Assembly (NCBI GenBank): GCA_030019335.1
Contig: JASEET010000004.1
Span: 62,001 to 126,000, forward strand
Length of the DNA: 64,000 nucleotides
From: Candidatus Bathyarchaeia archaeon
GTDB lineage: Archaea > Thermoproteota > Bathyarchaeia > Bathyarchaeales > Bathycorpusculaceae
Direction: 5' to 3'
Within the stretch, counting starts at the first letter, position 1; the number at the start of each line of letters is the position of its first letter. This document shows, in pieces, positions 1-64,000 of the stretch. The notes beneath the pieces are model-generated. The model ran no database searches, was not told the DNA's origin, and worked only from the letters and a program-made list of their open reading frames with translations. A program made the position numbers and the translations under genes.

Positions 1-114
1 GGGGGATGCCGAGCAAGGGCATACAGCTACTTTAACGGAAACGTAAACGCACCAGACATAGGTTGTATTCACAACAAGCCTCTATGGGAAAAAATTGTTG
101 GAAATAAACGGTAG
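1..114 (+). CDS. C-terminal end of a radical SAM/SPASM-domain protein (partial)
   Basis: An open frame enters from the window edge and stops at 112-114. It encodes about 37 residues beginning [11 protein letters not shown] and then NAPDIGC. This Cys-x-Ala-Arg-Ala-Tyr pattern followed by a later Cys is typical of the final auxiliary Fe-S ligands of SPASM-type radical SAM enzymes such as the AhbC/AhbD/NirJ haem-synthesis relatives. The catalytic CxxxCxxC part lies outside the window, so substrate and exact family cannot be told. It converges on ndk, whose stop codon abuts it. Confidence 0.65.
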
Positions 115-576
115 CTAAAAGGCAAACTTTTCTTCTGTAGGTTTCTTGTAACGCAAAATTTCATGTTTTTTAAAGAAAAACACGATTTCTTTTTCAGCAT
201 TTTCTAAGTTGTCTGAAGCGTGCACAATGTTTTTTGTAATGCTTATGCCAAAGTCTCCGCGAATTGTGCCCGGCTCTGCTTCAAAGGGGTTTGTTTTTCC
301 AATTAAGCGTCTAACAACTGAAATGGCTTTTGGTCCTTCCACAACCATGGCTAAAATTGGTCCAGAGGTAACGTGTGTAACAAGAGCTTCGAAAAAGGGT
401 TTGCCACAGTGTATGTCATAGAATTTTTCTGCTTGAGCTTTATTAAGTCTCAAAAGTTTTGTGGCTGTGATGAGCAATCCTTTCCTTTCAATTCGGCTGA
501 TTATTTCGCCCGTTAATCCGCGCATAACACCGTCTGGTTTTACAAAAAGAAGCGTGCGTTCGCTTTGAACAGTCAA
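115..576 (-). CDS. ndk: Nucleoside diphosphate kinase
   Basis: A 153-residue NDP kinase, the usual family length, which moves the gamma phosphate of ATP onto NDPs through a phosphohistidine. The N-terminal FVKPDGVMRG and the active-site NIVHASDN (His about 119) are intact. The start is a TTG that overlaps the stop of rpl24e, with GGAAGAG just upstream. It is the last gene of an rpl7ae-rps28e-rpl24e-ndk operon, an order well conserved in archaea, so its expression is likely tied to ribosome synthesis. Confidence 0.96.
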   Translation of the reverse strand: MTVQSERTLLFVKPDGVMRGLTGEIISRIERKGLLITATKLLRLNKAQAEKFYDIHCGKPFFEALVTHVTSGPILAMVVEGPKAISVVRRLIGKTNPFEAEPGTIRGDFGISITKNIVHASDNLENAEKEIVFFFKKHEILRYKKPTEEKFAF

Positions 577-770
577 GCTCTTCCTTTCTCCTCTTTACCG
601 AAGTATGTTGTCCATTTGAGTTTACGTGAATCCCTTCTAAGCTTTAAAGAACTCTTTCTACATTTGCTTGAACAAAACCATAAAATCGACCCATCGTTCT
701 TAACGTACATCATGCCTGTACCCGCGGGAAAATTGTTGCCGCAAAACGAACATTTCCTAGGTTTAGGCAA
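573..770 (-). CDS. rpl24e: Ribosomal protein L24e
   Basis: A large-subunit ribosomal protein with one zinc finger. I place the start at the TTG at 768-770, giving a 65-residue protein beginning MPKPRKCSFCG, because a GGGGGAG Shine-Dalgarno lies six bases upstream and relatives begin this way; a TTG five codons earlier is also open. The zinc ligands Cys7, Cys10, Cys33 and Cys37 are present. It overlaps ndk by four bases, so the two are co-translated. Confidence 0.95.
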   Translation of the reverse strand: MPKPRKCSFCGNNFPAGTGMMYVKNDGSILWFCSSKCRKSSLKLRRDSRKLKWTTYFGKEEKGRA

Positions 771-802
771 AGGCAACTCCCCCAAATAATCTTGGTTCCA
801 AG

Positions 803-1042
803 TTATCTTCTTCGGGTAATTTTCTTCGCTTCTCTTTCAGTCTCCCTAAGCATTAAAACATCCTGAACCCGCACTGGCCCTTTAACATTACGCGTTATAA
901 TGCGTCCCTTATCTTTTCCCTCTAAGATGCGCACCCTAACCTGTGTAATCTCACCAGTTACACCTGTTCGTCCAATTATTTGAATGACTTCAGCTGGTAT
1001 AAGTTCCTCTTCCACAGCTGTCGTTCTCTCGCGTTTGCTCAT
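803..1042 (-). CDS. rps28e: Ribosomal protein S28e
   Basis: A 79-residue small-subunit OB-fold protein. The hallmark core [19 protein letters not shown] and the basic C-terminal tail are clear. I chose ATG at 1040-1042, which shares one base with the TGA of rpl7ae and has GGAG upstream; an extra in-frame GTG one codon earlier is unlikely. It is the second gene of the rpl7ae operon. Confidence 0.95.
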
Positions 1043-1419
1043 CACTTCGCTCCTCTTAACTGTTCAACTCTTCCAATTATCTCTTTAACTAGTCCTGCAG
1101 CTTGTCCTTCTTTAACTATGCATGCTGAGGCTGCGGAGACGTCGATGCCTATAGCATCGCCTATTTTCTCCTTGCTTGGAACAAACACGTATGGGATTTT
1201 TCTCTCTTCACACAGCAGTGGTAAATGAGCCACAACTTCCGGTGGGTCAACGTCTTCAGCTATTACCACAAGTTTCGCTTGAGCCCTTTCGATGGCTTTT
1301 GTTGTTTCATTTGTGCCCTTTCTGACCATGCCTGTTTTTGCGGCTATTTGCAGGGCTTCATAGGCGGCATCTGCAACTTCCTTTGGAGCCTCAAATTTTA
1401 CGTAGAATGGTTTAGACAT
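1042..1419 (-). CDS. rpl7ae: Ribosomal protein L7Ae, kink-turn binding protein
   Basis: L7Ae binds kink-turns in 23S rRNA and in box C/D and H/ACA guide RNAs and RNase P. The protein is 125 residues from the ATG at 1417-1419, which has GGTGAGG upstream; a GTG three codons earlier would add three residues. The family core [22 protein letters not shown] is broken here only for length: [10 protein letters not shown] then [17 protein letters not shown] is present, as is the CxxK-like loop before EKIGDAIG. It heads the operon and is divergent from gar1, another H/ACA RNP component. Confidence 0.96.
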
Positions 1420-1523
1420 AAGCCTCACCCTTCAAATGCACAGTCTTATCAACATTTCTCATTAAAGAAGGTTTCGACTAAAACCAAGAAAAAGCTTCTG
1501 TCACAAGTATCCTTGTAGAAAGG

Positions 1524-1533
1524 TTTAAATAAA
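1524..1533 (+). promoter_or_regulatory. TATA box for gar1-tfb
   Basis: The AT-only TTTAAATAAA lies 46 bases before the preferred TTG start of gar1, in the divergent gap from rpl7ae. Spacing suggests transcription starting near 1555 with a short leader carrying GAGGAG. Inferred from sequence only. Confidence 0.5.
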
Positions 1534-1578
1534 CTGGTTTGTTTGAACCATTTCACTTTTCGAGGAGAATTTATAAGT

Positions 1579-1830
1579 TTGCAGAGATTAGGTCGAGCCC
1601 TCCACATAAGTCCAAGCCGAAATATCATAATAAAAATTGAAAATATTCCGAGAATCGGTGAAACAGTTGTTGATGAGAACTTGAGGCATGTTGGAAAGAT
1701 TTTTGACATACTTGGTCCAGTCTCCTCACCCTACGCAGCAGTAAAACCCACAATAAGAGAACCTGAAAAATTGACGAGTAAAATGCTGTATGCGCTCCCC
1801 TCAAAGAGGAGAAAGGAGAAAATAGAATGA
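1579..1830 (+). CDS. gar1: H/ACA RNP protein Gar1
   Basis: Gar1 is a beta-barrel component of the H/ACA pseudouridylation complex, binding Cbf5. The core reads [21 protein letters not shown] and then YAAVKP, the family signature. I prefer the TTG at 1579 (83 residues, [11 protein letters not shown]) because GAGGAG sits 11 bases upstream and a TATA box places transcription start near 1555; an open TTG at 1543 would lie upstream of that. It overlaps tfb by four bases (ATGA), so the two are translationally coupled. Confidence 0.9.
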
Positions 1831-2801
1831 ATGATGACGAAAAAGAAGGTCATAAGAAGTCCGACCCCACGCCCGCCTCACAAGTTGAACCTGCGAAGGT
1901 TCAGTGCTGCCCAGAATGTGGTAGTACGAGACTTATGCGTGATTATGAGTGTGCCGAAATAGTTTGCATGGACTGCGGCTTCGTAATAGCTGCAAAAATA
2001 GCTGATAGGGGGCCGGAATGGAGAGCTTTTGATGATGAGCAGAGGGCGAAACGAACAAGAGTTGGCGCTCCTTTAACCTACACGATTCACGATAAAGGCT
2101 TATCAACAATGATTGATTGGCATGACCGCGATATTTATGGAAAAAGTCTATCGCCTGGACAGAAGGCACAAGTTTATCGCCTTAGAAAATGGCAGCGCCG
2201 CATAAGAGTTTCAGATGCAACAGAACGTAACCTCGCCTTCGCATTATCCGAAATCACAAAAATCGCCAACAACCTAAACCTTCCCAAAAACATCCTTGAA
2301 ACAGCCTCCATCATCTACCGAAAAGCCGTAAAAGAACGGCTAATACGGGGACGGTCAATTCAAGGCGTAACTGCGGCAGCAATCTATTTGGCTTGCCGGC
2401 AATGCAAGCTAGCCAGAACATTAGAAGAAATAGCACAAGCATCAAATGTAGACAAGAAAGAAGTTGGTCGTAGCTACCGTTTCCTAATCAGAGAGCTTGA
2501 CTACTTTGTCCCGCCTCTTAAACCAAGCCAGTATATAACAAAGTTTTCAAACCAGTTAACAATGCAGGGAAAAGTTGAAGAAATCGCCCATAAAATTTTG
2601 GCGTCAGCAAAAGAGCTCAAACTCACCTCAGGCCGTGGTCCCACAGGCATCGCTGCTGCAGCAAGTTACATAGCTTCTGTGTTGACTGGTGAAAGGAAAA
2701 CGCAAAGGGAAATAGCTGAGATAGCACAAGTAACTGAAGTTACCATTCGGAACCGTTACAAAGAGCTTGTTGAACGGTTGATGTTCCAGATAAGCCTCTA
2801 A
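1827..2801 (+). CDS. tfb: Transcription initiation factor TFB
   Basis: A 324-residue archaeal TFIIB that bridges TBP-DNA and RNA polymerase. An N-terminal zinc ribbon has CPEC at 28-31 and Cys47/Cys50, followed by the B-reader/linker with [10 protein letters not shown], then two cyclin-like repeats. Repeat 1 holds [17 protein letters not shown] and repeat 2 [16 protein letters not shown]. It starts with ATG overlapping the gar1 stop and is full length. A TBP is also encoded in this window, at 14.7 kb, in an accessory setting. Confidence 0.97.
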
Positions 2802-2847
2802 CTCCCTTTTTTTCAAATATATTGGCTGTTATTCACGTTAAGCAGTT

Positions 2848-3132
2848 CTAGAGAAACTTTTCATCCTCGCAGCTAAGGCATTCTTCACTTGGCTCTTTCT
2901 CCTCTTCGGTTTTTTCATCCAATAATGATGATGTGACCTCGCTGAGTTCCTCAAGAAATTCTTGCGGAATTAAGTGAGAAAGCAAAGAATTTAGAAGTGG
3001 AAGTTAAAACTTTAAGGGATAAAATTCCGCAACTTCTTTAAGCTGCCCTATCTCCTCCAAAAGCACGTCTTTCTCCTTTTCCAATGCCTTAATCCTTTCT
3101 TCCAGTTTAGCTTTCATCTCATCGACTTGCAT
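2848..3132 (-). pseudogene. Small coiled-coil gene interrupted by one in-frame stop
   Basis: On the minus strand an ATG at 3130-3132 follows a GGTGA ribosome site and an A+T-rich TATA-like stretch. It opens a charged coiled-coil frame (MQVDEMKAKLEERIKALEKE and onward). A TAA at 3004-3006 ends it after 42 codons, but the same frame then continues as LIPQEFLEELSEVTSSLLDE and ends CLSCEDEKFL, stop at 2848-2850. Composition is alike on both sides (Glu/Leu rich), so this looks like one 94-residue gene with a nonsense mutation, or two short ones. No family recognised. It fills most of the 2802-3254 gap. Confidence 0.45.
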
Positions 3133-3254
3133 AATCTTTTCACCACAATTATATTTCACATATTTGCAATTGATAATTTACCCAAACCTGCCAGACGTTT
3201 ACTGCAAAACATATTTTAGACTCTAACAAGTGAATAATTATACGAGGGGCTTAT

Positions 3255-3680
3255 TTGGTTAAATGCCCAAAATGTGGAGTTGAGGTAGCTACTCCAGTTA
3301 AGACTTGGTCTATTCCTTCTCGAAAACCAGTAAAGGGCAAGGAATCTAAACTTGTTATGGGAATATTTGAATGCGCAAACTGTAAAGCTAGGTTTAGAGC
3401 TGCCATAAAAGCTGAAGCTGGAATCGAAGAAACAGTAAGTATTAAAAACATGGTTGAGAGAATTAAAGGTATAAAGGGAGAACTCATGCAGACTTTGAAG
3501 AACCTACGTGAAAAAATAAAGACTCTGGAAACTGAACGTGCAAATTTAATGATTGAAATTGAAAAACTGAAGAAAATGGCGGAATCAAGAGTACTGACTC
3601 TTGAAAGCGAAGTGAACATGCTGAGGGAAGAAGTAGAGTCTCTAAGAGACCTTCTAGGCTATGCTGAAGAAGAAAAATAG
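3255..3680 (+). CDS. Zinc-ribbon plus coiled-coil protein, possibly chromatin-related
   Basis: A 141-residue protein. Residues 4-43 form a zinc ribbon (CPKC at 4-7, CANC at 40-43) around a basic stretch PVKTWSIPSRKP and LVMGIFEC. From about residue 65 to the end it is a continuous coiled coil. The ribbon spacing and the P-x-K-x-W ... G-x-F pattern resemble the SH3-like chromatin protein Cren7 with the strand turns replaced by zinc knuckles; this is my inference from memory and could be chance. The start is the TTG at 3255, with GAGG about eight bases before it. It stands alone, with no operon partners. Confidence 0.7.
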   Translation: MVKCPKCGVEVATPVKTWSIPSRKPVKGKESKLVMGIFECANCKARFRAAIKAEAGIEETVSIKNMVERIKGIKGELMQTLKNLREKIKTLETERANLMIEIEKLKKMAESRVLTLESEVNMLREEVESLRDLLGYAEEEK

Positions 3681-3737
3681 CAGAATATACCAATTATCTT
3701 TGTTTACACCTTACATCAGTTGATGGATTTTTAGGAG

Positions 3738-4148
3738 TCAGGCTTTTAGATGTTTTTGGTAGTATTCTTGAGCTTTAACTATGGCTGTTTCCGGATTCTT
3801 CAAGATTAGGTACTTTGTACCCGGCGAAATTTTCTCACATTTACTGAAAAACTCTGTGACCTTTTTTACATTTCCTTCGTAAATCGCTAAGCCTCCTGCT
3901 ATTTCATACCATATTTTTGCTCTTAAGGAATCCTTTGCCTTTTCAAATTTTTTGGCATTTTTGACAGCTTCCTTCATTGAAACTTCTATTTTTCTAGGAT
4001 CAAGGAACATTGTGTTAAGTAATGCTTCATATGTTTCTCGGTCGTTTCCACAGAGCTTTTCAAGTTCGGTCATCACTTGTGTGGATTCTACGTCTGCTTT
4101 CTCTTTTTCTTTCTTTTTCTTTCTAAATATATCCAGTAAGCCCAACAT
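3738..4148 (-). CDS. Conserved hypothetical, helical, basic N-terminus
   Basis: A 136-residue protein of unknown function. After MLGLLDIFRKKKKEKEK it is predicted all-helical, with a pattern (YEALLNTMFLDPRKIEVSMK, then AKIWYEIAGGLAIYEGN) suggestive of one or two TPR-like hairpins. A GGAGG site lies just upstream of the ATG. It is divergent from the DUF116 gene, with a 90-base shared promoter region containing TAAATATA and ATTTTAAA elements. I do not recognise the family. Confidence 0.7.
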   Translation of the reverse strand: MLGLLDIFRKKKKEKEKADVESTQVMTELEKLCGNDRETYEALLNTMFLDPRKIEVSMKEAVKNAKKFEKAKDSLRAKIWYEIAGGLAIYEGNVKKVTEFFSKCEKISPGTKYLILKNPETAIVKAQEYYQKHLKA

Positions 4149-4237
4149 TAAACCTCCTTTACTCCAACATTTCTGGATTTTGAGACTAAATATAACAATA
4201 GTTAATTTTAAAGGTTTGTTGTGTCTATCATGTAGTT

Positions 4238-4852
4238 ATGCCATATAAATTCACCTTTGACCTTTCGAGGATTCCACGTTTCTTCTTCACCGAGATCACT
4301 AAGGTTGCTTATCAAAAGGGTGTGCATAAAAAAGTTGGCAGAACCGCGCATGAAATTATAAAGAAATTTAAAATTCAGGAGGCAACGGGCCTTAACTTGT
4401 CTGATGCTGTGCTTCTTCTCCAAGACCTTATTGACATGCAAGCTAGAAATCTTTTAGAAAGAGAAATGTTTACGCAGACAAGAAAGAGAGCGCTTTTCCT
4501 GCCGCATTGTTCCAGAAAATACATGGATAATCGTTGTGCGGCAGTCTTTGACCCGAATATTCCATCTTATATTTGTGCGCATTGTTCTCCAGACTGTTTG
4601 ATTAATAAAGCGATTTCTTTTGCCGAGAAAAAGAGCTATGACATTTACATTCTGCCTGGGGGTTCGTGTGTTCCAAAAATCTTGAATGCCAAACAATACG
4701 AAGGTGCTGTTGGGGTTGCCTGCGGTGAAGAGATAATGTTAAGCGGGAAAATATTGAAAAGTATGGGTGTAGCTGGTCAAGCGGTTCCCTTAATAAAGAA
4801 TGGTTGTGCAAACACGGTTTTTAACATTGAAACTCTGTTTAAAATTCTTTGA
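4238..4852 (+). CDS. DUF116 family protein
   Basis: A 204-residue protein of the DUF116 family, common in methanogens and other anaerobes but uncharacterised. Diagnostic parts are LFLPHCSRKYM near residue 88, several cysteines (C105-like RCAAVF, CAHCSPDC) and the C-terminal GCANTVFNIETLF with the glycine-rich ILPGGSCVPKIL. The cysteine set could bind metal, but that is not established. The ATG lacks a strong Shine-Dalgarno, as expected for a leaderless first gene. Confidence 0.8.
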   Translation: MPYKFTFDLSRIPRFFFTEITKVAYQKGVHKKVGRTAHEIIKKFKIQEATGLNLSDAVLLLQDLIDMQARNLLEREMFTQTRKRALFLPHCSRKYMDNRCAAVFDPNIPSYICAHCSPDCLINKAISFAEKKSYDIYILPGGSCVPKILNAKQYEGAVGVACGEEIMLSGKILKSMGVAGQAVPLIKNGCANTVFNIETLFKIL

Positions 4853-4961
4853 TAAAAAGAAGAGAAATAACATTAGTTGCTTTTTCAGAGAAAAAAGAAA
4901 GAGGATTTAGAGGAGTTAGCGTGATTTCACTTCTTTTTCTTGCTCTTTGCCGTTTTTCTTT

Positions 4962-5006
4962 TTATCGTTTTTTCTTAGTTGCTTTCTTCTTACTCTTGCA
5001 GGGCAT
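4962..5006 (-). CDS. Possible lysine-rich small peptide, perhaps frameshifted
   Basis: On the minus strand an ATG at 5004-5006 follows GAGGTG with good spacing and reads MPCKSKKKATKKKR before TAA at 4962-4964. A run of six A residues (T at 4968-4973 on the plus strand) lies just before the stop. Dropping one base would continue the frame as NDKKKNGKEQEKEVKSR, ending at 4916. So either a 14-residue peptide or a roughly 30-residue basic peptide with a homopolymer slip. Function unknown; the rest of 4853-5130 shows nothing else. Confidence 0.3.
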   Translation of the reverse strand: MPCKSKKKATKKKR

Positions 5007-5130
5007 CGATTACACCTCAGTAATCAGTGATTTTAGATAATTGTAATTTTTGAATATATGTAACTTTCGCATCCGGTAACAAGACAACTTAGCTAAAGAA
5101 TCTCTCAAAAGGTTTAAAAATGCTGAAAAA

Positions 5131-5292
5131 TCACTTTACAAGTTCTCTTTTCTTCCAGCGCAAGTTCTTACTTCGGCACTTTCTACATTTCACTGCGTCT
5201 GCAGCATTTCTTGCGCCGCATTCCCGGCAAATTTTCATGTAGAGTCTATGCTTTTGAGCGATAGCCTTCTTAATTGGGTCCATGACCGGCAT
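5131..5292 (-). CDS. rpl40e: Ribosomal protein L40e
   Basis: A 53-residue zinc-finger large-subunit protein. The sequence begins MPVMDPIKKAIAQKHRLYMK and carries ICREC at 21-25 and KCRKC at 35-39, giving the CxxC/CxxC zinc site, then a basic tail NLRWKKREL. The ATG at 5290-5292 is preceded by GAGGT seven bases upstream; an internal ATG three codons later is possible. It is monocistronic. Confidence 0.95.
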   Translation of the reverse strand: MPVMDPIKKAIAQKHRLYMKICRECGARNAADAVKCRKCRSKNLRWKKRELVK

Positions 5293-5375
5293 TATTTAAC
5301 CTCTTTTCGTGGCTAAAACTCAGATAATCCCCTATTAGATATACTTTTTGTTACATTAGCAGAAAAATTTCGTTT

Positions 5376-6251
5376 TTAGACATTAACAAGTCTTGCCAAC
5401 AATTCTGTTACGTCGCTCGGTTTTTCAGCTACATTTACGCCAGCATTTTTGAAAGCTTTAATCTTGCTTTCGGCTGTTCCGGTTTTGCCCATTACTATTG
5501 CCCCCGCATGTCCCATACGCTTTCCGGGTGGAGCGGAGCGTCCAGCTACGAAAGCAACAACAGGTTTTGGATACTTCTCCTTTGCGACGTACTGTGCTGC
5601 TAATTCTTCGAGGTTGCCGCCGATCTCCCCTATCAAAACAACTGCTTTCGTCTGCGGGTCCTTTTCAAACATTTTTAACGCGTCTATGAAGTTTAGACCC
5701 GTTATTGGGTCTCCTCCTAAGCCGAGGCATGTTGATTGTCCTAGCTGTTTTCTTGTTAAACCCGCTGCTATTTCATAGGTGAGAGTTCCGCTTCTTGAAG
5801 CCATACCTATGCTGCCGAGTTTAAAGATGTGGGCGGGCATTATTCCAAGTTTGCATTCTTCAGGGGTTATTATGCCCGGTGTGTTTGGTCCAATTATTGT
5901 TGCGTTGACTTGTTGGGCATATGTCATTACGTTGAGTGCATCTTTCATTGGAATGTGTTCCGTTATTATTACAACCGTTTTTATTCCGTTTTCTAGGGCT
6001 TCTAGAACCGCGTCTGCAGTGAAACGGGCTGGAACAAAAATTATTGAAGCATTTGCCGGATGTTTTTCTAGGGCTTCCTCAACCGTGTCGTATACTGGAA
6101 CATCGTGGATTTGGGTTCCACCTTTTCCAGGGGTTACGCCTGCAACAATTTTTGTTCCGTATTCCAGCATAAGCTTGGTGTGGAAGCTTCCTTGGGTTCC
6201 AGTTATGCCTTGGACGATTGCACGTGTGTTTTTGTCAACTATTATGCCCAA
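5376..6251 (-). CDS. sucD: Succinyl-CoA synthetase alpha subunit
   Basis: The ADP/GDP-forming succinate-CoA ligase alpha chain, which binds CoA and carries the phosphohistidine. I start it at the TTG at 6249-6251 (291 residues, [15 protein letters not shown]), because GGAGGAGG sits just upstream; a longer open frame would run back into sucC. The CoA-binding [12 protein letters not shown] and the phospho-His motif [10 protein letters not shown] (His about 248) are intact. It lies 16 bases after sucC. Runs in the TCA segment next to 2-oxoacid oxidation. Confidence 0.96.
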
Positions 6252-6267
6252 GCTTTTTTCCTCCTCC

Positions 6268-7404
6268 CTATTTGGATATTTCGACGACTTTTTGTGCTGC
6301 TTCTTCCATGCTTTCCAGCACATGTATTCCAGCTTCTGTTAGTATTCGTTTTCCTTCTTCCTCGTTTGTGCCTACAAGCCTAATAACCACTGGTTTTGTT
6401 ACCCCTGCCTTTTCCTTTGCTTCTAAGATTCCTCGTGCAACTTCGTCGCAGCGGGTGATTCCACCCAAAATGTTTATGAAGAGAGCCTTGACGTTCGGGT
6501 CTGAAAGCACGATTTTAAGGGCTGCAGCTATTTTTTCTGATGATGCTCCGCCGCCCACATCTAGGAAGTTTGCGGGTTTTCCGCCGTAATACTGGATTGT
6601 GTCTAATGTTGCCATTACGAGGCCTGCTCCGTTGCCGATGACACCTATGTTTCCATCCAGTTTGACATAGGCTAGATCGTTTTTTACGGCTTCTTGCTCT
6701 TGTGTTGTGAGTTCGCTTTCGCCTTCTAGGAGTCTTTTTTTGTACTCTTGGTGTCGGAACAGTGCGTTGTCGTCAATTATTATGCGTGCGTCTGCTGCAA
6801 CAAATTTTCCGTCAAAAGTTTCTGCTAAAGGATTCATCTCGATTAGTTCCGCATCGTAATCCATGCCAACACGATATAAACTTTCAAAGATTTTTCCCAG
6901 CATAACAAGTTGGCTACCAGCATACCCCATCTTTCTTGCAATCTGGCTGGCGTGGAAGGAGCGGAAACCCAATTGCGGATTTATTAGAAATTTTATGACT
7001 TTTTCTGGGGCTTTTTCGGCTATTTCTTCTATTTCCATTCCACCGACAGCTGAAGCGATTGCAACGTAGCTTTTGTTAAATCTGTCAGTTGTTATGCCGA
7101 AGTAAAGTTCCTTATTTATTTGTATTTTCTCTTCAATCCATACGCTGCGAACAGGTATGCCCCTTATCTGCATGTTTAACAATTTTTCCGTGGCTTTTTC
7201 AACTTCTGGAACAGAATCTGCGAAGAGTATTCCACCTGCTTTTCCTCTCCCAGCAATCAGCACTTGTGCCTTTATGGCAAAGGGTGGTTTTAGTCTAGCT
7301 GCGATTTCGCGGGCTTGGCTTACATTTGTTGCTAATCCGCCTATGGGTGTTAGGATTCCGTATTTTGCAAGTATTCTTTTTGCTTCGTATTCGAAAAGCT
7401 TCAT
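6268..7404 (-). CDS. sucC: Succinyl-CoA synthetase beta subunit
   Basis: A 378-residue ATP-grasp subunit that binds nucleotide and succinate. It begins [17 protein letters not shown], the usual start, has the [15 protein letters not shown] nucleotide loop and [20 protein letters not shown], and ends with [19 protein letters not shown]. It precedes sucD in an operon, with the Lrp-like regulator gene 12 bases upstream, so the regulator is probably co-transcribed. Confidence 0.97.
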
Positions 7405-7416
7405 TCTAGTTACCTC

Positions 7417-7875
7417 CTATCTTAGGGGTTCTATGGCGACGTAGGATTTTGTATCTTTTACGCCATCGATAGAAGAAAGCTTCCTTAACACTTCATCAAG
7501 TTTGTTTCTCTCAACCATGAGGAGGGCGTCAATATCGCCTGCAACCCTAAATGCCCTTTGAACGGTGAGCCTCTTGATTTCTTCGTATACTTTGCCTCTT
7601 TCGCGCGGAGACACTTTAATGAATACGAACGCTGGAGTTGATGATACTCCAAGCACGTTTAATCCCGTTTCGGTTATGTCCATGAAACCTCTGCCAGTTC
7701 GTATACAGTTTAAGTCTCTGAGCTTTCGTAAGTGGACGTTTAATGCTTGTCTGCTTATGCCTAGCTGTTTTGCGAGGTCGTTTTGCTTCACGCGTAGAGT
7801 GTACGTGTTTGTAGACTTGCCTTTTTCATGCAACATTCGGAGCAGCTGTATTGAACGTCTAGTAAGTGCTTCCAA
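7417..7875 (-). CDS. Lrp/AsnC-like winged-helix regulator
   Basis: A 152-residue protein. Residues about 10-70 form a winged helix (NDLAKQLGISRQALNVHLRKL) and residues 78-150 form a RAM-like sensor domain (AFVFIKVSPRERGKVYEEI ... GDIDALLMVERNKLDEVL). The HTH looks more MarR/ArsR-like than classical AsnC. It heads the transcript ahead of sucCD, suggesting it may respond to an amino acid or 2-oxoacid and control these genes; this is inferred from position only. Confidence 0.8.
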   Translation of the reverse strand: MEALTRRSIQLLRMLHEKGKSTNTYTLRVKQNDLAKQLGISRQALNVHLRKLRDLNCIRTGRGFMDITETGLNVLGVSSTPAFVFIKVSPRERGKVYEEIKRLTVQRAFRVAGDIDALLMVERNKLDEVLRKLSSIDGVKDTKSYVAIEPLR

Positions 7876-8016
7876 GAGTTTTCACTTCCAAATAGGGTTT
7901 TGTTAAGTTTGAATTTTACAATAGTACGAGTTATTTAAACATTTAGCAAGAACAAAACCGATAAAAGCGTGCAGCTTTAACGTCTGAATATTTTGGATAG
8001 CACTTAAAACCGTAAT

Positions 8017-8028
8017 GTATTTATTTAT
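8017..8028 (+). promoter_or_regulatory. TATA box for alba, next to a small palindrome
   Basis: GTATTTATTTAT lies 60 bases before the alba ATG, and the short dyad CGATAAAAATCG follows directly. The 7876-8087 gap separates the divergent regulator and alba and holds nothing else visible. Confidence 0.4.
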
Positions 8029-8087
8029 CGATAAAAATCGTTATGAAGCCATAGAAAAAGTGAAAACGAGGAGTGAGGCGGTACAAA

Positions 8088-8366
8088 ATGTCTGAAAGCA
8101 ATGCAGTGTTGATCGGGAGAAAGCCAGTAATGAACTATGTACTGGCTTGCATAACCCTCTTTCACGGCGGAGCAAAAGAAGTAAATGTCAAAGCAAGAGG
8201 GAGGTCAATAAGCCGAGCGGTTGATGTCGTTGAGGTTGTCCGACGCCGATTCCTACCAGACGTGAAAGTCAAGAAGGTCGGCATTGGAACTGAACAGGTG
8301 GCACCCAGAGAAGAGGGTGGCACGCCCACAAACGTGAGCACAATCGAGATAATGCTGGAACGCTAA
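8088..8366 (+). CDS. alba: DNA/RNA-binding protein Alba
   Basis: A 92-residue Alba chromatin protein, a dimer that coats DNA and RNA. The core [19 protein letters not shown], including the acetylated-lysine context, then [20 protein letters not shown] and the C-terminal strand [11 protein letters not shown] are all present. I start at ATG 8088, after GAGGCGG; an upstream in-frame start adds five residues without support. A hairpin with CCCTCC/GGAGGG arms at 8403-8423 follows the gene and may terminate it. Confidence 0.96.
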
Positions 8367-8432
8367 ACAGTGATTCCGCATAAACGTGCAAAGCTCCGCC
8401 ACCCCTCCTTTATTTGTGGAGGGCGTTTTCTA

Positions 8433-8493
8433 GGTGAAAACAACACTATGCGACTTCTGTTTTAAAAAGTGGAATACTGTGTCAAAAGTGTTT
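8433..8493 (+). repeat. Left direct repeat: duplicated 5' end of the KH gene
   Basis: 61 bases starting GGTGAAAACAACACTATGC match 15923-15982 with three substitutions and one extra T in a T-run (about 57 of 61). It starts at what would be the GTG start codon and retains a GGAGGG ribosome site ten bases upstream. The extra T shifts the frame, so this copy cannot encode the KH protein. It may be the original gene start cut off by insertion, or an attachment site. Confidence 0.75.
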
Positions 8494-8512
8494 TATTTTT
8501 TGTGGTAGTGTT

Positions 8513-9055
8513 TTACTTTCGCTTCCTAAAGAACATTAGTTGATCTTTTTGGCATATGTATTCGAAGCCTGTTTCAAGTAATGTTTTGATTTCTTCGGGT
8601 TTTTCGGTGACTTTGACGTGGAATTCGTCGCTTTCTGTTTCGAATATGGCTTGTTCGATGTTGATGTAAATTTCTGTGCTATGGAGGCTTTTATGTCCGA
8701 GGATTTTCTTAACATGCCATGGGTCTTTTGTTTTGTGGTATTCCATTGTGGCTTTCCAGTGGCGGAAAGTGTGGAAGTGAATTTTTAGCAAGCGTGGATT
8801 GTTGGTTTTACTGGCTAAGTTTCGTTTTTTGCGCCAGAAACAGGTTTGAAGCGTATGTAGGCTTGAGAATACTTGGTCCTTCTTCTTCGGCAGAGCTTTT
8901 AACATAGTGACAAGTTTCTCGCTTATGCGTAGAAGCCTTGGATTGCTGCCTTTTTCAGGTGTTACCGTGATTAAACGTCTTTCAAAGTCTATGTCAATCC
9001 ATTTCAGTTGAGCCGCTTCGCCCGGTCTCACGCCTGTTTCCTTGAGCAGCTGCAT
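8513..9055 (-). pseudogene. Tyrosine recombinase, C-terminal catalytic fragment
   Basis: About 180 residues of a phage-type integrase catalytic domain. The catalytic set is visible: Arg10 in ETGVRPGEAAQL, the HxxR box in FHTFRHWKAT, His in ILGHKSLHST and the nucleophile Tyr in EIYINI. The N-terminal arm- and core-binding half is missing: in this frame a TAG lies nine codons upstream of the first Met. The C-terminal tail KTLLETGFEYICQKD ... FFRKRK recurs at 57.7 kb. It lies 20 bases from the left direct repeat. Confidence 0.85.
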
Positions 9056-9056
9056 T

Positions 9057-9137
9057 GACTGACGATGTAAAGCTAACTAACAAGACACTTCCGAGAAGAG
9101 CTAAAATTACCAACACAACATGGTTTTTCTCTTGCAT
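9057..9137 (-). pseudogene. Signal-peptide start of a lost gene, joined to the integrase fragment
   Basis: On the minus strand an ATG at 9135-9137 opens MQEKNHVVLVILALLGSVLL and then VSFTSSV, a typical hydrophobic export signal. Within a few codons the frame enters the integrase sequence out of register and stops at 8994. This looks like the 5' end of a secreted or membrane protein gene fused by a deletion or recombination to the integrase remnant. Confidence 0.4.
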
Positions 9138-9240
9138 GTTCTTCTCTCATTTGCATATGTAAGCCAGTGAATTTTAAAACTTTTGGACAAAACATACATT
9201 ATGACTTTTGGAAGAAACACTGTTATGGATTAGGCCAAGC

Positions 9241-9849
9241 TCATCTTATTGGTTGTCTTAGGACAGTTTTCATTCTTTCTGGTGCTGATCTGCGAGGATC
9301 GCTCAGATATATTTCGTGATGTTTTCCCCTCAATTCATAACCATTTTCCTTGATAAAGTTGTGAAGTTTCTCAATGGTTGGGCCTTCAGCAGAATATGGA
9401 CCAATATGCATTATCTGGGCTGACAAGCCTTCGTGAAAAGTTTCAAACCTGATTTTGGAAAGGGCAGGTGGATTTTTCTTCTTCTCAACTTGTTCAAGAG
9501 CTTTGCTAACGAGTTCTTCTGTCACATATTCTGGCTGCATAATCATCGATGTCCATTTCCATATGTCTTTGTTTTCCATGCTGAATTGAGTCATGTCATC
9601 AGTCCACCACAGACCTTCAAGAGGCATGACCCCATAATCAATCGCTTTTCCTTTCTTAATCATAAATTTGAGAGCATAAGATACAGCAAACAACGCTTCA
9701 ACGGCATCTTTGTATTCCTTCGCTGTGTTTGGATCACCTGCTCCGTCTAACATCAGAAAGTTCATTTTTTGAACGTCAACAATCGCAACTTTCTTTACAG
9801 AAGGATTGTATAAGTGCTTGAGTTCTCTTTTGAAGTCAATTCTTGTCAT
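9241..9849 (-). CDS. GyrI-like small-molecule-binding domain protein
   Basis: A 202-residue stand-alone GyrI-like (SRPBCC-type/effector-binding) protein. Typical features are MLDGAGDPNTAKEYKDAVEALF near the start, MPLEGLWW, the AQIMHIGPYSAEGPTIEKLH segment and the C-terminal HEIYLSDPRRSAPERMKTVLRQPIR split here as HEIYLSDPRR and APERMKTVLRQ. Such proteins bind drugs or metabolites or act as hydrolases; the ligand here is unknown. The start ATG is preceded by GGAGG. It sits inside the accessory island. Confidence 0.88.
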   Translation of the reverse strand: MTRIDFKRELKHLYNPSVKKVAIVDVQKMNFLMLDGAGDPNTAKEYKDAVEALFAVSYALKFMIKKGKAIDYGVMPLEGLWWTDDMTQFSMENKDIWKWTSMIMQPEYVTEELVSKALEQVEKKKNPPALSKIRFETFHEGLSAQIMHIGPYSAEGPTIEKLHNFIKENGYELRGKHHEIYLSDPRRSAPERMKTVLRQPIR

Positions 9850-10132
9850 ATACCGTCCTCCTTCGTATGTCTCCTTCTTCAGTTTTTATGCTTTATGGAA
9901 GAATCTTCGATTGAATTCCATTTTAGTAGCCTAAGCTTTCTCTCTTTTCCACAAAAGGTAAACTTTCGTCTGAAGAAGCATCCCACATATCTTTATTAAC
10001 TTTGCCAACTTTTCAAGGTCCGCATTTTCGACACCATCAGACTTCTACGCATTCCTCAACAAACTCTTAAAGGCTATAACAGAAGAGGAGCCAAACCAGC
10101 TGGAAACCGAAGTCTTAAAATTTCTCGTAGGC

Positions 10133-10369
10133 ATGGCCTACTGGAGCCACATAACACTCGACCTCTACGAATTCAAAATCGCCCACATAGCAGAAAAACT
10201 CAAAACCAAAAAGAAAGAAGTGGCAAAAGCCGTGAAAAAACTCAAAAGGCTCAGAATAATAGACGCATGTGACTCCACAGCCGACAGCACCCTTGAAGAA
10301 AGGATGTACAAGCTGTGCGAACAATACGCAAAATTAAAGAATCCGCCCCTGACGTTCTTCTACCGCTAA
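10133..10369 (+). CDS. Hypothetical protein, probably 5'-truncated
   Basis: From ATG 10133 it encodes 78 residues (AYWSHITLDLYEF, AEKLKTKKKEVAKAVKKLKR, LRIIDACD), a helical, HTH-like unit. The same frame stays open back to a TGA at 9971-9973 and reads convincing protein (FSTPSDFYAFLNKLLKAITE) with no ATG, GTG or TTG. So the true N-terminus seems lost, and this is probably a truncated gene or one using an unusual start. It is followed 13 bases on by another small gene in the same orientation. Family not recognised. Confidence 0.5.
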   Translation: MAYWSHITLDLYEFKIAHIAEKLKTKKKEVAKAVKKLKRLRIIDACDSTADSTLEERMYKLCEQYAKLKNPPLTFFYR

Positions 10370-10382
10370 GAGCAAAGACAAG

Positions 10383-10637
10383 GTGGTTCAAGTGAGTAAA
10401 GCAATATTAATGTGCATCCTTTCGGAAATACATGTTCGGCTCAGCGAATTTGAAACTGAAGAGCTTTACCGCGAACTTCTCGCCTACTTCGGACTTATAG
10501 GCGCAACAGACGAGTGCCAAGCCCTCGAAAACGCGTGGAAAGACCCATACAACAGATGCGAAATCGAAGAATTCATAAAAGCATGGCTAAAAAGAAAACA
10601 AAGACGGAAAGGAGAAACCATCACAGAAGTTGTTTGA
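10383..10637 (+). CDS. Hypothetical protein
   Basis: 84 residues, helical, starting GTG-GTT-CAA or a nearby GTG (MVQVSKAILMCILSEIHVRL). It has a run of acidic and aromatic residues (FETEELYRELLAYFGL) and a basic C-terminal stretch KAWLKRKQRRKG. It is likely co-transcribed with the preceding small gene. No family recognised. The next 128 bases before the methyltransferase show nothing. Confidence 0.5.
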   Translation: MVQVSKAILMCILSEIHVRLSEFETEELYRELLAYFGLIGATDECQALENAWKDPYNRCEIEEFIKAWLKRKQRRKGETITEVV

Positions 10638-10765
10638 AGCTGCTGAACTTCCAGTTCTCTCTTTTAGATTTTGCTCTCTGAAGATTTGATAAAAAGCATG
10701 TAGTTATGCGGAGCCTATTTGATTATGCCGAATTATGATCACGCGCCTGTTTGCTTTATCTATCT

Positions 10766-11860
10766 TTAGGTGGAGCTGTAGGGGTTTAATTTGGTTTCAA
10801 ACGCTTGAAAGTTTGTTGCAGTTGTTTGATCGGGCTGAGTGGGTTGTGTACGTTGAACCTGCTCACCTAATGGACGCTCACTCCACCATTTCATGCTATC
10901 TTTATGCCGGCGTATGTCTTCGTCTTTTTCGGGCTTTCTAAATATGAATAAGTGTTCATAGAATAGTAAATAGAAATCCATGTAGTAGCCTTTTGCTTTT
11001 TTGTCTATGCATACCCAGCATTCGTCTGCTACTTTTGTTAGTCCTCCCCACTTCTCCCTCGTCGTCTTTGTTTTCCATTGGTATTTTACGATGTCTTCTC
11101 TCAGAATGAAGCCTGCATCGAGGAAGGCTTGCATGACACGGAAGGCTATTGGAACGTGGTGCCTATGTCTCCTTGTGTCTCCCACAAGTATGGTACAGAA
11201 CCTTCCGGACTTTAAAACTCTGTAACTTTCTTTTGCTATTTCTCTCATTCCTTGTATGTATTCGTCGATGCTGCGTATGGCTGATAAGTCTCCTAATATT
11301 TTGTCTTTCTTGTTGTATGGTATTATGCTTGCGTATGGTGGATGTGTGGCTATTAAATGGATGGATTCATCTTCAATTAGGTTTAGGTTTCTTGCATCAC
11401 CTACATAGGTTTTTATTTCAACTTTAGGAAAATCAGGGTCAAGTGGATTATATTCAAAATCGAGCCTGTCAAGTGCAAGCATGATGCAGTTTAGGTTTAT
11501 GTCTGCGCCTATGGCATTTCTGCCGAGAAGTTTACATTCAATCAAAGTGGTGCCTGACCCGCACATCTGGTCTAAAACTAACTCGCCTGGTTTTGAGTAT
11601 CTAAGGATTATGTTTCTCGCCATCTGCGGGGGCCAATTTCCTCTGAAATTGCCTTGATGGGTTGCCCATGTCCCCCTTTCTGGAAATGACCAAACGTTTA
11701 TTTTTTCGAGCTCAAAATCTTTTGGCTGATATTCCTTAATTTTTTTAGGTTGCCCTATTTTTATTTTGGTGTTTTCTATTGTTATCTCGTTATGAGCTTT
11801 TATGAACTCTTTGTAGTCTTTGTATGTGATTTCCTTCATGCTTATGCATTTTTCAGACAT
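10766..11860 (-). CDS. Site-specific DNA methyltransferase (N4-C or N6-A type)
   Basis: A 364-residue amino-methyltransferase. The SAM-binding motif I DQMCGSGTT is at 97-105 and the catalytic motif IV reads HPPY at 173-176, preceded by the characteristic SFPERGTWATHQGNFRGN and PPQMARNIILRYSKPGE. The HPPY box leans to N4-cytosine but does not settle the target base. I start at ATG 11858-11860, preceded by AAGGTG; this start overlaps the stop of the RHH gene. No restriction enzyme is recognisable next to it, so it could be solitary or paired with the unknown divergent gene at 12.1 kb. Confidence 0.88.
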   Translation of the reverse strand: MSEKCISMKEITYKDYKEFIKAHNEITIENTKIKIGQPKKIKEYQPKDFELEKINVWSFPERGTWATHQGNFRGNWPPQMARNIILRYSKPGELVLDQMCGSGTTLIECKLLGRNAIGADINLNCIMLALDRLDFEYNPLDPDFPKVEIKTYVGDARNLNLIEDESIHLIATHPPYASIIPYNKKDKILGDLSAIRSIDEYIQGMREIAKESYRVLKSGRFCTILVGDTRRHRHHVPIAFRVMQAFLDAGFILREDIVKYQWKTKTTREKWGGLTKVADECWVCIDKKAKGYYMDFYLLFYEHLFIFRKPEKDEDIRRHKDSMKWWSERPLGEQVQRTQPTQPDQTTATNFQAFETKLNPYSST

Positions 11861-12014
11861 TTTTTGCACCTTTGCTGTTTTTACGTACCCAATCATGGAT
11901 TGCTTCTTCGATGGCCTTTTTCAAAAATCCTTTTCTTGCTTCGAATTTTTCCACTGCTACTCTTCTAAATTCCCTCTCGAGGTTGTCATCTATATCGAGG
12001 TTTATTTTTCCCAT
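11853..12014 (-). CDS. Small RHH-like (antitoxin/CopG-type) protein
   Basis: A 53-residue protein starting MGKINLDIDDNLEREFRRVA, with the pattern of a beta strand followed by two helices seen in ribbon-helix-helix regulators (VEKFEARKGFLKKAIEEAIH). It overlaps the methyltransferase start by eight bases, so the two are translationally coupled. It may autoregulate the pair, as control proteins of methyltransferase operons do; this is inferred. Confidence 0.6.
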   Translation of the reverse strand: MGKINLDIDDNLEREFRRVAVEKFEARKGFLKKAIEEAIHDWVRKNSKGAKNV

Positions 12015-12119
12015 TTTAATTCATGATAGATATCTTGCTTTCTACATATAAAGTATTCTTGGCAACATTTAAACAAAAACCTACCGAATTCTTTTCAGAA
12101 AGCCACGAGAGAAAAAGCC

Positions 12120-12680
12120 ATGAATATACATGATGCGGCTAAGGTTTTAAGAAACCTAAAACCTGGAGAACACATAGAGATGTATAAAGGCGCGAGAGGA
12201 ACCATTATCTCCGCAACTCGCACAGACAGAATTTGTCCTCACGACTTCGCCGTGGGCTTAAAGATTCCGGGTAGAGATGAGTTTTATCCTACACATATTC
12301 GGCTCTTGTTTGACTTGTATTTAAAACGTCTTTCTAATGAAAAAGATGCTCATTACCTATTTTGCACTCTTGAGAAAGTTTATGATGGCGATGACCCTGT
12401 TAATTTGGCTCCCCAAGTATTGAAACTAATTTTTCCAATGCAGTTAGACGACCCTGATGTCAATCTTTATTATGCTCAACTCTTAATGATTGAACAAGAG
12501 TTTAACTATGGTCCGCAGGGATGTAAAAAGGGAAAAGTCCATCCGCCGAAAGAGTTTTTAATGCGCTTCGTTAGATGGGTAGCTTCAGGAGAAGAAATAG
12601 ACAGGATAATTTTCCTTGCTGTCAGCAATATTCCGCCACCTCAAAAATACGCCAAACGTCTGCAAGATAAAAAGTATTGA
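12120..12680 (+). CDS. Hypothetical protein, divergent from the methyltransferase pair
   Basis: 186 residues, soluble, no membrane segments. N-terminal KVLRNLKPGEHIEMYKGARG looks like a small beta-rich domain; the middle (FDLYLKRLSNEKDAHYLFCT) and the end (EFLMRFVRWVASGEEIDRII) are helical. There is no clear PD-(D/E)xK nuclease signature. Its position divergent from an RHH-methyltransferase operon makes a restriction or regulatory partner conceivable, but nothing in the sequence proves it. Confidence 0.65.
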   Translation: MNIHDAAKVLRNLKPGEHIEMYKGARGTIISATRTDRICPHDFAVGLKIPGRDEFYPTHIRLLFDLYLKRLSNEKDAHYLFCTLEKVYDGDDPVNLAPQVLKLIFPMQLDDPDVNLYYAQLLMIEQEFNYGPQGCKKGKVHPPKEFLMRFVRWVASGEEIDRIIFLAVSNIPPPQKYAKRLQDKKY

Positions 12681-12720
12681 TTTTTGGTCGAAACCTTAAA
12701 AGTTTTTCATTTAAAGAAAT

Positions 12721-12912
12721 TTACTTAATTTTGTATACGCCTCTCGCGACGCGCTCTATTAAGCCAACTTTTGATAGACCTATAACAGAGCTTCTTATCG
12801 TGTTATAATTTATGTTGGTTGAAGCCTTAATTTCCTTAATTGAAATCGTTTTAGCCTCTTTAATGATTTCGTAGATTTCTTTTCTCTTTTCTCCCCTGAG
12901 CTTCTGACTCAT
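12721..12912 (-). CDS. Small winged-helix DNA-binding protein
   Basis: 63 residues: KRKEIYEIIKEAKTISIKEI, then NYNTIRSSVIGLSKVGLIER and the wing GVYKIK. This is a bare wHTH with no effector domain, as common in archaeal plasmids and islands. It converges on the 12.1 kb gene. Target unknown. Confidence 0.65.
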   Translation of the reverse strand: MSQKLRGEKRKEIYEIIKEAKTISIKEIKASTNINYNTIRSSVIGLSKVGLIERVARGVYKIK

Positions 12913-13070
12913 GACATGCGCCGCTTTAATCTTAGTTCATTACTTGTTATAAGATTTACCTAAATAACTTTTGCCACAGCTTCTTCTTCACTTCTCTAAA
13001 CCCATATTCCAAAGCCATACTTGAGAGACAGAAACTTGTTAAAGCCTAACCTTCAAACTTTGCTTTAGTG

Positions 13071-13228
13071 GTGTTAGTGGCTAAGTGCAGGGACTGCCGC
13101 TTCATAGACTACTTCACATCCGAAGACAATTATGGTGCCACCAAAACAAACGCTACGTAAACCCAGAAGACAGCATATGCGAAGAATACAAGCCAAAAAT
13201 AAAAGGCCCATTAGACAAGTACATCTAA
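13071..13228 (+). pseudogene. Frameshifted small zinc-finger protein
   Basis: From GTG 13071 the frame reads VLVAKCRDCRFIDYFTSEDN and would stop at an early TAA. Shifting frame near 13134-13136 continues as CHQNKRYVNPEDSICEEYKP and ends at TAA 13226-13228. Together they make a plausible zinc-binding protein (CxxC, then C-H-x5 ... C) of about 50 residues. The break means a pseudogene or a base-call error. Between 12913 and 13070 nothing else is seen. Confidence 0.45.
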
Positions 13229-13239
13229 CTAATGCTGTG

Positions 13240-13473
13240 TTAAAGATTTTCCAAGTTTCTCATAAGACAAAAAGGATGTTTGCGTATAAGCTGCCCCCGA
13301 AGCTGCTTCGCTGTCTGAGTTGCGGCTGCAACCGCAGAAACCCTCAGCTTCTGGTTACACTCGCCATCAAACCTGCAGACTGCAACCTCAGTTTTGTTAC
13401 TTCCCAAACGTTTCATCCTCTGAAATTCGCATTTTCCCTTTAAGAGGCAGACGTCAAGAGTCTGCATTTTCAT
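13240..13473 (-). CDS. Small cysteine-containing hypothetical protein
   Basis: 77 residues with GAGAGG upstream of the ATG. The N-terminal half has two similar knots, CLLKGKC and CRFDGEC, giving a C-x5-C ... C-x5-C pattern that could bind zinc or form disulphides. The C-terminal half is Ala/Gln-rich and looks less protein-like. No family recognised. The 13474-13695 stretch beyond it shows nothing. Confidence 0.4.
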   Translation of the reverse strand: MKMQTLDVCLLKGKCEFQRMKRLGSNKTEVAVCRFDGECNQKLRVSAVAAATQTAKQLRGQLIRKHPFCLMRNLENL

Positions 13474-13695
13474 CCATCCTCTCTCTTAAAGAACATGAAG
13501 GCTGTGTGCACGCGCTTTACACACCGTCCCAAGGGTTCCTTCATCACTCACTCCCGACATGGATAACTACACCGTCTAAACGGTTTCATACACATCTGCT
13601 TTTAAAACCGATGGTGAAAAGACACGCCTACACAGGGGAGAGAGATAAGTTAAAGTGAAAGCTAAAACAAAGAAAAAGAGGAGGATTTTTTGTTT

Positions 13696-13779
13696 TTACT
13701 TCTTTTTAATCAGTATGGTCGCAGATAGTGACGCTGTAATTATTGCAAATACCATTAGAACAAAAGAAAAAGGGGAAGT
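13696..13779 (-). pseudogene. C-terminal membrane-anchor fragment
   Basis: In frame after the DUF5752 stop, the minus strand reads PFSFVLMVFAIITASLSATI then LIKKK and stops at 13696-13698. A Pro/Ser-led hydrophobic helix ended by lysines is the usual tail of archaeal surface proteins. Only this tail is left (an internal ATG gives 19 residues), so it is best read as a relic. Confidence 0.35.
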
Positions 13780-14038
13780 TTAGGCTGCTAAGATGCTTGC
13801 TTTCCGTCTAAGCTCCGTTAAGTATTCTGCGTATCTTGGGTATTGCTCCTCAGCCAACTCCCTGTCCTGAAGAGTTTCAGCCACCCACGTTTCAAAGTCA
13901 CCTCTGTAAAGATGGAATTCCAATGATTTAATGCTGACCTCTCTTATTTTTTCCGCAAAACTCCTCTAAAGATGAAGCACTTTCACCAGTGTAATTTCCG
14001 ATAGAAATGAAAAAGTAAAACGCATTCTCCCTTGACAT
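13780..14038 (-). pseudogene. DUF5752-like protein with a one-base frameshift
   Basis: The ATG at 14036-14038 begins MSRENAFYFFISIGNYTGES and ASSLEEF, matching the start of DUF5752-type proteins. After GAGGAGTTTT the frame breaks: removing one T of the four (13957-13960 on the plus strand) continues as AEKIREVSIKSLEFHLYRGD, FETWVAETLQDRELA, and ends YPRYAEYLTELRRKASILAA. So one inserted base disrupts an 85-residue gene. Function of the family is unknown. A copy of its tail recurs at 15.6 kb. Confidence 0.6.
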
Positions 14039-14141
14039 TTTTAAGCGAAGCCATTAGCCAATAACCTCCGATGGTAATGTTTTGCTTGTCTTTCTTTTAA
14101 AAACTTCGATGCATTATGGTGTAGGTGATAGGTGAAACTTG

Positions 14142-14489
14142 CTATGTTGAACGTTTTGGGAAAGAAAAGGGCGGACTAATGCTTGTAACGCTGTGCTCAG
14201 TACTCTTGCGCAAAAGACGTTTTATTTCCTCATAACTTTTAACGTATCGAATGCCTTTAGGAGTTGTTTTGTAGATGACCTTTTCATTTTTCTTAGTGGC
14301 TTCGAGAAGCCCCGATTTGACAAGAAAGGATAGATACCCGGTTAATTGTGCAAAGCTTAGACCTGCCTCATACATTATTTGAGTCTTATGGATGCCGTCC
14401 CTCGCAACCTTCAATATCCGCGCTATGATTTCGAGGCGATCCCTGCGTTTACGCGGGTTTTCCCAAACTTCACGGAGCAACACAATCAT
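14142..14489 (-). CDS. Winged-helix transcriptional regulator (HTH_45-like)
   Basis: A 115-residue regulator with RRDRLEIIARILKVARDGIH then KTQIMYEAGLSFAQLTGYLS, LVKSGLLE and the wing KVIYKTTPKGIRYVKSYEEI. This family is strongly expanded in Bathyarchaeia and related archaea. A relative is at 31.7 kb in this window. Its promoter faces the variant TBP gene, which it might control. Confidence 0.8.
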   Translation of the reverse strand: MIVLLREVWENPRKRRDRLEIIARILKVARDGIHKTQIMYEAGLSFAQLTGYLSFLVKSGLLEATKKNEKVIYKTTPKGIRYVKSYEEIKRLLRKSTEHSVTSISPPFSFPKRST

Positions 14490-14597
14490 CTAAGACTGTT
14501 CTATGAGGACATCAGACATCAATACCTAAAAAGAGTATTCCCAAAAAAGACACGTATCTTAACGTAAAAATGTCAATATTTGCTAATTAGGATTCTG

Positions 14598-14611
14598 AAA
14601 TTTGCAAATTT
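14598..14611. promoter_or_regulatory. Perfect 14-bp palindrome upstream of the variant TBP gene
   Basis: AAATTTGCAAATTT is its own reverse complement. It lies in the 193-base gap between the winged-helix gene (minus) and the TBP gene (plus), where an operator would be expected. An A+T-rich palindrome can arise by chance. Confidence 0.3.
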
Positions 14612-14682
14612 GGCGAAACATTAAAATCCACCTACAACTTGTGTTTTGTAGAGAATGATTGATTACGTGGTTCTGAGGAGAA

Positions 14683-15534
14683 GTGTTTGAAAGAGAGAAG
14701 GTTGAAACGACAGTTAAAGTCGTAAACGTGGTTGCTTCTGCAACGTTAGGACAGAGAGTAAACCTTGATGCTGTGGTCGAAGGTTTTCCCAACGCCGAAT
14801 TCCCTTCAAAGCGATTTCCTGGACTCGTCTTTAGGCTGAAGAAGCCAAAAACCGCCACCTTAATCTTTCGTTCAGGCAAAATTATCTGCGCGGGCGGAAG
14901 ATCAGAAAACGAGGCAAGAAAGGCCGTTGAGAATGTAATCAGGGAACTCACCAAAAGAGGCATAATTATCCCCAAAAAGTCAGAAGTAAAGATAAACAAC
15001 ATCGTCGCTTCAGCAAACTTGAGGCGGACGGTTGACCTCGAGTCAGCATCCATGTTGCAAGGGACAATGTATGAACCTGATCAGTTCCCCGCCCTCATCT
15101 ATCGGATGGACGACCCGAAAGTGGTGTTCCTCATATTTTCCACTGGAAGACTGATTTGCGTCGGTGCCAAAAATGAGGAGGAAATCCATAGAGCTATTAG
15201 AAAACTCATTCAGAAGCTTGACGTCGCGGGCGCCTCTAAAAGTCCTTCTTTTGGAAGACCTGATACAGATAGCCAAATGAAGTGTGTAGAAGACATTCCT
15301 GTAAGCCGGTTCAAATTAACCGATTTCACATCTTCAGATTCCCAAGGAAAAGCATGCATCTACGTGGATGGGTTATGGTGTAACAATAAGTTATGTGATG
15401 GACCTCCATGCAAATTCGCCAATTTGATACAGAGAAAGCTTGTTGACGGCTTATACGGATATTGGGGCTTCCACTGGCAACAGGGATGGTACACGGCAGA
15501 GACCAAGAAATCGCAAAGGAAATTTAATAATTAA
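14683..15534 (+). CDS. tbp: TATA-binding protein with extra cysteine-bearing C-terminal domain
   Basis: Residues 10-92 and 101-180 are the two TBP repeats (VKVVNVVASATLGQRVNLDA ... FPGLVFRLKKPK; VKINNIVASANLRRTVDLES ... FPALIYRMDDPK), each with the strand ending in IFRSGKIICAGG or IFSTGRLICVGA. Archaeal TBPs normally end here, at about 180-200 residues. This one runs to 283, adding a domain with Cys201, Cys225, Cys233, Cys238 and Cys243 (LWCNNKLCDGPPC) and an aromatic stretch YGYWGFHWQQGWY. The start is GTG after GAGGAG. The setting inside an island suggests an accessory TBP. Confidence 0.9.
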   Translation: MFEREKVETTVKVVNVVASATLGQRVNLDAVVEGFPNAEFPSKRFPGLVFRLKKPKTATLIFRSGKIICAGGRSENEARKAVENVIRELTKRGIIIPKKSEVKINNIVASANLRRTVDLESASMLQGTMYEPDQFPALIYRMDDPKVVFLIFSTGRLICVGAKNEEEIHRAIRKLIQKLDVAGASKSPSFGRPDTDSQMKCVEDIPVSRFKLTDFTSSDSQGKACIYVDGLWCNNKLCDGPPCKFANLIQRKLVDGLYGYWGFHWQQGWYTAETKKSQRKFNN

Positions 15535-15613
15535 AACGCCAAAAGTCAAACGAATGCGCGTGCGTATCTTTGATTTGTAACTCTATGGGTACTGACACGT
15601 GTAACCCAGTATC

Positions 15614-15721
15614 TCATGTCGTTTTTACCAATGCAGCTAAAGAATCAGCTTGCGCGCTTAACCTTGTGATATATTCTGCGTATCTTGGATAGAACTGTAC
15701 GGCTTTGCGTTTAAGCCTCAT
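15614..15721 (-). pseudogene. Repeated tail of a DUF5752-like gene
   Basis: The minus strand reads MRLKRKAVQFYPRYAEYITR and LSAQADSLAALVKTT (stop 15614-15616). It resembles the tail of the broken DUF5752 gene at 13.8 kb (QYPRYAEYLTELRRKASILAA); the two share TATTCTGCGTATCTTGG on the plus strand. The frame is open only from 15757, so this is a fragment. It is the only thing seen in the 15535-15923 gap apart from the KH promoter. Confidence 0.4.
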
Positions 15722-15841
15722 GTAACGTCTTGCACCGATTGTTTTAGGCGTTCTACCCTAAATGAAACTCACTTAAACACATCATTACCCAAAACGTGAA
15801 GCTAACAAACTTATAAAAGACTGTTCATTTCATTTATTTCC

Positions 15842-15849
15842 ATATAAAA
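15842..15849 (+). promoter_or_regulatory. TATA box for the KH gene and aspS
   Basis: ATATAAAA about 80 bases before the KH start codon, in an A+T-rich stretch. It lies inside the right end of the putative island, so if the insertion model holds, the element supplied a new promoter to the gene it split. Confidence 0.4.
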
Positions 15850-15922
15850 AGCTCAAAAGATGGAGGTAAAAAACCTTAAAATAAACGCAAACAGAAAAAG
15901 GGAGAATGTGCGGGGAGATTTC

Positions 15923-15982
15923 GGTGAAAACAACACTATGCAACTTCTGTTTAAAAAGCGGAATACTATGTCAAAAGTGTTT
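15923..15982 (+). repeat. Right direct repeat, at the start of the intact KH gene
   Basis: 60 bases matching 8433-8493 in the same orientation, with three substitutions and one gap. It begins at the base before the probable GTG start of the KH gene and covers its first 19 codons, including the CxxC...CxxC finger. Confidence 0.75.
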
Positions 15983-16433
15983 GGCGAAGGCTAAGTCTGG
16001 GGAGATAAGCGAATTAGACTTAAAAATCGCCCGCCTACTTTTGTCTCTGGAAGAGAAATATCCTTCTCTTCAGAATGTTTATTTTCATAAGGCTGTGGAT
16101 GTTGACCGGACATTAGCTATAATTGTTGGACGAGGTGATGTTCTCCGCCTTTTGGGGTATGGTGGAAAAATCATTAAGGCGTTGGGGGCGAAAGTTGGTA
16201 AAACCATTCGTGTTTTGGAGTATGGTGTTGACAATAGAAAGTTTTTGGAGGATTTGTTTGCTCCCTTAAGCATAGTAACGATAAACACTATTTGGCTGCC
16301 TGATGGAACAACAGAGACTAGGGTTATTTTGAAGAAGAGGCGGGGGAGGCAACCGCCTTTTGATGTAAAGGCTTTAAAGGAGATTGCCCGTAAAGTTCGA
16401 AACATGACCTTGCGTGTGGAGTTTGCAGACTAG
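15924..16433 (+). CDS. Zinc-finger KH-domain RNA-binding protein
   Basis: From GTG 15924 (GGGGAG seven bases upstream) it is 169 residues; an ATG six codons earlier is open but badly placed relative to its ribosome site. Residues 6-19 form a CxxC-x6-CxxC finger. The KH-like part is VGRGDVLRLLGYGGKIIKAL, followed by LGAKVGKTIRVLEYG. This protein is regularly found next to aspS in crenarchaea and relatives and is annotated as a KH-domain or NusA-like protein; its role is unknown. It is 16 bases ahead of aspS. Its first 19 codons are duplicated at 8.4 kb. Confidence 0.85.
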   Translation: MKTTLCNFCLKSGILCQKCLAKAKSGEISELDLKIARLLLSLEEKYPSLQNVYFHKAVDVDRTLAIIVGRGDVLRLLGYGGKIIKALGAKVGKTIRVLEYGVDNRKFLEDLFAPLSIVTINTIWLPDGTTETRVILKKRRGRQPPFDVKALKEIARKVRNMTLRVEFAD

Positions 16434-16449
16434 TTGAGAGCGTGAACCT

Positions 16450-17769
16450 ATGAAGTTGGATTCAATTGGTGATTGGCATAGAACGCATTATTCTGTGGAT
16501 GTTAAGCCTGAAATGGACGGCGAAGAGGTTACGCTTTTCGGTTGGGTTCAAGAGATAAGAGACCTAGGCGGAATACGTTTTATAATATTGCAGGATAGGG
16601 AAGGAACAATTCAAGTTACTGTTCCACGGAAAAAGGTAAGTAGCGAAGTGTTGTCGAAGTCGGATGTTTTACAGAAGAGGTATAGTATAGGCGTAAAAGG
16701 CGTTGTGAAGAAAACCGAGATCACACCTAGAAAAGTCGAAGTGATACCGAAAGAGATTAAGATTTTCAGCACAGCCACACAGTGTTTGCCAATGGACATA
16801 ACTGGAAAAACACCCGCACACATAGACGTTCGATTGGACGCACGGGCATTAGACCTCTGCCAAGAAGAAAACATAGCAGTTTTCAAAATTCAACACACAG
16901 CCACAGAGGCAATACGAGATTTTCTATTTGAGAAAAGCTTCATTGAAGTGCATACTCCACGCATTATTGCTTCGGCAACTGAAGGCGGTGCAGCCCTTTT
17001 CTCTGTTAAATACTTCGGGAAGAAGGCGTTTCTTGCTCAAAGCCCGCAACTGTATAAGGAAGAGCTTGTCATGAGCTTCGAGAAAGTCTTCGAAGTAGGA
17101 CCTTTTTTCAGGGCTGAAGAATCACACACAAGACGTCACTTAAGCGAGTTCGTTTCGATAGATATTGAGCAGGCTTTTGCCACGGCTGAAGATGTAATGC
17201 AATTACTTGAGCAACTGATGCAATACGTTTGCAAAATTGTCAACGAAAAATGCCAAAGAGAGCTGCCAACGCTAAAGCACAGCATAGAAGTGCCAGAAGT
17301 GCCCTTTAAACGCCTAAGATACGACGATGTACTACAAGACTTAAAGCGTGAAAGGATAGAAATTCCATGGGGCGAAGACATACCAACACCAGCCTTTAGA
17401 ACTCTAGGCAAAATTCACCCATACTTCTACTTCATAACCGACTGGCCAACACATTCAAAAGCATTCTACATAAAACCACGAGACGACAACCCAGAACTGT
17501 GCGAAAGCTTCGACCTCATGTGGCGTCGGATAGAACTCGCTTCTGGCGGAACAAGAATAGCAACAAAAAAGCTTCTAATAAAAAGATTGAAAGAGAAGGG
17601 TCTAAAACCAGAATCCTTCAAACATCATTTGCAAGCCTTTGATTATGGAATGCCACCGCATGCTGGATGGGCCATAGGTCTAGAAAGACTAACAATGATG
17701 CTGACTGGAAAAAAGAACATAAGAGAAGTGACACTTTACCCAAGAGATAGGTTCAGACTCACACCATAG
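16450..17769 (+). CDS. aspS: Aspartyl-tRNA synthetase
   Basis: A 439-residue class II synthetase, archaeal type. An N-terminal OB-fold anticodon-binding domain (VTLFGWVQEIRDLGGIRFII) is followed by the catalytic core with AQSPQLYKEEL, motif 2 FRAEESHTRRHLSEF and motif 3 GWAIGLERLTMML. Whether it also charges tRNA-Asn (non-discriminating) cannot be told by eye. It is co-transcribed with the KH gene. Confidence 0.97.
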   Translation: MKLDSIGDWHRTHYSVDVKPEMDGEEVTLFGWVQEIRDLGGIRFIILQDREGTIQVTVPRKKVSSEVLSKSDVLQKRYSIGVKGVVKKTEITPRKVEVIPKEIKIFSTATQCLPMDITGKTPAHIDVRLDARALDLCQEENIAVFKIQHTATEAIRDFLFEKSFIEVHTPRIIASATEGGAALFSVKYFGKKAFLAQSPQLYKEELVMSFEKVFEVGPFFRAEESHTRRHLSEFVSIDIEQAFATAEDVMQLLEQLMQYVCKIVNEKCQRELPTLKHSIEVPEVPFKRLRYDDVLQDLKRERIEIPWGEDIPTPAFRTLGKIHPYFYFITDWPTHSKAFYIKPRDDNPELCESFDLMWRRIELASGGTRIATKKLLIKRLKEKGLKPESFKHHLQAFDYGMPPHAGWAIGLERLTMMLTGKKNIREVTLYPRDRFRLTP

Positions 17770-17990
17770 CTTTAAATGATCCCAATAAAAACCGTTTTAC
17801 TATTTTACCAAAAAAATCAGAGATATTAAATGTCGATTATCAGATTTTGAGCTTAAGTCTATAATGTTAGCAGAAGCCTTCAGTAACAAAACCCCAACCA
17901 AAACATAAACCTCACAAAACAAATGAATGCAACAAAAGTATATCAATTCTCAACGATTCTGGAAACAATGTCTTTTTTAGTTAAAGATGT

Positions 17991-17998
17991 TATAAAAG
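17991..17998 (+). promoter_or_regulatory. TATA box for purF
   Basis: TATAAAAG lies 32 bases before the purF ATG, so transcription should begin close to 18020 with a very short leader. The remainder of 17770-18029 is A+T-rich with nothing recognisable. Confidence 0.5.
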
Positions 17999-18029
17999 TT
18001 GATAAATAACAGTCTTCTTATTCCCAACC

Positions 18030-19535
18030 ATGGGAGAGCAATTAAAAATCGCATGTGGAGTATTCGGGGCCATAAACTTTCAAAAACAACCTATATTCCC
18101 CCATATATATTGGGGTTTAAGAGCCCAAAACCATAGGGGCCATCAGTCCCACGGTTTCCTCACATACAATAATGGAAAATTTCACGTTCAAAGAAGCTTA
18201 GACCTCGTGCCAAAAATAAAAACAAACGCACTCCAACAATGGTTTGGACGCCTACCCGGACATATAGGCATCGGAAATGTCAGGTACACAACCTCTGGAA
18301 AAACAGACGAAAAATCGTTGATAAAAGGCACGCAACCAGTTACAGCGTCAAAAAACGGGTTTAAACTAGCTGTTTCTTTTAACGGCAATGTTGTCAACAC
18401 ATTTCAGCTTAAAAAAGAAATAAGCAAAGAATTTCCTAGATTCTCCTATGAATGTGATGCAGACTTAATCTGCCACAAACTCCTAATAGAGTTAACAAAA
18501 GGTAAGGATTTAGCCTCAGCCGTTAAAACGTGCATGCAAGAAATCGAAGGAGCCTTCTCAGTGGCTGGCATCACAAAAGAAGGTAAATTCTTCGCCTTTA
18601 AAGACCCATGTGGAATAAGGCCGTTATGCGCCGGCCACAGCGAAGACCTCTCCATTTATGCCTTCTCATCAGAAACCGTCGGTCAGGACATAAATGGTTT
18701 TGAAAGGGATTTTGAACTTGAACCCGGAGAACTGGTAACAGTTTCAAAGGATGGATTTGATAGGGAAAAAATTGTAAAGAGTGAGCGAAGGGCCTTCTGT
18801 GCCTTTGAATTCGCATATTTCGCGAGACCAGATTCGCGTTTTGATAAAAAGTATGTTTATGAAATCCGCGAAGAGTTTGGGAAAAATCTTGTCAGGGAGA
18901 ACCCAGACATTGTTAAGGATGCGGACATGATTCTTTCTTTGCCGGAGACCGGCGATGACGCGGCTTTAGGGGTTCATGAAGAGTCTGGCCTGAAATGGGA
19001 GAGAGCCTCTCGTAGACACCGTTACGTGACAGAGAGGGCTTTCATTCTGCTCAATGGAGAGCGATATTCAACAATCGACAAGAAAATCAACATCCTAACA
19101 TCAAAAGTTAAGGGAAAACAAGTCATAGTAACGGACGACAGCATAGTCAGAGGCGACACAACAAAAGTAATAGTGAAAAAACTGCGCAAAATGGGAGCCG
19201 AAAAAGTGTACGTATTCATAACTTTTCCGCGGATAATTGGACCATGCTTTTACGGAATAGACATGGCAACATACGGCCAACTAATAGGCTCAAAACACGA
19301 CCCAAAAGAAATAACAAAAATCATAGGCGCAGACGCTGTATGCTACCAGTCAATAGAAGACTTCATAAAAGCAACAGGTTTCAGCCGAGACCAACTATGC
19401 CTCGGATGCATAACAGGAAAATACCCAACACTATTAGCACAAAAAATAGCAGATGAAATGAAGAAAAGATTCTTGGAAGGCTGCGAAGAAAAAGGAAGAC
19501 TTTACGAGATGGTAGAAGCCGTCGAAAAGACTTAG
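18030..19535 (+). CDS. purF: Amidophosphoribosyltransferase
   Basis: A 501-residue first enzyme of purine synthesis, making phosphoribosylamine from PRPP and glutamine. The N-terminal glutaminase would be matured by loss of eight residues to free Cys9 (ACGVFG). The PRTase part has the PRPP motif VIVTDDSIVRGDTTK. Cysteines in AFCAFEFAYF and LCLGCITG may be the Fe-S ligands of this enzyme type. It opens the purine cluster. Confidence 0.95.
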   Translation: MGEQLKIACGVFGAINFQKQPIFPHIYWGLRAQNHRGHQSHGFLTYNNGKFHVQRSLDLVPKIKTNALQQWFGRLPGHIGIGNVRYTTSGKTDEKSLIKGTQPVTASKNGFKLAVSFNGNVVNTFQLKKEISKEFPRFSYECDADLICHKLLIELTKGKDLASAVKTCMQEIEGAFSVAGITKEGKFFAFKDPCGIRPLCAGHSEDLSIYAFSSETVGQDINGFERDFELEPGELVTVSKDGFDREKIVKSERRAFCAFEFAYFARPDSRFDKKYVYEIREEFGKNLVRENPDIVKDADMILSLPETGDDAALGVHEESGLKWERASRRHRYVTERAFILLNGERYSTIDKKINILTSKVKGKQVIVTDDSIVRGDTTKVIVKKLRKMGAEKVYVFITFPRIIGPCFYGIDMATYGQLIGSKHDPKEITKIIGADAVCYQSIEDFIKATGFSRDQLCLGCITGKYPTLLAQKIADEMKKRFLEGCEEKGRLYEMVEAVEKT

Positions 19536-19588
19536 CGGCAAAATAAATTAGGATTTCATGGCTATTCTTATAATTTGATGGGTCAATC

Positions 19589-20998
19589 ATGGAGAAAGTA
19601 AGCATATTAGTCGTTTCCTATGGTGCAAGAGCCGTCGCCATGGTTGACGCTTTCACAAGAAGCCGAAAATACAAAGTGGAGATTTACGTTGCAGACAAGC
19701 AGCGAAACCCCTTCAACGTGAGAAAAGCGGTCAAGCATGTTGTCATACCAGACTTAAACGTGGAAGCAATCTGCAAGTTCGCGCAAGTAAACAAGGACGA
19801 AATCGACTTCGGCATTGTTGGTCCAGAAAAACCAATAATAAACGGTGTACGCGACCTTGTGGAAAAGCGAACGGGCATACCGATGATTTGTCCAACAAAG
19901 GAATACGCAATAGAGGCAAGCAAAGCCCAGCAGAGACTCCTATTCCAAGAAATCGTGCCAGAAGTAAATCCACGATTCAAAATTTTCAACCCAAAAGACT
20001 ACAAAAGCCAAGAAGAAGTAAAAAAGGCTGTTTACAGTTGGGTTGACGAACTTGGAAATAAGGCTGTTGTTAAGCCAGACAAGCCAGCAGCAGGCAAAGG
20101 AGTAGGTGTATGGGGAGACCACTTCACAATCCGCGAACAACTCTTCGAACATTTCCTAGCGAACTTCCAGCATGGGCCAGTCATAATTGAAGAGAAAATT
20201 GAGGGCGAAGAATCTAGTTTCCAAGCCTTCTGCGATGGCAAACACCTTGTAGCCTTGCCAGATACAAGAGACTACAAAAGAGCTTTCGACAACGATAAGG
20301 GACCAAACACGGGAGGCATGGGCTCTTATAAAGACATTGGCGATGTGTTACCTTTCATGACAAATGTCGATAGAGCAAAAGAAATAGAAATAGTCAACAA
20401 AATTTTTGAGAAATGGAAAGCATCAGACAATGAAGGTTTGAGGGGAATACCCTTCTATGTGGCTTTCATCCATACAGGCAAGGGACCAAAAATCCTTGAA
20501 AACAACAGCCGACCAGGAGACCCAGAAATACAAAACATTCTGCCAATCCTAAAGGATGATTTCGTTGACATCTGCTTCAAAATCTTGGAAGGAAATTTAA
20601 CTCATGTTGAACTTGAAAGGATGGCGACTGTTGTAACCTATAAGGCTCCGCCAAACTACGGCGGCTACTCCGAAGCTTTTCCAAACCGTGTAGATAGGGA
20701 TGAAATTGGCAAGCCAGTTGATTTAACAAAAGCATATGAGCTAAGCAGAAAATACGGCGAAAAAATCCACGTTTACCCGGCAGCGATGGAACTGCGTGAC
20801 GACAAAGTTTATCCCCTTAAATCCAGAGCCGTATGCGTAGTAGGCATAGGTGACACCATAGAAACAGCCAGACAATTTTCTTTGGAAGGCGTAAAAGCAA
20901 TCAAAGGCGGTAGTCTCTGGCACAGAACAGACATAGCTTCTAAACGGCACATACAAAAAAGCATAGGGCATATGGAGGAACTGAGGCGCAAAAAGTGA
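19589..20998 (+). CDS. purD: Phosphoribosylamine-glycine ligase
   Basis: A 469-residue ATP-grasp GAR synthetase. It has VVKPDKPAAGKGVGVW, the SSFQAFCDGKHLVALPDTRD strand and DNDKGPNTGGMGSY, all standard for PurD, and ENNSRPGDPEIQ near the metal site. At 469 residues it is slightly longer than the usual 420-440. It overlaps the next gene by four bases. Confidence 0.95.
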   Translation: MEKVSILVVSYGARAVAMVDAFTRSRKYKVEIYVADKQRNPFNVRKAVKHVVIPDLNVEAICKFAQVNKDEIDFGIVGPEKPIINGVRDLVEKRTGIPMICPTKEYAIEASKAQQRLLFQEIVPEVNPRFKIFNPKDYKSQEEVKKAVYSWVDELGNKAVVKPDKPAAGKGVGVWGDHFTIREQLFEHFLANFQHGPVIIEEKIEGEESSFQAFCDGKHLVALPDTRDYKRAFDNDKGPNTGGMGSYKDIGDVLPFMTNVDRAKEIEIVNKIFEKWKASDNEGLRGIPFYVAFIHTGKGPKILENNSRPGDPEIQNILPILKDDFVDICFKILEGNLTHVELERMATVVTYKAPPNYGGYSEAFPNRVDRDEIGKPVDLTKAYELSRKYGEKIHVYPAAMELRDDKVYPLKSRAVCVVGIGDTIETARQFSLEGVKAIKGGSLWHRTDIASKRHIQKSIGHMEELRRKK

Positions 20999-22077
20999 AA
21001 AAAGCGTTTATCTCCGATTGCGAAGGTCCAATATCCATAAACGACAATGCTTTCGAGATAACATCTCATTTTGTTCCAAACGGCGACAAGCTTTTCACGG
21101 TTATAAGCAGATATGATGATGTGCTTTCAGACGTTTTGAAAAGGCCAAACTATAAGGCTGGTGACACGTTAAAGCTTATTCTGCCTTTTCTGAAGGCTCA
21201 TGATGTTACAGACCATAAAATGAGCGAGTATTCAGCGCAAAGCATAATCCTCATACAAAATGCAAAGGACACTCTCCAATTTATAAAAAGTCTGGCTGAT
21301 GCGTTTGTTGTAAGCACAAGCTATGAACACTACATCAAAGCCTTATGTCAAGTCCTGGGCTTCCCACATGAGAACACTTACTGCACAAGGCTTAGCATCG
21401 ATAAGTACCACATAAAAGAAAAAGAAAAAATTAGATTGAAGGAATATGCAAGAGAGATTGCAGAAATGCCCGTAATTGAAATTCCTTTAGGGGCAAAATC
21501 TCTAAACGATTTTCTGGAAAAAGATCAGAAAGTAATGCAAAGACTGGACGAGATTTTCTGGAAGGAAATTGCAATCATGGAGTCTGGGAGGATTTTCTCT
21601 GAGGTGAATCCTATAGGTGGCGGCGAGAAGGCTGAGGCTGTTAAAGCTGCTGCTGAAAGGCTAGGTATAGGGTTGGCGGATGTTATGTATGTAGGTGACA
21701 GCATAACTGATGTAGAAGCTTTTAGGCTTGTGAGAGAAAACGGTGGCTTAACTGTCTCCTTTAACGGAAATCAATATGCTATAAAAACCGCTGAAATCGC
21801 AGTTTTATCCGAAAACAGCATAGTAACAGCAATAATTGCAGACGTATTCAGCAGACTTGGAAAACAACAAGCTATAAGCTTAGTGGAAAACTGGGGCCGC
21901 GAAGCATTAAAGAAAAGCCCAGTAAGCCAAACCTTGCTTAATCGCCTTTTTGAGTTATATCCTACAGAATTGCCCAAAGTTAAAATAATAACAAGTGAAA
22001 ATATGGAGTTTCTAGCAAAGGAAAGCAGCGAATTTAGAAAAAAGGTTAGAGGAGAAGCAATTGGGAGATTGGGATAA
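20995..22077 (+). CDS. HAD-superfamily protein, COG4030/EhaR-like
   Basis: A 360-residue HAD hydrolase relative. Motif I reads SDCEGPI, motif [11 protein letters not shown] and motif [12 protein letters not shown], so a phosphatase or phosphotransferase is possible; note Glu in place of the second motif I Asp. I recall this archaeal family as EhaR of the methanogen Eha hydrogenase operon. Start GTG overlaps purD and its stop overlaps the ftr ATG, so it is tightly coupled to both. Function unknown. Confidence 0.75.
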
Positions 22078-22988
22078 TGATTAAGAAAGCCGAAATTGAA
22101 GACACATACGCGGAAGCCTTTGAAGGAATTTTCTGCCGAGTAATAGTTACTGCTGATGATGAGGAGACACTGCGAAAAGCTGCTGAAGACGCCACAGCCA
22201 CACCTTCAATAGTCATCGGCAGGGTTGAAGGCGGAATAGAAAAATGGCTAAGCGGAGAAGAAACTCCAGACAAGCGTAAAGGAGCAATACTTCAGTTTTG
22301 GGGAGGAATAAACCCTAAAAAACCCTTTTCAGACTCCTTGAAAAAGCTTGAGATTGAACTTTCTTATAGAATCCGCCAAGACATTTTGGTTAAGCCCTTT
22401 ACCGCGTTGTTTGATGCATTGCCTAATGCAGAAGGAAAAATGGACATGATGGAACGCGTTGGACACTGTGGAGACGGTTACGAATGGATGGAAAAACGTT
22501 ATGGACGCAACGTAATAGTCGTGCCGATAATGGTTCCAGACTTTCTCATCGAACGTTATCTTGGTTATGCACGTGGGGTTATTGGTGCAAACTTCTGGAT
22601 AATGTGCAAAACAAAAGAAGCACTGAAAAATGCTAGCGAAAAAGCTTTAGGAGCAATACACAAAATCAATGGCGTAGTAACACCATTCGACATTTGCTCA
22701 GCAGGCTCAAAACCAGAAACACGTTTCCCCGAGATAGGACCAACAACAAACCATCAGTATTGCCCATCCCTAAAGCAGAAACTAGGCAATACGTCGAAAG
22801 TGCCCGAAAACGTCAACTATATTCCAGAAATAGTAATCAACGGAACTTCGCTGCAAGCTGTTAAAGAAGCAATGAGAGCAGGCATAGAAGCAGCTCTTAA
22901 CGCCGATGGCGTTGCAAAGATTTCTGCTGGAAATTATGGTGGGAAACTGGGCGATTATAAGATTTATTTGCGCGAGCTGTTCCCATGA
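22077..22988 (+). CDS. ftr: Formylmethanofuran:tetrahydromethanopterin formyltransferase
   Basis: A 303-residue Ftr, which moves the formyl group between methanofuran and tetrahydromethanopterin in C1 metabolism. Family marks are [52 protein letters not shown] and [20 protein letters not shown], split here by length. It is full length. It overlaps its neighbours on both sides and lies in a purine-synthesis transcript, suggesting C1 units feed purine formylation. Other methyl-branch genes are not in the window. Confidence 0.95.
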
Positions 22989-23905
22989 CCCGTTTCGACG
23001 CTGTTGGATTCGGCGCCCTCAACGTGGACAAACTCTTCAAAGTAAACAAAATAGCCTCAGCAGAAGAAGAAAGCTTTGTTACGGGTTTCGAAGAGGCCTG
23101 CGGCGGTTCAGCAGCCAACACCATTGTCGGCTTGGCAAGGCTCGGCTGCAAAGTAGGCTTTATTGGAAAAGTTGCTGACGACAGAGATGGCAGAATGCTG
23201 CTTGAGGATTTTCGAAGAGAAGGTGTTGATACAAACGGCATAATCGTGGCAAGGCATGGCAGAAGCGGAACAGCCATGGGCTTCGTAGACAGAAAAGGTG
23301 AACGCGCATTATACGTTGACCCGGGCGTAAACGACACAATAGAATTCGACGAAGTAAACAAGGAATATGCGTTTCAAACACGATTTTTACATTTAACATC
23401 TTTTGTTGGAGAGAAATCCTTCCAAACCCAGAAAAGGCTTTTTGAAATTCTTCCAAAAAACGTTAAGGTAAGCCTAGATATAGGCGAATTATACGCAAGA
23501 AAAGGATTAGAAGCTTTAGAGCCGATACTGAGCAGAACCTTTGTTATGATGCCAAATGCAAAAGAACTGCAAATTTTGACGAAAAAAGCTGATTACAGAG
23601 AAAATGCAGAACTTTTGCTCGAAAAAGGCGTGAAAACAGTTGCTGTCAAACTGGGTAGTAAAGGCTGCTACGTAGCAGATGGGAAAGAAAGCCACATGAT
23701 AGAAGCATTTGAAGTGAATGTTGTTGACACGACGGGTGCTGGCGACGCCTTCTGCGCTGGTTTCCTTTATGGTTTAATATCTGGCAAAAGCCTTTATGAA
23801 TGTGGAAGACTAGGCAATTTTGTCGCTTCTAGATGCATAATGAAAATGGGTGCGAGGGCTGGACTACCAAGACTTACAGATTTGATGAAAAACAAGTTGG
23901 CGTGA
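22985..23905 (+). CDS. PfkB-family sugar kinase
   Basis: A 306-residue ribokinase-type kinase. GFGALNVDK at the start, [18 protein letters not shown] and the catalytic anion-hole [20 protein letters not shown] (Asp about 251) are all present. The substrate cannot be read from sequence; a nucleoside or ribose derivative fits the purine context, and a role in pterin cofactor synthesis is also possible. It overlaps ftr by four bases. Confidence 0.88.
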
Positions 23906-23917
23906 GGTTTTCTTTAA

Positions 23918-24436
23918 ATGAAGCAGTATCTGCTGAAGAGCGGGCAAAAAGTCACTGTAAGGGAGGCAAATGAGGATGATGCAGGAGTGATAAAGAAGAT
24001 TGTCAACAATGTTGCATCAGAAAAATATTATGTTGTTCCAGAACGTTCAAGAGAAGATTGGGATGAAGCTATTAGGGAAATAAGAAATAGGAAAGGTCTA
24101 ATCATAGTTGCACAAGTCTATGGGAAAACTGTGGGCATGGCGCATCTGGTTAGAGGAAAATTTACGAAAAACGAACATGTGGGTTTTTTGGGCATTTTGG
24201 TTTTAAAGGGATTTAGAAGAATTAGCATCGGAGAAGCGATGATGAATTACATAATGGAATGGGCTCAGAAACAAGATGGATTAGAAAAAATTTCCTTAAC
24301 TGTTTTCTCAACAAATAAGGCAGCAATAAACTTGTATCGCAAATTTGGGTTTGCAATTGAAGGCATAAGCAAAAAACAGTACAAAGTTGAAGGAAAATAC
24401 ATCGACGAAATAACAATGGGAAAATTCTTAACCTAA
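23918..24436 (+). CDS. GNAT-family N-acetyltransferase
   Basis: A 172-residue acetyltransferase. The acetyl-CoA binding loop is in FLGILVLKGFRRISIGEAMM and the end carries NKAAINLYRKFGFAIEG. Substrate unknown. It is the last gene of the purF-to-GNAT transcript and its end overlaps purQ on the other strand by four bases, so the two transcripts collide. Confidence 0.88.
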   Translation: MKQYLLKSGQKVTVREANEDDAGVIKKIVNNVASEKYYVVPERSREDWDEAIREIRNRKGLIIVAQVYGKTVGMAHLVRGKFTKNEHVGFLGILVLKGFRRISIGEAMMNYIMEWAQKQDGLEKISLTVFSTNKAAINLYRKFGFAIEGISKKQYKVEGKYIDEITMGKFLT

Positions 24437-25251
24437 CTTTCCTTTTCCAAATAGCTAATCAAGTTTTCAAAGATTAGTTTTCCATCGCCGTATTGTGGCA
24501 TCCACCCTTGCCTTGTCCAGTCTGGTTGTTGCCACCAGTAGAAGGCTCTTTCAGGATGCGGCATCAAACCAAATATTGTTCCTTCAGAATTACATACGCC
24601 CGCTATATCATAGAAAGAACTGTTCGGGTTTATTGGAAAACAACCTTCAGCGTATTCACCGTTTTTATAGCAGTATCTAAAAACCAGCTGGTCATTTTCA
24701 TAAAGTCTTTCCAAATACTGTTTTTCCTTTTCTTTTGCGAATATAAATCTGCCTTCCGAGTGGGCAACAGGCATCCGCAAGATTTTTCCTTTAGGAACTT
24801 TCCATGTGAATATGCATTTTCCTTTGTTTTCGTGTTTGATGTGAACCCAGCGGCAATTATAGCCGGGAGGAACATTTGTGGCTAGGGATGCCTCTGGATA
24901 CGAGCTTATTCCTTCAAATCCTGGAAGCAAACCGGCTTCAACAAGCACTTGGAAACCGTTACAAATTCCGAGGATTGGACGGTTTTCGTCGGCAAATACT
25001 TTCAGTTCTTTGCCTAATTTAGCAATTATCCATTTAGCCCATATAACGCCAGCCCGCACATAATCTCCGTAAGAGAAGCCACCCGGAAAAATCAAGGCAT
25101 CGTATTCCAGAAGGCTTCGGCGTTTAACCATCTCGTTTACATGCACAATTTCAGCTTGAACACTTAATTCTTCGAGTGAGCGTTTCGTTTCTGCATCACA
25201 GTTTGTTCCACCCACACGCAAAATGCAGACCTTAATCTCTTCGCTTTTCAT
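24433..25251 (-). CDS. purQ: Phosphoribosylformylglycinamidine synthase, glutaminase subunit
   Basis: A 272-residue class I glutamine amidotransferase feeding ammonia to PurL. The nucleophile is in ILGICNGFQVLVEAG, the oxyanion part in FPGGFSYGDYVRAG and the His/Glu pair in GLMPHPERA. It is the archaeal separate-subunit form. It follows purL by three bases. Confidence 0.96.
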   Translation of the reverse strand: MKSEEIKVCILRVGGTNCDAETKRSLEELSVQAEIVHVNEMVKRRSLLEYDALIFPGGFSYGDYVRAGVIWAKWIIAKLGKELKVFADENRPILGICNGFQVLVEAGLLPGFEGISSYPEASLATNVPPGYNCRWVHIKHENKGKCIFTWKVPKGKILRMPVAHSEGRFIFAKEKEKQYLERLYENDQLVFRYCYKNGEYAEGCFPINPNSSFYDIAGVCNSEGTIFGLMPHPERAFYWWQQPDWTRQGWMPQYGDGKLIFENLISYLEKES

Positions 25252-25254
25252 AGC

Positions 25255-27636
25255 TTAAACCTCGCTGCTGAATGTTCGCTTCCAACCCGCCAACAAATCA
25301 CTGAGCGAAGCGTCTACAACAACTTCGCCATTTAGTCCGTAAATGCACAGTCGCGGAGCTTTCGTAACTTTCCCTATTTCAGCGTAAACTTTCCCCTTCA
25401 TTAAAGCCTCAAAATCTTTTTTCGCTTTTTCTGAAACTTCTACTAAGAAGCGGCTGTTAGATTCAGAGAACAGAACAAAGTCGTTGCGGTTTAGGGTTTT
25501 CCTCGGAACCTTTCGCAAATCCAGTTCCATTCCATATCCGCCAGCGAAAGCCATCTCCGCAGCAGCCACAGCTAAACCACCCTCGGACAAATCGTGACAA
25601 GCGTTAATCAGCCCTAAATCAATGGCTCCAGTAACAGCTTTGAACGTTTTTCTGGCTTGGTTAGGTCGCACTTTAGGCACGGTATTTCCAAGAAAACCTT
25701 TTAGTCTATAGTATTCTGAGCCGCCTAACTCGTGAAAGGTTTGCCCAACAATGTAAATTAGGTTATTTGGCGCTTTAACATCCATTGAAACTGTTGAACG
25801 AACGTCTGGAACGATGCCCAAAGCCGTGATTAGAAGTGTCGGTGTTACTGGTCCGAGCGGAGACTCGTTATAAAGGCTATCTTTGCCAGAAATAAACGGT
25901 GTTCCGAAAGCGGTTGCAAAATCGTAGCATGCCTCACAACCCTTAACAAGACTACCTAGCCTTTTTGGTTTTTCTGGATTCCCCCACGTGAAATTGTCAA
26001 GCAAAGCGATTCTTCTGCCGCCAACAGCCACATTATTTCTTATCGCCTCATCTATTGCTGAGGCAGCCATCCAATAAGCATCAATTTTTCCATATTGTGG
26101 GTTCATTCCACAAGAAACAGCTACACCTCTCCAAGAATCTGTTAAAGGCTTTATTACAGTCGCATCATTCGGTCCACCATACTCGCCTTGCAGGGGTTTA
26201 AGCACGGTATTTCCTTTCACCTCATGATCATAAGTGCGTATCACTCTTTCTTTGCTTGCAATGTTTGGTGAAGATAAAAGCTGCAGAAGCGTTTCGGTTA
26301 GGTTTTCTGGCTCTCGAAAGCGTGGCTCTTCAAAACTTGTTTGCTTATATTCTGCGGTTCTCACAGCTTTCGGAGGTTCAAAAAGGAAGGAGATATCCAT
26401 TTCCGCAACTTTCTCACCTTGATAATAAATCCGCAAAACCTCATCTGCGGTGTATTTTCCAATAGCAGTAGCTTCAACGTCCTCTTTCTCAAAAATTTCC
26501 AAAACATGTTCAAGATTTTCTGGAGGCACAGCCAAAAGCATTCTTTCCTGCGATTCAGAAACATAAATTTCCCACGGAGCCAATCCTGGATACTTCAGCG
26601 GAACCTTTTCAAGCTCTACGACAACACCACAATTGAACCTTTTTGCAGTTTCGCCAACGGCAGAGGATAAACCGCCACCGCCCAAATCGGTTATTGCCGA
26701 TGCCAGCTCAAGATCTCGAATTTCAACTATGGCTCTTTTCAGCTTTTCTTCCTCAATCGGGTTTGCAATTTGAACTGCTGGTCTGGAAACCACTTCTGAT
26801 TTTTCCGTCAGTTCAGCAGATGCGAAAGTTACGCCGTGAATGCCATCTCGGCCCGTTTTTCCTCCAGCTAAAACAATTACGTCGCCTGGTTTGGCGTTTC
26901 TCCTAAACTTTTTCAGTGGAAGCAGTCCTATGCATCCGCAATAAACAACAACGTTTCCAACGTAACTTTCATCAAAGTATACTGCTCCGTTCACTGTCGG
27001 GATTCCCATGTTATTACCATAGTTTCCAATGCCCGCTACGACACCCATGTAAACGTATTTCGGATGCTTCACACCCGGCGGCAATTTTTCATAATCATAA
27101 TCCAAAGGACCGAAACCCAAAACATCTGTGCATGCAATTGGGTCTGCCCAAACGCCCAAAATGTCGCGGATTACTCCACCCATGCCTGTGGCTGCACCGC
27201 CGAAGGGCTCTATTGCTGATGGATGATTGTGGGTTTCAACTTTAACTGCTATTCCATAACCCTTGTCAAAATGGATTATACCCGCATTATCTTCAAAAAC
27301 GGAGAAGCACCAGCGTGGATTAATTTCCTCGGTAGCCTTTGCAATATACGTTTTAAAGAGGCTGTCAATCTCTTTTCCGTTAATTTTTATTTTTCCTTTG
27401 AAGGTTTTGTGGAAGCAATGTTCAGACCATGTCTGCCCTATGGTTTGAAGCTCCACATCTGTTGGGTTCCGCCCTTTTTTCTTAAAATATTCCTGAACAA
27501 CCTTCATTTCTTGCAAGTTTAAGCCTATGCCAAGTTCTCGGCTTATTTTAAGGAGCTGCTCATCTGTAGCCTTAAGTATGTTTATCTCAAAAAGTGGAAA
27601 TGATGTTTTTCTGCGAATGTAAAGGCTTACGGTCAT
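25255..27636 (-). CDS. purL: Phosphoribosylformylglycinamidine synthase, large subunit
   Basis: A 793-residue small-type PurL that turns FGAR into FGAM with ATP. Signatures include IGQTWSEHCFHKTFKG, VKVETHNHPSAIEPFGGAAT, LGFGPLDY and HDLSEGGLAVAAAEMAF. Start ATG overlaps the purS stop with GAGGAAG ahead of it. It works in a complex with PurS and PurQ. Confidence 0.97.
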   Translation of the reverse strand: MTVSLYIRRKTSFPLFEINILKATDEQLLKISRELGIGLNLQEMKVVQEYFKKKGRNPTDVELQTIGQTWSEHCFHKTFKGKIKINGKEIDSLFKTYIAKATEEINPRWCFSVFEDNAGIIHFDKGYGIAVKVETHNHPSAIEPFGGAATGMGGVIRDILGVWADPIACTDVLGFGPLDYDYEKLPPGVKHPKYVYMGVVAGIGNYGNNMGIPTVNGAVYFDESYVGNVVVYCGCIGLLPLKKFRRNAKPGDVIVLAGGKTGRDGIHGVTFASAELTEKSEVVSRPAVQIANPIEEEKLKRAIVEIRDLELASAITDLGGGGLSSAVGETAKRFNCGVVVELEKVPLKYPGLAPWEIYVSESQERMLLAVPPENLEHVLEIFEKEDVEATAIGKYTADEVLRIYYQGEKVAEMDISFLFEPPKAVRTAEYKQTSFEEPRFREPENLTETLLQLLSSPNIASKERVIRTYDHEVKGNTVLKPLQGEYGGPNDATVIKPLTDSWRGVAVSCGMNPQYGKIDAYWMAASAIDEAIRNNVAVGGRRIALLDNFTWGNPEKPKRLGSLVKGCEACYDFATAFGTPFISGKDSLYNESPLGPVTPTLLITALGIVPDVRSTVSMDVKAPNNLIYIVGQTFHELGGSEYYRLKGFLGNTVPKVRPNQARKTFKAVTGAIDLGLINACHDLSEGGLAVAAAEMAFAGGYGMELDLRKVPRKTLNRNDFVLFSESNSRFLVEVSEKAKKDFEALMKGKVYAEIGKVTKAPRLCIYGLNGEVVVDASLSDLLAGWKRTFSSEV

Positions 27637-27884
27637 TTTTCTTCCTCAATCACGATTGCATAACTATCCTTTGTTGGGTTTGCTAGAAGCCTTTTACACA
27701 TTTCCTCAGCTTTAGTTTCAGCCTCCTTCCTTGATTCAGCCTCAAGAAACACACTGTAAACTTTACTAACGTTCACTGCTTCAACTTTATATCCAAGTTC
27801 CTTCAGCAAACGTGCTGTAGTTTCGCCTTCAGGATCACTGTGCCCCGGCTTTAACCTAACTTCAATTCTTAAGCGATATTTCAT
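27633..27884 (-). CDS. purS: Phosphoribosylformylglycinamidine synthase subunit PurS
   Basis: An 83-residue ferredoxin-like subunit that links PurL and PurQ. It reads VRLKPGHSDPEGETTARLL with the expected variation and CKRLLANPTKDSYAIVIEE at the end. It overlaps purL by four bases. Confidence 0.95.
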   Translation of the reverse strand: MKYRLRIEVRLKPGHSDPEGETTARLLKELGYKVEAVNVSKVYSVFLEAESRKEAETKAEEMCKRLLANPTKDSYAIVIEEEK

Positions 27885-27941
27885 AGGTTAAGTTTGAATT
27901 TCAAGAAATTTAAACACTTTTATCAGCAACGAAGCAAACGA

Positions 27942-29096
27942 CTATTTTAGAATGATTTTCCTATCTTCGTAAAGAATTTTAATTCCCTCGGAGTCTGTTA
28001 CATGTCCTATTTGTTCGGCTTGCACCGCGGTTTTTTCTAAAAGGTCTATCGCCTTGTCTCTATTTGCCTTATCCACTATTAATGCGAATCCCCATCCCAT
28101 GTTGAAGGTTTTAAACATCTCCTCATCTGTTATTATGCCGCCCAGTTCAGAAGCGGTTTTCTGAATTAACTCAAATATTGGCTGCGGTTTAAAATTGTCA
28201 AACGCGAAACCTATACCCTCTGAAAAGCTTGTTAAACGGTCAAACTTCAAGTATGCATCACCCGTGATGTGCACCGCAGCCTTAACTTTAAGCTCTTCCG
28301 CAACCTTCAGCAAAGGCTTAACATATATTCTAGTCGGTTCTAAAACTTCGTAGACCATTTCTCTTTCTAATCCTTCCGGAACATCATAAGGCGCGTATTT
28401 CCCGCCCCACTGTTTGAATAAAATTTTTCTTGCAAGAGATATACCGTTGCTATGAATTCCTGAACTTCGCAATCCAAGGATGGTGTCACTGGGTTTTATG
28501 TTCCTTCCAGAGATTATTTTTTCGCTTGAAACTTCGCCTATGGCTGAAAAAACCATGTCAAAGCCTTTGCCTTCCACTAAGCCCTTTATCAGTTCTGGAA
28601 CATCACCGATTTCACCACTCGGCACAATGCATTCCGCTTCAGTTGCACCCTTAACGATACCTTTCATCCATTCCCTAACTAGAATAAGGTCTGAAACATG
28701 TGCATGAATATTATCTGCAACCGCCAAAGGCTTTGCACCAGACCTTACAACATCGTTAACAGCCATAGCTACGCCATCAATCCCTATTGTGTCGTATTTT
28801 TCAGCTAATTGCGCAACAAGCACCTTTGTGCCTATACCTTCAATAACCAAGTCTAAGAAACGATTTTCTCCTAAAGGGAAAATGTTTCCATAAGGAAGTT
28901 GAACGACCTCGCCGTAAGGGCTAAATCTATAAGTTTCTTCCAAAATCCGTAACACTTTTTTAGATTCAACTCTCAACTCTCTATTAACACCAGCATCAGC
29001 ATACGTAAATTTTTGAGGCAATGCTGTTCCCCTAAATCTTAAGTGTTCGCAGTATCTATCCACTTCGGGATATACATGTGTTTCTTTAAGTATCAT
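27942..29096 (-). CDS. purM: Phosphoribosylformylglycinamidine cyclo-ligase
   Basis: A 384-residue AIR synthetase. It has FTYADAGVNRE, the IGTKVLVAQLAEKYDTIGID segment, AVNDVVRSGAKPLAVADNI and LGLRSSGIHSNGISLAR, with GDAYLKFDRL in place of the common GGG..N. It carries an N-terminal stretch of about 30 residues before the family start. Length is somewhat above the usual 330-350. It heads the purM-purS-purL-purQ transcript. Confidence 0.93.
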   Translation of the reverse strand: MILKETHVYPEVDRYCEHLRFRGTALPQKFTYADAGVNRELRVESKKVLRILEETYRFSPYGEVVQLPYGNIFPLGENRFLDLVIEGIGTKVLVAQLAEKYDTIGIDGVAMAVNDVVRSGAKPLAVADNIHAHVSDLILVREWMKGIVKGATEAECIVPSGEIGDVPELIKGLVEGKGFDMVFSAIGEVSSEKIISGRNIKPSDTILGLRSSGIHSNGISLARKILFKQWGGKYAPYDVPEGLEREMVYEVLEPTRIYVKPLLKVAEELKVKAAVHITGDAYLKFDRLTSFSEGIGFAFDNFKPQPIFELIQKTASELGGIITDEEMFKTFNMGWGFALIVDKANRDKAIDLLEKTAVQAEQIGHVTDSEGIKILYEDRKIILK

Positions 29097-29117
29097 AGAA
29101 ATAACGGTTTTGTTCTT

Positions 29118-29136
29118 CTCTCTTTCGAGAAGAGAG
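29118..29136. promoter_or_regulatory. Inverted repeat upstream of purM
   Basis: CTCTCTTTCGAGAAGAGAG folds on itself as an eight-pair stem with a three-base loop. It lies about 22 bases upstream of the purM start, in the 236-base gap before the surface-protein gene, so it could be an operator or leader hairpin for the purine genes. Nothing else stands out in this gap. Confidence 0.35.
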
Positions 29137-29332
29137 ATTAAGAGAAATCTTCCCAGAGTACGTTGAGATGAAATACGTGTTTATACCTTCATTAATGAAC
29201 AGACTGTTTTAGGAGCTTGAAAGACCAACTTTAGAAGAAAAGAAAGGATTCTAGGTATATTTTCCTTAGTGGACGATGTTTTCTATTTTGGAAACAAGCT
29301 TAACGAATATAGAGTTGCGCTGGTGTGTTTCA

Positions 29333-30817
29333 TTACCGTGTGTATGTTAGAGCGTGCGCTTTTTTGGGGGTTTCTGCGAAAACCTTAGTCTTGTTTGCAT
29401 GCGCGTGTTTTGATAGGTAGATGGTAGTTATTATGAAGATTGCTGTTGTAGCTGCAAAGATATACATTAGGTTTCGAATATTGTGTACGTTTTTGGAGTA
29501 ATCCGATAGGTGTTCCTGATAGGAATGGTTCAACTCGCTGTAGCTTTCTTGAAGCTGACTATAATTGCCTAAGAGAATGCTATAGTTTTTTAGAAAGTCA
29601 TAATATAGCGCGTTCAGATCGTATAAATCCATTTGCAACTTGACATGCTTATCGAGTAGTTCGTTGTAAAGGTACAGCGTTTTGGAAGAAATTATTGTAA
29701 TGGCATGACTACTATGGATATAGGTGAAATATGTATAAACATATGTCTCGTTTGAAACATCAAGTCGTATTGGCACGATTTCTTCCATATCAACCAGTAC
29801 AATATATGGATAGTTCATCAACTCGGTAGGGATCGCAACTCTGCAGAAACCAACCGTACTATCTTTGCCTGTAGCATTGAAGCGTATTATTTTGTTTCCA
29901 GTTTCTGACCCAATTTCAAATCTGAATTCAGAGATTGTTGAATTGCAAATAGTAGTAACATAGTACGTTTCTCTTTCCAAGGCTACGTTGAAAACAGAAA
30001 ACATTCCCATTAGAGGATAATTGTCTATGTTGTTCTCTTCGATTTTTTTGTAAGGGATATCACCTATTCCATCCCAGCCAGTCTCATTCTGATAGGAATT
30101 ACTGTATAGATCCACACCAGTATAGTCGCTCCAATAATTGCCTTCCTTTCCATTATCCCAGACATTAATCGAACTATAGCTGTAAGCTTGTTGAATGTTA
30201 TTAACGAAGTTATTGTGGAAAATCACATTTCTGCTGGAATCAAAAAGGAGGATTCCACAGTCGTTGTCTGTTATTTTGTTGCGTGAAAACACGTTGTTGC
30301 CAGAATAATAGAGGATAATTCCATCGTAGTTGTTAGTTATCGTGTTGTCTGAGACTAGGTTGTTGCTGGAATAGTAAAGGCTAATTCCATAGTTGTTGTT
30401 TGTTATTGTGTTGTGGCTTATGTCATTACCAGTGGAACGGTCTATGAATATGCCACTGTTGTATGAACTCGTACCGCTTTTCCTTATAGTGAAACCCTTG
30501 ATGCTTACGTTGTTAGCCGTTATAGAAATTACGCTGCCAGTTCCTCCGCCATCAATAATTGTTGAGTGTCTGTCTTCTCCAATGAGTGATATACTCTTGT
30601 TGATGACGACATGTTCATAGTATGTTCCGTTGTACACAAAAATTGTGTCCCCCGAATTTGCATGGTTGATAGCTTCTTGTATTGTTGGATAGTCTGTTGG
30701 AACATAGATTACATCTGTACCTGCCTTTGCAGATATTTTGTATTCCGTTAGAAACAATATGGATAACAAACACAAGATTGTAAATGAAGCCAGGATAGCT
30801 TTATTCAATTTAATCAC
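29333..30817 (-). CDS. Secreted beta-helix (NosD-like) surface protein
   Basis: 494 residues. Residues 1-31 are a signal peptide. From about 36 there is the start VIYVPTDYPTIQEAINHANS and then right-handed parallel beta-helix repeats (ITNNNYGISLYYSSNNLVSD, ITNNYDGIILYYSGNNVFSR), ending DWSDYTGVDLYSN-like NYWSDYTGVDLYS typical of NosD/CASH domains. A beta-rich domain follows, then a predicted helical stalk (SYSELNHSYQEHL) and a membrane helix near 445-465. It is an anchored cell-surface glycan-binding or structural protein by inference. Confidence 0.88.
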   Translation of the reverse strand: MIKLNKAILASFTILCLLSILFLTEYKISAKAGTDVIYVPTDYPTIQEAINHANSGDTIFVYNGTYYEHVVINKSISLIGEDRHSTIIDGGGTGSVISITANNVSIKGFTIRKSGTSSYNSGIFIDRSTGNDISHNTITNNNYGISLYYSSNNLVSDNTITNNYDGIILYYSGNNVFSRNKITDNDCGILLFDSSRNVIFHNNFVNNIQQAYSYSSINVWDNGKEGNYWSDYTGVDLYSNSYQNETGWDGIGDIPYKKIEENNIDNYPLMGMFSVFNVALERETYYVTTICNSTISEFRFEIGSETGNKIIRFNATGKDSTVGFCRVAIPTELMNYPYIVLVDMEEIVPIRLDVSNETYVYTYFTYIHSSHAITIISSKTLYLYNELLDKHVKLQMDLYDLNALYYDFLKNYSILLGNYSQLQESYSELNHSYQEHLSDYSKNVHNIRNLMYIFAATTAIFIITTIYLSKHAHANKTKVFAETPKKAHALTYTR

Positions 30818-30874
30818 GGTCTATTTTGTTAGTACAGAGAATTATTAAACGTTAAGGTGAAATGTGCGTTATAG

Positions 30875-31486
30875 TTATTGTTGCGAGAGTGTTTTTCCCA
30901 GCATGAGAGAACATGCGACAGCAACGGAAAAGACAGCAACGAAAATGATTGGGTTAATAGTAGGTTGCGTGAGGTCCCAGAAAATCGCTGTGTATGATGC
31001 GACTATTATGAATACTAGTATGCAAATCTTGGTTTTGATATTGTTTAGTTTAGCTGTAGGTTTTTCTTGTTGGCTTAATGTGGAGTGTAACAGATTTTGC
31101 ATTTGTTTTATTTGCTGGTCTGTCGCAAAAATTACAAGATTTTTGTCAATGTCTTGAAACTTGAAACTTGAAAGCGCATATCTTTGTAACTCCCAAGGCT
31201 TCTTCTTTGGCAAAATCCTGACGATGTTGCTTTTTTCCATTTTTTTTAAGATTGTTTGAATTTTACGGATAAACTGGACGTCATTTGTTTTTTCTTCTCC
31301 GTATAGTCTTTTTATTATGTCTTTGACATCTGGAAAATATAGTTCAAGTTGGAAGGATACAATTGCTTTGGCAAGATCATACTGATATTCACCTTCTCGT
31401 AAACGTAGATTGCCAGTTTTATAGTCGGCGCTCAGAGCTTCTTGCAAAAATCGTATTTCACTCGGTGTTAGCCTACACTTTGACAA
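30875..31486 (-). CDS. Winged-helix-like protein with C-terminal membrane helices
   Basis: 203 residues. The N-terminal part (LTPSEIRFLQEALSADYKTG ... FIRKIQTILKKMEKSNIVRI) looks like a winged helix; two hydrophobic helices (KICILVFIIVASYTAIFW and INPIIFVAVFSVAVACSLML) close the protein. This membrane-tethered HTH layout recurs in archaea. It is divergent from the 31.7 kb regulator. Function unknown. Confidence 0.65.
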   Translation of the reverse strand: MSKCRLTPSEIRFLQEALSADYKTGNLRLREGEYQYDLAKAIVSFQLELYFPDVKDIIKRLYGEEKTNDVQFIRKIQTILKKMEKSNIVRILPKKKPWELQRYALSSFKFQDIDKNLVIFATDQQIKQMQNLLHSTLSQQEKPTAKLNNIKTKICILVFIIVASYTAIFWDLTQPTINPIIFVAVFSVAVACSLMLGKTLSQQ

Positions 31487-31679
31487 ACTGTTGACTCCTC
31501 TTCAATAGTTTCAGTTGAAATAACATAAAAATGCTTCGATGTTGAGAATGTTTAATTTCGCCAGTTTCTAGCACGCACACTTCTGTTTTCAATAAAGTCT
31601 ATGGAAAAAAACCGTAAGTGTTTCAACAACTATAATAAATAATCAAGGGAGAAAGGGTACGATATTTGGAAATGGAATT

Positions 31680-31967
31680 ATGTTAAGATCGAAGTCTTTC
31701 CCGATTTCACACGCATTTAAGTATAGAGATAGGGTGGCAATAATCGGCGATATACTAAAGATTGTTAAGAACTCGAAAGAAGGAAGGAGAAAAACACAAA
31801 TAATGCAGAGCGCCAATTTGAATTACATCCAAACGAAGAAATACCTCAACTACCTACTTAGTTGGGGCTTCCTTGTGGTCACAGAAAGAGAAACGTATGT
31901 TATAACAAAAGAAGGCTCCAAGTTTTTGCAGTTAGTTGAAGTACGAAGAATCCACAGTTTAATGTAA
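31680..31967 (+). CDS. Winged-helix transcriptional regulator (HTH_45-like)
   Basis: 95 residues; YRDRVAIIGDILKIVKNSKE, RRKTQIMQSANLNYIQTKKY, LLSWGFLVV and the wing TYVITKEGSKFLQLVEVRRI are diagnostic. It belongs to the same family as the regulator at 14.1 kb. It ends eight bases from the korC stop (convergent). Confidence 0.8.
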   Translation: MLRSKSFPISHAFKYRDRVAIIGDILKIVKNSKEGRRKTQIMQSANLNYIQTKKYLNYLLSWGFLVVTERETYVITKEGSKFLQLVEVRRIHSLM

Positions 31968-31974
31968 AATGATT

Positions 31975-32505
31975 TCATTCGATTAATTCTTTTCCTTTTT
32001 TGTATGCTTGCATATTAACAGTTATAGCCTTTTTTGGAACAGTGTCTTTTATAGCCTTTTTCATGAAGTTTTCGTTTACTACCTTTGTTATTTTGTTTAA
32101 AGCGCCTAGCATAATCATGTTTGCATAAAGTTTTTCTCCAAATGTTTTTTCAGCGATTTCCGATGCTTGTATTTTAAAGAATTTTGCTTTAGTTTCAGGA
32201 ATTTTTTTAACCATGCTGCTGTCGACGATGAGTACTCCATTTTCTTTTAAATCCTTTAAGTGCTTATCCACAGCTGTTTGGCTCATTGCGATGAGCATGT
32301 CACATTTTCTAACAGATGGAAAATCAATTTTGCCATCTGATATTATCACTTCGCTTTTGGCCGCGCTTCCTCTGGCTTCCGCTCCATAGCTTTGGGTTTG
32401 CACGGCATTTTTTCCGTTGTATACGGCTGCTTTGCCTAAAACTTGTCCTGCTAAAATTACGCCTTGCCCACCAAATCCACTTATTCTTACTTCAATTTTC
32501 TTCAT
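31975..32505 (-). CDS. korC: 2-oxoacid:ferredoxin oxidoreductase gamma subunit
   Basis: 176 residues. The gamma chain pattern GFGGQGVILAGQVLGKAAVY, then GAEARGSAAKSEVIISDGKI, is clear. It overlaps korB by 14 bases. With korA and korB it forms the enzyme that oxidises a 2-oxoacid (best guess 2-oxoglutarate) to acyl-CoA with reduction of ferredoxin; succinyl-CoA could then go to SucCD encoded at 5-7 kb. Confidence 0.9.
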   Translation of the reverse strand: MKKIEVRISGFGGQGVILAGQVLGKAAVYNGKNAVQTQSYGAEARGSAAKSEVIISDGKIDFPSVRKCDMLIAMSQTAVDKHLKDLKENGVLIVDSSMVKKIPETKAKFFKIQASEIAEKTFGEKLYANMIMLGALNKITKVVNENFMKKAIKDTVPKKAITVNMQAYKKGKELIE

Positions 32506-33322
32506 TTTTCTGTGCTTCCTCGATTATTTTGTAAACGGCTTCGACCAATGTGGGTCGCTGTCTCCGGACAAACTCGCCTACAATTATTTTTTCAGCTAGG
32601 TGTTCTTCGCTCCATTTTTCTGCTTGCTCTATCGAAATGGTGTTTTCTTTGAACCATTTTAACATGTCTTTGGCGCTTTTAAGCCCTATTCTTCTTCCGA
32701 AAGCGGTTGGACATTGGCTTACAACTTCGATGAATCTGAAGCCTTGCATTTTTATAGCCTTTTTTATGGATTCTTTAAGTTCGTTTGGGTGGGTTGTTGT
32801 CCAGCGTGCAACGTAACAAGCTCCTGCTGTAACAGCTAGTCTGGCAGCATCGAGTGGATATTCAAAGTTTCCGTAAGGTGTAGTTGTTGTTTTTGTCCCG
32901 AAGGGGGTTGTTGGTGCAACTTGTCCGCCTGTCATTCCGTAAACCATGTTGTTAACCATTATAACGAGGAGGTCTAGGTTTCTTCTTGTTGCGTGTATGA
33001 AGTGGCTTAAACCTATGCCTACAATGTCTCCGTCTCCGCCGAAAACGACAACGTTCAAGTCGGGACGGAGAAGTTTTATGCCTGTTGCAACTGGTATGCT
33101 TCTTCCATGAGGTGTATGAATGGAGTCTGCTATAAAATATGGTGACGGAATCCATGCGGAACAGCCGATTCCGCTACAGAAAACAAATTTGCTTAGGTTT
33201 TTGTGGTCTAATTCATGAACAGCCCTCAGAAAAGTGTTCATAACTGTGAATATGCCGCAGCCTGGGCAGAATGGTAGCTTTAAATCTCTTAGATATTTCC
33301 GAACAGAGAACGTTTCAGTCAT
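32492..33322 (-). CDS. korB: 2-oxoacid:ferredoxin oxidoreductase beta subunit
   Basis: 276 residues. The thiamin pyrophosphate motif is GGDGDIVGIGLSHFIHATRR with NNMVYGMTGGQVAPTTPFG following, and CPGC near the start (FCPGCGIF) is an Fe-S ligand region. It overlaps korA by eight bases. Confidence 0.93.
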   Translation of the reverse strand: MTETFSVRKYLRDLKLPFCPGCGIFTVMNTFLRAVHELDHKNLSKFVFCSGIGCSAWIPSPYFIADSIHTPHGRSIPVATGIKLLRPDLNVVVFGGDGDIVGIGLSHFIHATRRNLDLLVIMVNNMVYGMTGGQVAPTTPFGTKTTTTPYGNFEYPLDAARLAVTAGACYVARWTTTHPNELKESIKKAIKMQGFRFIEVVSQCPTAFGRRIGLKSAKDMLKWFKENTISIEQAEKWSEEHLAEKIIVGEFVRRQRPTLVEAVYKIIEEAQKNEEN

Positions 33323-34460
33323 TTTTCTCCGCTTCCTCTATTTTAGCTAATAGCTCTTCCGGTGTGATTAATTCTCCACCACCAATCTTGTTTAGTGGGA
33401 TAATTTTTGCTAAGCCGTTCGCCGTCCTTTCCACTTCATAGAACATCTGCTTTAGATTCATTTCTGGAACAATTATCTTTTCAGCAGTTTCCGCCAGTTT
33501 TTTAATTATTCTTTCTGGGAATGGCCAGAGGGTTTTCAACCTTACGTAACCAATCTTGATTCCTCTTTTCTCTGCGTTTTTAACGGCTTCGTAGACTGTG
33601 CGGGATGTGCAGCCATAAGAGACTATACCTATTTGGCATTCATCAATGTTGTAGCTTTCGAAATCCGCGATTTCATCCACATGATTCTGAATTTTATTGC
33701 TGAGTCTCTCTACAAGGCGTCTATGGACTGTTGGGTCTGCTGTGAGTCTGATGCCGTATTCATTGTGGGTTGACCCTGTCACGGCTATGTTGAACCCTTC
33801 GCCAACAGCTGGCATCGGTGGAACCTCTTCTAAACCGAAGAAGGCTCTTTCTTCAACCTTTGGCTTTTTGCGGTTGATTATTTCTATGCTTTTTAGTGGT
33901 GGCACTGTGATTTGTTCTCTCATATGTGCGATTATTTCATCTGTGAGAAGTATGACTGGTGTGCGGTATTTTTCGGCTAGGTTGAATGCCCTAACTGTTA
34001 ATGTGAACATCTCCTGCACAGAGTTTGGCGAAAGCACTATGGCTGAATAGTCTCCATGAGTCCCCCAGCGAGACTGCATAACGTCACCTTGTCCGCATTT
34101 GGTGGCTTGTCCAGTGCTTGGACCTGCTCTTTGCACATCAACTATCACGCATGGAGTTTCAGTCATGAAAGCGTAGCCTATGCTCTCTTGCATTAAGCTG
34201 AAGCCCGGTCCAGACGTTGCGGTCATGGCTTTATTTCCAGTCCAGCTTGCACCTATGACTGCGCAGATAGAAGCCATTTCATCCTCCATTTGGATGGGAA
34301 TTCCACCAACCTGTGGCAATCGTTTAGCCATGTGCTCGGCTATTTCGCTTGCAGGTGTTATTGGATATCCAGCAAAAAAGCTACATCCAGCAATTATAGC
34401 CGCTTCAACGCATGCTTCATTTCCCTGCCAAAAATACGTGCCCGGATTAACTGTTCTCAT
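33315..34460 (-). CDS. korA: 2-oxoacid:ferredoxin oxidoreductase alpha subunit
   Basis: 381 residues. It begins with WQGNEACVEAAIIAGCSFFA and has GYPITPASEIAEHMAKRLP, EDEMASICAVIGASWTGNKA and TSGPGFSLMQESIGYAF, all typical of the KorA type. It heads korABC. No delta (ferredoxin) subunit gene is found in the operon, so either a separate ferredoxin is used or the gene is elsewhere. Confidence 0.93.
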   Translation of the reverse strand: MRTVNPGTYFWQGNEACVEAAIIAGCSFFAGYPITPASEIAEHMAKRLPQVGGIPIQMEDEMASICAVIGASWTGNKAMTATSGPGFSLMQESIGYAFMTETPCVIVDVQRAGPSTGQATKCGQGDVMQSRWGTHGDYSAIVLSPNSVQEMFTLTVRAFNLAEKYRTPVILLTDEIIAHMREQITVPPLKSIEIINRKKPKVEERAFFGLEEVPPMPAVGEGFNIAVTGSTHNEYGIRLTADPTVHRRLVERLSNKIQNHVDEIADFESYNIDECQIGIVSYGCTSRTVYEAVKNAEKRGIKIGYVRLKTLWPFPERIIKKLAETAEKIIVPEMNLKQMFYEVERTANGLAKIIPLNKIGGGELITPEELLAKIEEAEKND

Positions 34461-34535
34461 TCCCTATTCTCCTTTACAGAGTAATGGATAAAAGTTTAAG
34501 TTAGTTATTTCTTTTGCTAGATTTTAGTGCTTAAT

Positions 34536-34609
34536 GCGGTCGTAGTCTAGCTTGGCTAGGACTTCGGCCTCCCACGCCGACGACCCGGGTTCAAATCCCG
34601 GCGACCGCA
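34536..34609 (+). tRNA. tRNA-Gly (CCC)
   Basis: 74 bases. The acceptor stem is GCGGTCG/CGACCGC with A as the discriminator. Anticodon stem TCGGC/GCCGA holds loop CTCCCAC, so anticodon CCC, reading GGG. The T arm is CCGGG-TTCAAAT-CCCGG. No intron and no encoded CCA. Confidence 0.93.
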
Positions 34610-34670
34610 TCAACAAATCAAATTGTAAAACCAAAGAAGGCAATCATATTCCATTTCATCTTTCTAATGG

Positions 34671-34745
34671 CGGGCGGGGTGGGATTTGAACCCACGACCG
34701 CAAGCTTAGGAGGCTTGCGCCCTATCCGTGCTAGGCTACCCGCCC
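34671..34745 (-). tRNA. tRNA-Arg (CCT)
   Basis: 75 bases on the minus strand. Acceptor stem GGGCGGG/CCCGCCC with discriminator G; anticodon stem CAAGC/GCTTG with loop CTCCTAA, so anticodon CCT for AGG. The T arm is GTGGG-TTCAAAT-CCCAC. No intron and no encoded CCA. Confidence 0.92.
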
Positions 34746-34841
34746 CGAATAATATCTAAGTAAAATACAAATTTTAACTTAATGCATATTCATATACAAA
34801 AAGCTTAAACAGTGCAAGACAATTTTCAAAACCATGCTGAT

Positions 34842-34952
34842 GCGGGGGTACCCGAGCCAGGTCTAAATAGGCGGCCAGAAAGCCTAAGACAAGGGGGAGG
34901 ACTTAAGATCCTCTGGCGTAGGCCTCCGCGGGTTCAAATCCCGCCCCCCGCA
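34842..34952 (+). tRNA. tRNA-Leu (TAA) with an insertion in the D-loop
   Basis: 111 bases instead of about 86. The acceptor stem is GCGGGGG/CCCCCGC with discriminator A; anticodon stem GAGGA/TCCTC holds CTTAAGA (anticodon TAA), followed by a long variable arm, as in Leu. After GAGCCAGGTC there are about 25 extra bases, containing GTCT...AGAC and TAGGC...GCCTA stems, before the D-arm resumes at AAGGGG. This looks like an intron at a non-canonical site to be cut by the splicing endonuclease (endA at 54.8 kb). The 34953-35211 gap shows no gene. Confidence 0.88.
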
Positions 34953-35211
34953 CTACTCCATCTTTGTAAGGCGGCTTGAAATGGACTTTTCTGTTGTTGA
35001 TTGTAGAGGATGGTTCAGGATGGCCTCGACTAGGTTGTGGGACGGTACTTGTTCAATAAATCACAGGGCTTTCAATTTTGGCTTAAGAAGCGCTTATTCT
35101 ATAGGTTTTTGGAGTCAAACTGTGCAGGAAGCGATGTAGAGAATGGGTTATTGGGGGGAAAGGCTAATTTCGTTAAGGGCGTGTATAGTTTGTTGGGGTA
35201 ATGTGTAAGGG

Positions 35212-35538
35212 ATGGATGCTGCGACTAAGCGCATAGCGATGCAGCGTATTCGGACGCTTTTCCGTTTGGCAAGAGAAATTTTTCATGAAGACCCTGCGTT
35301 GGCGCAGCGTTACGTGGACATTGCTAGGAAAGTGGCTATGGCTGCTAAATTTCGTTTGTCAAGGGAATATAGGCGTCAAGTTTGTCGGCATTGTAAAAGC
35401 TTTATTTTGCCCGGTGTGAATTGTCGTGTGCGGATAAAGCAGAGGAGAGAACCACATATGGTAATAACATGCCTAAACTGTGGTGAGCAGTTGCGGATAC
35501 CGCTAAGAAAAGGGAGGAGAAAACAAAGCCATGAGTAA
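35212..35538 (+). CDS. rnp4: RNase P protein component 4 (Rpp21/Rpr2)
   Basis: 108 residues. The N-terminal helices (IAMQRIRTLFRLAREIFHED, ALAQRYVDIARKVAMAAKFR) precede a zinc ribbon with CRHC and CLNC. It processes pre-tRNA 5' ends together with the RNase P RNA, and in this window sits right after tRNA genes. It overlaps the next gene by eight bases. Confidence 0.92.
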   Translation: MDAATKRIAMQRIRTLFRLAREIFHEDPALAQRYVDIARKVAMAAKFRLSREYRRQVCRHCKSFILPGVNCRVRIKQRREPHMVITCLNCGEQLRIPLRKGRRKQSHE

Positions 35539-35812
35539 GTTAACTGCTGGGATGAAACGTCGCATCAAACGCAAACTAAGCGGAGAAAAACCCACAATAC
35601 GGATTGGTAAAAACAAAGTTTCACAAGAATTGTTGAAGGAAATTGAGAAACAACTAGAGAAGAAGGAAATGCTTAAGATTAAAATTTTGAAAACTGCCCT
35701 TCAAGAAGACGAAGCCAAACAAATTGCCTCAAGAATCGCTGAGCAAACAGAAGCATCATTGGTGGAAGTGAGGGGGCACACATTCATGCTTTATAAACGT
35801 CGTAGAAAGTGA
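35531..35812 (+). CDS. YhbY/CRM-domain RNA-binding protein
   Basis: 93 residues. CRM fold: KRRIKRKLSGEKPTIRIGKN, LLKEIEKQLEKKEMLKIKIL and AEQTEASLVEVRGHTFMLYK. The bacterial homologue associates with pre-50S ribosomes, so a ribosome-assembly role is likely here. Confidence 0.9.
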   Translation: MSKLTAGMKRRIKRKLSGEKPTIRIGKNKVSQELLKEIEKQLEKKEMLKIKILKTALQEDEAKQIASRIAEQTEASLVEVRGHTFMLYKRRRK

Positions 35813-35870
35813 AAGCCTTTATATTTGGCTTCATGATTTACTGAAGGAAAAGCTAAGAGGATAATGCGTC

Positions 35871-36338
35871 TTGATAACCCCTTATGATGTTCCAGCGTCC
35901 AAATTTATCGAAAAAGTAGCTAAGTATCTAAAAGAAAATGTGGACGAGATAAACCCGCCTCTATGGGCAAGTATTGTAAAAACTGGTGCACATGTTCAAA
36001 GGCAGCCGCAAAACCCAGACTGGTGGTATGTCCGATGTGCTTCTTTGCTGCGAAAGATTTACGTTCATGGATCAGTAGGCGTGGAAAAGTTAAGGGCTGA
36101 GTATGGAGGAAGAAAAGATTACGGCGTCAGACCAGAACATGCAGTCAAAGCAAGCGGGGCAATAATAAGGAAAGCCTTACAACAGTTGGAAGCCGCAGGT
36201 TTAATTGAAACATTCAAAACTCGTGGAAGAAGGGTAACACGCGAAGGGAGAAAGCTTTTACAGGAGCTAGCTGAAGAGCTTAAAAAGGAATTGGCGAAAG
36301 AGTTTCCTGAGTTAGAGAAGTATCAGAGAGATGGGTGA
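35871..36338 (+). CDS. rps19e: Ribosomal protein S19e
   Basis: 155 residues. PPLWASIVKTGAHVQRQPQN, WWYVRCASLLRKIYVHGSVG and KASGAIIRKALQQLEAAGLI are family signatures. The start is TTG 35871 with AGAGG upstream. It overlaps the next gene. Confidence 0.95.
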   Translation: MITPYDVPASKFIEKVAKYLKENVDEINPPLWASIVKTGAHVQRQPQNPDWWYVRCASLLRKIYVHGSVGVEKLRAEYGGRKDYGVRPEHAVKASGAIIRKALQQLEAAGLIETFKTRGRRVTREGRKLLQELAEELKKELAKEFPELEKYQRDG

Positions 36339-36669
36339 AATGTCAGAGGATGAACTGGAAGAGCTTCGTAAGAGAAAACTTTTGGCGTTACAGCAGAAAA
36401 TGGCTGAAGAGCAGAGAAAAGCGCAGATACAACAGCAGCTGGAATTGCAGAAGCAAGCCTTACTCAAAAGAATTTTGGCTTCAGAAGCCAGACAAAGACT
36501 GGCGAACCTAAAAATGGTTAGACCAGAATTCACAGACCAGCTAGAGTTACAGCTAATCCAACTGGCACAGCAAGGAAAACTACCAATACCTCTAACAGAC
36601 GCACAACTAAAGCAAATACTTGTCCAACTGCAAGCTCACAAGCGTGAAACAAAAATAAGAAGGATATAA
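36331..36669 (+). CDS. PDCD5-family DNA-binding protein
   Basis: 112 residues. The usual acidic start ([20 protein letters not shown]) is followed by the long Gln-rich helix and by [24 protein letters not shown]5 homologues have a three-helix fold and bind DNA; the role in archaea is not settled. It is embedded in the S19e-L39e-L31e translation operon, as in many archaea. Confidence 0.92.
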
Positions 36670-36671
36670 AC

Positions 36672-36827
36672 ATGGCTCGAAACAAACCAACAGCGAAAAA
36701 ACGGAGACTATCAAAAGCAGGAAAACAGAGAAAAGCAGTTCCAACATGGGTTATAGCCAAAACAGCCGGAAAATTCCGAACACATCCTAAAAGAAGGCAT
36801 TGGAGAACCAGAAAAATAAAGGCTTAA
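36672..36827 (+). CDS. rpl39e: Ribosomal protein L39e
   Basis: A 51-residue, very basic protein of the exit tunnel. It begins [19 protein letters not shown] and ends with the hallmark [14 protein letters not shown]. It starts two bases after the preceding stop. It is easily missed because of its size. Confidence 0.95.
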
Positions 36828-36831
36828 AGGA

Positions 36832-37380
36832 GTGAAACGCTCGGTGAAAGAAGAAAACGAAGAGGAAAAGCAGAAAACAAACGAAGAACAAACAGAGTTA
36901 ACTGAAACTGCTGAGGAAGCTGAAAGCGAAGAAAAGGCTGAAGAAATCCTAGAAAAGGAAGAGGAAATTGTAGAGGAAGCGGCTGTTGAAGCAGAAGAAG
37001 AGATGCCCGAGCCCATCGAAGAAGAGGTTAAACCACCGCCACGAGAAGAGAGACTAAAGGAAGAAGAAATAGTAGAAGAAGAAATAGTAGAAGAAAGAAT
37101 TTACACAATCCCGCTAAGCAAAGCTTGGATTGCACCACCCAATAAAAGAGCGCCAAAGGCAATACGGATAATTAAGGCGTTTCTAACAAGACATATGAAG
37201 TTGGAGGCACATAGAGAGGGAGAAATGGAGGAAGAAGAACCTAAAAGACTTATTATTAGTAATGAGGTGAACGAAAGGGTTTGGATAAGGGGCATAGAGA
37301 AGCCTCCACGAAAAATCCGAGTGCGGGCTGCAAAAGATAAAGAAGGCAATATCACTGTTTATTTGGCTGAAGGAGACTAA
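36832..37380 (+). CDS. rpl31e: Ribosomal protein L31e with a long acidic N-terminal extension
   Basis: 182 residues; normal L31e is about 80-100. The ribosomal core begins near residue 88 (RIYTIPLSKAWIAPPNKRAP, KAIRIIKAFLTRHMK) and includes NEVNERVWIRGIEKPPRKIR. The first 87 residues are almost only Glu with Ala, Lys and Pro, low-complexity and predicted disordered. The GTG start just after rpl39e supports one continuous gene. The extension may be real or a fused acidic leader. Confidence 0.92.
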   Translation: MKRSVKEENEEEKQKTNEEQTELTETAEEAESEEKAEEILEKEEEIVEEAAVEAEEEMPEPIEEEVKPPPREERLKEEEIVEEEIVEERIYTIPLSKAWIAPPNKRAPKAIRIIKAFLTRHMKLEAHREGEMEEEEPKRLIISNEVNERVWIRGIEKPPRKIRVRAAKDKEGNITVYLAEGD

Positions 37381-37383
37381 TCC

Positions 37384-38064
37384 TTGGCCATTTACCTATC
37401 CAGTCTTGTTGGAAGTGCAAGCATAGGCGTATACTCGCTTGTTACAGATAAAATACTTATAGTTCCAAAATGGGTTCCGCCTAAAAAGGCTGAAAAACTA
37501 AGAAAATGGCTGAAAGTTAAGCTAATACACACAACAATTGGTGGCTCAGTTCTGGCTGGTGCACTTGCATGCGCAAATTCAAACGGAATACTGCTTCCAC
37601 ACTACGTTCGAGAGGAAGAGCTTGAAGCAATAAAATCCAGTTTTGAAGGAAACATAACAGTAATGGAAACAAGGAAAACCGCATATGGAAACATTGTTTT
37701 AGCAAATGACTACGGTGCAGTCGTTGACCCGCGATTGAAAGCATCGGAAATTAAAAAAATTTCTGAAACTTTGGGTGTTGAAGTTGTCCCGGGTGAAATT
37801 GCTGGCTTACCGTATGTTGGGTCGTTGGCTGTTGCAACAAATAAAGGGGTTTTGGCACATCCTTTGTTGAGGGATTCGGAGCGGAAACCCTTGGAGGATG
37901 TGTTGAAGGTTCCGGTTGATGTTGGCACTATTAATTGCGGGATACCTTATGTTGGCACTGGTTTAATTGGTAACCGTTATGCGGCTGTGGCGGGTTTGTT
38001 GACGACTGGGCCCGAGATGTTTATAATTGGGCATGCTTTTGATGTTGTGAAGGAAAATGAGTGA
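37384..38064 (+). CDS. eif6: Translation initiation factor 6 (aIF6)
   Basis: 226 residues, five-fold pseudo-symmetric IF6 (pentein fold) that keeps 50S subunits from joining 30S. Repeats read IHTTIGGSVLAGALACANSN, GNIVLANDYGAVVDPRLKAS and GTINCGIPYVGTGLIGNRYA. The TTG start has AAGGAG upstream. Confidence 0.95.
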   Translation: MAIYLSSLVGSASIGVYSLVTDKILIVPKWVPPKKAEKLRKWLKVKLIHTTIGGSVLAGALACANSNGILLPHYVREEELEAIKSSFEGNITVMETRKTAYGNIVLANDYGAVVDPRLKASEIKKISETLGVEVVPGEIAGLPYVGSLAVATNKGVLAHPLLRDSERKPLEDVLKVPVDVGTINCGIPYVGTGLIGNRYAAVAGLLTTGPEMFIIGHAFDVVKENE

Positions 38065-38314
38065 AGTGAAAGTTTTCAGAGTAATAGGCGAAATTCGAAA
38101 GCCAAACTTAGAAACTTCCTTCAGAAAGGAAGTAATTGCCATCAAGCCTGAGCATGCCGTGGAAAAGGTTTACGCCGAATTATGCAGTAAACATCGCGTA
38201 AAGCGTTTCCACATAAAAATAGTGAAAGTCGAAGAGGTCCCGCTTCAAGAGATAGAAAATCCTTTGTTGAAAAAACTTGTTGTTGGAGAAGAGGAAGTTG
38301 GCAAGCAAAGTTGA
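38057..38314 (+). CDS. rpl18a: Ribosomal protein L18a (L20a/LX)
   Basis: 85 residues. VKVFRVIGEIRKPNLETSFR, KEVIAIKPEHAVEKVYAELC and KRFHIKIVKVEEV fit the archaeal L18ae (LX) family. It overlaps eif6 by eight bases and pfdA by 17, as is common in this order. Confidence 0.9.
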   Translation: MSEVKVFRVIGEIRKPNLETSFRKEVIAIKPEHAVEKVYAELCSKHRVKRFHIKIVKVEEVPLQEIENPLLKKLVVGEEEVGKQS

Positions 38315-38744
38315 AGAGGAAATTCGAAGATTAAGCGTTGAGTTGCGATTTCTTGAACAAACCGCGGAAGCCATACGGTCTAGGAGTAATATGGTAAACG
38401 CTGTCATAACAGACTTAACCTACGCGGACATGACCTTGGAAGGTTTAGAGAAAGAAAAGGAAAACTCAGAACTTCTCGTTCCAATAGGCGGCAACTCCTA
38501 CATCAAAGCAAAACTCGATAATCCGGATAAAGTAATCGTTGGAATTGGTGCAGGAGTTTCTGTTGAAAAAACGTTGCAAGAGGCAAAGGAAATCGTTAAA
38601 AAACGTTTAGAAAACCTTGAGAAAACGAGGACGTCGCTTCAGCAACAGTTTGCACAAGTCGCGGAAAGAATCAACGAAGATAGAGGGAAATTTGAAGAGT
38701 TAGCAGCCAAGCTTAGAAAGGGGAAAACTCCAAAAAATGTTTGA
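38298..38744 (+). CDS. pfdA: Prefoldin alpha subunit
   Basis: 148 residues from the TTG at 38298 (MASKVEEEIRRLSVELRF); a longer in-frame start at 38277 is less likely because it adds part of L18a in another frame. Two coiled-coil helices flank LLVPIGGNSYIKAKLDNPDK and VIVGIGAGVSVEKTL. Prefoldin hands unfolded proteins to the chaperonin. It overlaps ftsY by eight bases. Confidence 0.93.
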   Translation: MASKVEEEIRRLSVELRFLEQTAEAIRSRSNMVNAVITDLTYADMTLEGLEKEKENSELLVPIGGNSYIKAKLDNPDKVIVGIGAGVSVEKTLQEAKEIVKKRLENLEKTRTSLQQQFAQVAERINEDRGKFEELAAKLRKGKTPKNV

Positions 38745-39642
38745 AAGGCTGAAATCCGGACTAGAAGGACTTGTAAACAAGGTCACCACAACCAAGCTTA
38801 AAGCTGAAAATCTACGCCCAGTACTTTCAGAATTTAAAATAAGCCTCGTAGAAAATGATGTTGCTTTTCCCGTGGCGGAACAAATATGCGATGAGATGGA
38901 AAAACGCTTAGACGGAGTTCAAGTTAAACGACTGGAAGACCGTAGGAAAACTGTGGAGAAAAACCTGCGAGAAGTGCTTTTGGAAATCATGCTTAAAAAT
39001 GACAAAATAGACTTGTTAAAGGCTATTGAAGAAAAACGCAAAAAAGGTGAGCCCTTCGTCATAGTTTTTGTTGGGATAAATGGCACGGGAAAAACCACAA
39101 CTATAGCTAAAGTTGCACGTTTCTTGACTAAGAAGGGCTATTCCGTGGTTCTCGCCTGCAGCGACACCTACCGAGCGGGTTCCATAGAACAGCTAGAGGA
39201 ACATGCAAAACGTCTAGGAATACGCATGATCAAGCATAAGTATGGTGCAGACCCAGCGGCTGTAGCCTACGACACGATAAACCATGCAAAAACCCGTGGA
39301 ATAAACGTTGTTTTAATTGATACAGCTGGAAGAATGCAAACAAACAGAAACCTAATGAACGAACTTGCAAAAATTAAACGCGTCGTAAATCCAGACTTAA
39401 CCATTCTAACCGTGGATTCGCTCACCGGAAACGATGCCGTTATGCAAGCGGAAGAATTTCATAAAAGCGTAGGAATAGACGCAACAATACTAACTAAAGT
39501 GGATGCAGATGTCAAAGGAGGTTCAGCCCTAAGTGTAACATATGTGACCAAAAAACCCATACTATTCATTGGAACAGGACAGAAATATGAAAACTTAGAA
39601 GAGTTTGACCCAGAAAAATTTGTGCAGATGATTTTGAAATAG
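38737..39642 (+). CDS. ftsY: SRP receptor FtsY
   Basis: A 301-residue GTPase that docks SRP-bound ribosomes at the membrane. The N domain is about residues 1-100, G1 is FVGINGTGKTTT (113-121), then DTAGRMQ, TKVDADVKGG and GTGQKYENLEEFDPEKFVQM. It lacks the acidic A domain of bacterial FtsY, as usual in archaea. It ends the translation operon. Confidence 0.95.
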   Translation: MFERLKSGLEGLVNKVTTTKLKAENLRPVLSEFKISLVENDVAFPVAEQICDEMEKRLDGVQVKRLEDRRKTVEKNLREVLLEIMLKNDKIDLLKAIEEKRKKGEPFVIVFVGINGTGKTTTIAKVARFLTKKGYSVVLACSDTYRAGSIEQLEEHAKRLGIRMIKHKYGADPAAVAYDTINHAKTRGINVVLIDTAGRMQTNRNLMNELAKIKRVVNPDLTILTVDSLTGNDAVMQAEEFHKSVGIDATILTKVDADVKGGSALSVTYVTKKPILFIGTGQKYENLEEFDPEKFVQMILK

Positions 39643-39662
39643 TCGCGTTTGCTTTTTCGTTT

Positions 39663-40136
39663 TCACTCATTCTTCATCATGAACTCTCTAAACTTCTTCA
39701 AGTCGACTGGAACAAGAACTGGCCTTTTCAGATATTCGCATGGCCACTGCTCGCACTTATCACAGTATTTGACTCCTCTTTTCTCGGCGCATTCTTTCCT
39801 TCTTTTTAACCAGTTTGTTTTCTTCTTCAAGAAATTTGCTAGACCTATTCCCTTAATTTGCTTCATGTTACTCCATACATCTAAAAACCAAGAACTTTCC
39901 TCTAATCTTTCAGCTTTAAAGAGGTCAAAAAGGTTGCATGGGAATTCCTTACATCCCAAACAAATTTTTAAGTTTTTGCTACTTGAACACTGATAAATTT
40001 TACAATATTTCCTATATTCCTCGCTTAAGCCTTCATTAGATCTGCAGCCTCCACATTTCCCGTCAAGAAATGCTGTACATTCTCCGCAATAAAGTCCACA
40101 AGAAGCAACTAGATTCCATCTGTTTTCGTTTGACAT
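39663..40136 (-). CDS. DUF3795 family cysteine-rich protein
   Basis: 157 residues with many cysteines: ASCGLYCGECTAFLDGKCGG, CKIYQCSSS, CLGCKEFPC and YCDKCEQWPCEYLK. These match the DUF3795 family and suggest metal or Fe-S binding; its role is unknown. It is convergent with ftsY. Confidence 0.85.
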   Translation of the reverse strand: MSNENRWNLVASCGLYCGECTAFLDGKCGGCRSNEGLSEEYRKYCKIYQCSSSKNLKICLGCKEFPCNLFDLFKAERLEESSWFLDVWSNMKQIKGIGLANFLKKKTNWLKRRKECAEKRGVKYCDKCEQWPCEYLKRPVLVPVDLKKFREFMMKNE

Positions 40137-40197
40137 TTCGGTTGCCTTTCAATCTGATAATTTCAATCAAGAAGCTGTTCAGCAAATTGTTTTTAGT

Positions 40198-41112
40198 TTA
40201 GTATTTTCCCAATAACTTTAGCAGTATTGCCTTTGCTGAGTACAGTCTGTTTTCGCTTTGCTCATATATTATTGACTTTGAACTTTCGATAACGTCTGGG
40301 CTTATTTCATATCCTCGATGAATAGGCATGTCATGCATTACGTAGGCGTTGCTTTCCTTCAATAGTTCTTTGTTTATCTGGTAAGGCATCATAAGTTTGA
40401 TGCGTTTCTCCTTTTCTTCAGCGTATTTTGGGTCTAAGAAGAATTCCATGTCAATCCATGTGTCTGTATAAACGAAATCCGCGTCTTTGACGGCTTCCTT
40501 AACATTTAATGTGGTTTCATACAACCCTGTTTTTCTGGCATTTTCCAAAAGTTCCTCGTCTCTTGAGGGCTCGTTGAATATGGGGGTTACCGTGGTTATT
40601 TTAACTCCGGTTTTTGTGCATCCTTCGACAAGTGAATTGCAAACGTTGTTGTATATGCCTATATAAACGAGTTTTACCCCTTCTAACGTGCTTTTCTTCT
40701 CTTTCATAGCCATTAAATCCGCTATCGCCTGGCTTGGATGATATTTCTCATCGCATCCATTAATTACTGGAACACGTGAAGCTTCAGCCATACCCTGCAA
40801 ATCAGCATTTCTCTTTAATCTTGCCATTATGCAGTCAACGTTACGCGACAAATACTGAGTCTCGTCATAAATGTCTGCCATAGTAAAGTTTGTTGTTCTC
40901 CAATCTATGTAAAGCGCATGACCGCCAAGCTGAGTCATGGCAACCTCAAAGGAAACTCTAGTTCTCGTTGAGGTTTTCTGAAAAATCATAGCCAAAGATT
41001 TACCGTCCAAAGCATTTCGATATTTTTCAGGATTACGCTTAACTTCAATACTCTTATCAATTATTTCCATAAGCTGCTGACCAGTCAAATCCTTAAAATT
41101 AATTAAGTGCAT
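40198..41112 (-). CDS. Ornithine/aspartate carbamoyltransferase-family protein, divergent
   Basis: A 304-residue carbamoyltransferase. The carbamoyl-phosphate motif STRTR is at 48-52 and HPSQ at 125-128, both intact. The ornithine-binding motif that is HCLP in true ornithine transcarbamoylases reads HDMP (near residue 258, in VMHDMPIHRGYEI), so the key cysteine is gone, and the other substrate-side motif reads YTDTWIDM. The acceptor may therefore differ from ornithine. Overall similarity would still earn an argF label in automatic annotation. Confidence 0.8.
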   Translation of the reverse strand: MHLINFKDLTGQQLMEIIDKSIEVKRNPEKYRNALDGKSLAMIFQKTSTRTRVSFEVAMTQLGGHALYIDWRTTNFTMADIYDETQYLSRNVDCIMARLKRNADLQGMAEASRVPVINGCDEKYHPSQAIADLMAMKEKKSTLEGVKLVYIGIYNNVCNSLVEGCTKTGVKITTVTPIFNEPSRDEELLENARKTGLYETTLNVKEAVKDADFVYTDTWIDMEFFLDPKYAEEKEKRIKLMMPYQINKELLKESNAYVMHDMPIHRGYEISPDVIESSKSIIYEQSENRLYSAKAILLKLLGKY

Positions 41113-41150
41113 GCTCTCACCTTTTCAGACCAAACCAACATCTTAAGTTA

Positions 41151-41179
41151 TAAACTTTCCGAGAATATAAGAAAGTTTA
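41151..41179. promoter_or_regulatory. Inverted repeat upstream of the carbamoyltransferase gene
   Basis: TAAACTTTC (41151-41159) and GAAAGTTTA (41171-41179) pair perfectly over nine bases with an 11-base spacer. It sits 39 bases upstream of the carbamoyltransferase start, so an operator is plausible. The rest of the gap shows nothing. Confidence 0.35.
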
Positions 41180-41303
41180 GGATGGGCCTTCTAGGCTAGA
41201 TTCCGCGAACTTACTTGGCTGTTTCGCTTTAAAATTAACAGTAGCTTCATAACCAGCGATAATATGTATTACTTGCTACAAAGCGGTAAAGGAGGAACAG
41301 AAC

Positions 41304-42129
41304 ATAATTTTACTCGTAGCCTCAAACAAAGATGTTGCAAGCCTAAACATTGCCAAACAAATCCTAAAACATTACCATTTTGAAAAAATTGCGGAAAAGT
41401 TTCAGAAAAACTCGGTTTACGAAGCCGATATCAACGGCAGAAAAGTTAAACTTGTAACCTTGAACGAAGAATCTGTACAAGCACAAAACATAACAGATTT
41501 CTTTGCCAGTCTGGAACTTATAGTTTTCATTTCAAGACACAGCAGCATAAGCAGAACCCCAACGCTGTCAGTACACACCCCAGGTAATTTAAGCGAAGCA
41601 AAATTGGGTGGGATTCCAAGAAAAGTTTCGATTTCTCCAGCAAACACTATGAGAGACGTTTTGAAGGCTATGATGCGCTTTAAAGAAGAAATGCAGCTTG
41701 ACTACGAAGTTTCCTATGAATGCACCCATCACGGACCTTCCTTGAATGTGCCCACAATACTCGCTGAGCTGGGAAGTTCGCCTAAACAATGGAAAGATTT
41801 GAAAGCAGCTGAAGCAGTTGCCCACGCAACCGTGGAAGCTGTTATAAAATTCGGTGAATCCCAAGCTACGGCGGTGCTCGGTATAGGCGGACCCCATTAC
41901 AATAGGAAGTTCACCTCGAATAGCGTTAGAAAATAATATAGCTTTTGGTCACATGATTCCTAAATACGCTATTCCAAGCATAGACGTGAAAATTCTTAGA
42001 CAATGTGTGGAGAAAACCTTGGAAAAAGTTGAGTTTGCGGTTTTGGACTGGAAGGGAATAAAAGGCGGGTACAAATCAAAACTGGTTGGAATGCTCGAGG
42101 AAATAGGTGTACCCTTCAAGAAAGGTTAG
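41304..42129 (+). pseudogene. dtdA: D-aminoacyl-tRNA deacylase with a frameshift, ATA-type start
   Basis: DtdA removes D-amino acids from tRNAs. The coding sequence seems to start with ATA (41304-41306) after an ideal AGGAGG: ILLVASNKDVASLNIAKQ. No ATG, GTG or TTG is in frame until 41460, inside the domain. It runs through VSYECTHHGPSLNVPTILAE and IGGPHYNRKFT. There the frame is lost: a stop at 41934-41936 follows, while the +1 frame continues RIALENNIAFGHMIPKYAIP, then DWKGIKGG, and ends at 42127-42129. A one-base insertion near 41912-41920 would explain it. Confidence 0.8.
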
Positions 42130-42262
42130 CATCCAGAAAGGTTTTCAGCAGCAACTCTCACTTGAAGAGGAAAAGTTAATAGAAATGTTCAGGCTTATCT
42201 ATCAGAGCCGATAGCTACAGTAACGCTTATATCAGATTAAAATGTTGAGTGTGCGATGAAAC

Positions 42263-42436
42263 ATGGGCTTAAGATCATTCCTGTCCCAATGTGCAAGAAC
42301 CTTAAAGCTGGCGATAAAGCCTGGAAAAAGTGAGCTTTGGCTCTCAATAAAAATATGTTTCTTGGGCATCGGCGCAATCGGACTAATCGGATTTATAATT
42401 AAGTTACTGTCTTCTGCTCTACAACCGACAGCTTAG
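42263..42436 (+). CDS. secE: Preprotein translocase subunit SecE
   Basis: 57 residues: an amphipathic start (MGLRSFLSQCARTLKLAIKP), then one membrane helix (IKICFLGIGAIGLIGFIIKL), just what archaeal SecE/Sec61-gamma should be. It lies directly before spt5, its usual place. Confidence 0.92.
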   Translation: MGLRSFLSQCARTLKLAIKPGKSELWLSIKICFLGIGAIGLIGFIIKLLSSALQPTA

Positions 42437-42450
42437 AAGGAAGAAACTTT

Positions 42451-42939
42451 ATGGAGAAAGACGAGAAAGAGTCTTCAACAAAGATTTTTGCTGTGAGAAC
42501 AACAACCGGGCAGGAGAGAAATGTAGCTAAACTTGTTGCCGCAAAAATTGAAATGAAAAATATACCGATAAAGGCTATTCTTGTGCCTGAAACCTTGAGA
42601 GGATACGTCTTCATAGAAGCCGAGGGCCCACACTTCGTGGAAGAAGCCATATCAGGCGTAAAACATGTCCGGTCAAGGGTTCCAGGCATTGTAAGCTTCT
42701 CGGAAGTTGAAAGATACATTGTCAGAAAGCCAATAATTGAAGAATTAAGCGAAAACGACATAGTAGAAGTGACTGGTGGACCCTTTAAGGGCATGCGAGC
42801 AAAAATAACCCGTATTGATAAGACTAAGGAAGAAGTTACACTCGAATTGTTGGAGGCAACATTCACTCTGCCCATAACTGTTCACTCAGATTACGTCAAG
42901 CTAGTGGAAAAAGCAAAAACAGAAAGTGGTGAAATGTAA
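42451..42939 (+). CDS. spt5: Transcription elongation factor Spt5 (NusG)
   Basis: 162 residues. The NGN domain ([20 protein letters not shown] ... [14 protein letters not shown]) is followed by a KOW domain ([20 protein letters not shown]). It binds RNA polymerase with Spt4. One base separates it from rpl11. Confidence 0.95.
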
Positions 42940-42940
42940 A

Positions 42941-43435
42941 ATGGCTGAGAAAAAAGTCGTAGACCTACTCGTAAGCGGGGGACAAGCAACAGCCGGGCCA
43001 CCATTAGGTCCAGCCCTAGGTCCATTAGGCGTAAACGTCCTAGCAATTGTGAACAAAATAAACGAGCTCACAAAAGATTATTCTGGAATGAAGGTTCCCG
43101 TAAAAGTCACCGTTGACCCTGAAACCAAAGAGTTCGAAGTCAGCGTTGGAACACCCACAACATCAGCTTTAATCGTCAGTGAACTAAAAATTAAGAAGGG
43201 CTCAGGAACACCCAGCACAGAAAAAGTTGGAAATCTCACCATGGAACAAGTCATGCGCATAGCCAAACTTAAGCGTCCAGAGCTTCTGGCAAAAAATTTG
43301 AAGGCAGCCGCCAAAGAGGTTTTGGGAAGCTGTGTCAGTCTGGGAGTTACTGTTGAAGGCAGAGACCCTCGCGAAATCCAGCGGGAAATCGACGAAGGCA
43401 AGTATGACGAAACATTTAGTAAGAGCGAAGAATGA
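42941..43435 (+). CDS. rpl11: Ribosomal protein L11
   Basis: 164 residues from ATG 42941 ([20 protein letters not shown]), with GGTGA upstream; a start five codons earlier is less supported. It carries [20 protein letters not shown] and ends with the C-terminal rRNA-binding domain. First of the stalk genes. Confidence 0.95.
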
Positions 43436-43490
43436 GAAGAGAATATTTTTATAACCGCGTTCTATTCCCTCATTGGCACGAGGCTTTAAA

Positions 43491-44144
43491 ATGCCCTTAG
43501 ACCAGAAAACGATACTAGCTGCTATTCAAGAGGCAAAGGAAAAATCCAAAAAGAAGAATTTCACCCAATCAATAGAGCTTATTCTAAGCCTGCAAGACAT
43601 TGACATGAAATCGAGTGAGGGCAGAATTCAAGAACGTATAGAACTGCCATATTCTCCACCGGAGAAACAAAACAAAATATGTGTCATTGCCTCCGGAGAA
43701 TTAGCCCTAAAAGCGAGAAAGGCGAAGGCAGACCTAGTCATTGAAAGGGCTGAGCTTGGAGGGTTGGCGGGTAATAAGCGGGAACTGCGGAAAATAGCTA
43801 ATGAATATGACTTTTTTATAGCTGAGGCTCCCTTAATGCCCATGGTAGGCAAAATCTTTGGTCCCTTTTTAGGTCCGAGAGGAAAAATGCCAGTGCCAGT
43901 TCCGCCAACAGCAGACATAGAAGGTTTGATTAAGAAACATCGTAAAACGATCATTGTGAGGATGCGTAACCAGCCAGTTCTGCAGTGTCGCGTCGGGACG
44001 GAAAGCATGAAGGAAGAGGAGATAGCTGAAAACGTTCAAGCAGTTTTAAGGACTATAGAGAGAAAACTTAAAAGGGGAATGAAAAACATCAAGTTCGCCT
44101 GCATAAAAACGTCTATGGGCACGCCTGTAAGGATTAAGCCATAA
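43491..44144 (+). CDS. rpl1: Ribosomal protein L1
   Basis: 217 residues from ATG 43491 (MPLDQKTILAAIQEAKEKSK), preceded by GAGG; a TTG six codons upstream is also open. It has FGPFLGPRGKMPVPVPPTAD and VGTESMKEEEIAENV. L1 often represses its own mRNA in archaea, and the leader could carry the binding site, but I see no clear kink-turn-like copy. Confidence 0.95.
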   Translation: MPLDQKTILAAIQEAKEKSKKKNFTQSIELILSLQDIDMKSSEGRIQERIELPYSPPEKQNKICVIASGELALKARKAKADLVIERAELGGLAGNKRELRKIANEYDFFIAEAPLMPMVGKIFGPFLGPRGKMPVPVPPTADIEGLIKKHRKTIIVRMRNQPVLQCRVGTESMKEEEIAENVQAVLRTIERKLKRGMKNIKFACIKTSMGTPVRIKP

Positions 44145-44157
44145 GAGAGGAAAACAG

Positions 44158-45051
44158 ATGCCATCCCAGCAAGTTTTGCAGGAAAAAATCAGCGAAGTTG
44201 AAGAGATAACACAGCTAATAAAACAATATAAAGTGATTGGAATAGCCAGCCTACAGAAGGTTAGGGCAACACAACTGCAAGAACTCAAGAAAAACCTGGC
44301 AGACAAGGTGCACATGCGAGTCATAAAAAACACTTTAATGGGAAGATCTATTGAAAACTGCAAAGAAAAACCGGACCTGGAAAAACTTTTGGAACACTTA
44401 ACAGGGTCAAACCTTTATCTACTCACGGATTTAAACCCGTTCAAACTGGCGTTGCTCTTAGAAAGAGGCAAAGTTAAAATAACGGCTAAGTCTGGCGACA
44501 TAGCAGCCTTCGACGTCGTAGTTCCAGCTGGAAACACTGGACAGCCGCCCGGTCCAATAATTAGTCAGTTGAACGCTGTTGGTTTGCCTACAAGGATTGA
44601 GGCTGGAAGCGTCTGGATAACCAGAGATACGCTAGTTGTTAGGAAAGGTGAAGTAATCTCGGAAAGACTTGCCAGTGTCCTATCAAAGCTTGGAATAAAA
44701 CCGGTGGAAGCCGGGCTGGTGATGAAAGTTGCATACGACGACGGCTTAATAATAACTCAAGAACAACTTCGAATAGACATAAACGAAACTATACAAAGCG
44801 TTCAAAATGCTCATGCAGACGCCTTCGCATTATCATTAAGCATAGCCTATCCAACAACGGAAAACATAGAAATGCTTGTGCAAATCGCCCACCAAGAAGC
44901 CTACGCACTTGCAATAAATGCAGCCGTACCCACCAAAGAAACAATAGCAGACTTGATTAGAAAGGCACATATTGAAATGTTAAGTTTAAGTAGTAGGTTG
45001 CATACTTTAGAGGAAAAGGCTATGCCCGCTGAAAAATCTGAAAAAAGTTAA
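44158..45051 (+). CDS. rpl10: Ribosomal protein L10 (P0)
   Basis: 297 residues. The RNA-binding N-terminus (IKQYKVIGIASLQKVRATQL) and the stalk-binding helices with repeated Ala/His-rich segments (NAHADAFALSLSIAYPTTEN, AHQEAYALAINAAVPTKETI) are visible. The C-terminus (AMPAEKSEKS) lacks the acidic GLGALFG tail some archaeal P0 proteins share with L12. Confidence 0.95.
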   Translation: MPSQQVLQEKISEVEEITQLIKQYKVIGIASLQKVRATQLQELKKNLADKVHMRVIKNTLMGRSIENCKEKPDLEKLLEHLTGSNLYLLTDLNPFKLALLLERGKVKITAKSGDIAAFDVVVPAGNTGQPPGPIISQLNAVGLPTRIEAGSVWITRDTLVVRKGEVISERLASVLSKLGIKPVEAGLVMKVAYDDGLIITQEQLRIDINETIQSVQNAHADAFALSLSIAYPTTENIEMLVQIAHQEAYALAINAAVPTKETIADLIRKAHIEMLSLSSRLHTLEEKAMPAEKSEKS

Positions 45052-45078
45052 AATAGTTGAACGGAGAGGTGAAAAGGT

Positions 45079-45384
45079 ATGGAATACATTTACGCTGCAA
45101 TGCTCCTTCACAAGGCTGGAAAAAAAATAAACGAAGAAAACCTAACGCAGGTTTTGACGGCAGCAGGCATAAACGTTGACACGATAAGAATCAAAGCATT
45201 AATGGCTTCCCTAGCTGAGGTTAACATTGAAGAAGCAATTAAATCCGCTCCAACAATGATGGCTGCTCCAGCAGCACCAGCAGCAGAAACAAAACCAACA
45301 GGGGAAGAGAAGAAAAAGAAGGAAGAAGAAGAGAAAGCAAAAGAAGAAGCAGCACTCGAAGGTCTAGGAGCACTATTCGGCTAG
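45079..45384 (+). CDS. rpl12: Ribosomal protein L12 (P1)
   Basis: 101 residues: N-terminal dimerisation helices ([20 protein letters not shown]), an Ala/Pro hinge ([16 protein letters not shown]) and the acidic tail ending GLGALFG. It closes the stalk operon. Confidence 0.95.
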
Positions 45385-45424
45385 GAAAACCATCATTTCT
45401 ATTTTCCAGTTCTATAAACACATT

Positions 45425-46438
45425 TTAGCTTTTTAGTTTTTTCCAGAGTACTAGGGGTAGCCACCCACAGATAATCATTAGAGTGCCGGGAAAAGCTCTT
45501 AATTCATAAGTAAGTATCAAAGTTTCAAAAATGAAGAAAGATATAGACATTGCTAAAACTGAGGAAACTGCAAAACCTCTACCAAATTTTTTCAAAGTTT
45601 GTATACCAATCAACCCCGCAAAGAAAAAGTCACCCAAACCCAAAGACATGAAAAGCGTGCCCCATTCAGTCACAATTGCAGGAACGGTTGGCAATGAAAT
45701 TAGCACAGGAAGTCTAAGACCAGAAACATGCCTTGCTGCGGAAACCATTGTACCGGTAAACAAGACAAGTATTATGTCCATAACCGTGAGAAGACAGACG
45801 AAAATAAGTGATGTTTTCCATGTGAATAGGCTTCCTAGGTAAAGAATAATCAAAGTGGCGAAAACGATTCCGTATAGATTTAGCAAGTAAGGAAACCAGA
45901 TGGGAGTTCCGCTGAAGAACACGTATAAAACTATGAAGAGCGCTGGTGGCAATATCGCTAGATACCATCTTTCCTTCGTATTCGTCCTATTTTCTTCGTA
46001 TAACAATGCTATGAACGCAAAGCCGAAGAGACAATATAATGCTAAAGCCCCATAGGCAACAGTGCTACTTGCACCAAAATTGAATAGGCTAATCGTAGCT
46101 GCCACGAAACTAACTATAAAAAATGCTGTGCAGAAAAGTCTAGCCTTAGCTTTTTGGAAATCTGAAAAAAGATAAGTGAATATGAGGAGCAGCATGGAAT
46201 AGGCGAAGAGAAACATTATCATAATAGCCATCTGTGGAATAAACACCATTAAAGACACGGTCACGCTTATTGCGGCAACAAGCAAGACGGCGTCTCGAAC
46301 ACCAAACTCCTTCTCCTCAAAAACAACCTTCAACTTCTTCTCAACCTTCCTTTCCAAAAACATAGCCACTATAATAACCATAAAAAGCGTTAAAGGCATA
46401 GCAATATCGAAATACATACACGCACATAAGCAAAACAA
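45425..46438 (-). CDS. Presenilin/SPP-like intramembrane aspartyl protease
   Basis: 337 residues with about nine hydrophobic helices. Two acidic residues lie in helices as expected: LTVMDIILVLF and SLGLGDFFFAGLIGIQ, the latter the GxGD signature of presenilins and signal peptide peptidases. A PAL motif in the last helix is not clear (AFPGTLMIICGWLPL). Likely cleaves membrane-spanning peptides. Start uncertain: an upstream cysteine-rich stretch MFCLCACMYFD may not be translated, and MPLTLFMVII begins at residue 14. Confidence 0.8.
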   Translation of the reverse strand: MFCLCACMYFDIAMPLTLFMVIIVAMFLERKVEKKLKVVFEEKEFGVRDAVLLVAAISVTVSLMVFIPQMAIMIMFLFAYSMLLLIFTYLFSDFQKAKARLFCTAFFIVSFVAATISLFNFGASSTVAYGALALYCLFGFAFIALLYEENRTNTKERWYLAILPPALFIVLYVFFSGTPIWFPYLLNLYGIVFATLIILYLGSLFTWKTSLIFVCLLTVMDIILVLFTGTMVSAARHVSGLRLPVLISLPTVPAIVTEWGTLFMSLGLGDFFFAGLIGIQTLKKFGRGFAVSSVLAMSISFFIFETLILTYELRAFPGTLMIICGWLPLVLWKKLKS

Positions 46439-46696
46439 ACATTTATTTCTTTATCATTTAGAATGTTTCTTTAGCCTTTGCTACTTGCGTTTTCTAAACA
46501 GTCATAGAATCGTTAAAAGTGCAGACGTATTCGATTTCAGCTTCTATGAGGTTTTCAGCTTCGTAATGTCGAGTTAGTTAGAGTTCTGGATAAAGGAGAT
46601 ACAGATGAACGGCTAGAAAGCTTAGAATAAAATGAAATTGATCATAATTGCATTGTTTATATAAGGAGAAAAAGAGAAATAAAAAAGGGGATATCG
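46439..46696 (+). other. Intergenic stretch with a possible coding fragment
   Basis: This 258-base gap is A+T-rich. Between 46543 and 46630 a plus-strand frame after TGA reads GFQLRNVELVRVLDKGDTDE and RLESLE before TAA, which looks like the end of a small lost gene. No start codon is in place. Nothing else is seen. Confidence 0.25.
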
Positions 46697-47090
46697 TTGG
46701 CAAAAGAGGTTATGAGAAGAATTTTTGGTGTGATCCTAGGCATTTTAATTTCTTGTCTATTGACATACTCGTTATTAATACATTCCATTTTATTCATGGT
46801 TTTCAAGGCATTCTAACGCCCATGGGTATAGCGGCAGTCGCGGTTTCATTGGAGGATTCGTGAGTAGAAATTCTAAGGCTGGTTTCTTGTCGGGGTTGTT
46901 GGCGGGCGTAATCGGCGTACCTTTAGCCACAAGTTACCTCATTAGCCTAATGCTTAGTCTTCCCTTCGGCTCTGTTCTGACACTGGCATACAATCTGAAT
47001 CTAGGGACTTACATTCTCTTTGGATTGATAGGTGGAACAGTTGGAGCAACAGGCGCGTGGATAGAGAGCAAACTTATACACTCACAATAA
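46697..47090 (+). pseudogene. Small membrane protein (DUF5518-like) broken by two frameshifts
   Basis: TTG 46697 after GGGGAT starts MAKEVMRRIFGVILGILISC, a hydrophobic helix that stops at a TAA near 46816. A second frame gives ILTPMGIAAVAV, and a third GFIGGFVSRNSKAGFLSGLL and the rest to 47090 with three more hydrophobic helices. Read together they make a roughly 130-residue membrane protein of the small glycine-rich type common in archaea. Two single-base slips near 46806 and 46840 are needed. The last part alone, from GTG 46860, could still be expressed. Confidence 0.45.
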
Positions 47091-47115
47091 AAAGAATAGG
47101 GGGTGAGAAAGACTT

Positions 47116-47562
47116 ATGGGACTTTTAAAGAGGTTTAAAGCACCTAAAGCTACGATATCAGTGACCTTAGATAAGCAGGCATTTAATCTCAATGAAACCA
47201 TGACAGGCAAGTTCAGTGTTTCATCATCGGAAGAATTTGATGCGGATGAATCAAGAATTGAATTATGGGTAACTGAGTGGACGAAGGCTACTGAAAAGAA
47301 GGGTTCTGGAAGTGAAGAAAGGACTGTGACGGCTGAGCAGAATGCTAAGTTGCATGAAGGAAAGATTGCAGTAGCTGGAAGAATGCATATCACTGAGGGC
47401 TTTAATCAACAATTTCCCTTCAGCATACCTTTACCATCAGGCATTCCGCCAACCTACCGTGGTCATAATGCACGGAACACTTGGAGGATGAAGGGAGTGA
47501 TGGCTGTTAAAGGCAGACCAGATGTAACCAGCCACATCATGGAAGTTCAAATAAACCCTTAA
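47116..47562 (+). CDS. Spo0M-like arrestin-fold protein
   Basis: 148 residues: LLKRFKAPKATISVTLDKQA, LNETMTGKFSVSSSEEFDAD and FNQQFPFSIPLPSGIPPTYR fit the SpoOM/arrestin-like family. In bacteria Spo0M influences sporulation; the archaeal role is unknown. The GGGGGTGAG before the ATG is a strong ribosome site. Confidence 0.85.
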   Translation: MGLLKRFKAPKATISVTLDKQAFNLNETMTGKFSVSSSEEFDADESRIELWVTEWTKATEKKGSGSEERTVTAEQNAKLHEGKIAVAGRMHITEGFNQQFPFSIPLPSGIPPTYRGHNARNTWRMKGVMAVKGRPDVTSHIMEVQINP

Positions 47563-47649
47563 CATTGTATTAGTCGACAAGTTCAAACCGAAAAATATGC
47601 TTGAAAACGAGGGATTTGCGAGGAAAGTAGCCATTACATAGGCGAACAT

Positions 47650-48510
47650 TTAAATTTTAAAGGCGAAAGTGCGGTTTAAAACAGCCAAAGAAGCTATGAG
47701 TGCCTCTTCAGTCCGAATGGTTTCTGTTCCCTGCATCGGGATAGTGTTAACAACAAAATCCACAACATCGTTCAAGTTAAGTCCTTCACATCCGACTATT
47801 TCGTACAGCCCCTGCGTCGGTGCTCCAAAACCTACGAGAATGTTGTTGGCACTTCTCCATTTTTCAGCTATTCTTTCAGCGATATCAGCAAATGGAACAC
47901 CGTATTTAGAGGTAGCAATGGTTAAGTCGAAACCTCTGTTTTTCACCATCTTTCCAAAAGGATGCCTCTCCACAGTAACAGTGTAGCCCCAATACTCTGG
48001 TATCTCCCCACGATTTGCAAGTTCAACCTCAACCCGCTTGTCAACTTTTATAATTCTCACAGTGACGCGTCTGTCTATAGGTAATCGTCTGTTCGGGATT
48101 AGTGCTGGCTGTTCAACACCGATGTCTACAAGCATGCCTTTCTTTGTTTTGGATACAGCAACGCCTTCACGATATTCGCCAACCTTCAAGTTCTTCATTC
48201 TGCGGTTTAGTGGATGATGCGGCGTCCGCAATGGTGGAAGTATACCTACATATCGCAACTCAGGTTTAAGCTTGAAAAGTCTTTTCCTTAGGTATTGCGG
48301 CGTCTCCATGTATGCGAGCAACACCGCAGTTAAATCCATATCAGCAACTTGGTTAACTTTTGGATTATCTGGATAAATCATGATTTCGTCAACTCTAAAA
48401 ATTGCGGCTACTCTTCCAATTAAACCGATTTTAGAGGTTTTCTCGCGTAAGTGTGGTGTGTCGGAAACTATGGAAGCAGGTATTGCTATGGAAAGTTTTT
48501 TCCTCTGCAA
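47650..48510 (-). CDS. SPOUT-family RNA methyltransferase (COG2106)
   Basis: 286 residues. SPOUT knot parts are LSIAIPASIVSDTPHLREKT at the start and ILVGFGAPTQGLYEIVGC, NTIPMQGTETIRTEEALIAS at the end. An OB-like insertion (VGEYREGVAVSKTKKGMLVD) lies in the middle, as in the archaeal COG2106 proteins. Substrate RNA unknown. Confidence 0.88.
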   Translation of the reverse strand: MQRKKLSIAIPASIVSDTPHLREKTSKIGLIGRVAAIFRVDEIMIYPDNPKVNQVADMDLTAVLLAYMETPQYLRKRLFKLKPELRYVGILPPLRTPHHPLNRRMKNLKVGEYREGVAVSKTKKGMLVDIGVEQPALIPNRRLPIDRRVTVRIIKVDKRVEVELANRGEIPEYWGYTVTVERHPFGKMVKNRGFDLTIATSKYGVPFADIAERIAEKWRSANNILVGFGAPTQGLYEIVGCEGLNLNDVVDFVVNTIPMQGTETIRTEEALIASLAVLNRTFAFKI

Positions 48511-48642
48511 ATTTAATTTTCCGCCTTGTTAATTGAAAACTATTTTTCACAGATAAAAGTCTTAAAAGACTGTTATGAGCCTTCTGTTTAAAAGCTAAAA
48601 GCATAATATAGAATTTACAATCGAATGAAGGAGTGAAGGAAA

Positions 48643-49755
48643 TTGTCAAAAACAACAATTTTGGATAATCTTGATGAAGTTAAGAAAATTGATAAAAGTA
48701 ACATGCTTTCCCTTTGTGCCGAAGCTCCCAAACATTTTGAAGAGGCGGTGAAACTAGCCAGAACTGTCTCAATTGGTTATCCTAAGCCTCAAACAATTAT
48801 TGTCGCTGGCATGGGTGGCTCAGCAATTGGCGGAGAACTTCTAAAGGACTGGATAAGAGACAAAATCAGAGTTCCTATCGAAGTTTGCAGAGAATATTCA
48901 CTGCCAGCTTATGCGAACGAGAAAACCCTGGTGCTTATTGTGAGCTATTCTGGAGAAACAGAGGAAGCCCTGAGCGTATTTCTAAAAGCAGTTAAGAGAA
49001 ACTGCATGGCCATCTGCATAAGCTCCGGAGGAAAGTTGCTTGAATTTTCTGAAAAACTGAAAGTGCCGCATTTACGTGTTCCTTTGGGAGTGCCTCCCCG
49101 CGCCGCCATTCCATACCTATTTCTGCCCATGCCAATATTTCTGGAGAAAATCGATTTAATTTCAGACATTAATTCGGAAATTTCTGAAGCCATCAAAATC
49201 TTAAAACGGGTCAGGGATGAGAATTCGTCTGAAAAACTGCTCAGCGACAATTTCTCTAAGAGATTGGCTTCAAACATTGATGGAACGGTTCCTGTGGTTT
49301 ACGGTTTTGGGATTTATCGTGCTGTTGCCCAGCGTTTTAAGCAGCAGTTTAACGAGAACAGTAAAGTTCCATCCAAATGGGAGTTTTTCCCAGAGCTTAA
49401 TCACAATGAAGTTGTCGGTTGGGAAGTTGCAAAAGAGCTTGCAAGGTGTTTTTCCGTAATCTTCATCCGAGACAAAGATGAGCCAGATGAAATGCGTCAG
49501 AGAATCGAAACTACAAAAGAGCTGATATACGCTCCATCGATGAACGTTTTCGAAGTTTGGAGCATGGGCAAAAGCAGATTAGCCAAAATGTTATCCACCG
49601 TCTGCATTGGAGACTTCACAAGTGTGTATTTGGCTATATTGCGAGGAATAGACCCGACACACGTAAAAACGATAACTTTGTTAAAAGAGAAAATGAAAAG
49701 GGTGGGGATAAAAGAAAAAATAATCCGTGAACTGCAAAAATTTTGCACAAAATAA
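48643..49755 (+). CDS. Bifunctional phosphoglucose/phosphomannose isomerase
   Basis: A 370-residue SIS-domain enzyme. AGMGGSAIGGELLKDWIRDK and IVSYSGETEEALSVFLKAVK are the two sugar-binding loops, and HNEVVGWE contains the catalytic histidine region. The length and sequence fit the archaeal bifunctional PGI/PMI rather than cupin PGI. Start is TTG with GGAGTGAAGG upstream. Confidence 0.92.
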   Translation: MSKTTILDNLDEVKKIDKSNMLSLCAEAPKHFEEAVKLARTVSIGYPKPQTIIVAGMGGSAIGGELLKDWIRDKIRVPIEVCREYSLPAYANEKTLVLIVSYSGETEEALSVFLKAVKRNCMAICISSGGKLLEFSEKLKVPHLRVPLGVPPRAAIPYLFLPMPIFLEKIDLISDINSEISEAIKILKRVRDENSSEKLLSDNFSKRLASNIDGTVPVVYGFGIYRAVAQRFKQQFNENSKVPSKWEFFPELNHNEVVGWEVAKELARCFSVIFIRDKDEPDEMRQRIETTKELIYAPSMNVFEVWSMGKSRLAKMLSTVCIGDFTSVYLAILRGIDPTHVKTITLLKEKMKRVGIKEKIIRELQKFCTK

Positions 49756-49763
49756 AGTCTAGC

Positions 49764-50834
49764 TCACGCTTTTCCCATGATAAAATCTGTAAACATTTTT
49801 TCAGCCGTTTCGATGGGTGTGAGCTGGAGCGGATGTTTAAAGGCGTATGCTGAAATCGGCAGTATTACTCCTTTTAGCTTTCTGTTTAAGGCAATCTTCA
49901 CAGCCCGTATCACATCGAACAAGGCAGAGCCAGCATTCGGTGCATCAACCGTTGAAAGCCTCAAATCTATTCGCATCGGCACCCTGCAGAAGTACAACCC
50001 TTTAATCCAGAAGTAGCTGTCGCGTCTATTCTGCAAAAAGTCCACGTAATCCGTGGAGCCAGCAACCACAGCAGCCTTATATGGCAGAGCTGTTTCAACA
50101 GACTTTGTCTTAACAATTCGTTTGACATCCCTTGTTCGTTCCAGCGTATCCAAGGATTCTGTGCCTCCTCCAACATCAAGCTGATATGTTTCAGTTATGC
50201 GAACACCATGCATTGAAAGCAGTTTCAGCAAGGTCTTATGCAATGTGGTCGCGCCTACTTGGTCAATTAAGTCGTCGCCTACGAGTGGCAGTTCAGCCTC
50301 TTCGAAACGCTTAGCCCATGCAGCATCACTAGCAATAAAGGCGGGTGTGGTATTTACAAAGGCGCAGCCAGCACTTAACGCTTGTTCAGCATACCGTTGA
50401 GAAGCCTTAACCGCTCCGCTTGGAAGCAAATTAACCACGATTTCTGCGCCACTTTCTTTTAACACATCTGCAACGTTTACTTCGGGTAGACTGCTTACTT
50501 GGACAATGTTTTTTGTGTATTCTCCTATTCCGTCTAAAACTGGACCTTTGTGCACTGTAACGTTGGTTTGTGGGACATTAACAAGTTTGAGGGTATTGTT
50601 TGGCGGTGCATAGATGGCTTCAGCTAAGTCTTTTCCAACTTTTCGGTTGTCAATGTCGAAGGCTGCAACGATTTGGATGTCTCTTGGGTGGAAGCCTCCG
50701 AGAAAGAGATAACGTAATCCGATGCAGTCTTCCTCTTTTTTACAGTTGCTATAATATTGCAAACCTTGAACAAAGGCTGAGGCGCAGTTTCCAACACCTA
50801 CTAAAGCGATTTTTATTTTCAGCAAATTCGACAC
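49764..50834 (-). CDS. ino1: Myo-inositol-1-phosphate synthase
   Basis: 356 residues. The NAD-binding VGVGNCASAFVQGLQYYSN and the core LVGDDLIDQVGATTLHKTLL, YQLDVGGGTESLDTLERTRD are typical. It makes inositol phosphate from glucose 6-phosphate, which PGI/PMI next door could supply, for archaeal lipid head groups or solutes. Confidence 0.94.
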   Translation of the reverse strand: MSNLLKIKIALVGVGNCASAFVQGLQYYSNCKKEEDCIGLRYLFLGGFHPRDIQIVAAFDIDNRKVGKDLAEAIYAPPNNTLKLVNVPQTNVTVHKGPVLDGIGEYTKNIVQVSSLPEVNVADVLKESGAEIVVNLLPSGAVKASQRYAEQALSAGCAFVNTTPAFIASDAAWAKRFEEAELPLVGDDLIDQVGATTLHKTLLKLLSMHGVRITETYQLDVGGGTESLDTLERTRDVKRIVKTKSVETALPYKAAVVAGSTDYVDFLQNRRDSYFWIKGLYFCRVPMRIDLRLSTVDAPNAGSALFDVIRAVKIALNRKLKGVILPISAYAFKHPLQLTPIETAEKMFTDFIMGKA

Positions 50835-50913
50835 CCTGTTAACATTTCCTTATTTTTGCGACTGCTTTATAAAGTCATATGTTACCTTATGGCTAAAAAT
50901 AGAGGTTATTGAA

Positions 50914-51144
50914 ATGAAGGCTTGGTTAGATGTGGCTGTTTTGCACTGTCCAAACTGCGGACATTATTATGTAGATGCGTCATGGTATGTTGTGGAAATG
51001 GAATCAGACATTGAATGTGGAAATTGCGGAACAACGTTTAACAGCAAGAAAAACGCAACAGACCGCATAATGCTTGAATTCCAAACAGACGAAAATGGAA
51101 AAATGCGGAAAGTGAAAATCGTTGAGCAATTAAAATTAGAATAG
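50914..51144 (+). CDS. Small zinc-ribbon protein
   Basis: 76 residues. HCPNCGHYYVD and ECGNCGTTFNSK give CxxC...CxxC, 21 residues apart. The remaining part is soluble. Function unknown; it is convergent with the DUF917 gene. Confidence 0.8.
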   Translation: MKAWLDVAVLHCPNCGHYYVDASWYVVEMESDIECGNCGTTFNSKKNATDRIMLEFQTDENGKMRKVKIVEQLKLE

Positions 51145-51163
51145 TATATTAGCTTTTCCAAAC

Positions 51164-52234
51164 TTATGATGCTAACTTTTCGATGGGCACATATTCCTCA
51201 AACATGTTTGACCTTTGAAGAACATCCTTCCATAGTTCCAATCCTTTACTTGTTCTCCATTTCTGCGGTGCTGGTAAACCTAAAACTGCGAATTTGTCGC
51301 CTTTTTCGATTTTTTCGGCGGTGATGCACTTGCCATTTTCTGGATGCACAGGAGTGATGATGTCCGGGGCGATTGCAGCGAGCTTTCTATCTCTATAAGC
51401 GACAAGCACTTCGTTTTTGGCTTTAAATTCAAATATGCTTTCTGTGTATTCATGTGTCCCGCGAAGTTTTATGTCAACAAATGTGAAGCCTGCTTCTGTT
51501 TCCCGTTCAACATAGTCTACAACACCTTCGAAAAGTTTGAAGCCGCCTGTTTCCTTCACAACAGCTTTTATGGGGTCAACACTTTTCCTCAGCATCTTTC
51601 CAATTTGCATGGACTTTGACAAGCTAAGCTGAATTGGCGAAGTCTTCGCTTGGACACCTGTTAAAATTCTTCGGGCAGTATAAGCACTATGATTCCATTC
51701 AGCAGCAAGAACCCGAGCAATTCTTTCAGCAGCCTTTGAATTCACAGTTTCCTTTGCAACAACTATGTTTTTCGCGTGAAGGCCTGCAACAACCATAGGG
51801 GTCAATGGAATGTCATCAATTGTGTAAACTTTTAAATGAACTTCTGGAACGGACCTGCCAGCTCCATCAGCATCCACAACCAGAATACCACATCTGGCGG
51901 CAACATCAACCGCTGCTAAAGTGTTAAAGCCACCTAGTTCCACGGGAATTGTGGCATAAGCAGAAAAACCTGCATATTCCTCTAAAATCCTTAAAGTCTT
52001 AACCGCTGCATCAGCGTCATATTCAACAGTAGTTGTAGCACCAACACATGCAAAATTCACAACTTTCGCGTCATTGGGCACTTCAGAAGGAGATACAAGC
52101 TTAACTGTATAGCCGTCAGAAACAAGCGTATCCACCAATTTGTAGCCTATTTCAGGGTCACCGCCACCTCCAGCGGAAAAAATCGCTGCCCCATCCACTA
52201 AATCTAGCAAGTCTTGAGGGCGTAGGATTCTCAA
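51164..52234 (-). CDS. DUF917 family protein
   Basis: 356 residues. FSAGGGGDPEIGYKLVDTLV and CVGATTTVEYDADAAV at the start, GRSVPEVHLKVYTIDDIPL and the C-terminal beta-rich part match DUF917 (S-methyl thiohydantoin desulfurase-like) proteins. In bacteria they occur with hydantoin catabolism; the archaeal substrate is not known. Metal-binding residues were not checked individually. Confidence 0.85.
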   Translation of the reverse strand: MRILRPQDLLDLVDGAAIFSAGGGGDPEIGYKLVDTLVSDGYTVKLVSPSEVPNDAKVVNFACVGATTTVEYDADAAVKTLRILEEYAGFSAYATIPVELGGFNTLAAVDVAARCGILVVDADGAGRSVPEVHLKVYTIDDIPLTPMVVAGLHAKNIVVAKETVNSKAAERIARVLAAEWNHSAYTARRILTGVQAKTSPIQLSLSKSMQIGKMLRKSVDPIKAVVKETGGFKLFEGVVDYVERETEAGFTFVDIKLRGTHEYTESIFEFKAKNEVLVAYRDRKLAAIAPDIITPVHPENGKCITAEKIEKGDKFAVLGLPAPQKWRTSKGLELWKDVLQRSNMFEEYVPIEKLAS

Positions 52235-52330
52235 CTTTAAATCACCAAACTTTGTTATTTCAGAAACAATTTATTATTTTAGTAAGCCTTAAAGTCTTTG
52301 AACATTTAAGTTAACAGAGGTTGAACAGAA

Positions 52331-54094
52331 TTGAGCAATGAAACAAAAACTCCTGACAAGTTCACGATAATCAACGAGTTAGCACGCCGACGTGGCTTCT
52401 TCTGGCAATCATACGAAATATATGGCGGTGTAAGCGGTTTTGTAACATATGGATTTCTAGGCGCAAAATTAAAACAGAACATAGAAAAAAAACTTAGAGA
52501 ACTTTTCGTTAACAAACTTGGAATTTTAGAAATAGAATCTCCAGTGATTTCCCCAAGCAAAGTTTTTAAAGCTTCAGGTCATGTAGACCATTTTAAAGAA
52601 CCCATGGTTGAATGCTCAAAATGCAAAAAACGATTCCGCGCAGATCATCTACTTCAAGAATTCGCGAAAATTAACGAAGCAGAAACAGAAAAGCTAAGCC
52701 TAAAAGAACTTAAAGAGGCAATTGAAAAGCACAAGATTCGTTGCCCAGAGTGCGGAGGCACCTTCGGCGAGCCAAAATACTTCTTAACAATGTTCAAAAC
52801 CACTATCGGTCCTTATTCTGAAGCTGTTGGTTATGGACGCCCCGAAGCTGCACAAGGAATATTTGTAGAGTTTAGACGTTTATATGAAATGGCGAGGGAG
52901 AAGCTTCCCTTCGGCGTCATGCAAATAGGTCATGCTTTAAGAAACGAAATTTCGCCTAGGCAGGGCCTAATAAGGCTGAGAGAATTCACCATAATAGACC
53001 TTGAATTCTTCTTCGACCCGGAAGAACCAAACTGTTTTCTCCTAAAAGACTTTGAAAACGAAACATTGCGGCTGGTTCTAGCTGAAAGTAAACTGCGCGG
53101 TTCAGAAGAAATCGTTGAGGTTACGGTGAAAGAAGCGTTAGAGAAAAGCTATATTAAGGCTGAGTGGCAGGCGGTTTTCATGGCTTTAGCCAAAAAATTG
53201 CTGGTTGATTTGGGTGTTCCGGCTGAAAAGCAGCGTTTCATTGAAAAACTTCCATGGGAACGAGCCCATTACGCTCTCCAAAGTTTTGACCAGGAGGTTT
53301 ATGTTGAACGTTGGGGCTGGGTTGAGGTGTCTGGTCACGCTTACAGAACGGACTATGATTTGAAACAGCACATGCAATTCAGTGGTGCAGATATGCGTGT
53401 TTTCAAAGAATATGAAAAACCAGTTGAGACGGAACAGACAGTCATTAAGCCTCTAATGGCTAAGCTTGGACCCGTTTTTAAGGAAGAAGCTGCGAAGGTT
53501 GCGGAGATGCTTTCTGAAGCCGACGCGGAAGAAGTTGAAGCTTCCATTAAGAAAAGTGGTTATTATATGCTTGGCAAATACAAGATTCTGCCAGAATATA
53601 TAGAGGTTATGTGTCAGAAAGTTAAGGAAAGGGGAAAACGATTTATTCCACACGTTGTTGAACCAAGTTTCGGCTCAGACAGAATGGTCCAATTCGCTCT
53701 TGAATACGCTTACCGCGTTAAGGATGATAGAGCCATACTAAGCTTTCCAAGGGACATAGCCCCGATACAAATCGGTGTTTATCCTCTAATGAACAAGAAT
53801 GGGTTGTCGGAAAAGGCATTACAAGTGTATAAGATGCTGCTTAATGAGGGTTTCACAGTGGAGTATGATGAAGCCGGTTCCATCGGCAGACGATATGCCA
53901 GAGCGGATGAAGTTGGCATACCATTAGGCATAACAGTTGATTATGAAACACTCAACGATACCACAGTCACCATCCGTGACCGCGACACATGGAAACAGGT
54001 TAGAAGCAGAATTGAGGACTTACCAAAACTTTTACACGAGTATTTCCATTGGAAGGCAGATTTTGAGGATCTAGGCAAGCCTTTTGAAGGTTAA
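52331..54094 (+). CDS. glyS: Glycyl-tRNA synthetase
   Basis: A 587-residue alpha2-type GlyRS. ARRRGFFWQSYEIYGGVSGF, the zinc finger CSKC...CPEC, FGVMQIGHALRNEISPRQGL (motif 2 area) and EPSFGSDRMVQFALEYAYRV (motif 3 area) are all there, followed by the anticodon-binding domain (DIAPIQIGVYPLMNKNG). TTG start with GAGGT upstream. Confidence 0.97.
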   Translation: MSNETKTPDKFTIINELARRRGFFWQSYEIYGGVSGFVTYGFLGAKLKQNIEKKLRELFVNKLGILEIESPVISPSKVFKASGHVDHFKEPMVECSKCKKRFRADHLLQEFAKINEAETEKLSLKELKEAIEKHKIRCPECGGTFGEPKYFLTMFKTTIGPYSEAVGYGRPEAAQGIFVEFRRLYEMAREKLPFGVMQIGHALRNEISPRQGLIRLREFTIIDLEFFFDPEEPNCFLLKDFENETLRLVLAESKLRGSEEIVEVTVKEALEKSYIKAEWQAVFMALAKKLLVDLGVPAEKQRFIEKLPWERAHYALQSFDQEVYVERWGWVEVSGHAYRTDYDLKQHMQFSGADMRVFKEYEKPVETEQTVIKPLMAKLGPVFKEEAAKVAEMLSEADAEEVEASIKKSGYYMLGKYKILPEYIEVMCQKVKERGKRFIPHVVEPSFGSDRMVQFALEYAYRVKDDRAILSFPRDIAPIQIGVYPLMNKNGLSEKALQVYKMLLNEGFTVEYDEAGSIGRRYARADEVGIPLGITVDYETLNDTTVTIRDRDTWKQVRSRIEDLPKLLHEYFHWKADFEDLGKPFEG

Positions 54095-54153
54095 GCTTTC
54101 GCTACATTTTTTAACACTTCAGCACATTTACTGTTAGAAATTTAAGCCCATTT

Positions 54154-54831
54154 TTGCGGGCGGGAAAAAGCTTGGTGCTTCCAGCAGAGACCGAAGAACG
54201 CGTGAAACGCAGAGCCTTAAACGTTTGCCGAGACCATTTCAGAAAGGTTTTAAATTTGACCAGAAAAGTTCCTCAAATGGTAGACTGCTTCATAAAAAAT
54301 GACAAAGAGAAGGCAAGGCAACTTTTTAACGAGATTAGAAGCGGTGAAGATGAAGTTGATAATGCTAGGCGTTTAGTCTCACAGGAACTTGCTGAGATAG
54401 GGGCTATTCTGCTCAGCAGAGAAGACTTTTTAAGATTCGCAAATCTGACAAGCGAAATCGCAGATTTTTGTGAGGGCATAGCTTTCCGTTTGCTTGAAAT
54501 TATGGAGCATGATTGGAATGTACCTGTAGACATAAAGAATGATTTGTTGAAGCTTTCAGAAGCAGTTTTAGAGACTGTGCTTAGGCTTAGGGAAACAATG
54601 ATGGTTCTGAGTTATGGCTCGGCTAAAGCAATGGAGAAAGCCAAGGATGTGGAGGTTGCTGAAAGGACTGTTGATGAACTTTATCGCGAACTCGAAATAA
54701 AACTTCTTAGCAGCAAGCTTGACTTTCCAGCCCTAATCCTGTTAAGGGATGTTCTACAACTCTTGGAAGATTCAGCAGACAAAGCTGAAGATGCCTCTGA
54801 CACTGCTCGCATTTTATCTTTCATAATGTAA
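54154..54831 (+). CDS. PhoU-like/DUF47 protein
   Basis: 225 residues, all-helical: VCRDHFRKVLNLTRKVPQMV, FNEIRSGEDEVDNARRLVSQ and DVLQLLEDSADKAEDASDTA, the last being the typical metal-binding E/D...EDxAD pattern. It is often paired with a phosphate transporter, which is not seen here. The start codon is uncertain (TTG at 54154 or 54172). Confidence 0.85.
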   Translation: MRAGKSLVLPAETEERVKRRALNVCRDHFRKVLNLTRKVPQMVDCFIKNDKEKARQLFNEIRSGEDEVDNARRLVSQELAEIGAILLSREDFLRFANLTSEIADFCEGIAFRLLEIMEHDWNVPVDIKNDLLKLSEAVLETVLRLRETMMVLSYGSAKAMEKAKDVEVAERTVDELYRELEIKLLSSKLDFPALILLRDVLQLLEDSADKAEDASDTARILSFIM

Positions 54832-54846
54832 AAGGCGAAAAACCAT

Positions 54847-55404
54847 ATGCCCAAAAAAATCGAAGTGGAATTTATTGAAAACTTTCTAGTTGTGTGGAAC
54901 CCAGCAGACGGTTCAGAACTTTACAAAATGGGGTTTTATGGAAAACCACTGGGGATTCCTAAGCCCAAAATCCCAGAATTTAACGTTCCGCTAATTTTGG
55001 ATTTGATGGAAGGCTTGTACCTGGCTGAAAAAGGAATAATAACCGTATATGAGGGCCCTAAAAAGAAGAAAGTAAGCTTGAAAAAGCTTCGTCAATGGGC
55101 TAAACGGTTGTATGAGGAATTCGATGGGAAATATGCTGTTTATCGCGATTTACGCGATAATGGTTTAGTTGTTACGCCAGGGATAAAGTTCGGATGTGAC
55201 TTTGCGGTTTACAAGCATGGACCAGGCATTGAACATTCGCCTTACATGGTTTCTGTTAAAAGGGCTAAGTCTGAGGTGACGGCTACGGATATTGTTAAGG
55301 CTGGAAGACTTGCAACAACCGTGCGAAAAAGATTCATCATCGCAGTGCCAGACTTAGAGAAAGAAAAAATAAGATATTTAATATTCAAGTGGTTCAAAGC
55401 CTAA
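54847..55404 (+). CDS. endA: tRNA-splicing endonuclease
   Basis: 185 residues, a homodimer/homotetramer-type archaeal EndA. The catalytic triad is in place: Tyr122 (CDFAVYKHGPG), His130 (IEHSPYMVSV) and Lys161 (TTVRKRFIIAV). It cuts bulge-helix-bulge RNA, so the D-loop insertion in tRNA-Leu at 34.9 kb is a likely substrate. It is convergent with clp1. Confidence 0.94.
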   Translation: MPKKIEVEFIENFLVVWNPADGSELYKMGFYGKPLGIPKPKIPEFNVPLILDLMEGLYLAEKGIITVYEGPKKKKVSLKKLRQWAKRLYEEFDGKYAVYRDLRDNGLVVTPGIKFGCDFAVYKHGPGIEHSPYMVSVKRAKSEVTATDIVKAGRLATTVRKRFIIAVPDLEKEKIRYLIFKWFKA

Positions 55405-55416
55405 ATAGTGTGTTCT

Positions 55417-56736
55417 CTAAAAGAGTCTCTTAAATGTTGTAGAGTTCGATTGGTTTTCTTCTGTAAAAGCTGGAGGGATCTCCTTTAGATTTTTGTCTAG
55501 TTTAACTTTTCCTATGGCAACCATTGAAACATCCTTAGAAACGGGAGTGTAAATTTTTATGACTTTTCGTCTATAGTGGATTTCAAGTAAAACACCTATT
55601 CCGAGAAACTTCCTTTCAGCGTCATATAAAGCCATAAGCAATCCTTCCTCTTCACCCTTCCGAACAACCACAACCTTCTTCTTCGTAAATTCTTCAACTT
55701 TTCTGATGTTGTCTGAGTGTAGCCAGCGGCTTCTACCTATAACCATGCAGATTTTATCCCGCAACTCAACGAGGCGCAACGGTTTCATTCCTAAAAGCTC
55801 ATAGATTTTCCATGCTTTTTTTGTGTTCCCACGAGTTACGCTTAAGCCGATAAACTCGTTCTCTTCGATTTTTAGCCAGCTTAACGGAATAGATTGCACT
55901 TTTGCGTTTTTTAAATATTTTATATACCCTAGCTCTCGCAAGCTTCTGCGTTTTTCTCTGCTTCTCTGCCTTATGGCTGATGGAGAGTCAACAATTACCT
56001 TTCTGCGTTTTTCGAGGGCATTTAAAAGTGATGCTAATTCATCTTTTTGTTGTATGCAGAAAAGGATGTCTGGGTTAAGCTGTTTAACGAGTTGAATCTT
56101 ATAGTTAACAGCGTCTTCCCCTTCAATCCAACCGTCAGTATTTACAATAACAAAGTCTAGATTGTTGCTTAAAATTTCTCTTTTTAATGAAACTAAACCT
56201 TCTATAACCTTGTCAATAGCTTTGCTTGGTGAAGTAACACCCACGAAGAAAGCGTTTTTTGCCTCTATGTTAAATGGGTCCGTTATCGGTCTAGTTACAA
56301 AAGTATAAGCAATAGTGCAGGGTGGTCCAATATCAGATTGACCTAAATCTCCATCTAGGATTGCCACTTTCTGTTTTTCATTTAACAACTTGTTTGTTAA
56401 GTATGTGCAGAGGCTTGTTTTTCCAGAATCAACAGTGCCTAACACCATTGCAGTAACGGGTTTCATCTGAAGAGTTAACAACTCTTCGTATGCTTTAATC
56501 CATGATGATGGGATGGTGTTTCCGTCAACTTCTTCGATGTTTGCGTTGTCTCCTAGTGAAATATCAAATGTTGTTGCTTCCTCAACTGTAAAGGGTAATC
56601 TTTTCCCTTCTCGTATCACAACTTTTCTTCCGTTTCTCAATACGGAGCCAAAGACTTTCACTTTACCTGAAACTACTGTGACAGAGGCTGGCCCGTCGAC
56701 TAGCAGTGTTTTTCCGCTTTCAACTGTTCGATTCAT
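55417..56736 (-). CDS. Polynucleotide 5'-kinase, Clp1/Grc3 family
   Basis: 439 residues. The P-loop VLGTVDSGKTSLCT (100-108) and Walker B LDGDLGQSDIGPP are plain; the family phosphorylates 5'-OH RNA ends. N-terminal VESGKTLLVDGPASVTVVSG and a C-terminal beta domain are also Clp1-like. Together with endA next door it points to tRNA end processing and exon ligation. Confidence 0.92.
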   Translation of the reverse strand: MNRTVESGKTLLVDGPASVTVVSGKVKVFGSVLRNGRKVVIREGKRLPFTVEEATTFDISLGDNANIEEVDGNTIPSSWIKAYEELLTLQMKPVTAMVLGTVDSGKTSLCTYLTNKLLNEKQKVAILDGDLGQSDIGPPCTIAYTFVTRPITDPFNIEAKNAFFVGVTSPSKAIDKVIEGLVSLKREILSNNLDFVIVNTDGWIEGEDAVNYKIQLVKQLNPDILFCIQQKDELASLLNALEKRRKVIVDSPSAIRQRSREKRRSLRELGYIKYLKNAKVQSIPLSWLKIEENEFIGLSVTRGNTKKAWKIYELLGMKPLRLVELRDKICMVIGRSRWLHSDNIRKVEEFTKKKVVVVRKGEEEGLLMALYDAERKFLGIGVLLEIHYRRKVIKIYTPVSKDVSMVAIGKVKLDKNLKEIPPAFTEENQSNSTTFKRLF

Positions 56737-56779
56737 CTATTTTCCTCCGTGCAAATGTATACTTTAAAAATCGTTTTGG

Positions 56780-56905
56780 GATGTTTTATTTGTTGCGTAG
56801 TAAAAATGTATGAAAAAATGAAGACAGCAGCTTAAAACATCTGGCGCGGTAACGCGCTTGCCCGCGTCGACATACATTTCCCCCGCAAACCCCCCTCTTT
56901 TTTTT
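56780..56905 (+). ncRNA. Candidate structured RNA with pseudoknot, GNRA hairpin and U-tract
   Basis: This intergenic stretch is markedly G+C-rich in an A+T-rich context. Two perfect 9-bp helices interleave: GATGTTTTA (56780-56788) with TAAAACATC (56833-56841), and AAATGTATG (56804-56812) with CATACATTT (56871-56879), giving an H-type pseudoknot. Between their 3' arms lies a hairpin GCGCG-GTAA-CGCGC (56844-56857) with a GNRA loop. A run of eight T at 56898-56905 after a C-rich patch could end it. GNRA is strand-specific, so the plus strand is likely transcribed. It could be a leader of the CPBP gene 70 bases on. No known family recognised. Confidence 0.5.
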
Positions 56906-56974
56906 GTTTTATGTTTCTTCCAAAATAGATAACTATATCTATTGTTTGGAAGGACTGTTTAAACAGATCGATTC

Positions 56975-57694
56975 ATGACATCATTAAAGTATGAGGGATT
57001 AACGCTTTTCGTTTTGCTTGCTGTTGCGTATTCTATCATAGTTGAGCAATGTGTTGTTTGGCTTGTCAGAAAGTACGTCCGGGGTCATCGCAAGGGTAGG
57101 AGTGCCTTATTATTAGTGGGCGGCTTGTTTTTGACTTCAAGGGTGTTTGTGCCTGTAGCAATGGTTGTTTGCGCTGAAAGTAGCTCTGTCGTTAGTATGG
57201 GGCTTTACTTTCCCACATCCTTCTGGGTGCTGCTCGCAACTCTCGTAGCTTTTCTGACGATGAAAAGTTTTTCATTGCTGGAGGATATTTATCGAGTAAG
57301 ATACCTGAATAAAGACCCCTACACAATTGTGAAATTGTACACCCCAGAAAATTATAAAAAAGAGTTTCTTTCTCAAGTTATTATTTCAGGGCTTCCCGAG
57401 GAGTTTCTATATAGAGGATATTTCTTATCAAGGCTAATTATGGGATTCGGCGCAATAGCAGGTATAATCTTATCTTCACTGTACTTTGGCATAGTCCACC
57501 TATGGAGTACCGTCAAAGGCAAGAGAGCCGGGGACAAATACAAAGCGTTAAGAACGTTCCTTAATGGCATAATCTATGCAACAATCTTCATATACTTCGG
57601 ATTAATACCATGTGTAATTCTTCACATTTGCGGAAACCTATCACATGGCTGGATAAGCAAACTTGTGCTCCTAAAATTGGGATTATTGAAATGA
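56975..57694 (+). CDS. CPBP-family intramembrane metalloprotease
   Basis: 239 residues with several membrane helices. The motifs PEEFLYRGYF (EExxxR) and FGIVHL (FxxxH), plus a later HICGN, are characteristic of CPBP/Rce1-type proteases. The target is unknown. Its stop overlaps the ATG of the integrase relic. Start ATG at 56975, or a nearby in-frame one. Confidence 0.85.
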   Translation: MTSLKYEGLTLFVLLAVAYSIIVEQCVVWLVRKYVRGHRKGRSALLLVGGLFLTSRVFVPVAMVVCAESSSVVSMGLYFPTSFWVLLATLVAFLTMKSFSLLEDIYRVRYLNKDPYTIVKLYTPENYKKEFLSQVIISGLPEEFLYRGYFLSRLIMGFGAIAGIILSSLYFGIVHLWSTVKGKRAGDKYKALRTFLNGIIYATIFIYFGLIPCVILHICGNLSHGWISKLVLLKLGLLK

Positions 57695-57783
57695 ACAGTA
57701 CCGAGATCAAGGCTTTGCTTGAAATTGGCTTTGAATATGTCTGCGAAAAAGATGGTTTAATGTTCTTCCGCAAGCGCAAATGA
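57691..57783 (+). pseudogene. C-terminal relic of a tyrosine integrase
   Basis: 30 residues: MNSTEIKALLEIGFEYVCEK and DGLMFFRKRK. They align almost residue for residue with the end of the integrase fragment at 8.5 kb (EIKTLLETGFEYICQKDQLMFFRKRK split: EIKTLLETGFEYICQ, KDQLMFFRKRK). The rest of the integrase is absent. The ATG overlaps the protease stop, so it may be read through by coupling, but it is best seen as the scar of a lost element. Confidence 0.8.
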
Positions 57784-57874
57784 TAAAGCTTTGTTAGTAC
57801 AGCGAAAAGTTTGTTCGTAAAAATGTGGGTGATTTAGATTTTGATTAGTGTGGTTATGTAGAGGTATTCCTCTT

Positions 57875-58345
57875 TTATTTTTTTCTATTTGGGTTAGGCG
57901 TTTTTGTTGTTTTTTTTAGGTTGATTTTCGCCATTGTTAGGCGTCTTCCTTTCAGGTGGGGTATTTGGGTTGTTAGGCGTTTTATCTGTTGTCTTGTCCA
58001 TTTTTCGGTTAGGTAGAGCAGTTTTGTTGCGGCTTTCATTTTGGCTGGATGGTGCAAGTATGGGAGGACTGCGGCTGTTATTTTGTAACAGTCTATGGCT
58101 TTTTGATATATTAAGTTGAATATTCGTGGTCTGGCTGTGGGGCGAACAACTCCTTTCACGTTCAGTTCTTTCTCTATTAATTCTCGAATTTGGTCTAAGA
58201 GCCCGTAGCCACCTGTTTCACGGTCTTTTTGGGATATTTCAAACCTGATGATTAGTTTTCTTGGCTTTTTCTTTATGTAACAGACAAATGAGCCTTCAGC
58301 ATCCGTGAACGAACCTATGTATTTCCAGTCTATTGGACGAAACCA
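57875..58345 (-). pseudogene. LAGLIDADG homing endonuclease, probably start-damaged
   Basis: 156 codons on the minus strand. WFRPIDWKYIGSFTDAEGSF contains a single LAGLIDADG-type motif (IGSFTDAEG), followed by EISQKDRETGGYGLLDQIRE, TAAVLPYLHHPAKMKAATKL and a basic tail. One motif implies a homodimer, as for small group I intron nucleases. No ATG, GTG or TTG precedes the motif in frame, and a TGA sits right before Trp1. A well-placed ATG with GGGGG upstream overlaps in the other frame (58344-58346), so a frameshift has probably inactivated it. Translation from the internal GTG at 58159 would lack the motif. Confidence 0.65.
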
Positions 58346-58417
58346 TCACACCCCCAATTAAACGGGCAAGAAACCAGTACAATGGTCTATACAATCTTTA
58401 TCGCAACCTCATAAAAC

Positions 58418-59053
58418 CTACCCACCCCTCTTATACCTATATCCATTTCTTCCAGCAATTCTTATGGCTGAGACAATGTCTCTTAATCCTCTTCTATGTT
58501 TAGTTTCACTTGTGTAACGATTCGTTCCCACCTCGCTTACACTTTCCAGCAGCACATTTGAAGATAACGCTTCATCTAAGGCTCGCAGAAGTTTCTCCTT
58601 ATACTCAGGGACACCATCACCAACCTTCACCGAAACCGAAGTTGTCGGAGTGTCCTTAAGGTTCTTTAAAATATTTTTTATTTTATCCAGAGTCTCTTTA
58701 ACGTTGAAGCAGTTCCCAGTTTCAACAACCTTTCCGTCAGCCAAAACCGCTAATCCGAAAACTTCACCAGGGTCTACACCTATAACAATTTTTTCATAAC
58801 ATTCTTTTCCCTGAGCAATCTGCAATGCTTGATTTATTAGAGCCTCCGGTTCCATTCCATCTCTAAATGTTAAAACTTTTTCATGGTTTATTAAGAGACG
58901 TTCCTCTTCTGTAGTTATGACAACTCTAATTTCTATAGGGATGGGGTCATTTGGGGTTAAGCTTAGAAACGGTATACGTTTCTTTTTCAACTCGTTAACG
59001 ATTAAATAGTAGGCTTTTCCCGAAACTGTCACTACGGCTATTTTCGCTTTCAT
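58418..59053 (-). CDS. RNase H-fold protein, archaeal conserved
   Basis: 211 residues. IVIGVDPGEVFGLAVLADGK resembles the first strand of RuvC/RNase H-like nucleases with its Asp. VSVKVGDGVPEYKEKLLRAL and the end ETKHRRGLRDIVSAIRIAG could hold further acidic positions. The fold is likely, activity unproven. It is divergent from radB, suggesting a nucleic-acid function. Confidence 0.65.
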   Translation of the reverse strand: MKAKIAVVTVSGKAYYLIVNELKKKRIPFLSLTPNDPIPIEIRVVITTEEERLLINHEKVLTFRDGMEPEALINQALQIAQGKECYEKIVIGVDPGEVFGLAVLADGKVVETGNCFNVKETLDKIKNILKNLKDTPTTSVSVKVGDGVPEYKEKLLRALDEALSSNVLLESVSEVGTNRYTSETKHRRGLRDIVSAIRIAGRNGYRYKRGG

Positions 59054-59119
59054 ATCGCTTTCCTATTTGTATTAGTGTTTGAACACAAAAGAAATTATTA
59101 GCTTCGCGGTTTATATTCG

Positions 59120-59833
59120 TTGATGTGCGTGACCGTGCTACAGAAGATTCCAACAGGCTGTGAAGCAGTTGATAAAATTCTAGAAGGGGGCTTTCCAATC
59201 GGGGATATCAGCCTAATTTATGGAGAAGCAGAAACTGGAAAAACAACTCTAGCTATGCAGTGTGCAGTGAACTGCGCGAGACAAGGTTACAAAACATTAT
59301 TTGTGGATTGCGACAGCACATTCTCTGCGCGAAGACTTTCTCAAATTGCTTCCGAAGACTTCAAAGACATTGCAGAGCTAATAATTTTAATGAGACCAAA
59401 CAATTTTAGCGAACAAGCAGTAGTTATAGACCAACTAACAGACTACATAACCAAAAGCTTTAGACTCCTAGTCGTTGATACCATCACATCCCTTTACCGT
59501 GCCAAAGTTGCAGAACACCCTGAAGAAACATTCCAACTAAACCGTGAACTAAACAGACAAATAGCGTGCTTAGCACAAGTCGCCAAAACCCAAAAAATCG
59601 CAGTTCTACTGATAAGTCAAGTGCGAAGCGTTTTCAACGAAGCCTACATAAGCATAGAACCTGTAGGCACGAGGGTTTTAAAATTCTGGGCAGACACAAT
59701 CATCGTTATGAAGCCTACTGAAAATCCAAGGATAATTAAGGCAATTTTAGAAAAAAGTCCAAAGAGAGCACGGCATTCATTTTGCCACTTGAGAATAGAA
59801 AAAACAGGAATGCGTGGGCATTTAATCCATTAA
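59120..59833 (+). CDS. radB: RadB, RecA-family recombination paralogue
   Basis: 237 residues. Walker A YGEAETGKTTLAMQ near 34-44 and Walker B FRLLVVDTITSLYR; no N-terminal DNA-binding domain, as for RadB rather than RadA. LLISQVRSVFNEA and RVLKFWADTIIVM are typical. The start is unclear (TTG, ATG or GTG within the first codons). Confidence 0.9.
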   Translation: MMCVTVLQKIPTGCEAVDKILEGGFPIGDISLIYGEAETGKTTLAMQCAVNCARQGYKTLFVDCDSTFSARRLSQIASEDFKDIAELIILMRPNNFSEQAVVIDQLTDYITKSFRLLVVDTITSLYRAKVAEHPEETFQLNRELNRQIACLAQVAKTQKIAVLLISQVRSVFNEAYISIEPVGTRVLKFWADTIIVMKPTENPRIIKAILEKSPKRARHSFCHLRIEKTGMRGHLIH

Positions 59834-59848
59834 ATAGAAAGTGAAAAA

Positions 59849-60367
59849 ATGGAAACAATATTGGAATTAATTATCGAGGCTTTAAAATTTATACTCCCAG
59901 CATACTGCGCAAACGCCATACCAGTAATCACCGGCGGAGGTCTTCCCATAGACTTCGGGAAAAAGTTCTCTGATGGAAAACCAATTTTCGGAAAAAACAA
60001 AACTTTCCGCGGCTTCTTCTCTGGGCTGATTGCCGGAATGGCTGTGGGCTTCGTAGAAAGCGCATTTTTCAAATATCATATTGCGTTCGGCTTATTGTCC
60101 TCTTTAGGAGCATTATTCGGAGATTTAACTGGAGCCTTTGTGAAAAGAAGATTTGGACTCGCCCCTGGAGATCTGTTACCTATTGTTGACCAGGTTGATT
60201 TCATCATAGGAGCAATCTTGTTTTCTCTTCCTATCTCTTTGCAAACATCGTCTCTGCAACCATCGTTCTGGAAGCTTGTTATCACAGTGTTAATTGTAAC
60301 TCCGCCCATACACTTGTTAACAAATTTTGTAGCATACAAACTGGGCTTGAAAAATAATCCTTGGTAA
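59849..60367 (+). CDS. carS: CDP-archaeol synthase
   Basis: 172 residues, about four membrane helices. LPAYCANAIPVITGGGLPID, GKNKTFRGFFSGLIAG and LGALFGDLTGAFVKRRFGL, DQVDFIIGA are family signatures. It makes CDP-archaeol for archaeal phospholipids, and is among the best markers that this is an archaeon. Confidence 0.95.
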   Translation: METILELIIEALKFILPAYCANAIPVITGGGLPIDFGKKFSDGKPIFGKNKTFRGFFSGLIAGMAVGFVESAFFKYHIAFGLLSSLGALFGDLTGAFVKRRFGLAPGDLLPIVDQVDFIIGAILFSLPISLQTSSLQPSFWKLVITVLIVTPPIHLLTNFVAYKLGLKNNPW

Positions 60368-60373
60368 TAGATA

Positions 60374-60814
60374 TTATCGACCCAGTTTAATTTGTATTGT
60401 TGTTTCGAGGAATATATATGATAGGAGTAGAAGAACTATACCTACTAGGAACATCATGTAGGCTTGTCTGGGCTTATAGGCGTATCTTGTACTTTGATAC
60501 ATAGCTATTAATCCAATAATGCCTAGTGAGTAGAGAATCATAGCAATTATGCTGTCGGTTATGAATTGTTCTGATAGCTGTGGGTAAAGGACGAGAATGC
60601 GACCGCCATAATAAACTGATGGAAGCGGCTTCATTATAATGTTATACAAGCCACCTCCAAACAAAAATACGGCAATAGCGATAGCAATTACCGAAAGAAT
60701 AAGGGTGGATGGCTTTGCTGTTGAGATTTTTCTGTAGAATCTGTTTATGGAATAGGACAGTGACGAGACTTGTTTCTTAACCTTACGTGACACTTCATTT
60801 CTCTCCGCTTTCAA
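60374..60814 (-). CDS. Small membrane protein, OST3/OST6-like pattern
   Basis: 146 residues with three hydrophobic helices after a basic N-terminus. The segment FLFGGGLYNIIMKPLPSVYY resembles archaeal proteins annotated as oligosaccharyltransferase gamma (OST3/6)-like; this link is weak. Its start overlaps the end of the next gene on the minus strand by 20 bases. Confidence 0.65.
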   Translation of the reverse strand: MKAERNEVSRKVKKQVSSLSYSINRFYRKISTAKPSTLILSVIAIAIAVFLFGGGLYNIIMKPLPSVYYGGRILVLYPQLSEQFITDSIIAMILYSLGIIGLIAMYQSTRYAYKPRQAYMMFLVGIVLLLLSYIFLETTIQIKLGR

Positions 60815-61010
60815 TCAAATATACTGCCACTTCTTTAGCCCATTCACCTGTTAATGGATTCTTGATAATTTCACTTAAATACTCTTTCCAAGAAATTTCT
60901 AATACCTTCTTCCACACTTCATATTTTTTAACAATACTCTCATAAGCCTTCCTATGTAACTCACAATAACCGTTTTCACAATCTTCTCTATTGCATATTA
61001 CGCATTTCAA
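60795..61010 (-). CDS. Small cysteine-containing hypothetical protein
   Basis: 71 residues. MKCVICNREDCENGYCELHR gives C-x2-C-x4-C-x4-C-x2-H, a compact zinc site; the rest is helical (EVWKKVLEISWKEYLSEIIK, GEWAKEVAVYLIES). It overlaps topA by 23 bases and is co-transcribed with it. Function unknown. Confidence 0.75.
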   Translation of the reverse strand: MKCVICNREDCENGYCELHRKAYESIVKKYEVWKKVLEISWKEYLSEIIKNPLTGEWAKEVAVYLIESGEK

Positions 61011-63102
61011 TCCTTTTCCTCCTTTCCTCTTTTAACGGGCATTCAGGATTAAAGCAAAGCGTCCATGAACGTTTCCCCCTTATTCGAACATGAACTGTAG
61101 GCCAACCGCATCCACGGCAGTTTTTCCCAAGCGGTCTTACAGTGCCTTTCTGCAGAAGCGGGAATGACGTTTTACACAGTCCTTTAAAATAGTTTGTGCA
61201 GCCAACGAAGCGTTTACCGGTTTTTCTTGAGTATAGTATCATGAGCTTGCCTGTGCCACAAACTGGGCATGCACCAATTATCCTCTCTTCCAGCCTAGCC
61301 TTTTTTATGGCGTTGCTTAGCTGTTCGCCTATTGTTTTCTCCTTGTCCTTTAATTCCTCTATTACTGGTTTAAGGATTTCAACAGCGTCTACCAGAACAT
61401 TTTCCCTTTTTTCGCTGTTTGTCTGAATTTTATCCATTCTCTCTTCAAGTTCGCTTGTGAATTTTATTGAAACAACTGTTGGACAATATTTTTCAAGAAC
61501 TTCAAGAACTTCAAAGCCTAAGTCAGTCACAACCATTCTTTCGTCTCGAACATATTTTCTATCATAAAGCGTTTGTATAATATTTGCCCTTGTCGCTTTC
61601 GTTCCAATTCCTTTTTCTTCCATTCTTTTGAGGAGGCTGCTTGGATTATATCGTGGCGGCGGTTTAGTGAACTTATCCTCTAAACTTACTTTCCTAATAT
61701 TGATTGTTTGTCCTTCTTCTATTGGGGGTAAGAGAACTTCCTCCGATCTTACGTAGGGTTCATGGAAGTGTAGCCAACCTTCCTTTAATGTTCGTCTTCC
61801 CCTCAAATAGAAATGATGCCCATTAACATTAATGCAGACTTTCATGCTCTGCCTTATTGCTGATTCACCAAAGACAGCCATGAACCTTCTCACAATAAGG
61901 TCCCAAACTTTTCTTTCAGAAGCATCTAAAACTCTTTCCGGCAAGTTTCCAGTTGGGTAAATGGCCGGATGTGCTGGATCTTCCTTCTTTCCTTCTTTAG
62001 GCTTTAATTCTGGTTTTGTAAGAAGTTCTGCTGTAAGCTTCTTGTATTCAGAAGCTTTGCTTAGATTTTTTAGTATTGCTTTATAGTTTATTGCTGGTGG
62101 AAGTTTTTGACTGCTGGTTCTTGGGTAGGAGATTAAAGCTTCTAGATATAGGCGCTGGGCAATGTTTGAAGTACGCCTTGGCGTATATCCAAATAAACCA
62201 TAAGCTTCACGTTGTAGAGCGCCTAAATCGAAGGGTATGGGTGGCATTTGCCGGAGTTGTCTGATGTCAACTTTCTCAACTTGTCCATCCTTTCCTTTGC
62301 AAGCATTTAAAACGGCGTCTGCTTTGCTCTTGATTTCGATTCTCTCTTCCTCATATTCTGCTTCAAAAACTGATCCGTTCATTTCAACTTCAGCTTTGAT
62401 TTCCCAGTAGGGGGTCGGCACGAAACTTCTGAAGGCTTTCTCTCTTGCAACAAGAAATCTCAGGGTTGGACCTTGCACTCTTCCTGTACTTAGCGTCGCG
62501 TATTTCCCGCTCCAGTCTCTCGCCGCTATTGTTAATGCCCGTGAAAGATTTACGCCGTAAAGCCAGTCAACCTCGTGTCTTGTGCGTCCAGCCTCTATAA
62601 GTGTGAAATCCAGATGGGGCAACGGTTCAGCATACGATTTCTCCAGCTCCTCCTCGGTTAGGGTCGAATATTTCATGCGTTTCGAAATGCCGTCTTTATC
62701 GCCGCATGCGTATTTCAGTATGCAGTATCCGATGATGCTTCCTTCTATGTCGTAGTCGCATGCGTCAATGAACCTTTCAGCGTCTTTTGCCAATTTGGAA
62801 ATGGTTTCAAGCCATGTGCGAATTTGTTTTGCACCCCTCTCAGCAGCGTATCTTGGCACCCATTTAAAGCTAAAAACTGGATAATAGCTTCTTCCGCTTC
62901 TCTCTTCGGCAACCGTGTATAAGTGTCCTAAAGCTGGAACAACAACTATATCCTTATCCCGTTTAGCCACATAATAGGGCACTCCGTTATCTTCCAATTT
63001 TTTCGCTTTTCCTTTCACGTCAAGGGCTGAAGCTATTCTTTGTGCGGCATCCGGCTTCTCCGTGATAATCAACGTGTATTTTCCCATTCTAGCACGAACC
63101 AT
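60988..63102 (-). CDS. topA: DNA topoisomerase I (type IA)
   Basis: 704 residues. TOPRIM part LIITEKPDAAQRIASALDVK with CDYDIEGSIIGY; the catalytic tyrosine is Tyr326 in ALISYPRTSSQKLP; then ERMEEKGIGTKATRANIIQT as KRMEEKGIGTKATRA. At the C-terminus are two zinc fingers (CPVC...C and CRGCGW...C). It relaxes negative supercoils; no helicase module, so it is not a reverse gyrase. An internal Met6 is an alternative start. Confidence 0.96.
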   Translation of the reverse strand: MVRARMGKYTLIITEKPDAAQRIASALDVKGKAKKLEDNGVPYYVAKRDKDIVVVPALGHLYTVAEERSGRSYYPVFSFKWVPRYAAERGAKQIRTWLETISKLAKDAERFIDACDYDIEGSIIGYCILKYACGDKDGISKRMKYSTLTEEELEKSYAEPLPHLDFTLIEAGRTRHEVDWLYGVNLSRALTIAARDWSGKYATLSTGRVQGPTLRFLVAREKAFRSFVPTPYWEIKAEVEMNGSVFEAEYEEERIEIKSKADAVLNACKGKDGQVEKVDIRQLRQMPPIPFDLGALQREAYGLFGYTPRRTSNIAQRLYLEALISYPRTSSQKLPPAINYKAILKNLSKASEYKKLTAELLTKPELKPKEGKKEDPAHPAIYPTGNLPERVLDASERKVWDLIVRRFMAVFGESAIRQSMKVCINVNGHHFYLRGRRTLKEGWLHFHEPYVRSEEVLLPPIEEGQTINIRKVSLEDKFTKPPPRYNPSSLLKRMEEKGIGTKATRANIIQTLYDRKYVRDERMVVTDLGFEVLEVLEKYCPTVVSIKFTSELEERMDKIQTNSEKRENVLVDAVEILKPVIEELKDKEKTIGEQLSNAIKKARLEERIIGACPVCGTGKLMILYSRKTGKRFVGCTNYFKGLCKTSFPLLQKGTVRPLGKNCRGCGWPTVHVRIRGKRSWTLCFNPECPLKEERRKRIEMRNMQ

Positions 63103-63248
63103 GCAGGCGTATTAGAAACGATTTCTCAGAATTAAGCATTCAGATAAAATTAAAAGTTTCTATGCAGAATTGCTAAAGTGACATTTTTTATGTAGCAACC
63201 AATAAATATGCCGTGGATGATTTACTTTATTAAGCGGAGTGTAGTGTT

Positions 63249-63413
63249 GTGCCCCAGCGTGTTGTGTGTCAGCAATGTGGTTACGTGTTATACGAGGGCG
63301 CTGAACTTAAACCTCCAGACGAAATTCTGCATCAAAATGATGGAACATGCCCAAGATGTGGCAAAAAACTCGCGCTTATACCTTTAGATGTTGAGGTTAA
63401 ACCTGCAAAATAA
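63249..63413 (+). CDS. Small zinc-ribbon protein
   Basis: 54 residues from GTG 63249, after CGGAG. It reads MPQRVVCQQCGYVLYEGAEL and ends with TCPRCGKKLALIPL, giving CxxC...CxxC. This is a frequent conserved archaeal small protein of unknown role. It lies 21 bases ahead of gcvT and may be co-transcribed. Confidence 0.8.
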   Translation: MPQRVVCQQCGYVLYEGAELKPPDEILHQNDGTCPRCGKKLALIPLDVEVKPAK

Positions 63414-63434
63414 ACTGCCTACTGAGGGAAGAGC

Positions 63435-64000
63435 TTGACGGAAAAAACGCGTAGAACCCAACTTTATAAGGTACATAGGCAAACAGCAAAATTAACGGTT
63501 TTTGCCGGTTTCGAAATGCCCTTATTGTATAAAGGCATAATACCCGAGCATTTGGCGGTGCGAAACAGTGTTGGCATTTTCGACATCTCCCACATGGGAC
63601 GAGTGATAATCCAAGGTGTTGACTCTGAACGTTTCCTAAACTATGCCATAACAAATGATGTTTCTAGGCTGTCACCTAACGGTGCTCAATACTCAGTCAT
63701 GTGTAATGAAAAGGGTGGTATCATAGATGATTTTGTGATATACCGTTTAGAAAATGAAAAGTTCATGATGGTTTCTAATGCAACAAACCGAGAGAAAGAT
63801 TACAATTGGTTGGTCAAAAATGCTGAAGGTTTTGATGTGAAAATCGAAGATGTTTCAGACGGTGTAGCGATGTTTGCGATTCAAGGTCCAACCGCTGAAA
63901 AAACGCTGCAAAAAATTTCTACAGCAGATTTAAACAAAATTGCAAGATTTAACTGCGGACATTCACGTTTGGCGGACGTGAAAGTGTTTATTTCTAGAAC
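63435..64000 (+). CDS. gcvT: Aminomethyltransferase (glycine cleavage T protein), partial
   Basis: The first 188 codons; the gene runs off the window. TTG start with GAGGGAAG upstream. TQLYKVHRQTAKLTVFAGFE, MPLLYKGIIPEHLAVRNSVG, IFDISHMGRVII and AMFAIQGPTAEKTLQKI match GcvT. The protein takes the methylene group from aminomethyl-lipoyl-H protein to a folate or pterin carrier, linking to the C1 pool that Ftr also uses. Confidence 0.95.
   Translation, partial: MTEKTRRTQLYKVHRQTAKLTVFAGFEMPLLYKGIIPEHLAVRNSVGIFDISHMGRVIIQGVDSERFLNYAITNDVSRLSPNGAQYSVMCNEKGGIIDDFVIYRLENEKFMMVSNATNREKDYNWLVKNAEGFDVKIEDVSDGVAMFAIQGPTAEKTLQKISTADLNKIARFNCGHSRLADVKVFISR

Follow-up and report, generated by a model that had tools for sequence, protein, structure and literature searches.

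Most described integration sites of archaeal mobile elements are tRNA genes, and those in protein genes lie mainly at the 3' end. Among 68 mapped thaumarchaeal elements, all 14 reported insertions into protein genes are 3'-distal, one element provides a new stop codon to its target gene, and the 5' end of a tRNA gene is used once (PMC6563490). The archaeal tRNA 5' case is represented by the pTN3-like integrases (Cossu et al. 2017, reviewed in PMC8371274). In bacteria, the island at dusA (IMEVchUSA3) replaces the promoter and the N-terminus of its target (PMC8409611), and the same source cites such a replacement for the SXT ICE at prfC. The 5' end of a protein gene is a target known from bacteria, and no archaeal case was found in a limited literature search.

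The locus described here is located in a 64,000-nt stretch of a Candidatus Bathyarchaeia genome (the window), and all coordinates are window positions. The genome, G000, is a draft of 1.64 Mb in 73 contigs. Region 8433–15982, about 7.5 kb long, is a real element that sits site-specifically at the start of a gene for an RNA-binding KH protein and has since decayed. The region very probably represents a degraded integrative element, whose own tyrosine integrase joined an element site bearing a KH start to the 5' end of the chromosomal KH gene.

The repeated KH gene start and the content of the element

The 5' end of the KH gene is present in two copies on the same strand, 61 nt on the left (attL) and 60 nt on the right (attR), where the gene is intact (Table 1). 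The left copy differs from the right one by three substitutions and one extra T. A BLAST search of the genome with a 121-nt query spanning the left copy found the repeat at just two places, and the match to the second copy (E = 3e-20) is far above chance expectation. Directly at the left end is an integrase of the tyrosine recombinase family that has lost its N-terminal part; its stop codon is 19 nt from attL. The initial annotation had reported a repeat of about 60 bases of the KH gene, a truncated tyrosine integrase about 20 bases inside the left copy, and a methylase, wHTH proteins, broken genes and a TBP between the copies; its coordinates and orientation were right, and all these components were found. 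GC content does not distinguish the element (40.5% vs 41.1%).

Table 1. Features of the element and of its host flanks (window positions)
Feature	Position	Strand	Basis or remark
alba gene, left host flank	8088..8366	+	syntenic lrp-alba-KH-aspS in relatives
stranded native KH leader, putative CCCTCC-9 nt-GGAGGG stem-loop with native Shine-Dalgarno	8403..8423	+	sequence conservation
attL, displaced KH 5' end	8433..8493	+	start codon and ~19 codons; extra T breaks frame
tyrosine integrase remnant, catalytic C-terminal part only	8513..9055	-	PF00589 (Phage_integrase) E=7e-20
GyrI-like protein	9241..9849	-	Pfam E=2.7e-19
wHTH fragment	10133..10369	+	weak Pfam/PHROG regulator matches
N6/N4 DNA methyltransferase	10766..11896	-	PF01555 E=4.1e-29, phrog_67 E=1.7e-26
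protein of 186 aa	12120..12680	+	no Pfam/PHROG family match
small wHTH protein	12721..12912	-	Pfam/PHROG search
HTH_45 winged-helix protein	14142..14489	-	PF14947 E=1.2e-19
element-borne TBP, 283 aa, ~100-aa C-terminal extension	14683..15534	+	PF00352 E=2.7e-55
element-supplied KH upstream region	15810..15922	+	conserved in G025; unlike native leader
TATA-like TTATAAAA	15811-15818	+	in element-supplied upstream region
TATA-like ATATAAAA	15842-15849	+	in element-supplied upstream region
Shine-Dalgarno GGGGAG	15912-15917	+	in element-supplied upstream region
attR, element-derived KH start (to ~15958) fused to host KH	15923..15982	+	
KH/zinc-finger gene, integration target, intact (GTG 15924)	15924..16433	+	syntenic with aspS

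The element-borne TBP is 48–61% identical to other TBPs of the family, nearly all of which align only to about residue 175–190. Its identity to chromosomal TBPs is about 60%, and its C-terminal extension, which contains Cys, is absent from the other TBP matches of the family. A 20-bp repeat (95%) at 13823–13842 and 15672–15691 can also be noted; it belongs to two related broken fragments, DUF5752-like by reading. No near copy of attP, the integrase, the TBP or the whole element was found in viral contigs, phages or plasmids, and these collections contained no free circular form either.

Empty and occupied sites in relatives

Both genes could be located at 52 Bathyarchaeia loci; at every one of them KH comes next after alba, across a gap of 50–83 nt, and the site occurs once. 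The window has its left KH remnant 70 nt downstream of alba and its intact KH gene 7,560 nt away. Since the order lrp, alba, KH, aspS is otherwise the same in most closer relatives, the intervening region is an insertion. Two of the empty sites (L036 and L037) belong to genomes that are nearer to the window by the AspS protein (88% and 90%) than the second carrier described below, G025 (84%). At two further loci, L059 and L065, the contig breaks off at the start codon of KH or at its codon 21, and these are possibly additional occupied sites; a search of both genomes for Alba returned distant paralogues only.

The second occupied site was found in the MAG Yes71-20 (G025), the only other carrier of the element among the 163 genomes of the order searched. 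In its contig C14, an isolated KH start of 20 codons adjoins the same integrase, and in contig C70 KH is immediately preceded by the same right end, with the TBP tail near attR. The two genomes share 557 of 558 nt in the integrase DNA and 318 of 329 aligned nt at the right end, though the host genes have diverged (identities of 90% for alba, 82% for KH, 79% for sucC and 78% for aspS). The G025 element is split over these two contigs, and the cargo beside its integrase differs from that of the window. Its integrase gene still has the N-terminal part but carries a 1-nt frameshift that may be an assembly error, and an intact integrase reading frame is absent from both copies.

Most likely, the element reached the KH site separately at least twice, as judged from near-identical elements in diverged hosts and from the empty sites of closer relatives. 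Near-identical copies in two divergent hosts also suggest that the element was once mobile. One ancient insertion, passed down vertically to the window lineage and to G025 with losses in other lineages, would account for the same site being occupied in both genomes; however, the divergence of the element is far below that of host genes at 78–82% identity, and inheritance from a common ancestor fails to explain why L036 and L037 are empty. This scenario is highly improbable. Almost no credence can be given to the idea that the KH start was duplicated locally or by chance beside an unrelated integrase and that the 7 kb arrived in some other way: the integrase is indeed broken and most of the cargo is ordinary, but the remnant keeps the spacing from alba seen at empty sites, the integrase lies directly at the repeat, and an independent genome has the same arrangement and junctions.

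The same genome bears on the quality of the assembly. The window comes from a draft in many contigs and its relatives are metagenome assemblies, which leaves some room for a chimera; yet the locus lies within one contig of 142 kb and is flanked on either side by syntenic genes, and its left and right junctions recur in the independently assembled Yes71-20, so that the probability of an artefact is close to negligible. The situations that would have spoken against integration, namely 7 kb between alba and KH in a relative without an integrase, or a repeat unique to this assembly, were not encountered among the relatives examined; a search for the same site near integrase homologues yielded G025 with its integrase, KH-start fragment and right end. 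The suggestion of the initial annotation that the divergence of the repeat copies marks an old event is not supported. This divergence, which may reflect a difference between the element site and the host site, does not show age, and the near-identity of the integrase genes indicates a recent spread of the element, though it is now degraded.

Junctions, the rebuilt KH start and the stranded leader

The attR copies of the window and G025 are identical through ...TTTAAAAAG and then show host-like divergence (5 differences in the final 24 nt). Between the attL copies, most differences fall in the 5' halves, and two lie in the second half, which is expected to be element-derived. The crossover estimated from attR falls at nt 27–36 of the repeat, with which attL is not fully concordant. 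Taken most simply, the data place the exchange around KH codons 9–12, its exact point being blurred by the differences in the second half of attL.

The element provides the upstream region and the N-terminal codons of the KH gene through approximately codon 11–12, as in insertions of the SXT/dusA type, and the junction sequences agree with the earlier proposal that an element inserted into the beginning of a protein gene supplied a replacement start. Integration, presumably catalyzed by this integrase, detached KH from alba and its own leader, which both stayed behind at attL. At attR the gene has been rebuilt with an upstream region, a Shine-Dalgarno sequence, a GTG start and roughly the first 11–12 codons from the element, so that the host retains a full-length KH protein. 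With its TATA-like motifs and Shine-Dalgarno sequence, the element-supplied region may act as a promoter for KH. Later loss of the N-terminal part of the integrase probably locked the element in place, and it is presumably immobile at present.

The leader sequence CCCTCC-loop-GGAGGG upstream of KH is kept in most relatives with empty sites (e.g., L035, L048, L083). Its two arms would pair, involving the Shine-Dalgarno sequence of KH. Almost no covariation was detected in this stem-loop, so the claim is restricted to sequence conservation; the window leader has no Rfam match.

Targets of the integrase family and comparison with known systems

For 40 related Bathyarchaeia integrases (50–69% identical), the gene beside the integrase was taken as the target; the assignment is by position, protein names come from reading the sequences, and the distal repeat was seen in some cases only. 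On this basis, 17 of the 40 adjoin tRNA 5' ends (one a fragment), 7 tRNA 3' ends and 3 the 3' end of RNase P RNA genes, whereas protein genes account for six 3' ends and four 5' ends, and three integrases have no assignment. Related integrases at the RNase P RNA 3' end are those of L162, L166 and L174. The protein 5' cases are the iorA leader, a PHP gene and, by position only, pyrB and an isochorismatase gene, for which distal att copies were sought and not found. In G098, 25 bp of the PHP gene start occur as a separate piece. One MAG, G017, contains an occupied as well as an empty iorA 5' leader (L175, G017:C11; L240, G017:C66), which suggests a strain mixture.

On the phylogenetic tree, the window integrase groups with two integrases that adjoin a Zn-ribbon gene at its 3' end, one of which is encoded by G000 itself, and the three are nested in a broader group with many tRNA 5' targets. 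A partial integrase of G000 that is 69% identical to that of the window, but is encoded outside it, lies at a Zn-ribbon gene 3' end (L190, G000:C44:55301-55615). A broader reading, to which we give even chances, is that this Bathyarchaeia family is suited to the 5' ends of tRNA and protein genes and that its elements repeatedly seize the promoters and starts of host genes; KH would thereby be uncoupled from alba and from a conserved leader that possibly controls its translation.

Backed by empty sites and an independent occupied site, this 5'-end case shows that an archaeal element is able to exchange the start of a conserved host gene together with its upstream region, and the KH 5' end offers a defined site for studying target choice and regulatory takeover. 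Compared with the other Bathyarchaeia integrases, that of the window belongs to the same family, in which many members adjoin tRNA 5' ends and few adjoin protein 5' ends. However, their 5' cases keep the intact gene beside the integrase, whereas in the window the intact KH gene and the integrase lie at opposite ends of the element. The thaumarchaeal elements (PMC6563490) resemble it in being archaeal, in residing in protein genes and in having been verified through empty sites; they differ in their 3'-distal position, the KH insertion being at the 5' end. In pTN3-like integration (PMC8371274), the target is likewise rebuilt from the 5' side, so that its expression hinges on sequence on the element side. 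There, though, the target is a tRNA gene and the integrase is split on integration, while here att is outside the integrase gene, beyond its stop codon at the same distance in the window and G025, unlike in suicidal integrases of the SSV/pTN3 type. Finally, SXT at prfC and IMEVchUSA3 at dusA are proteobacterial conjugative or mobilizable elements, whereas the window element is archaeal, small and degraded, and its target is a KH/zinc-finger gene.
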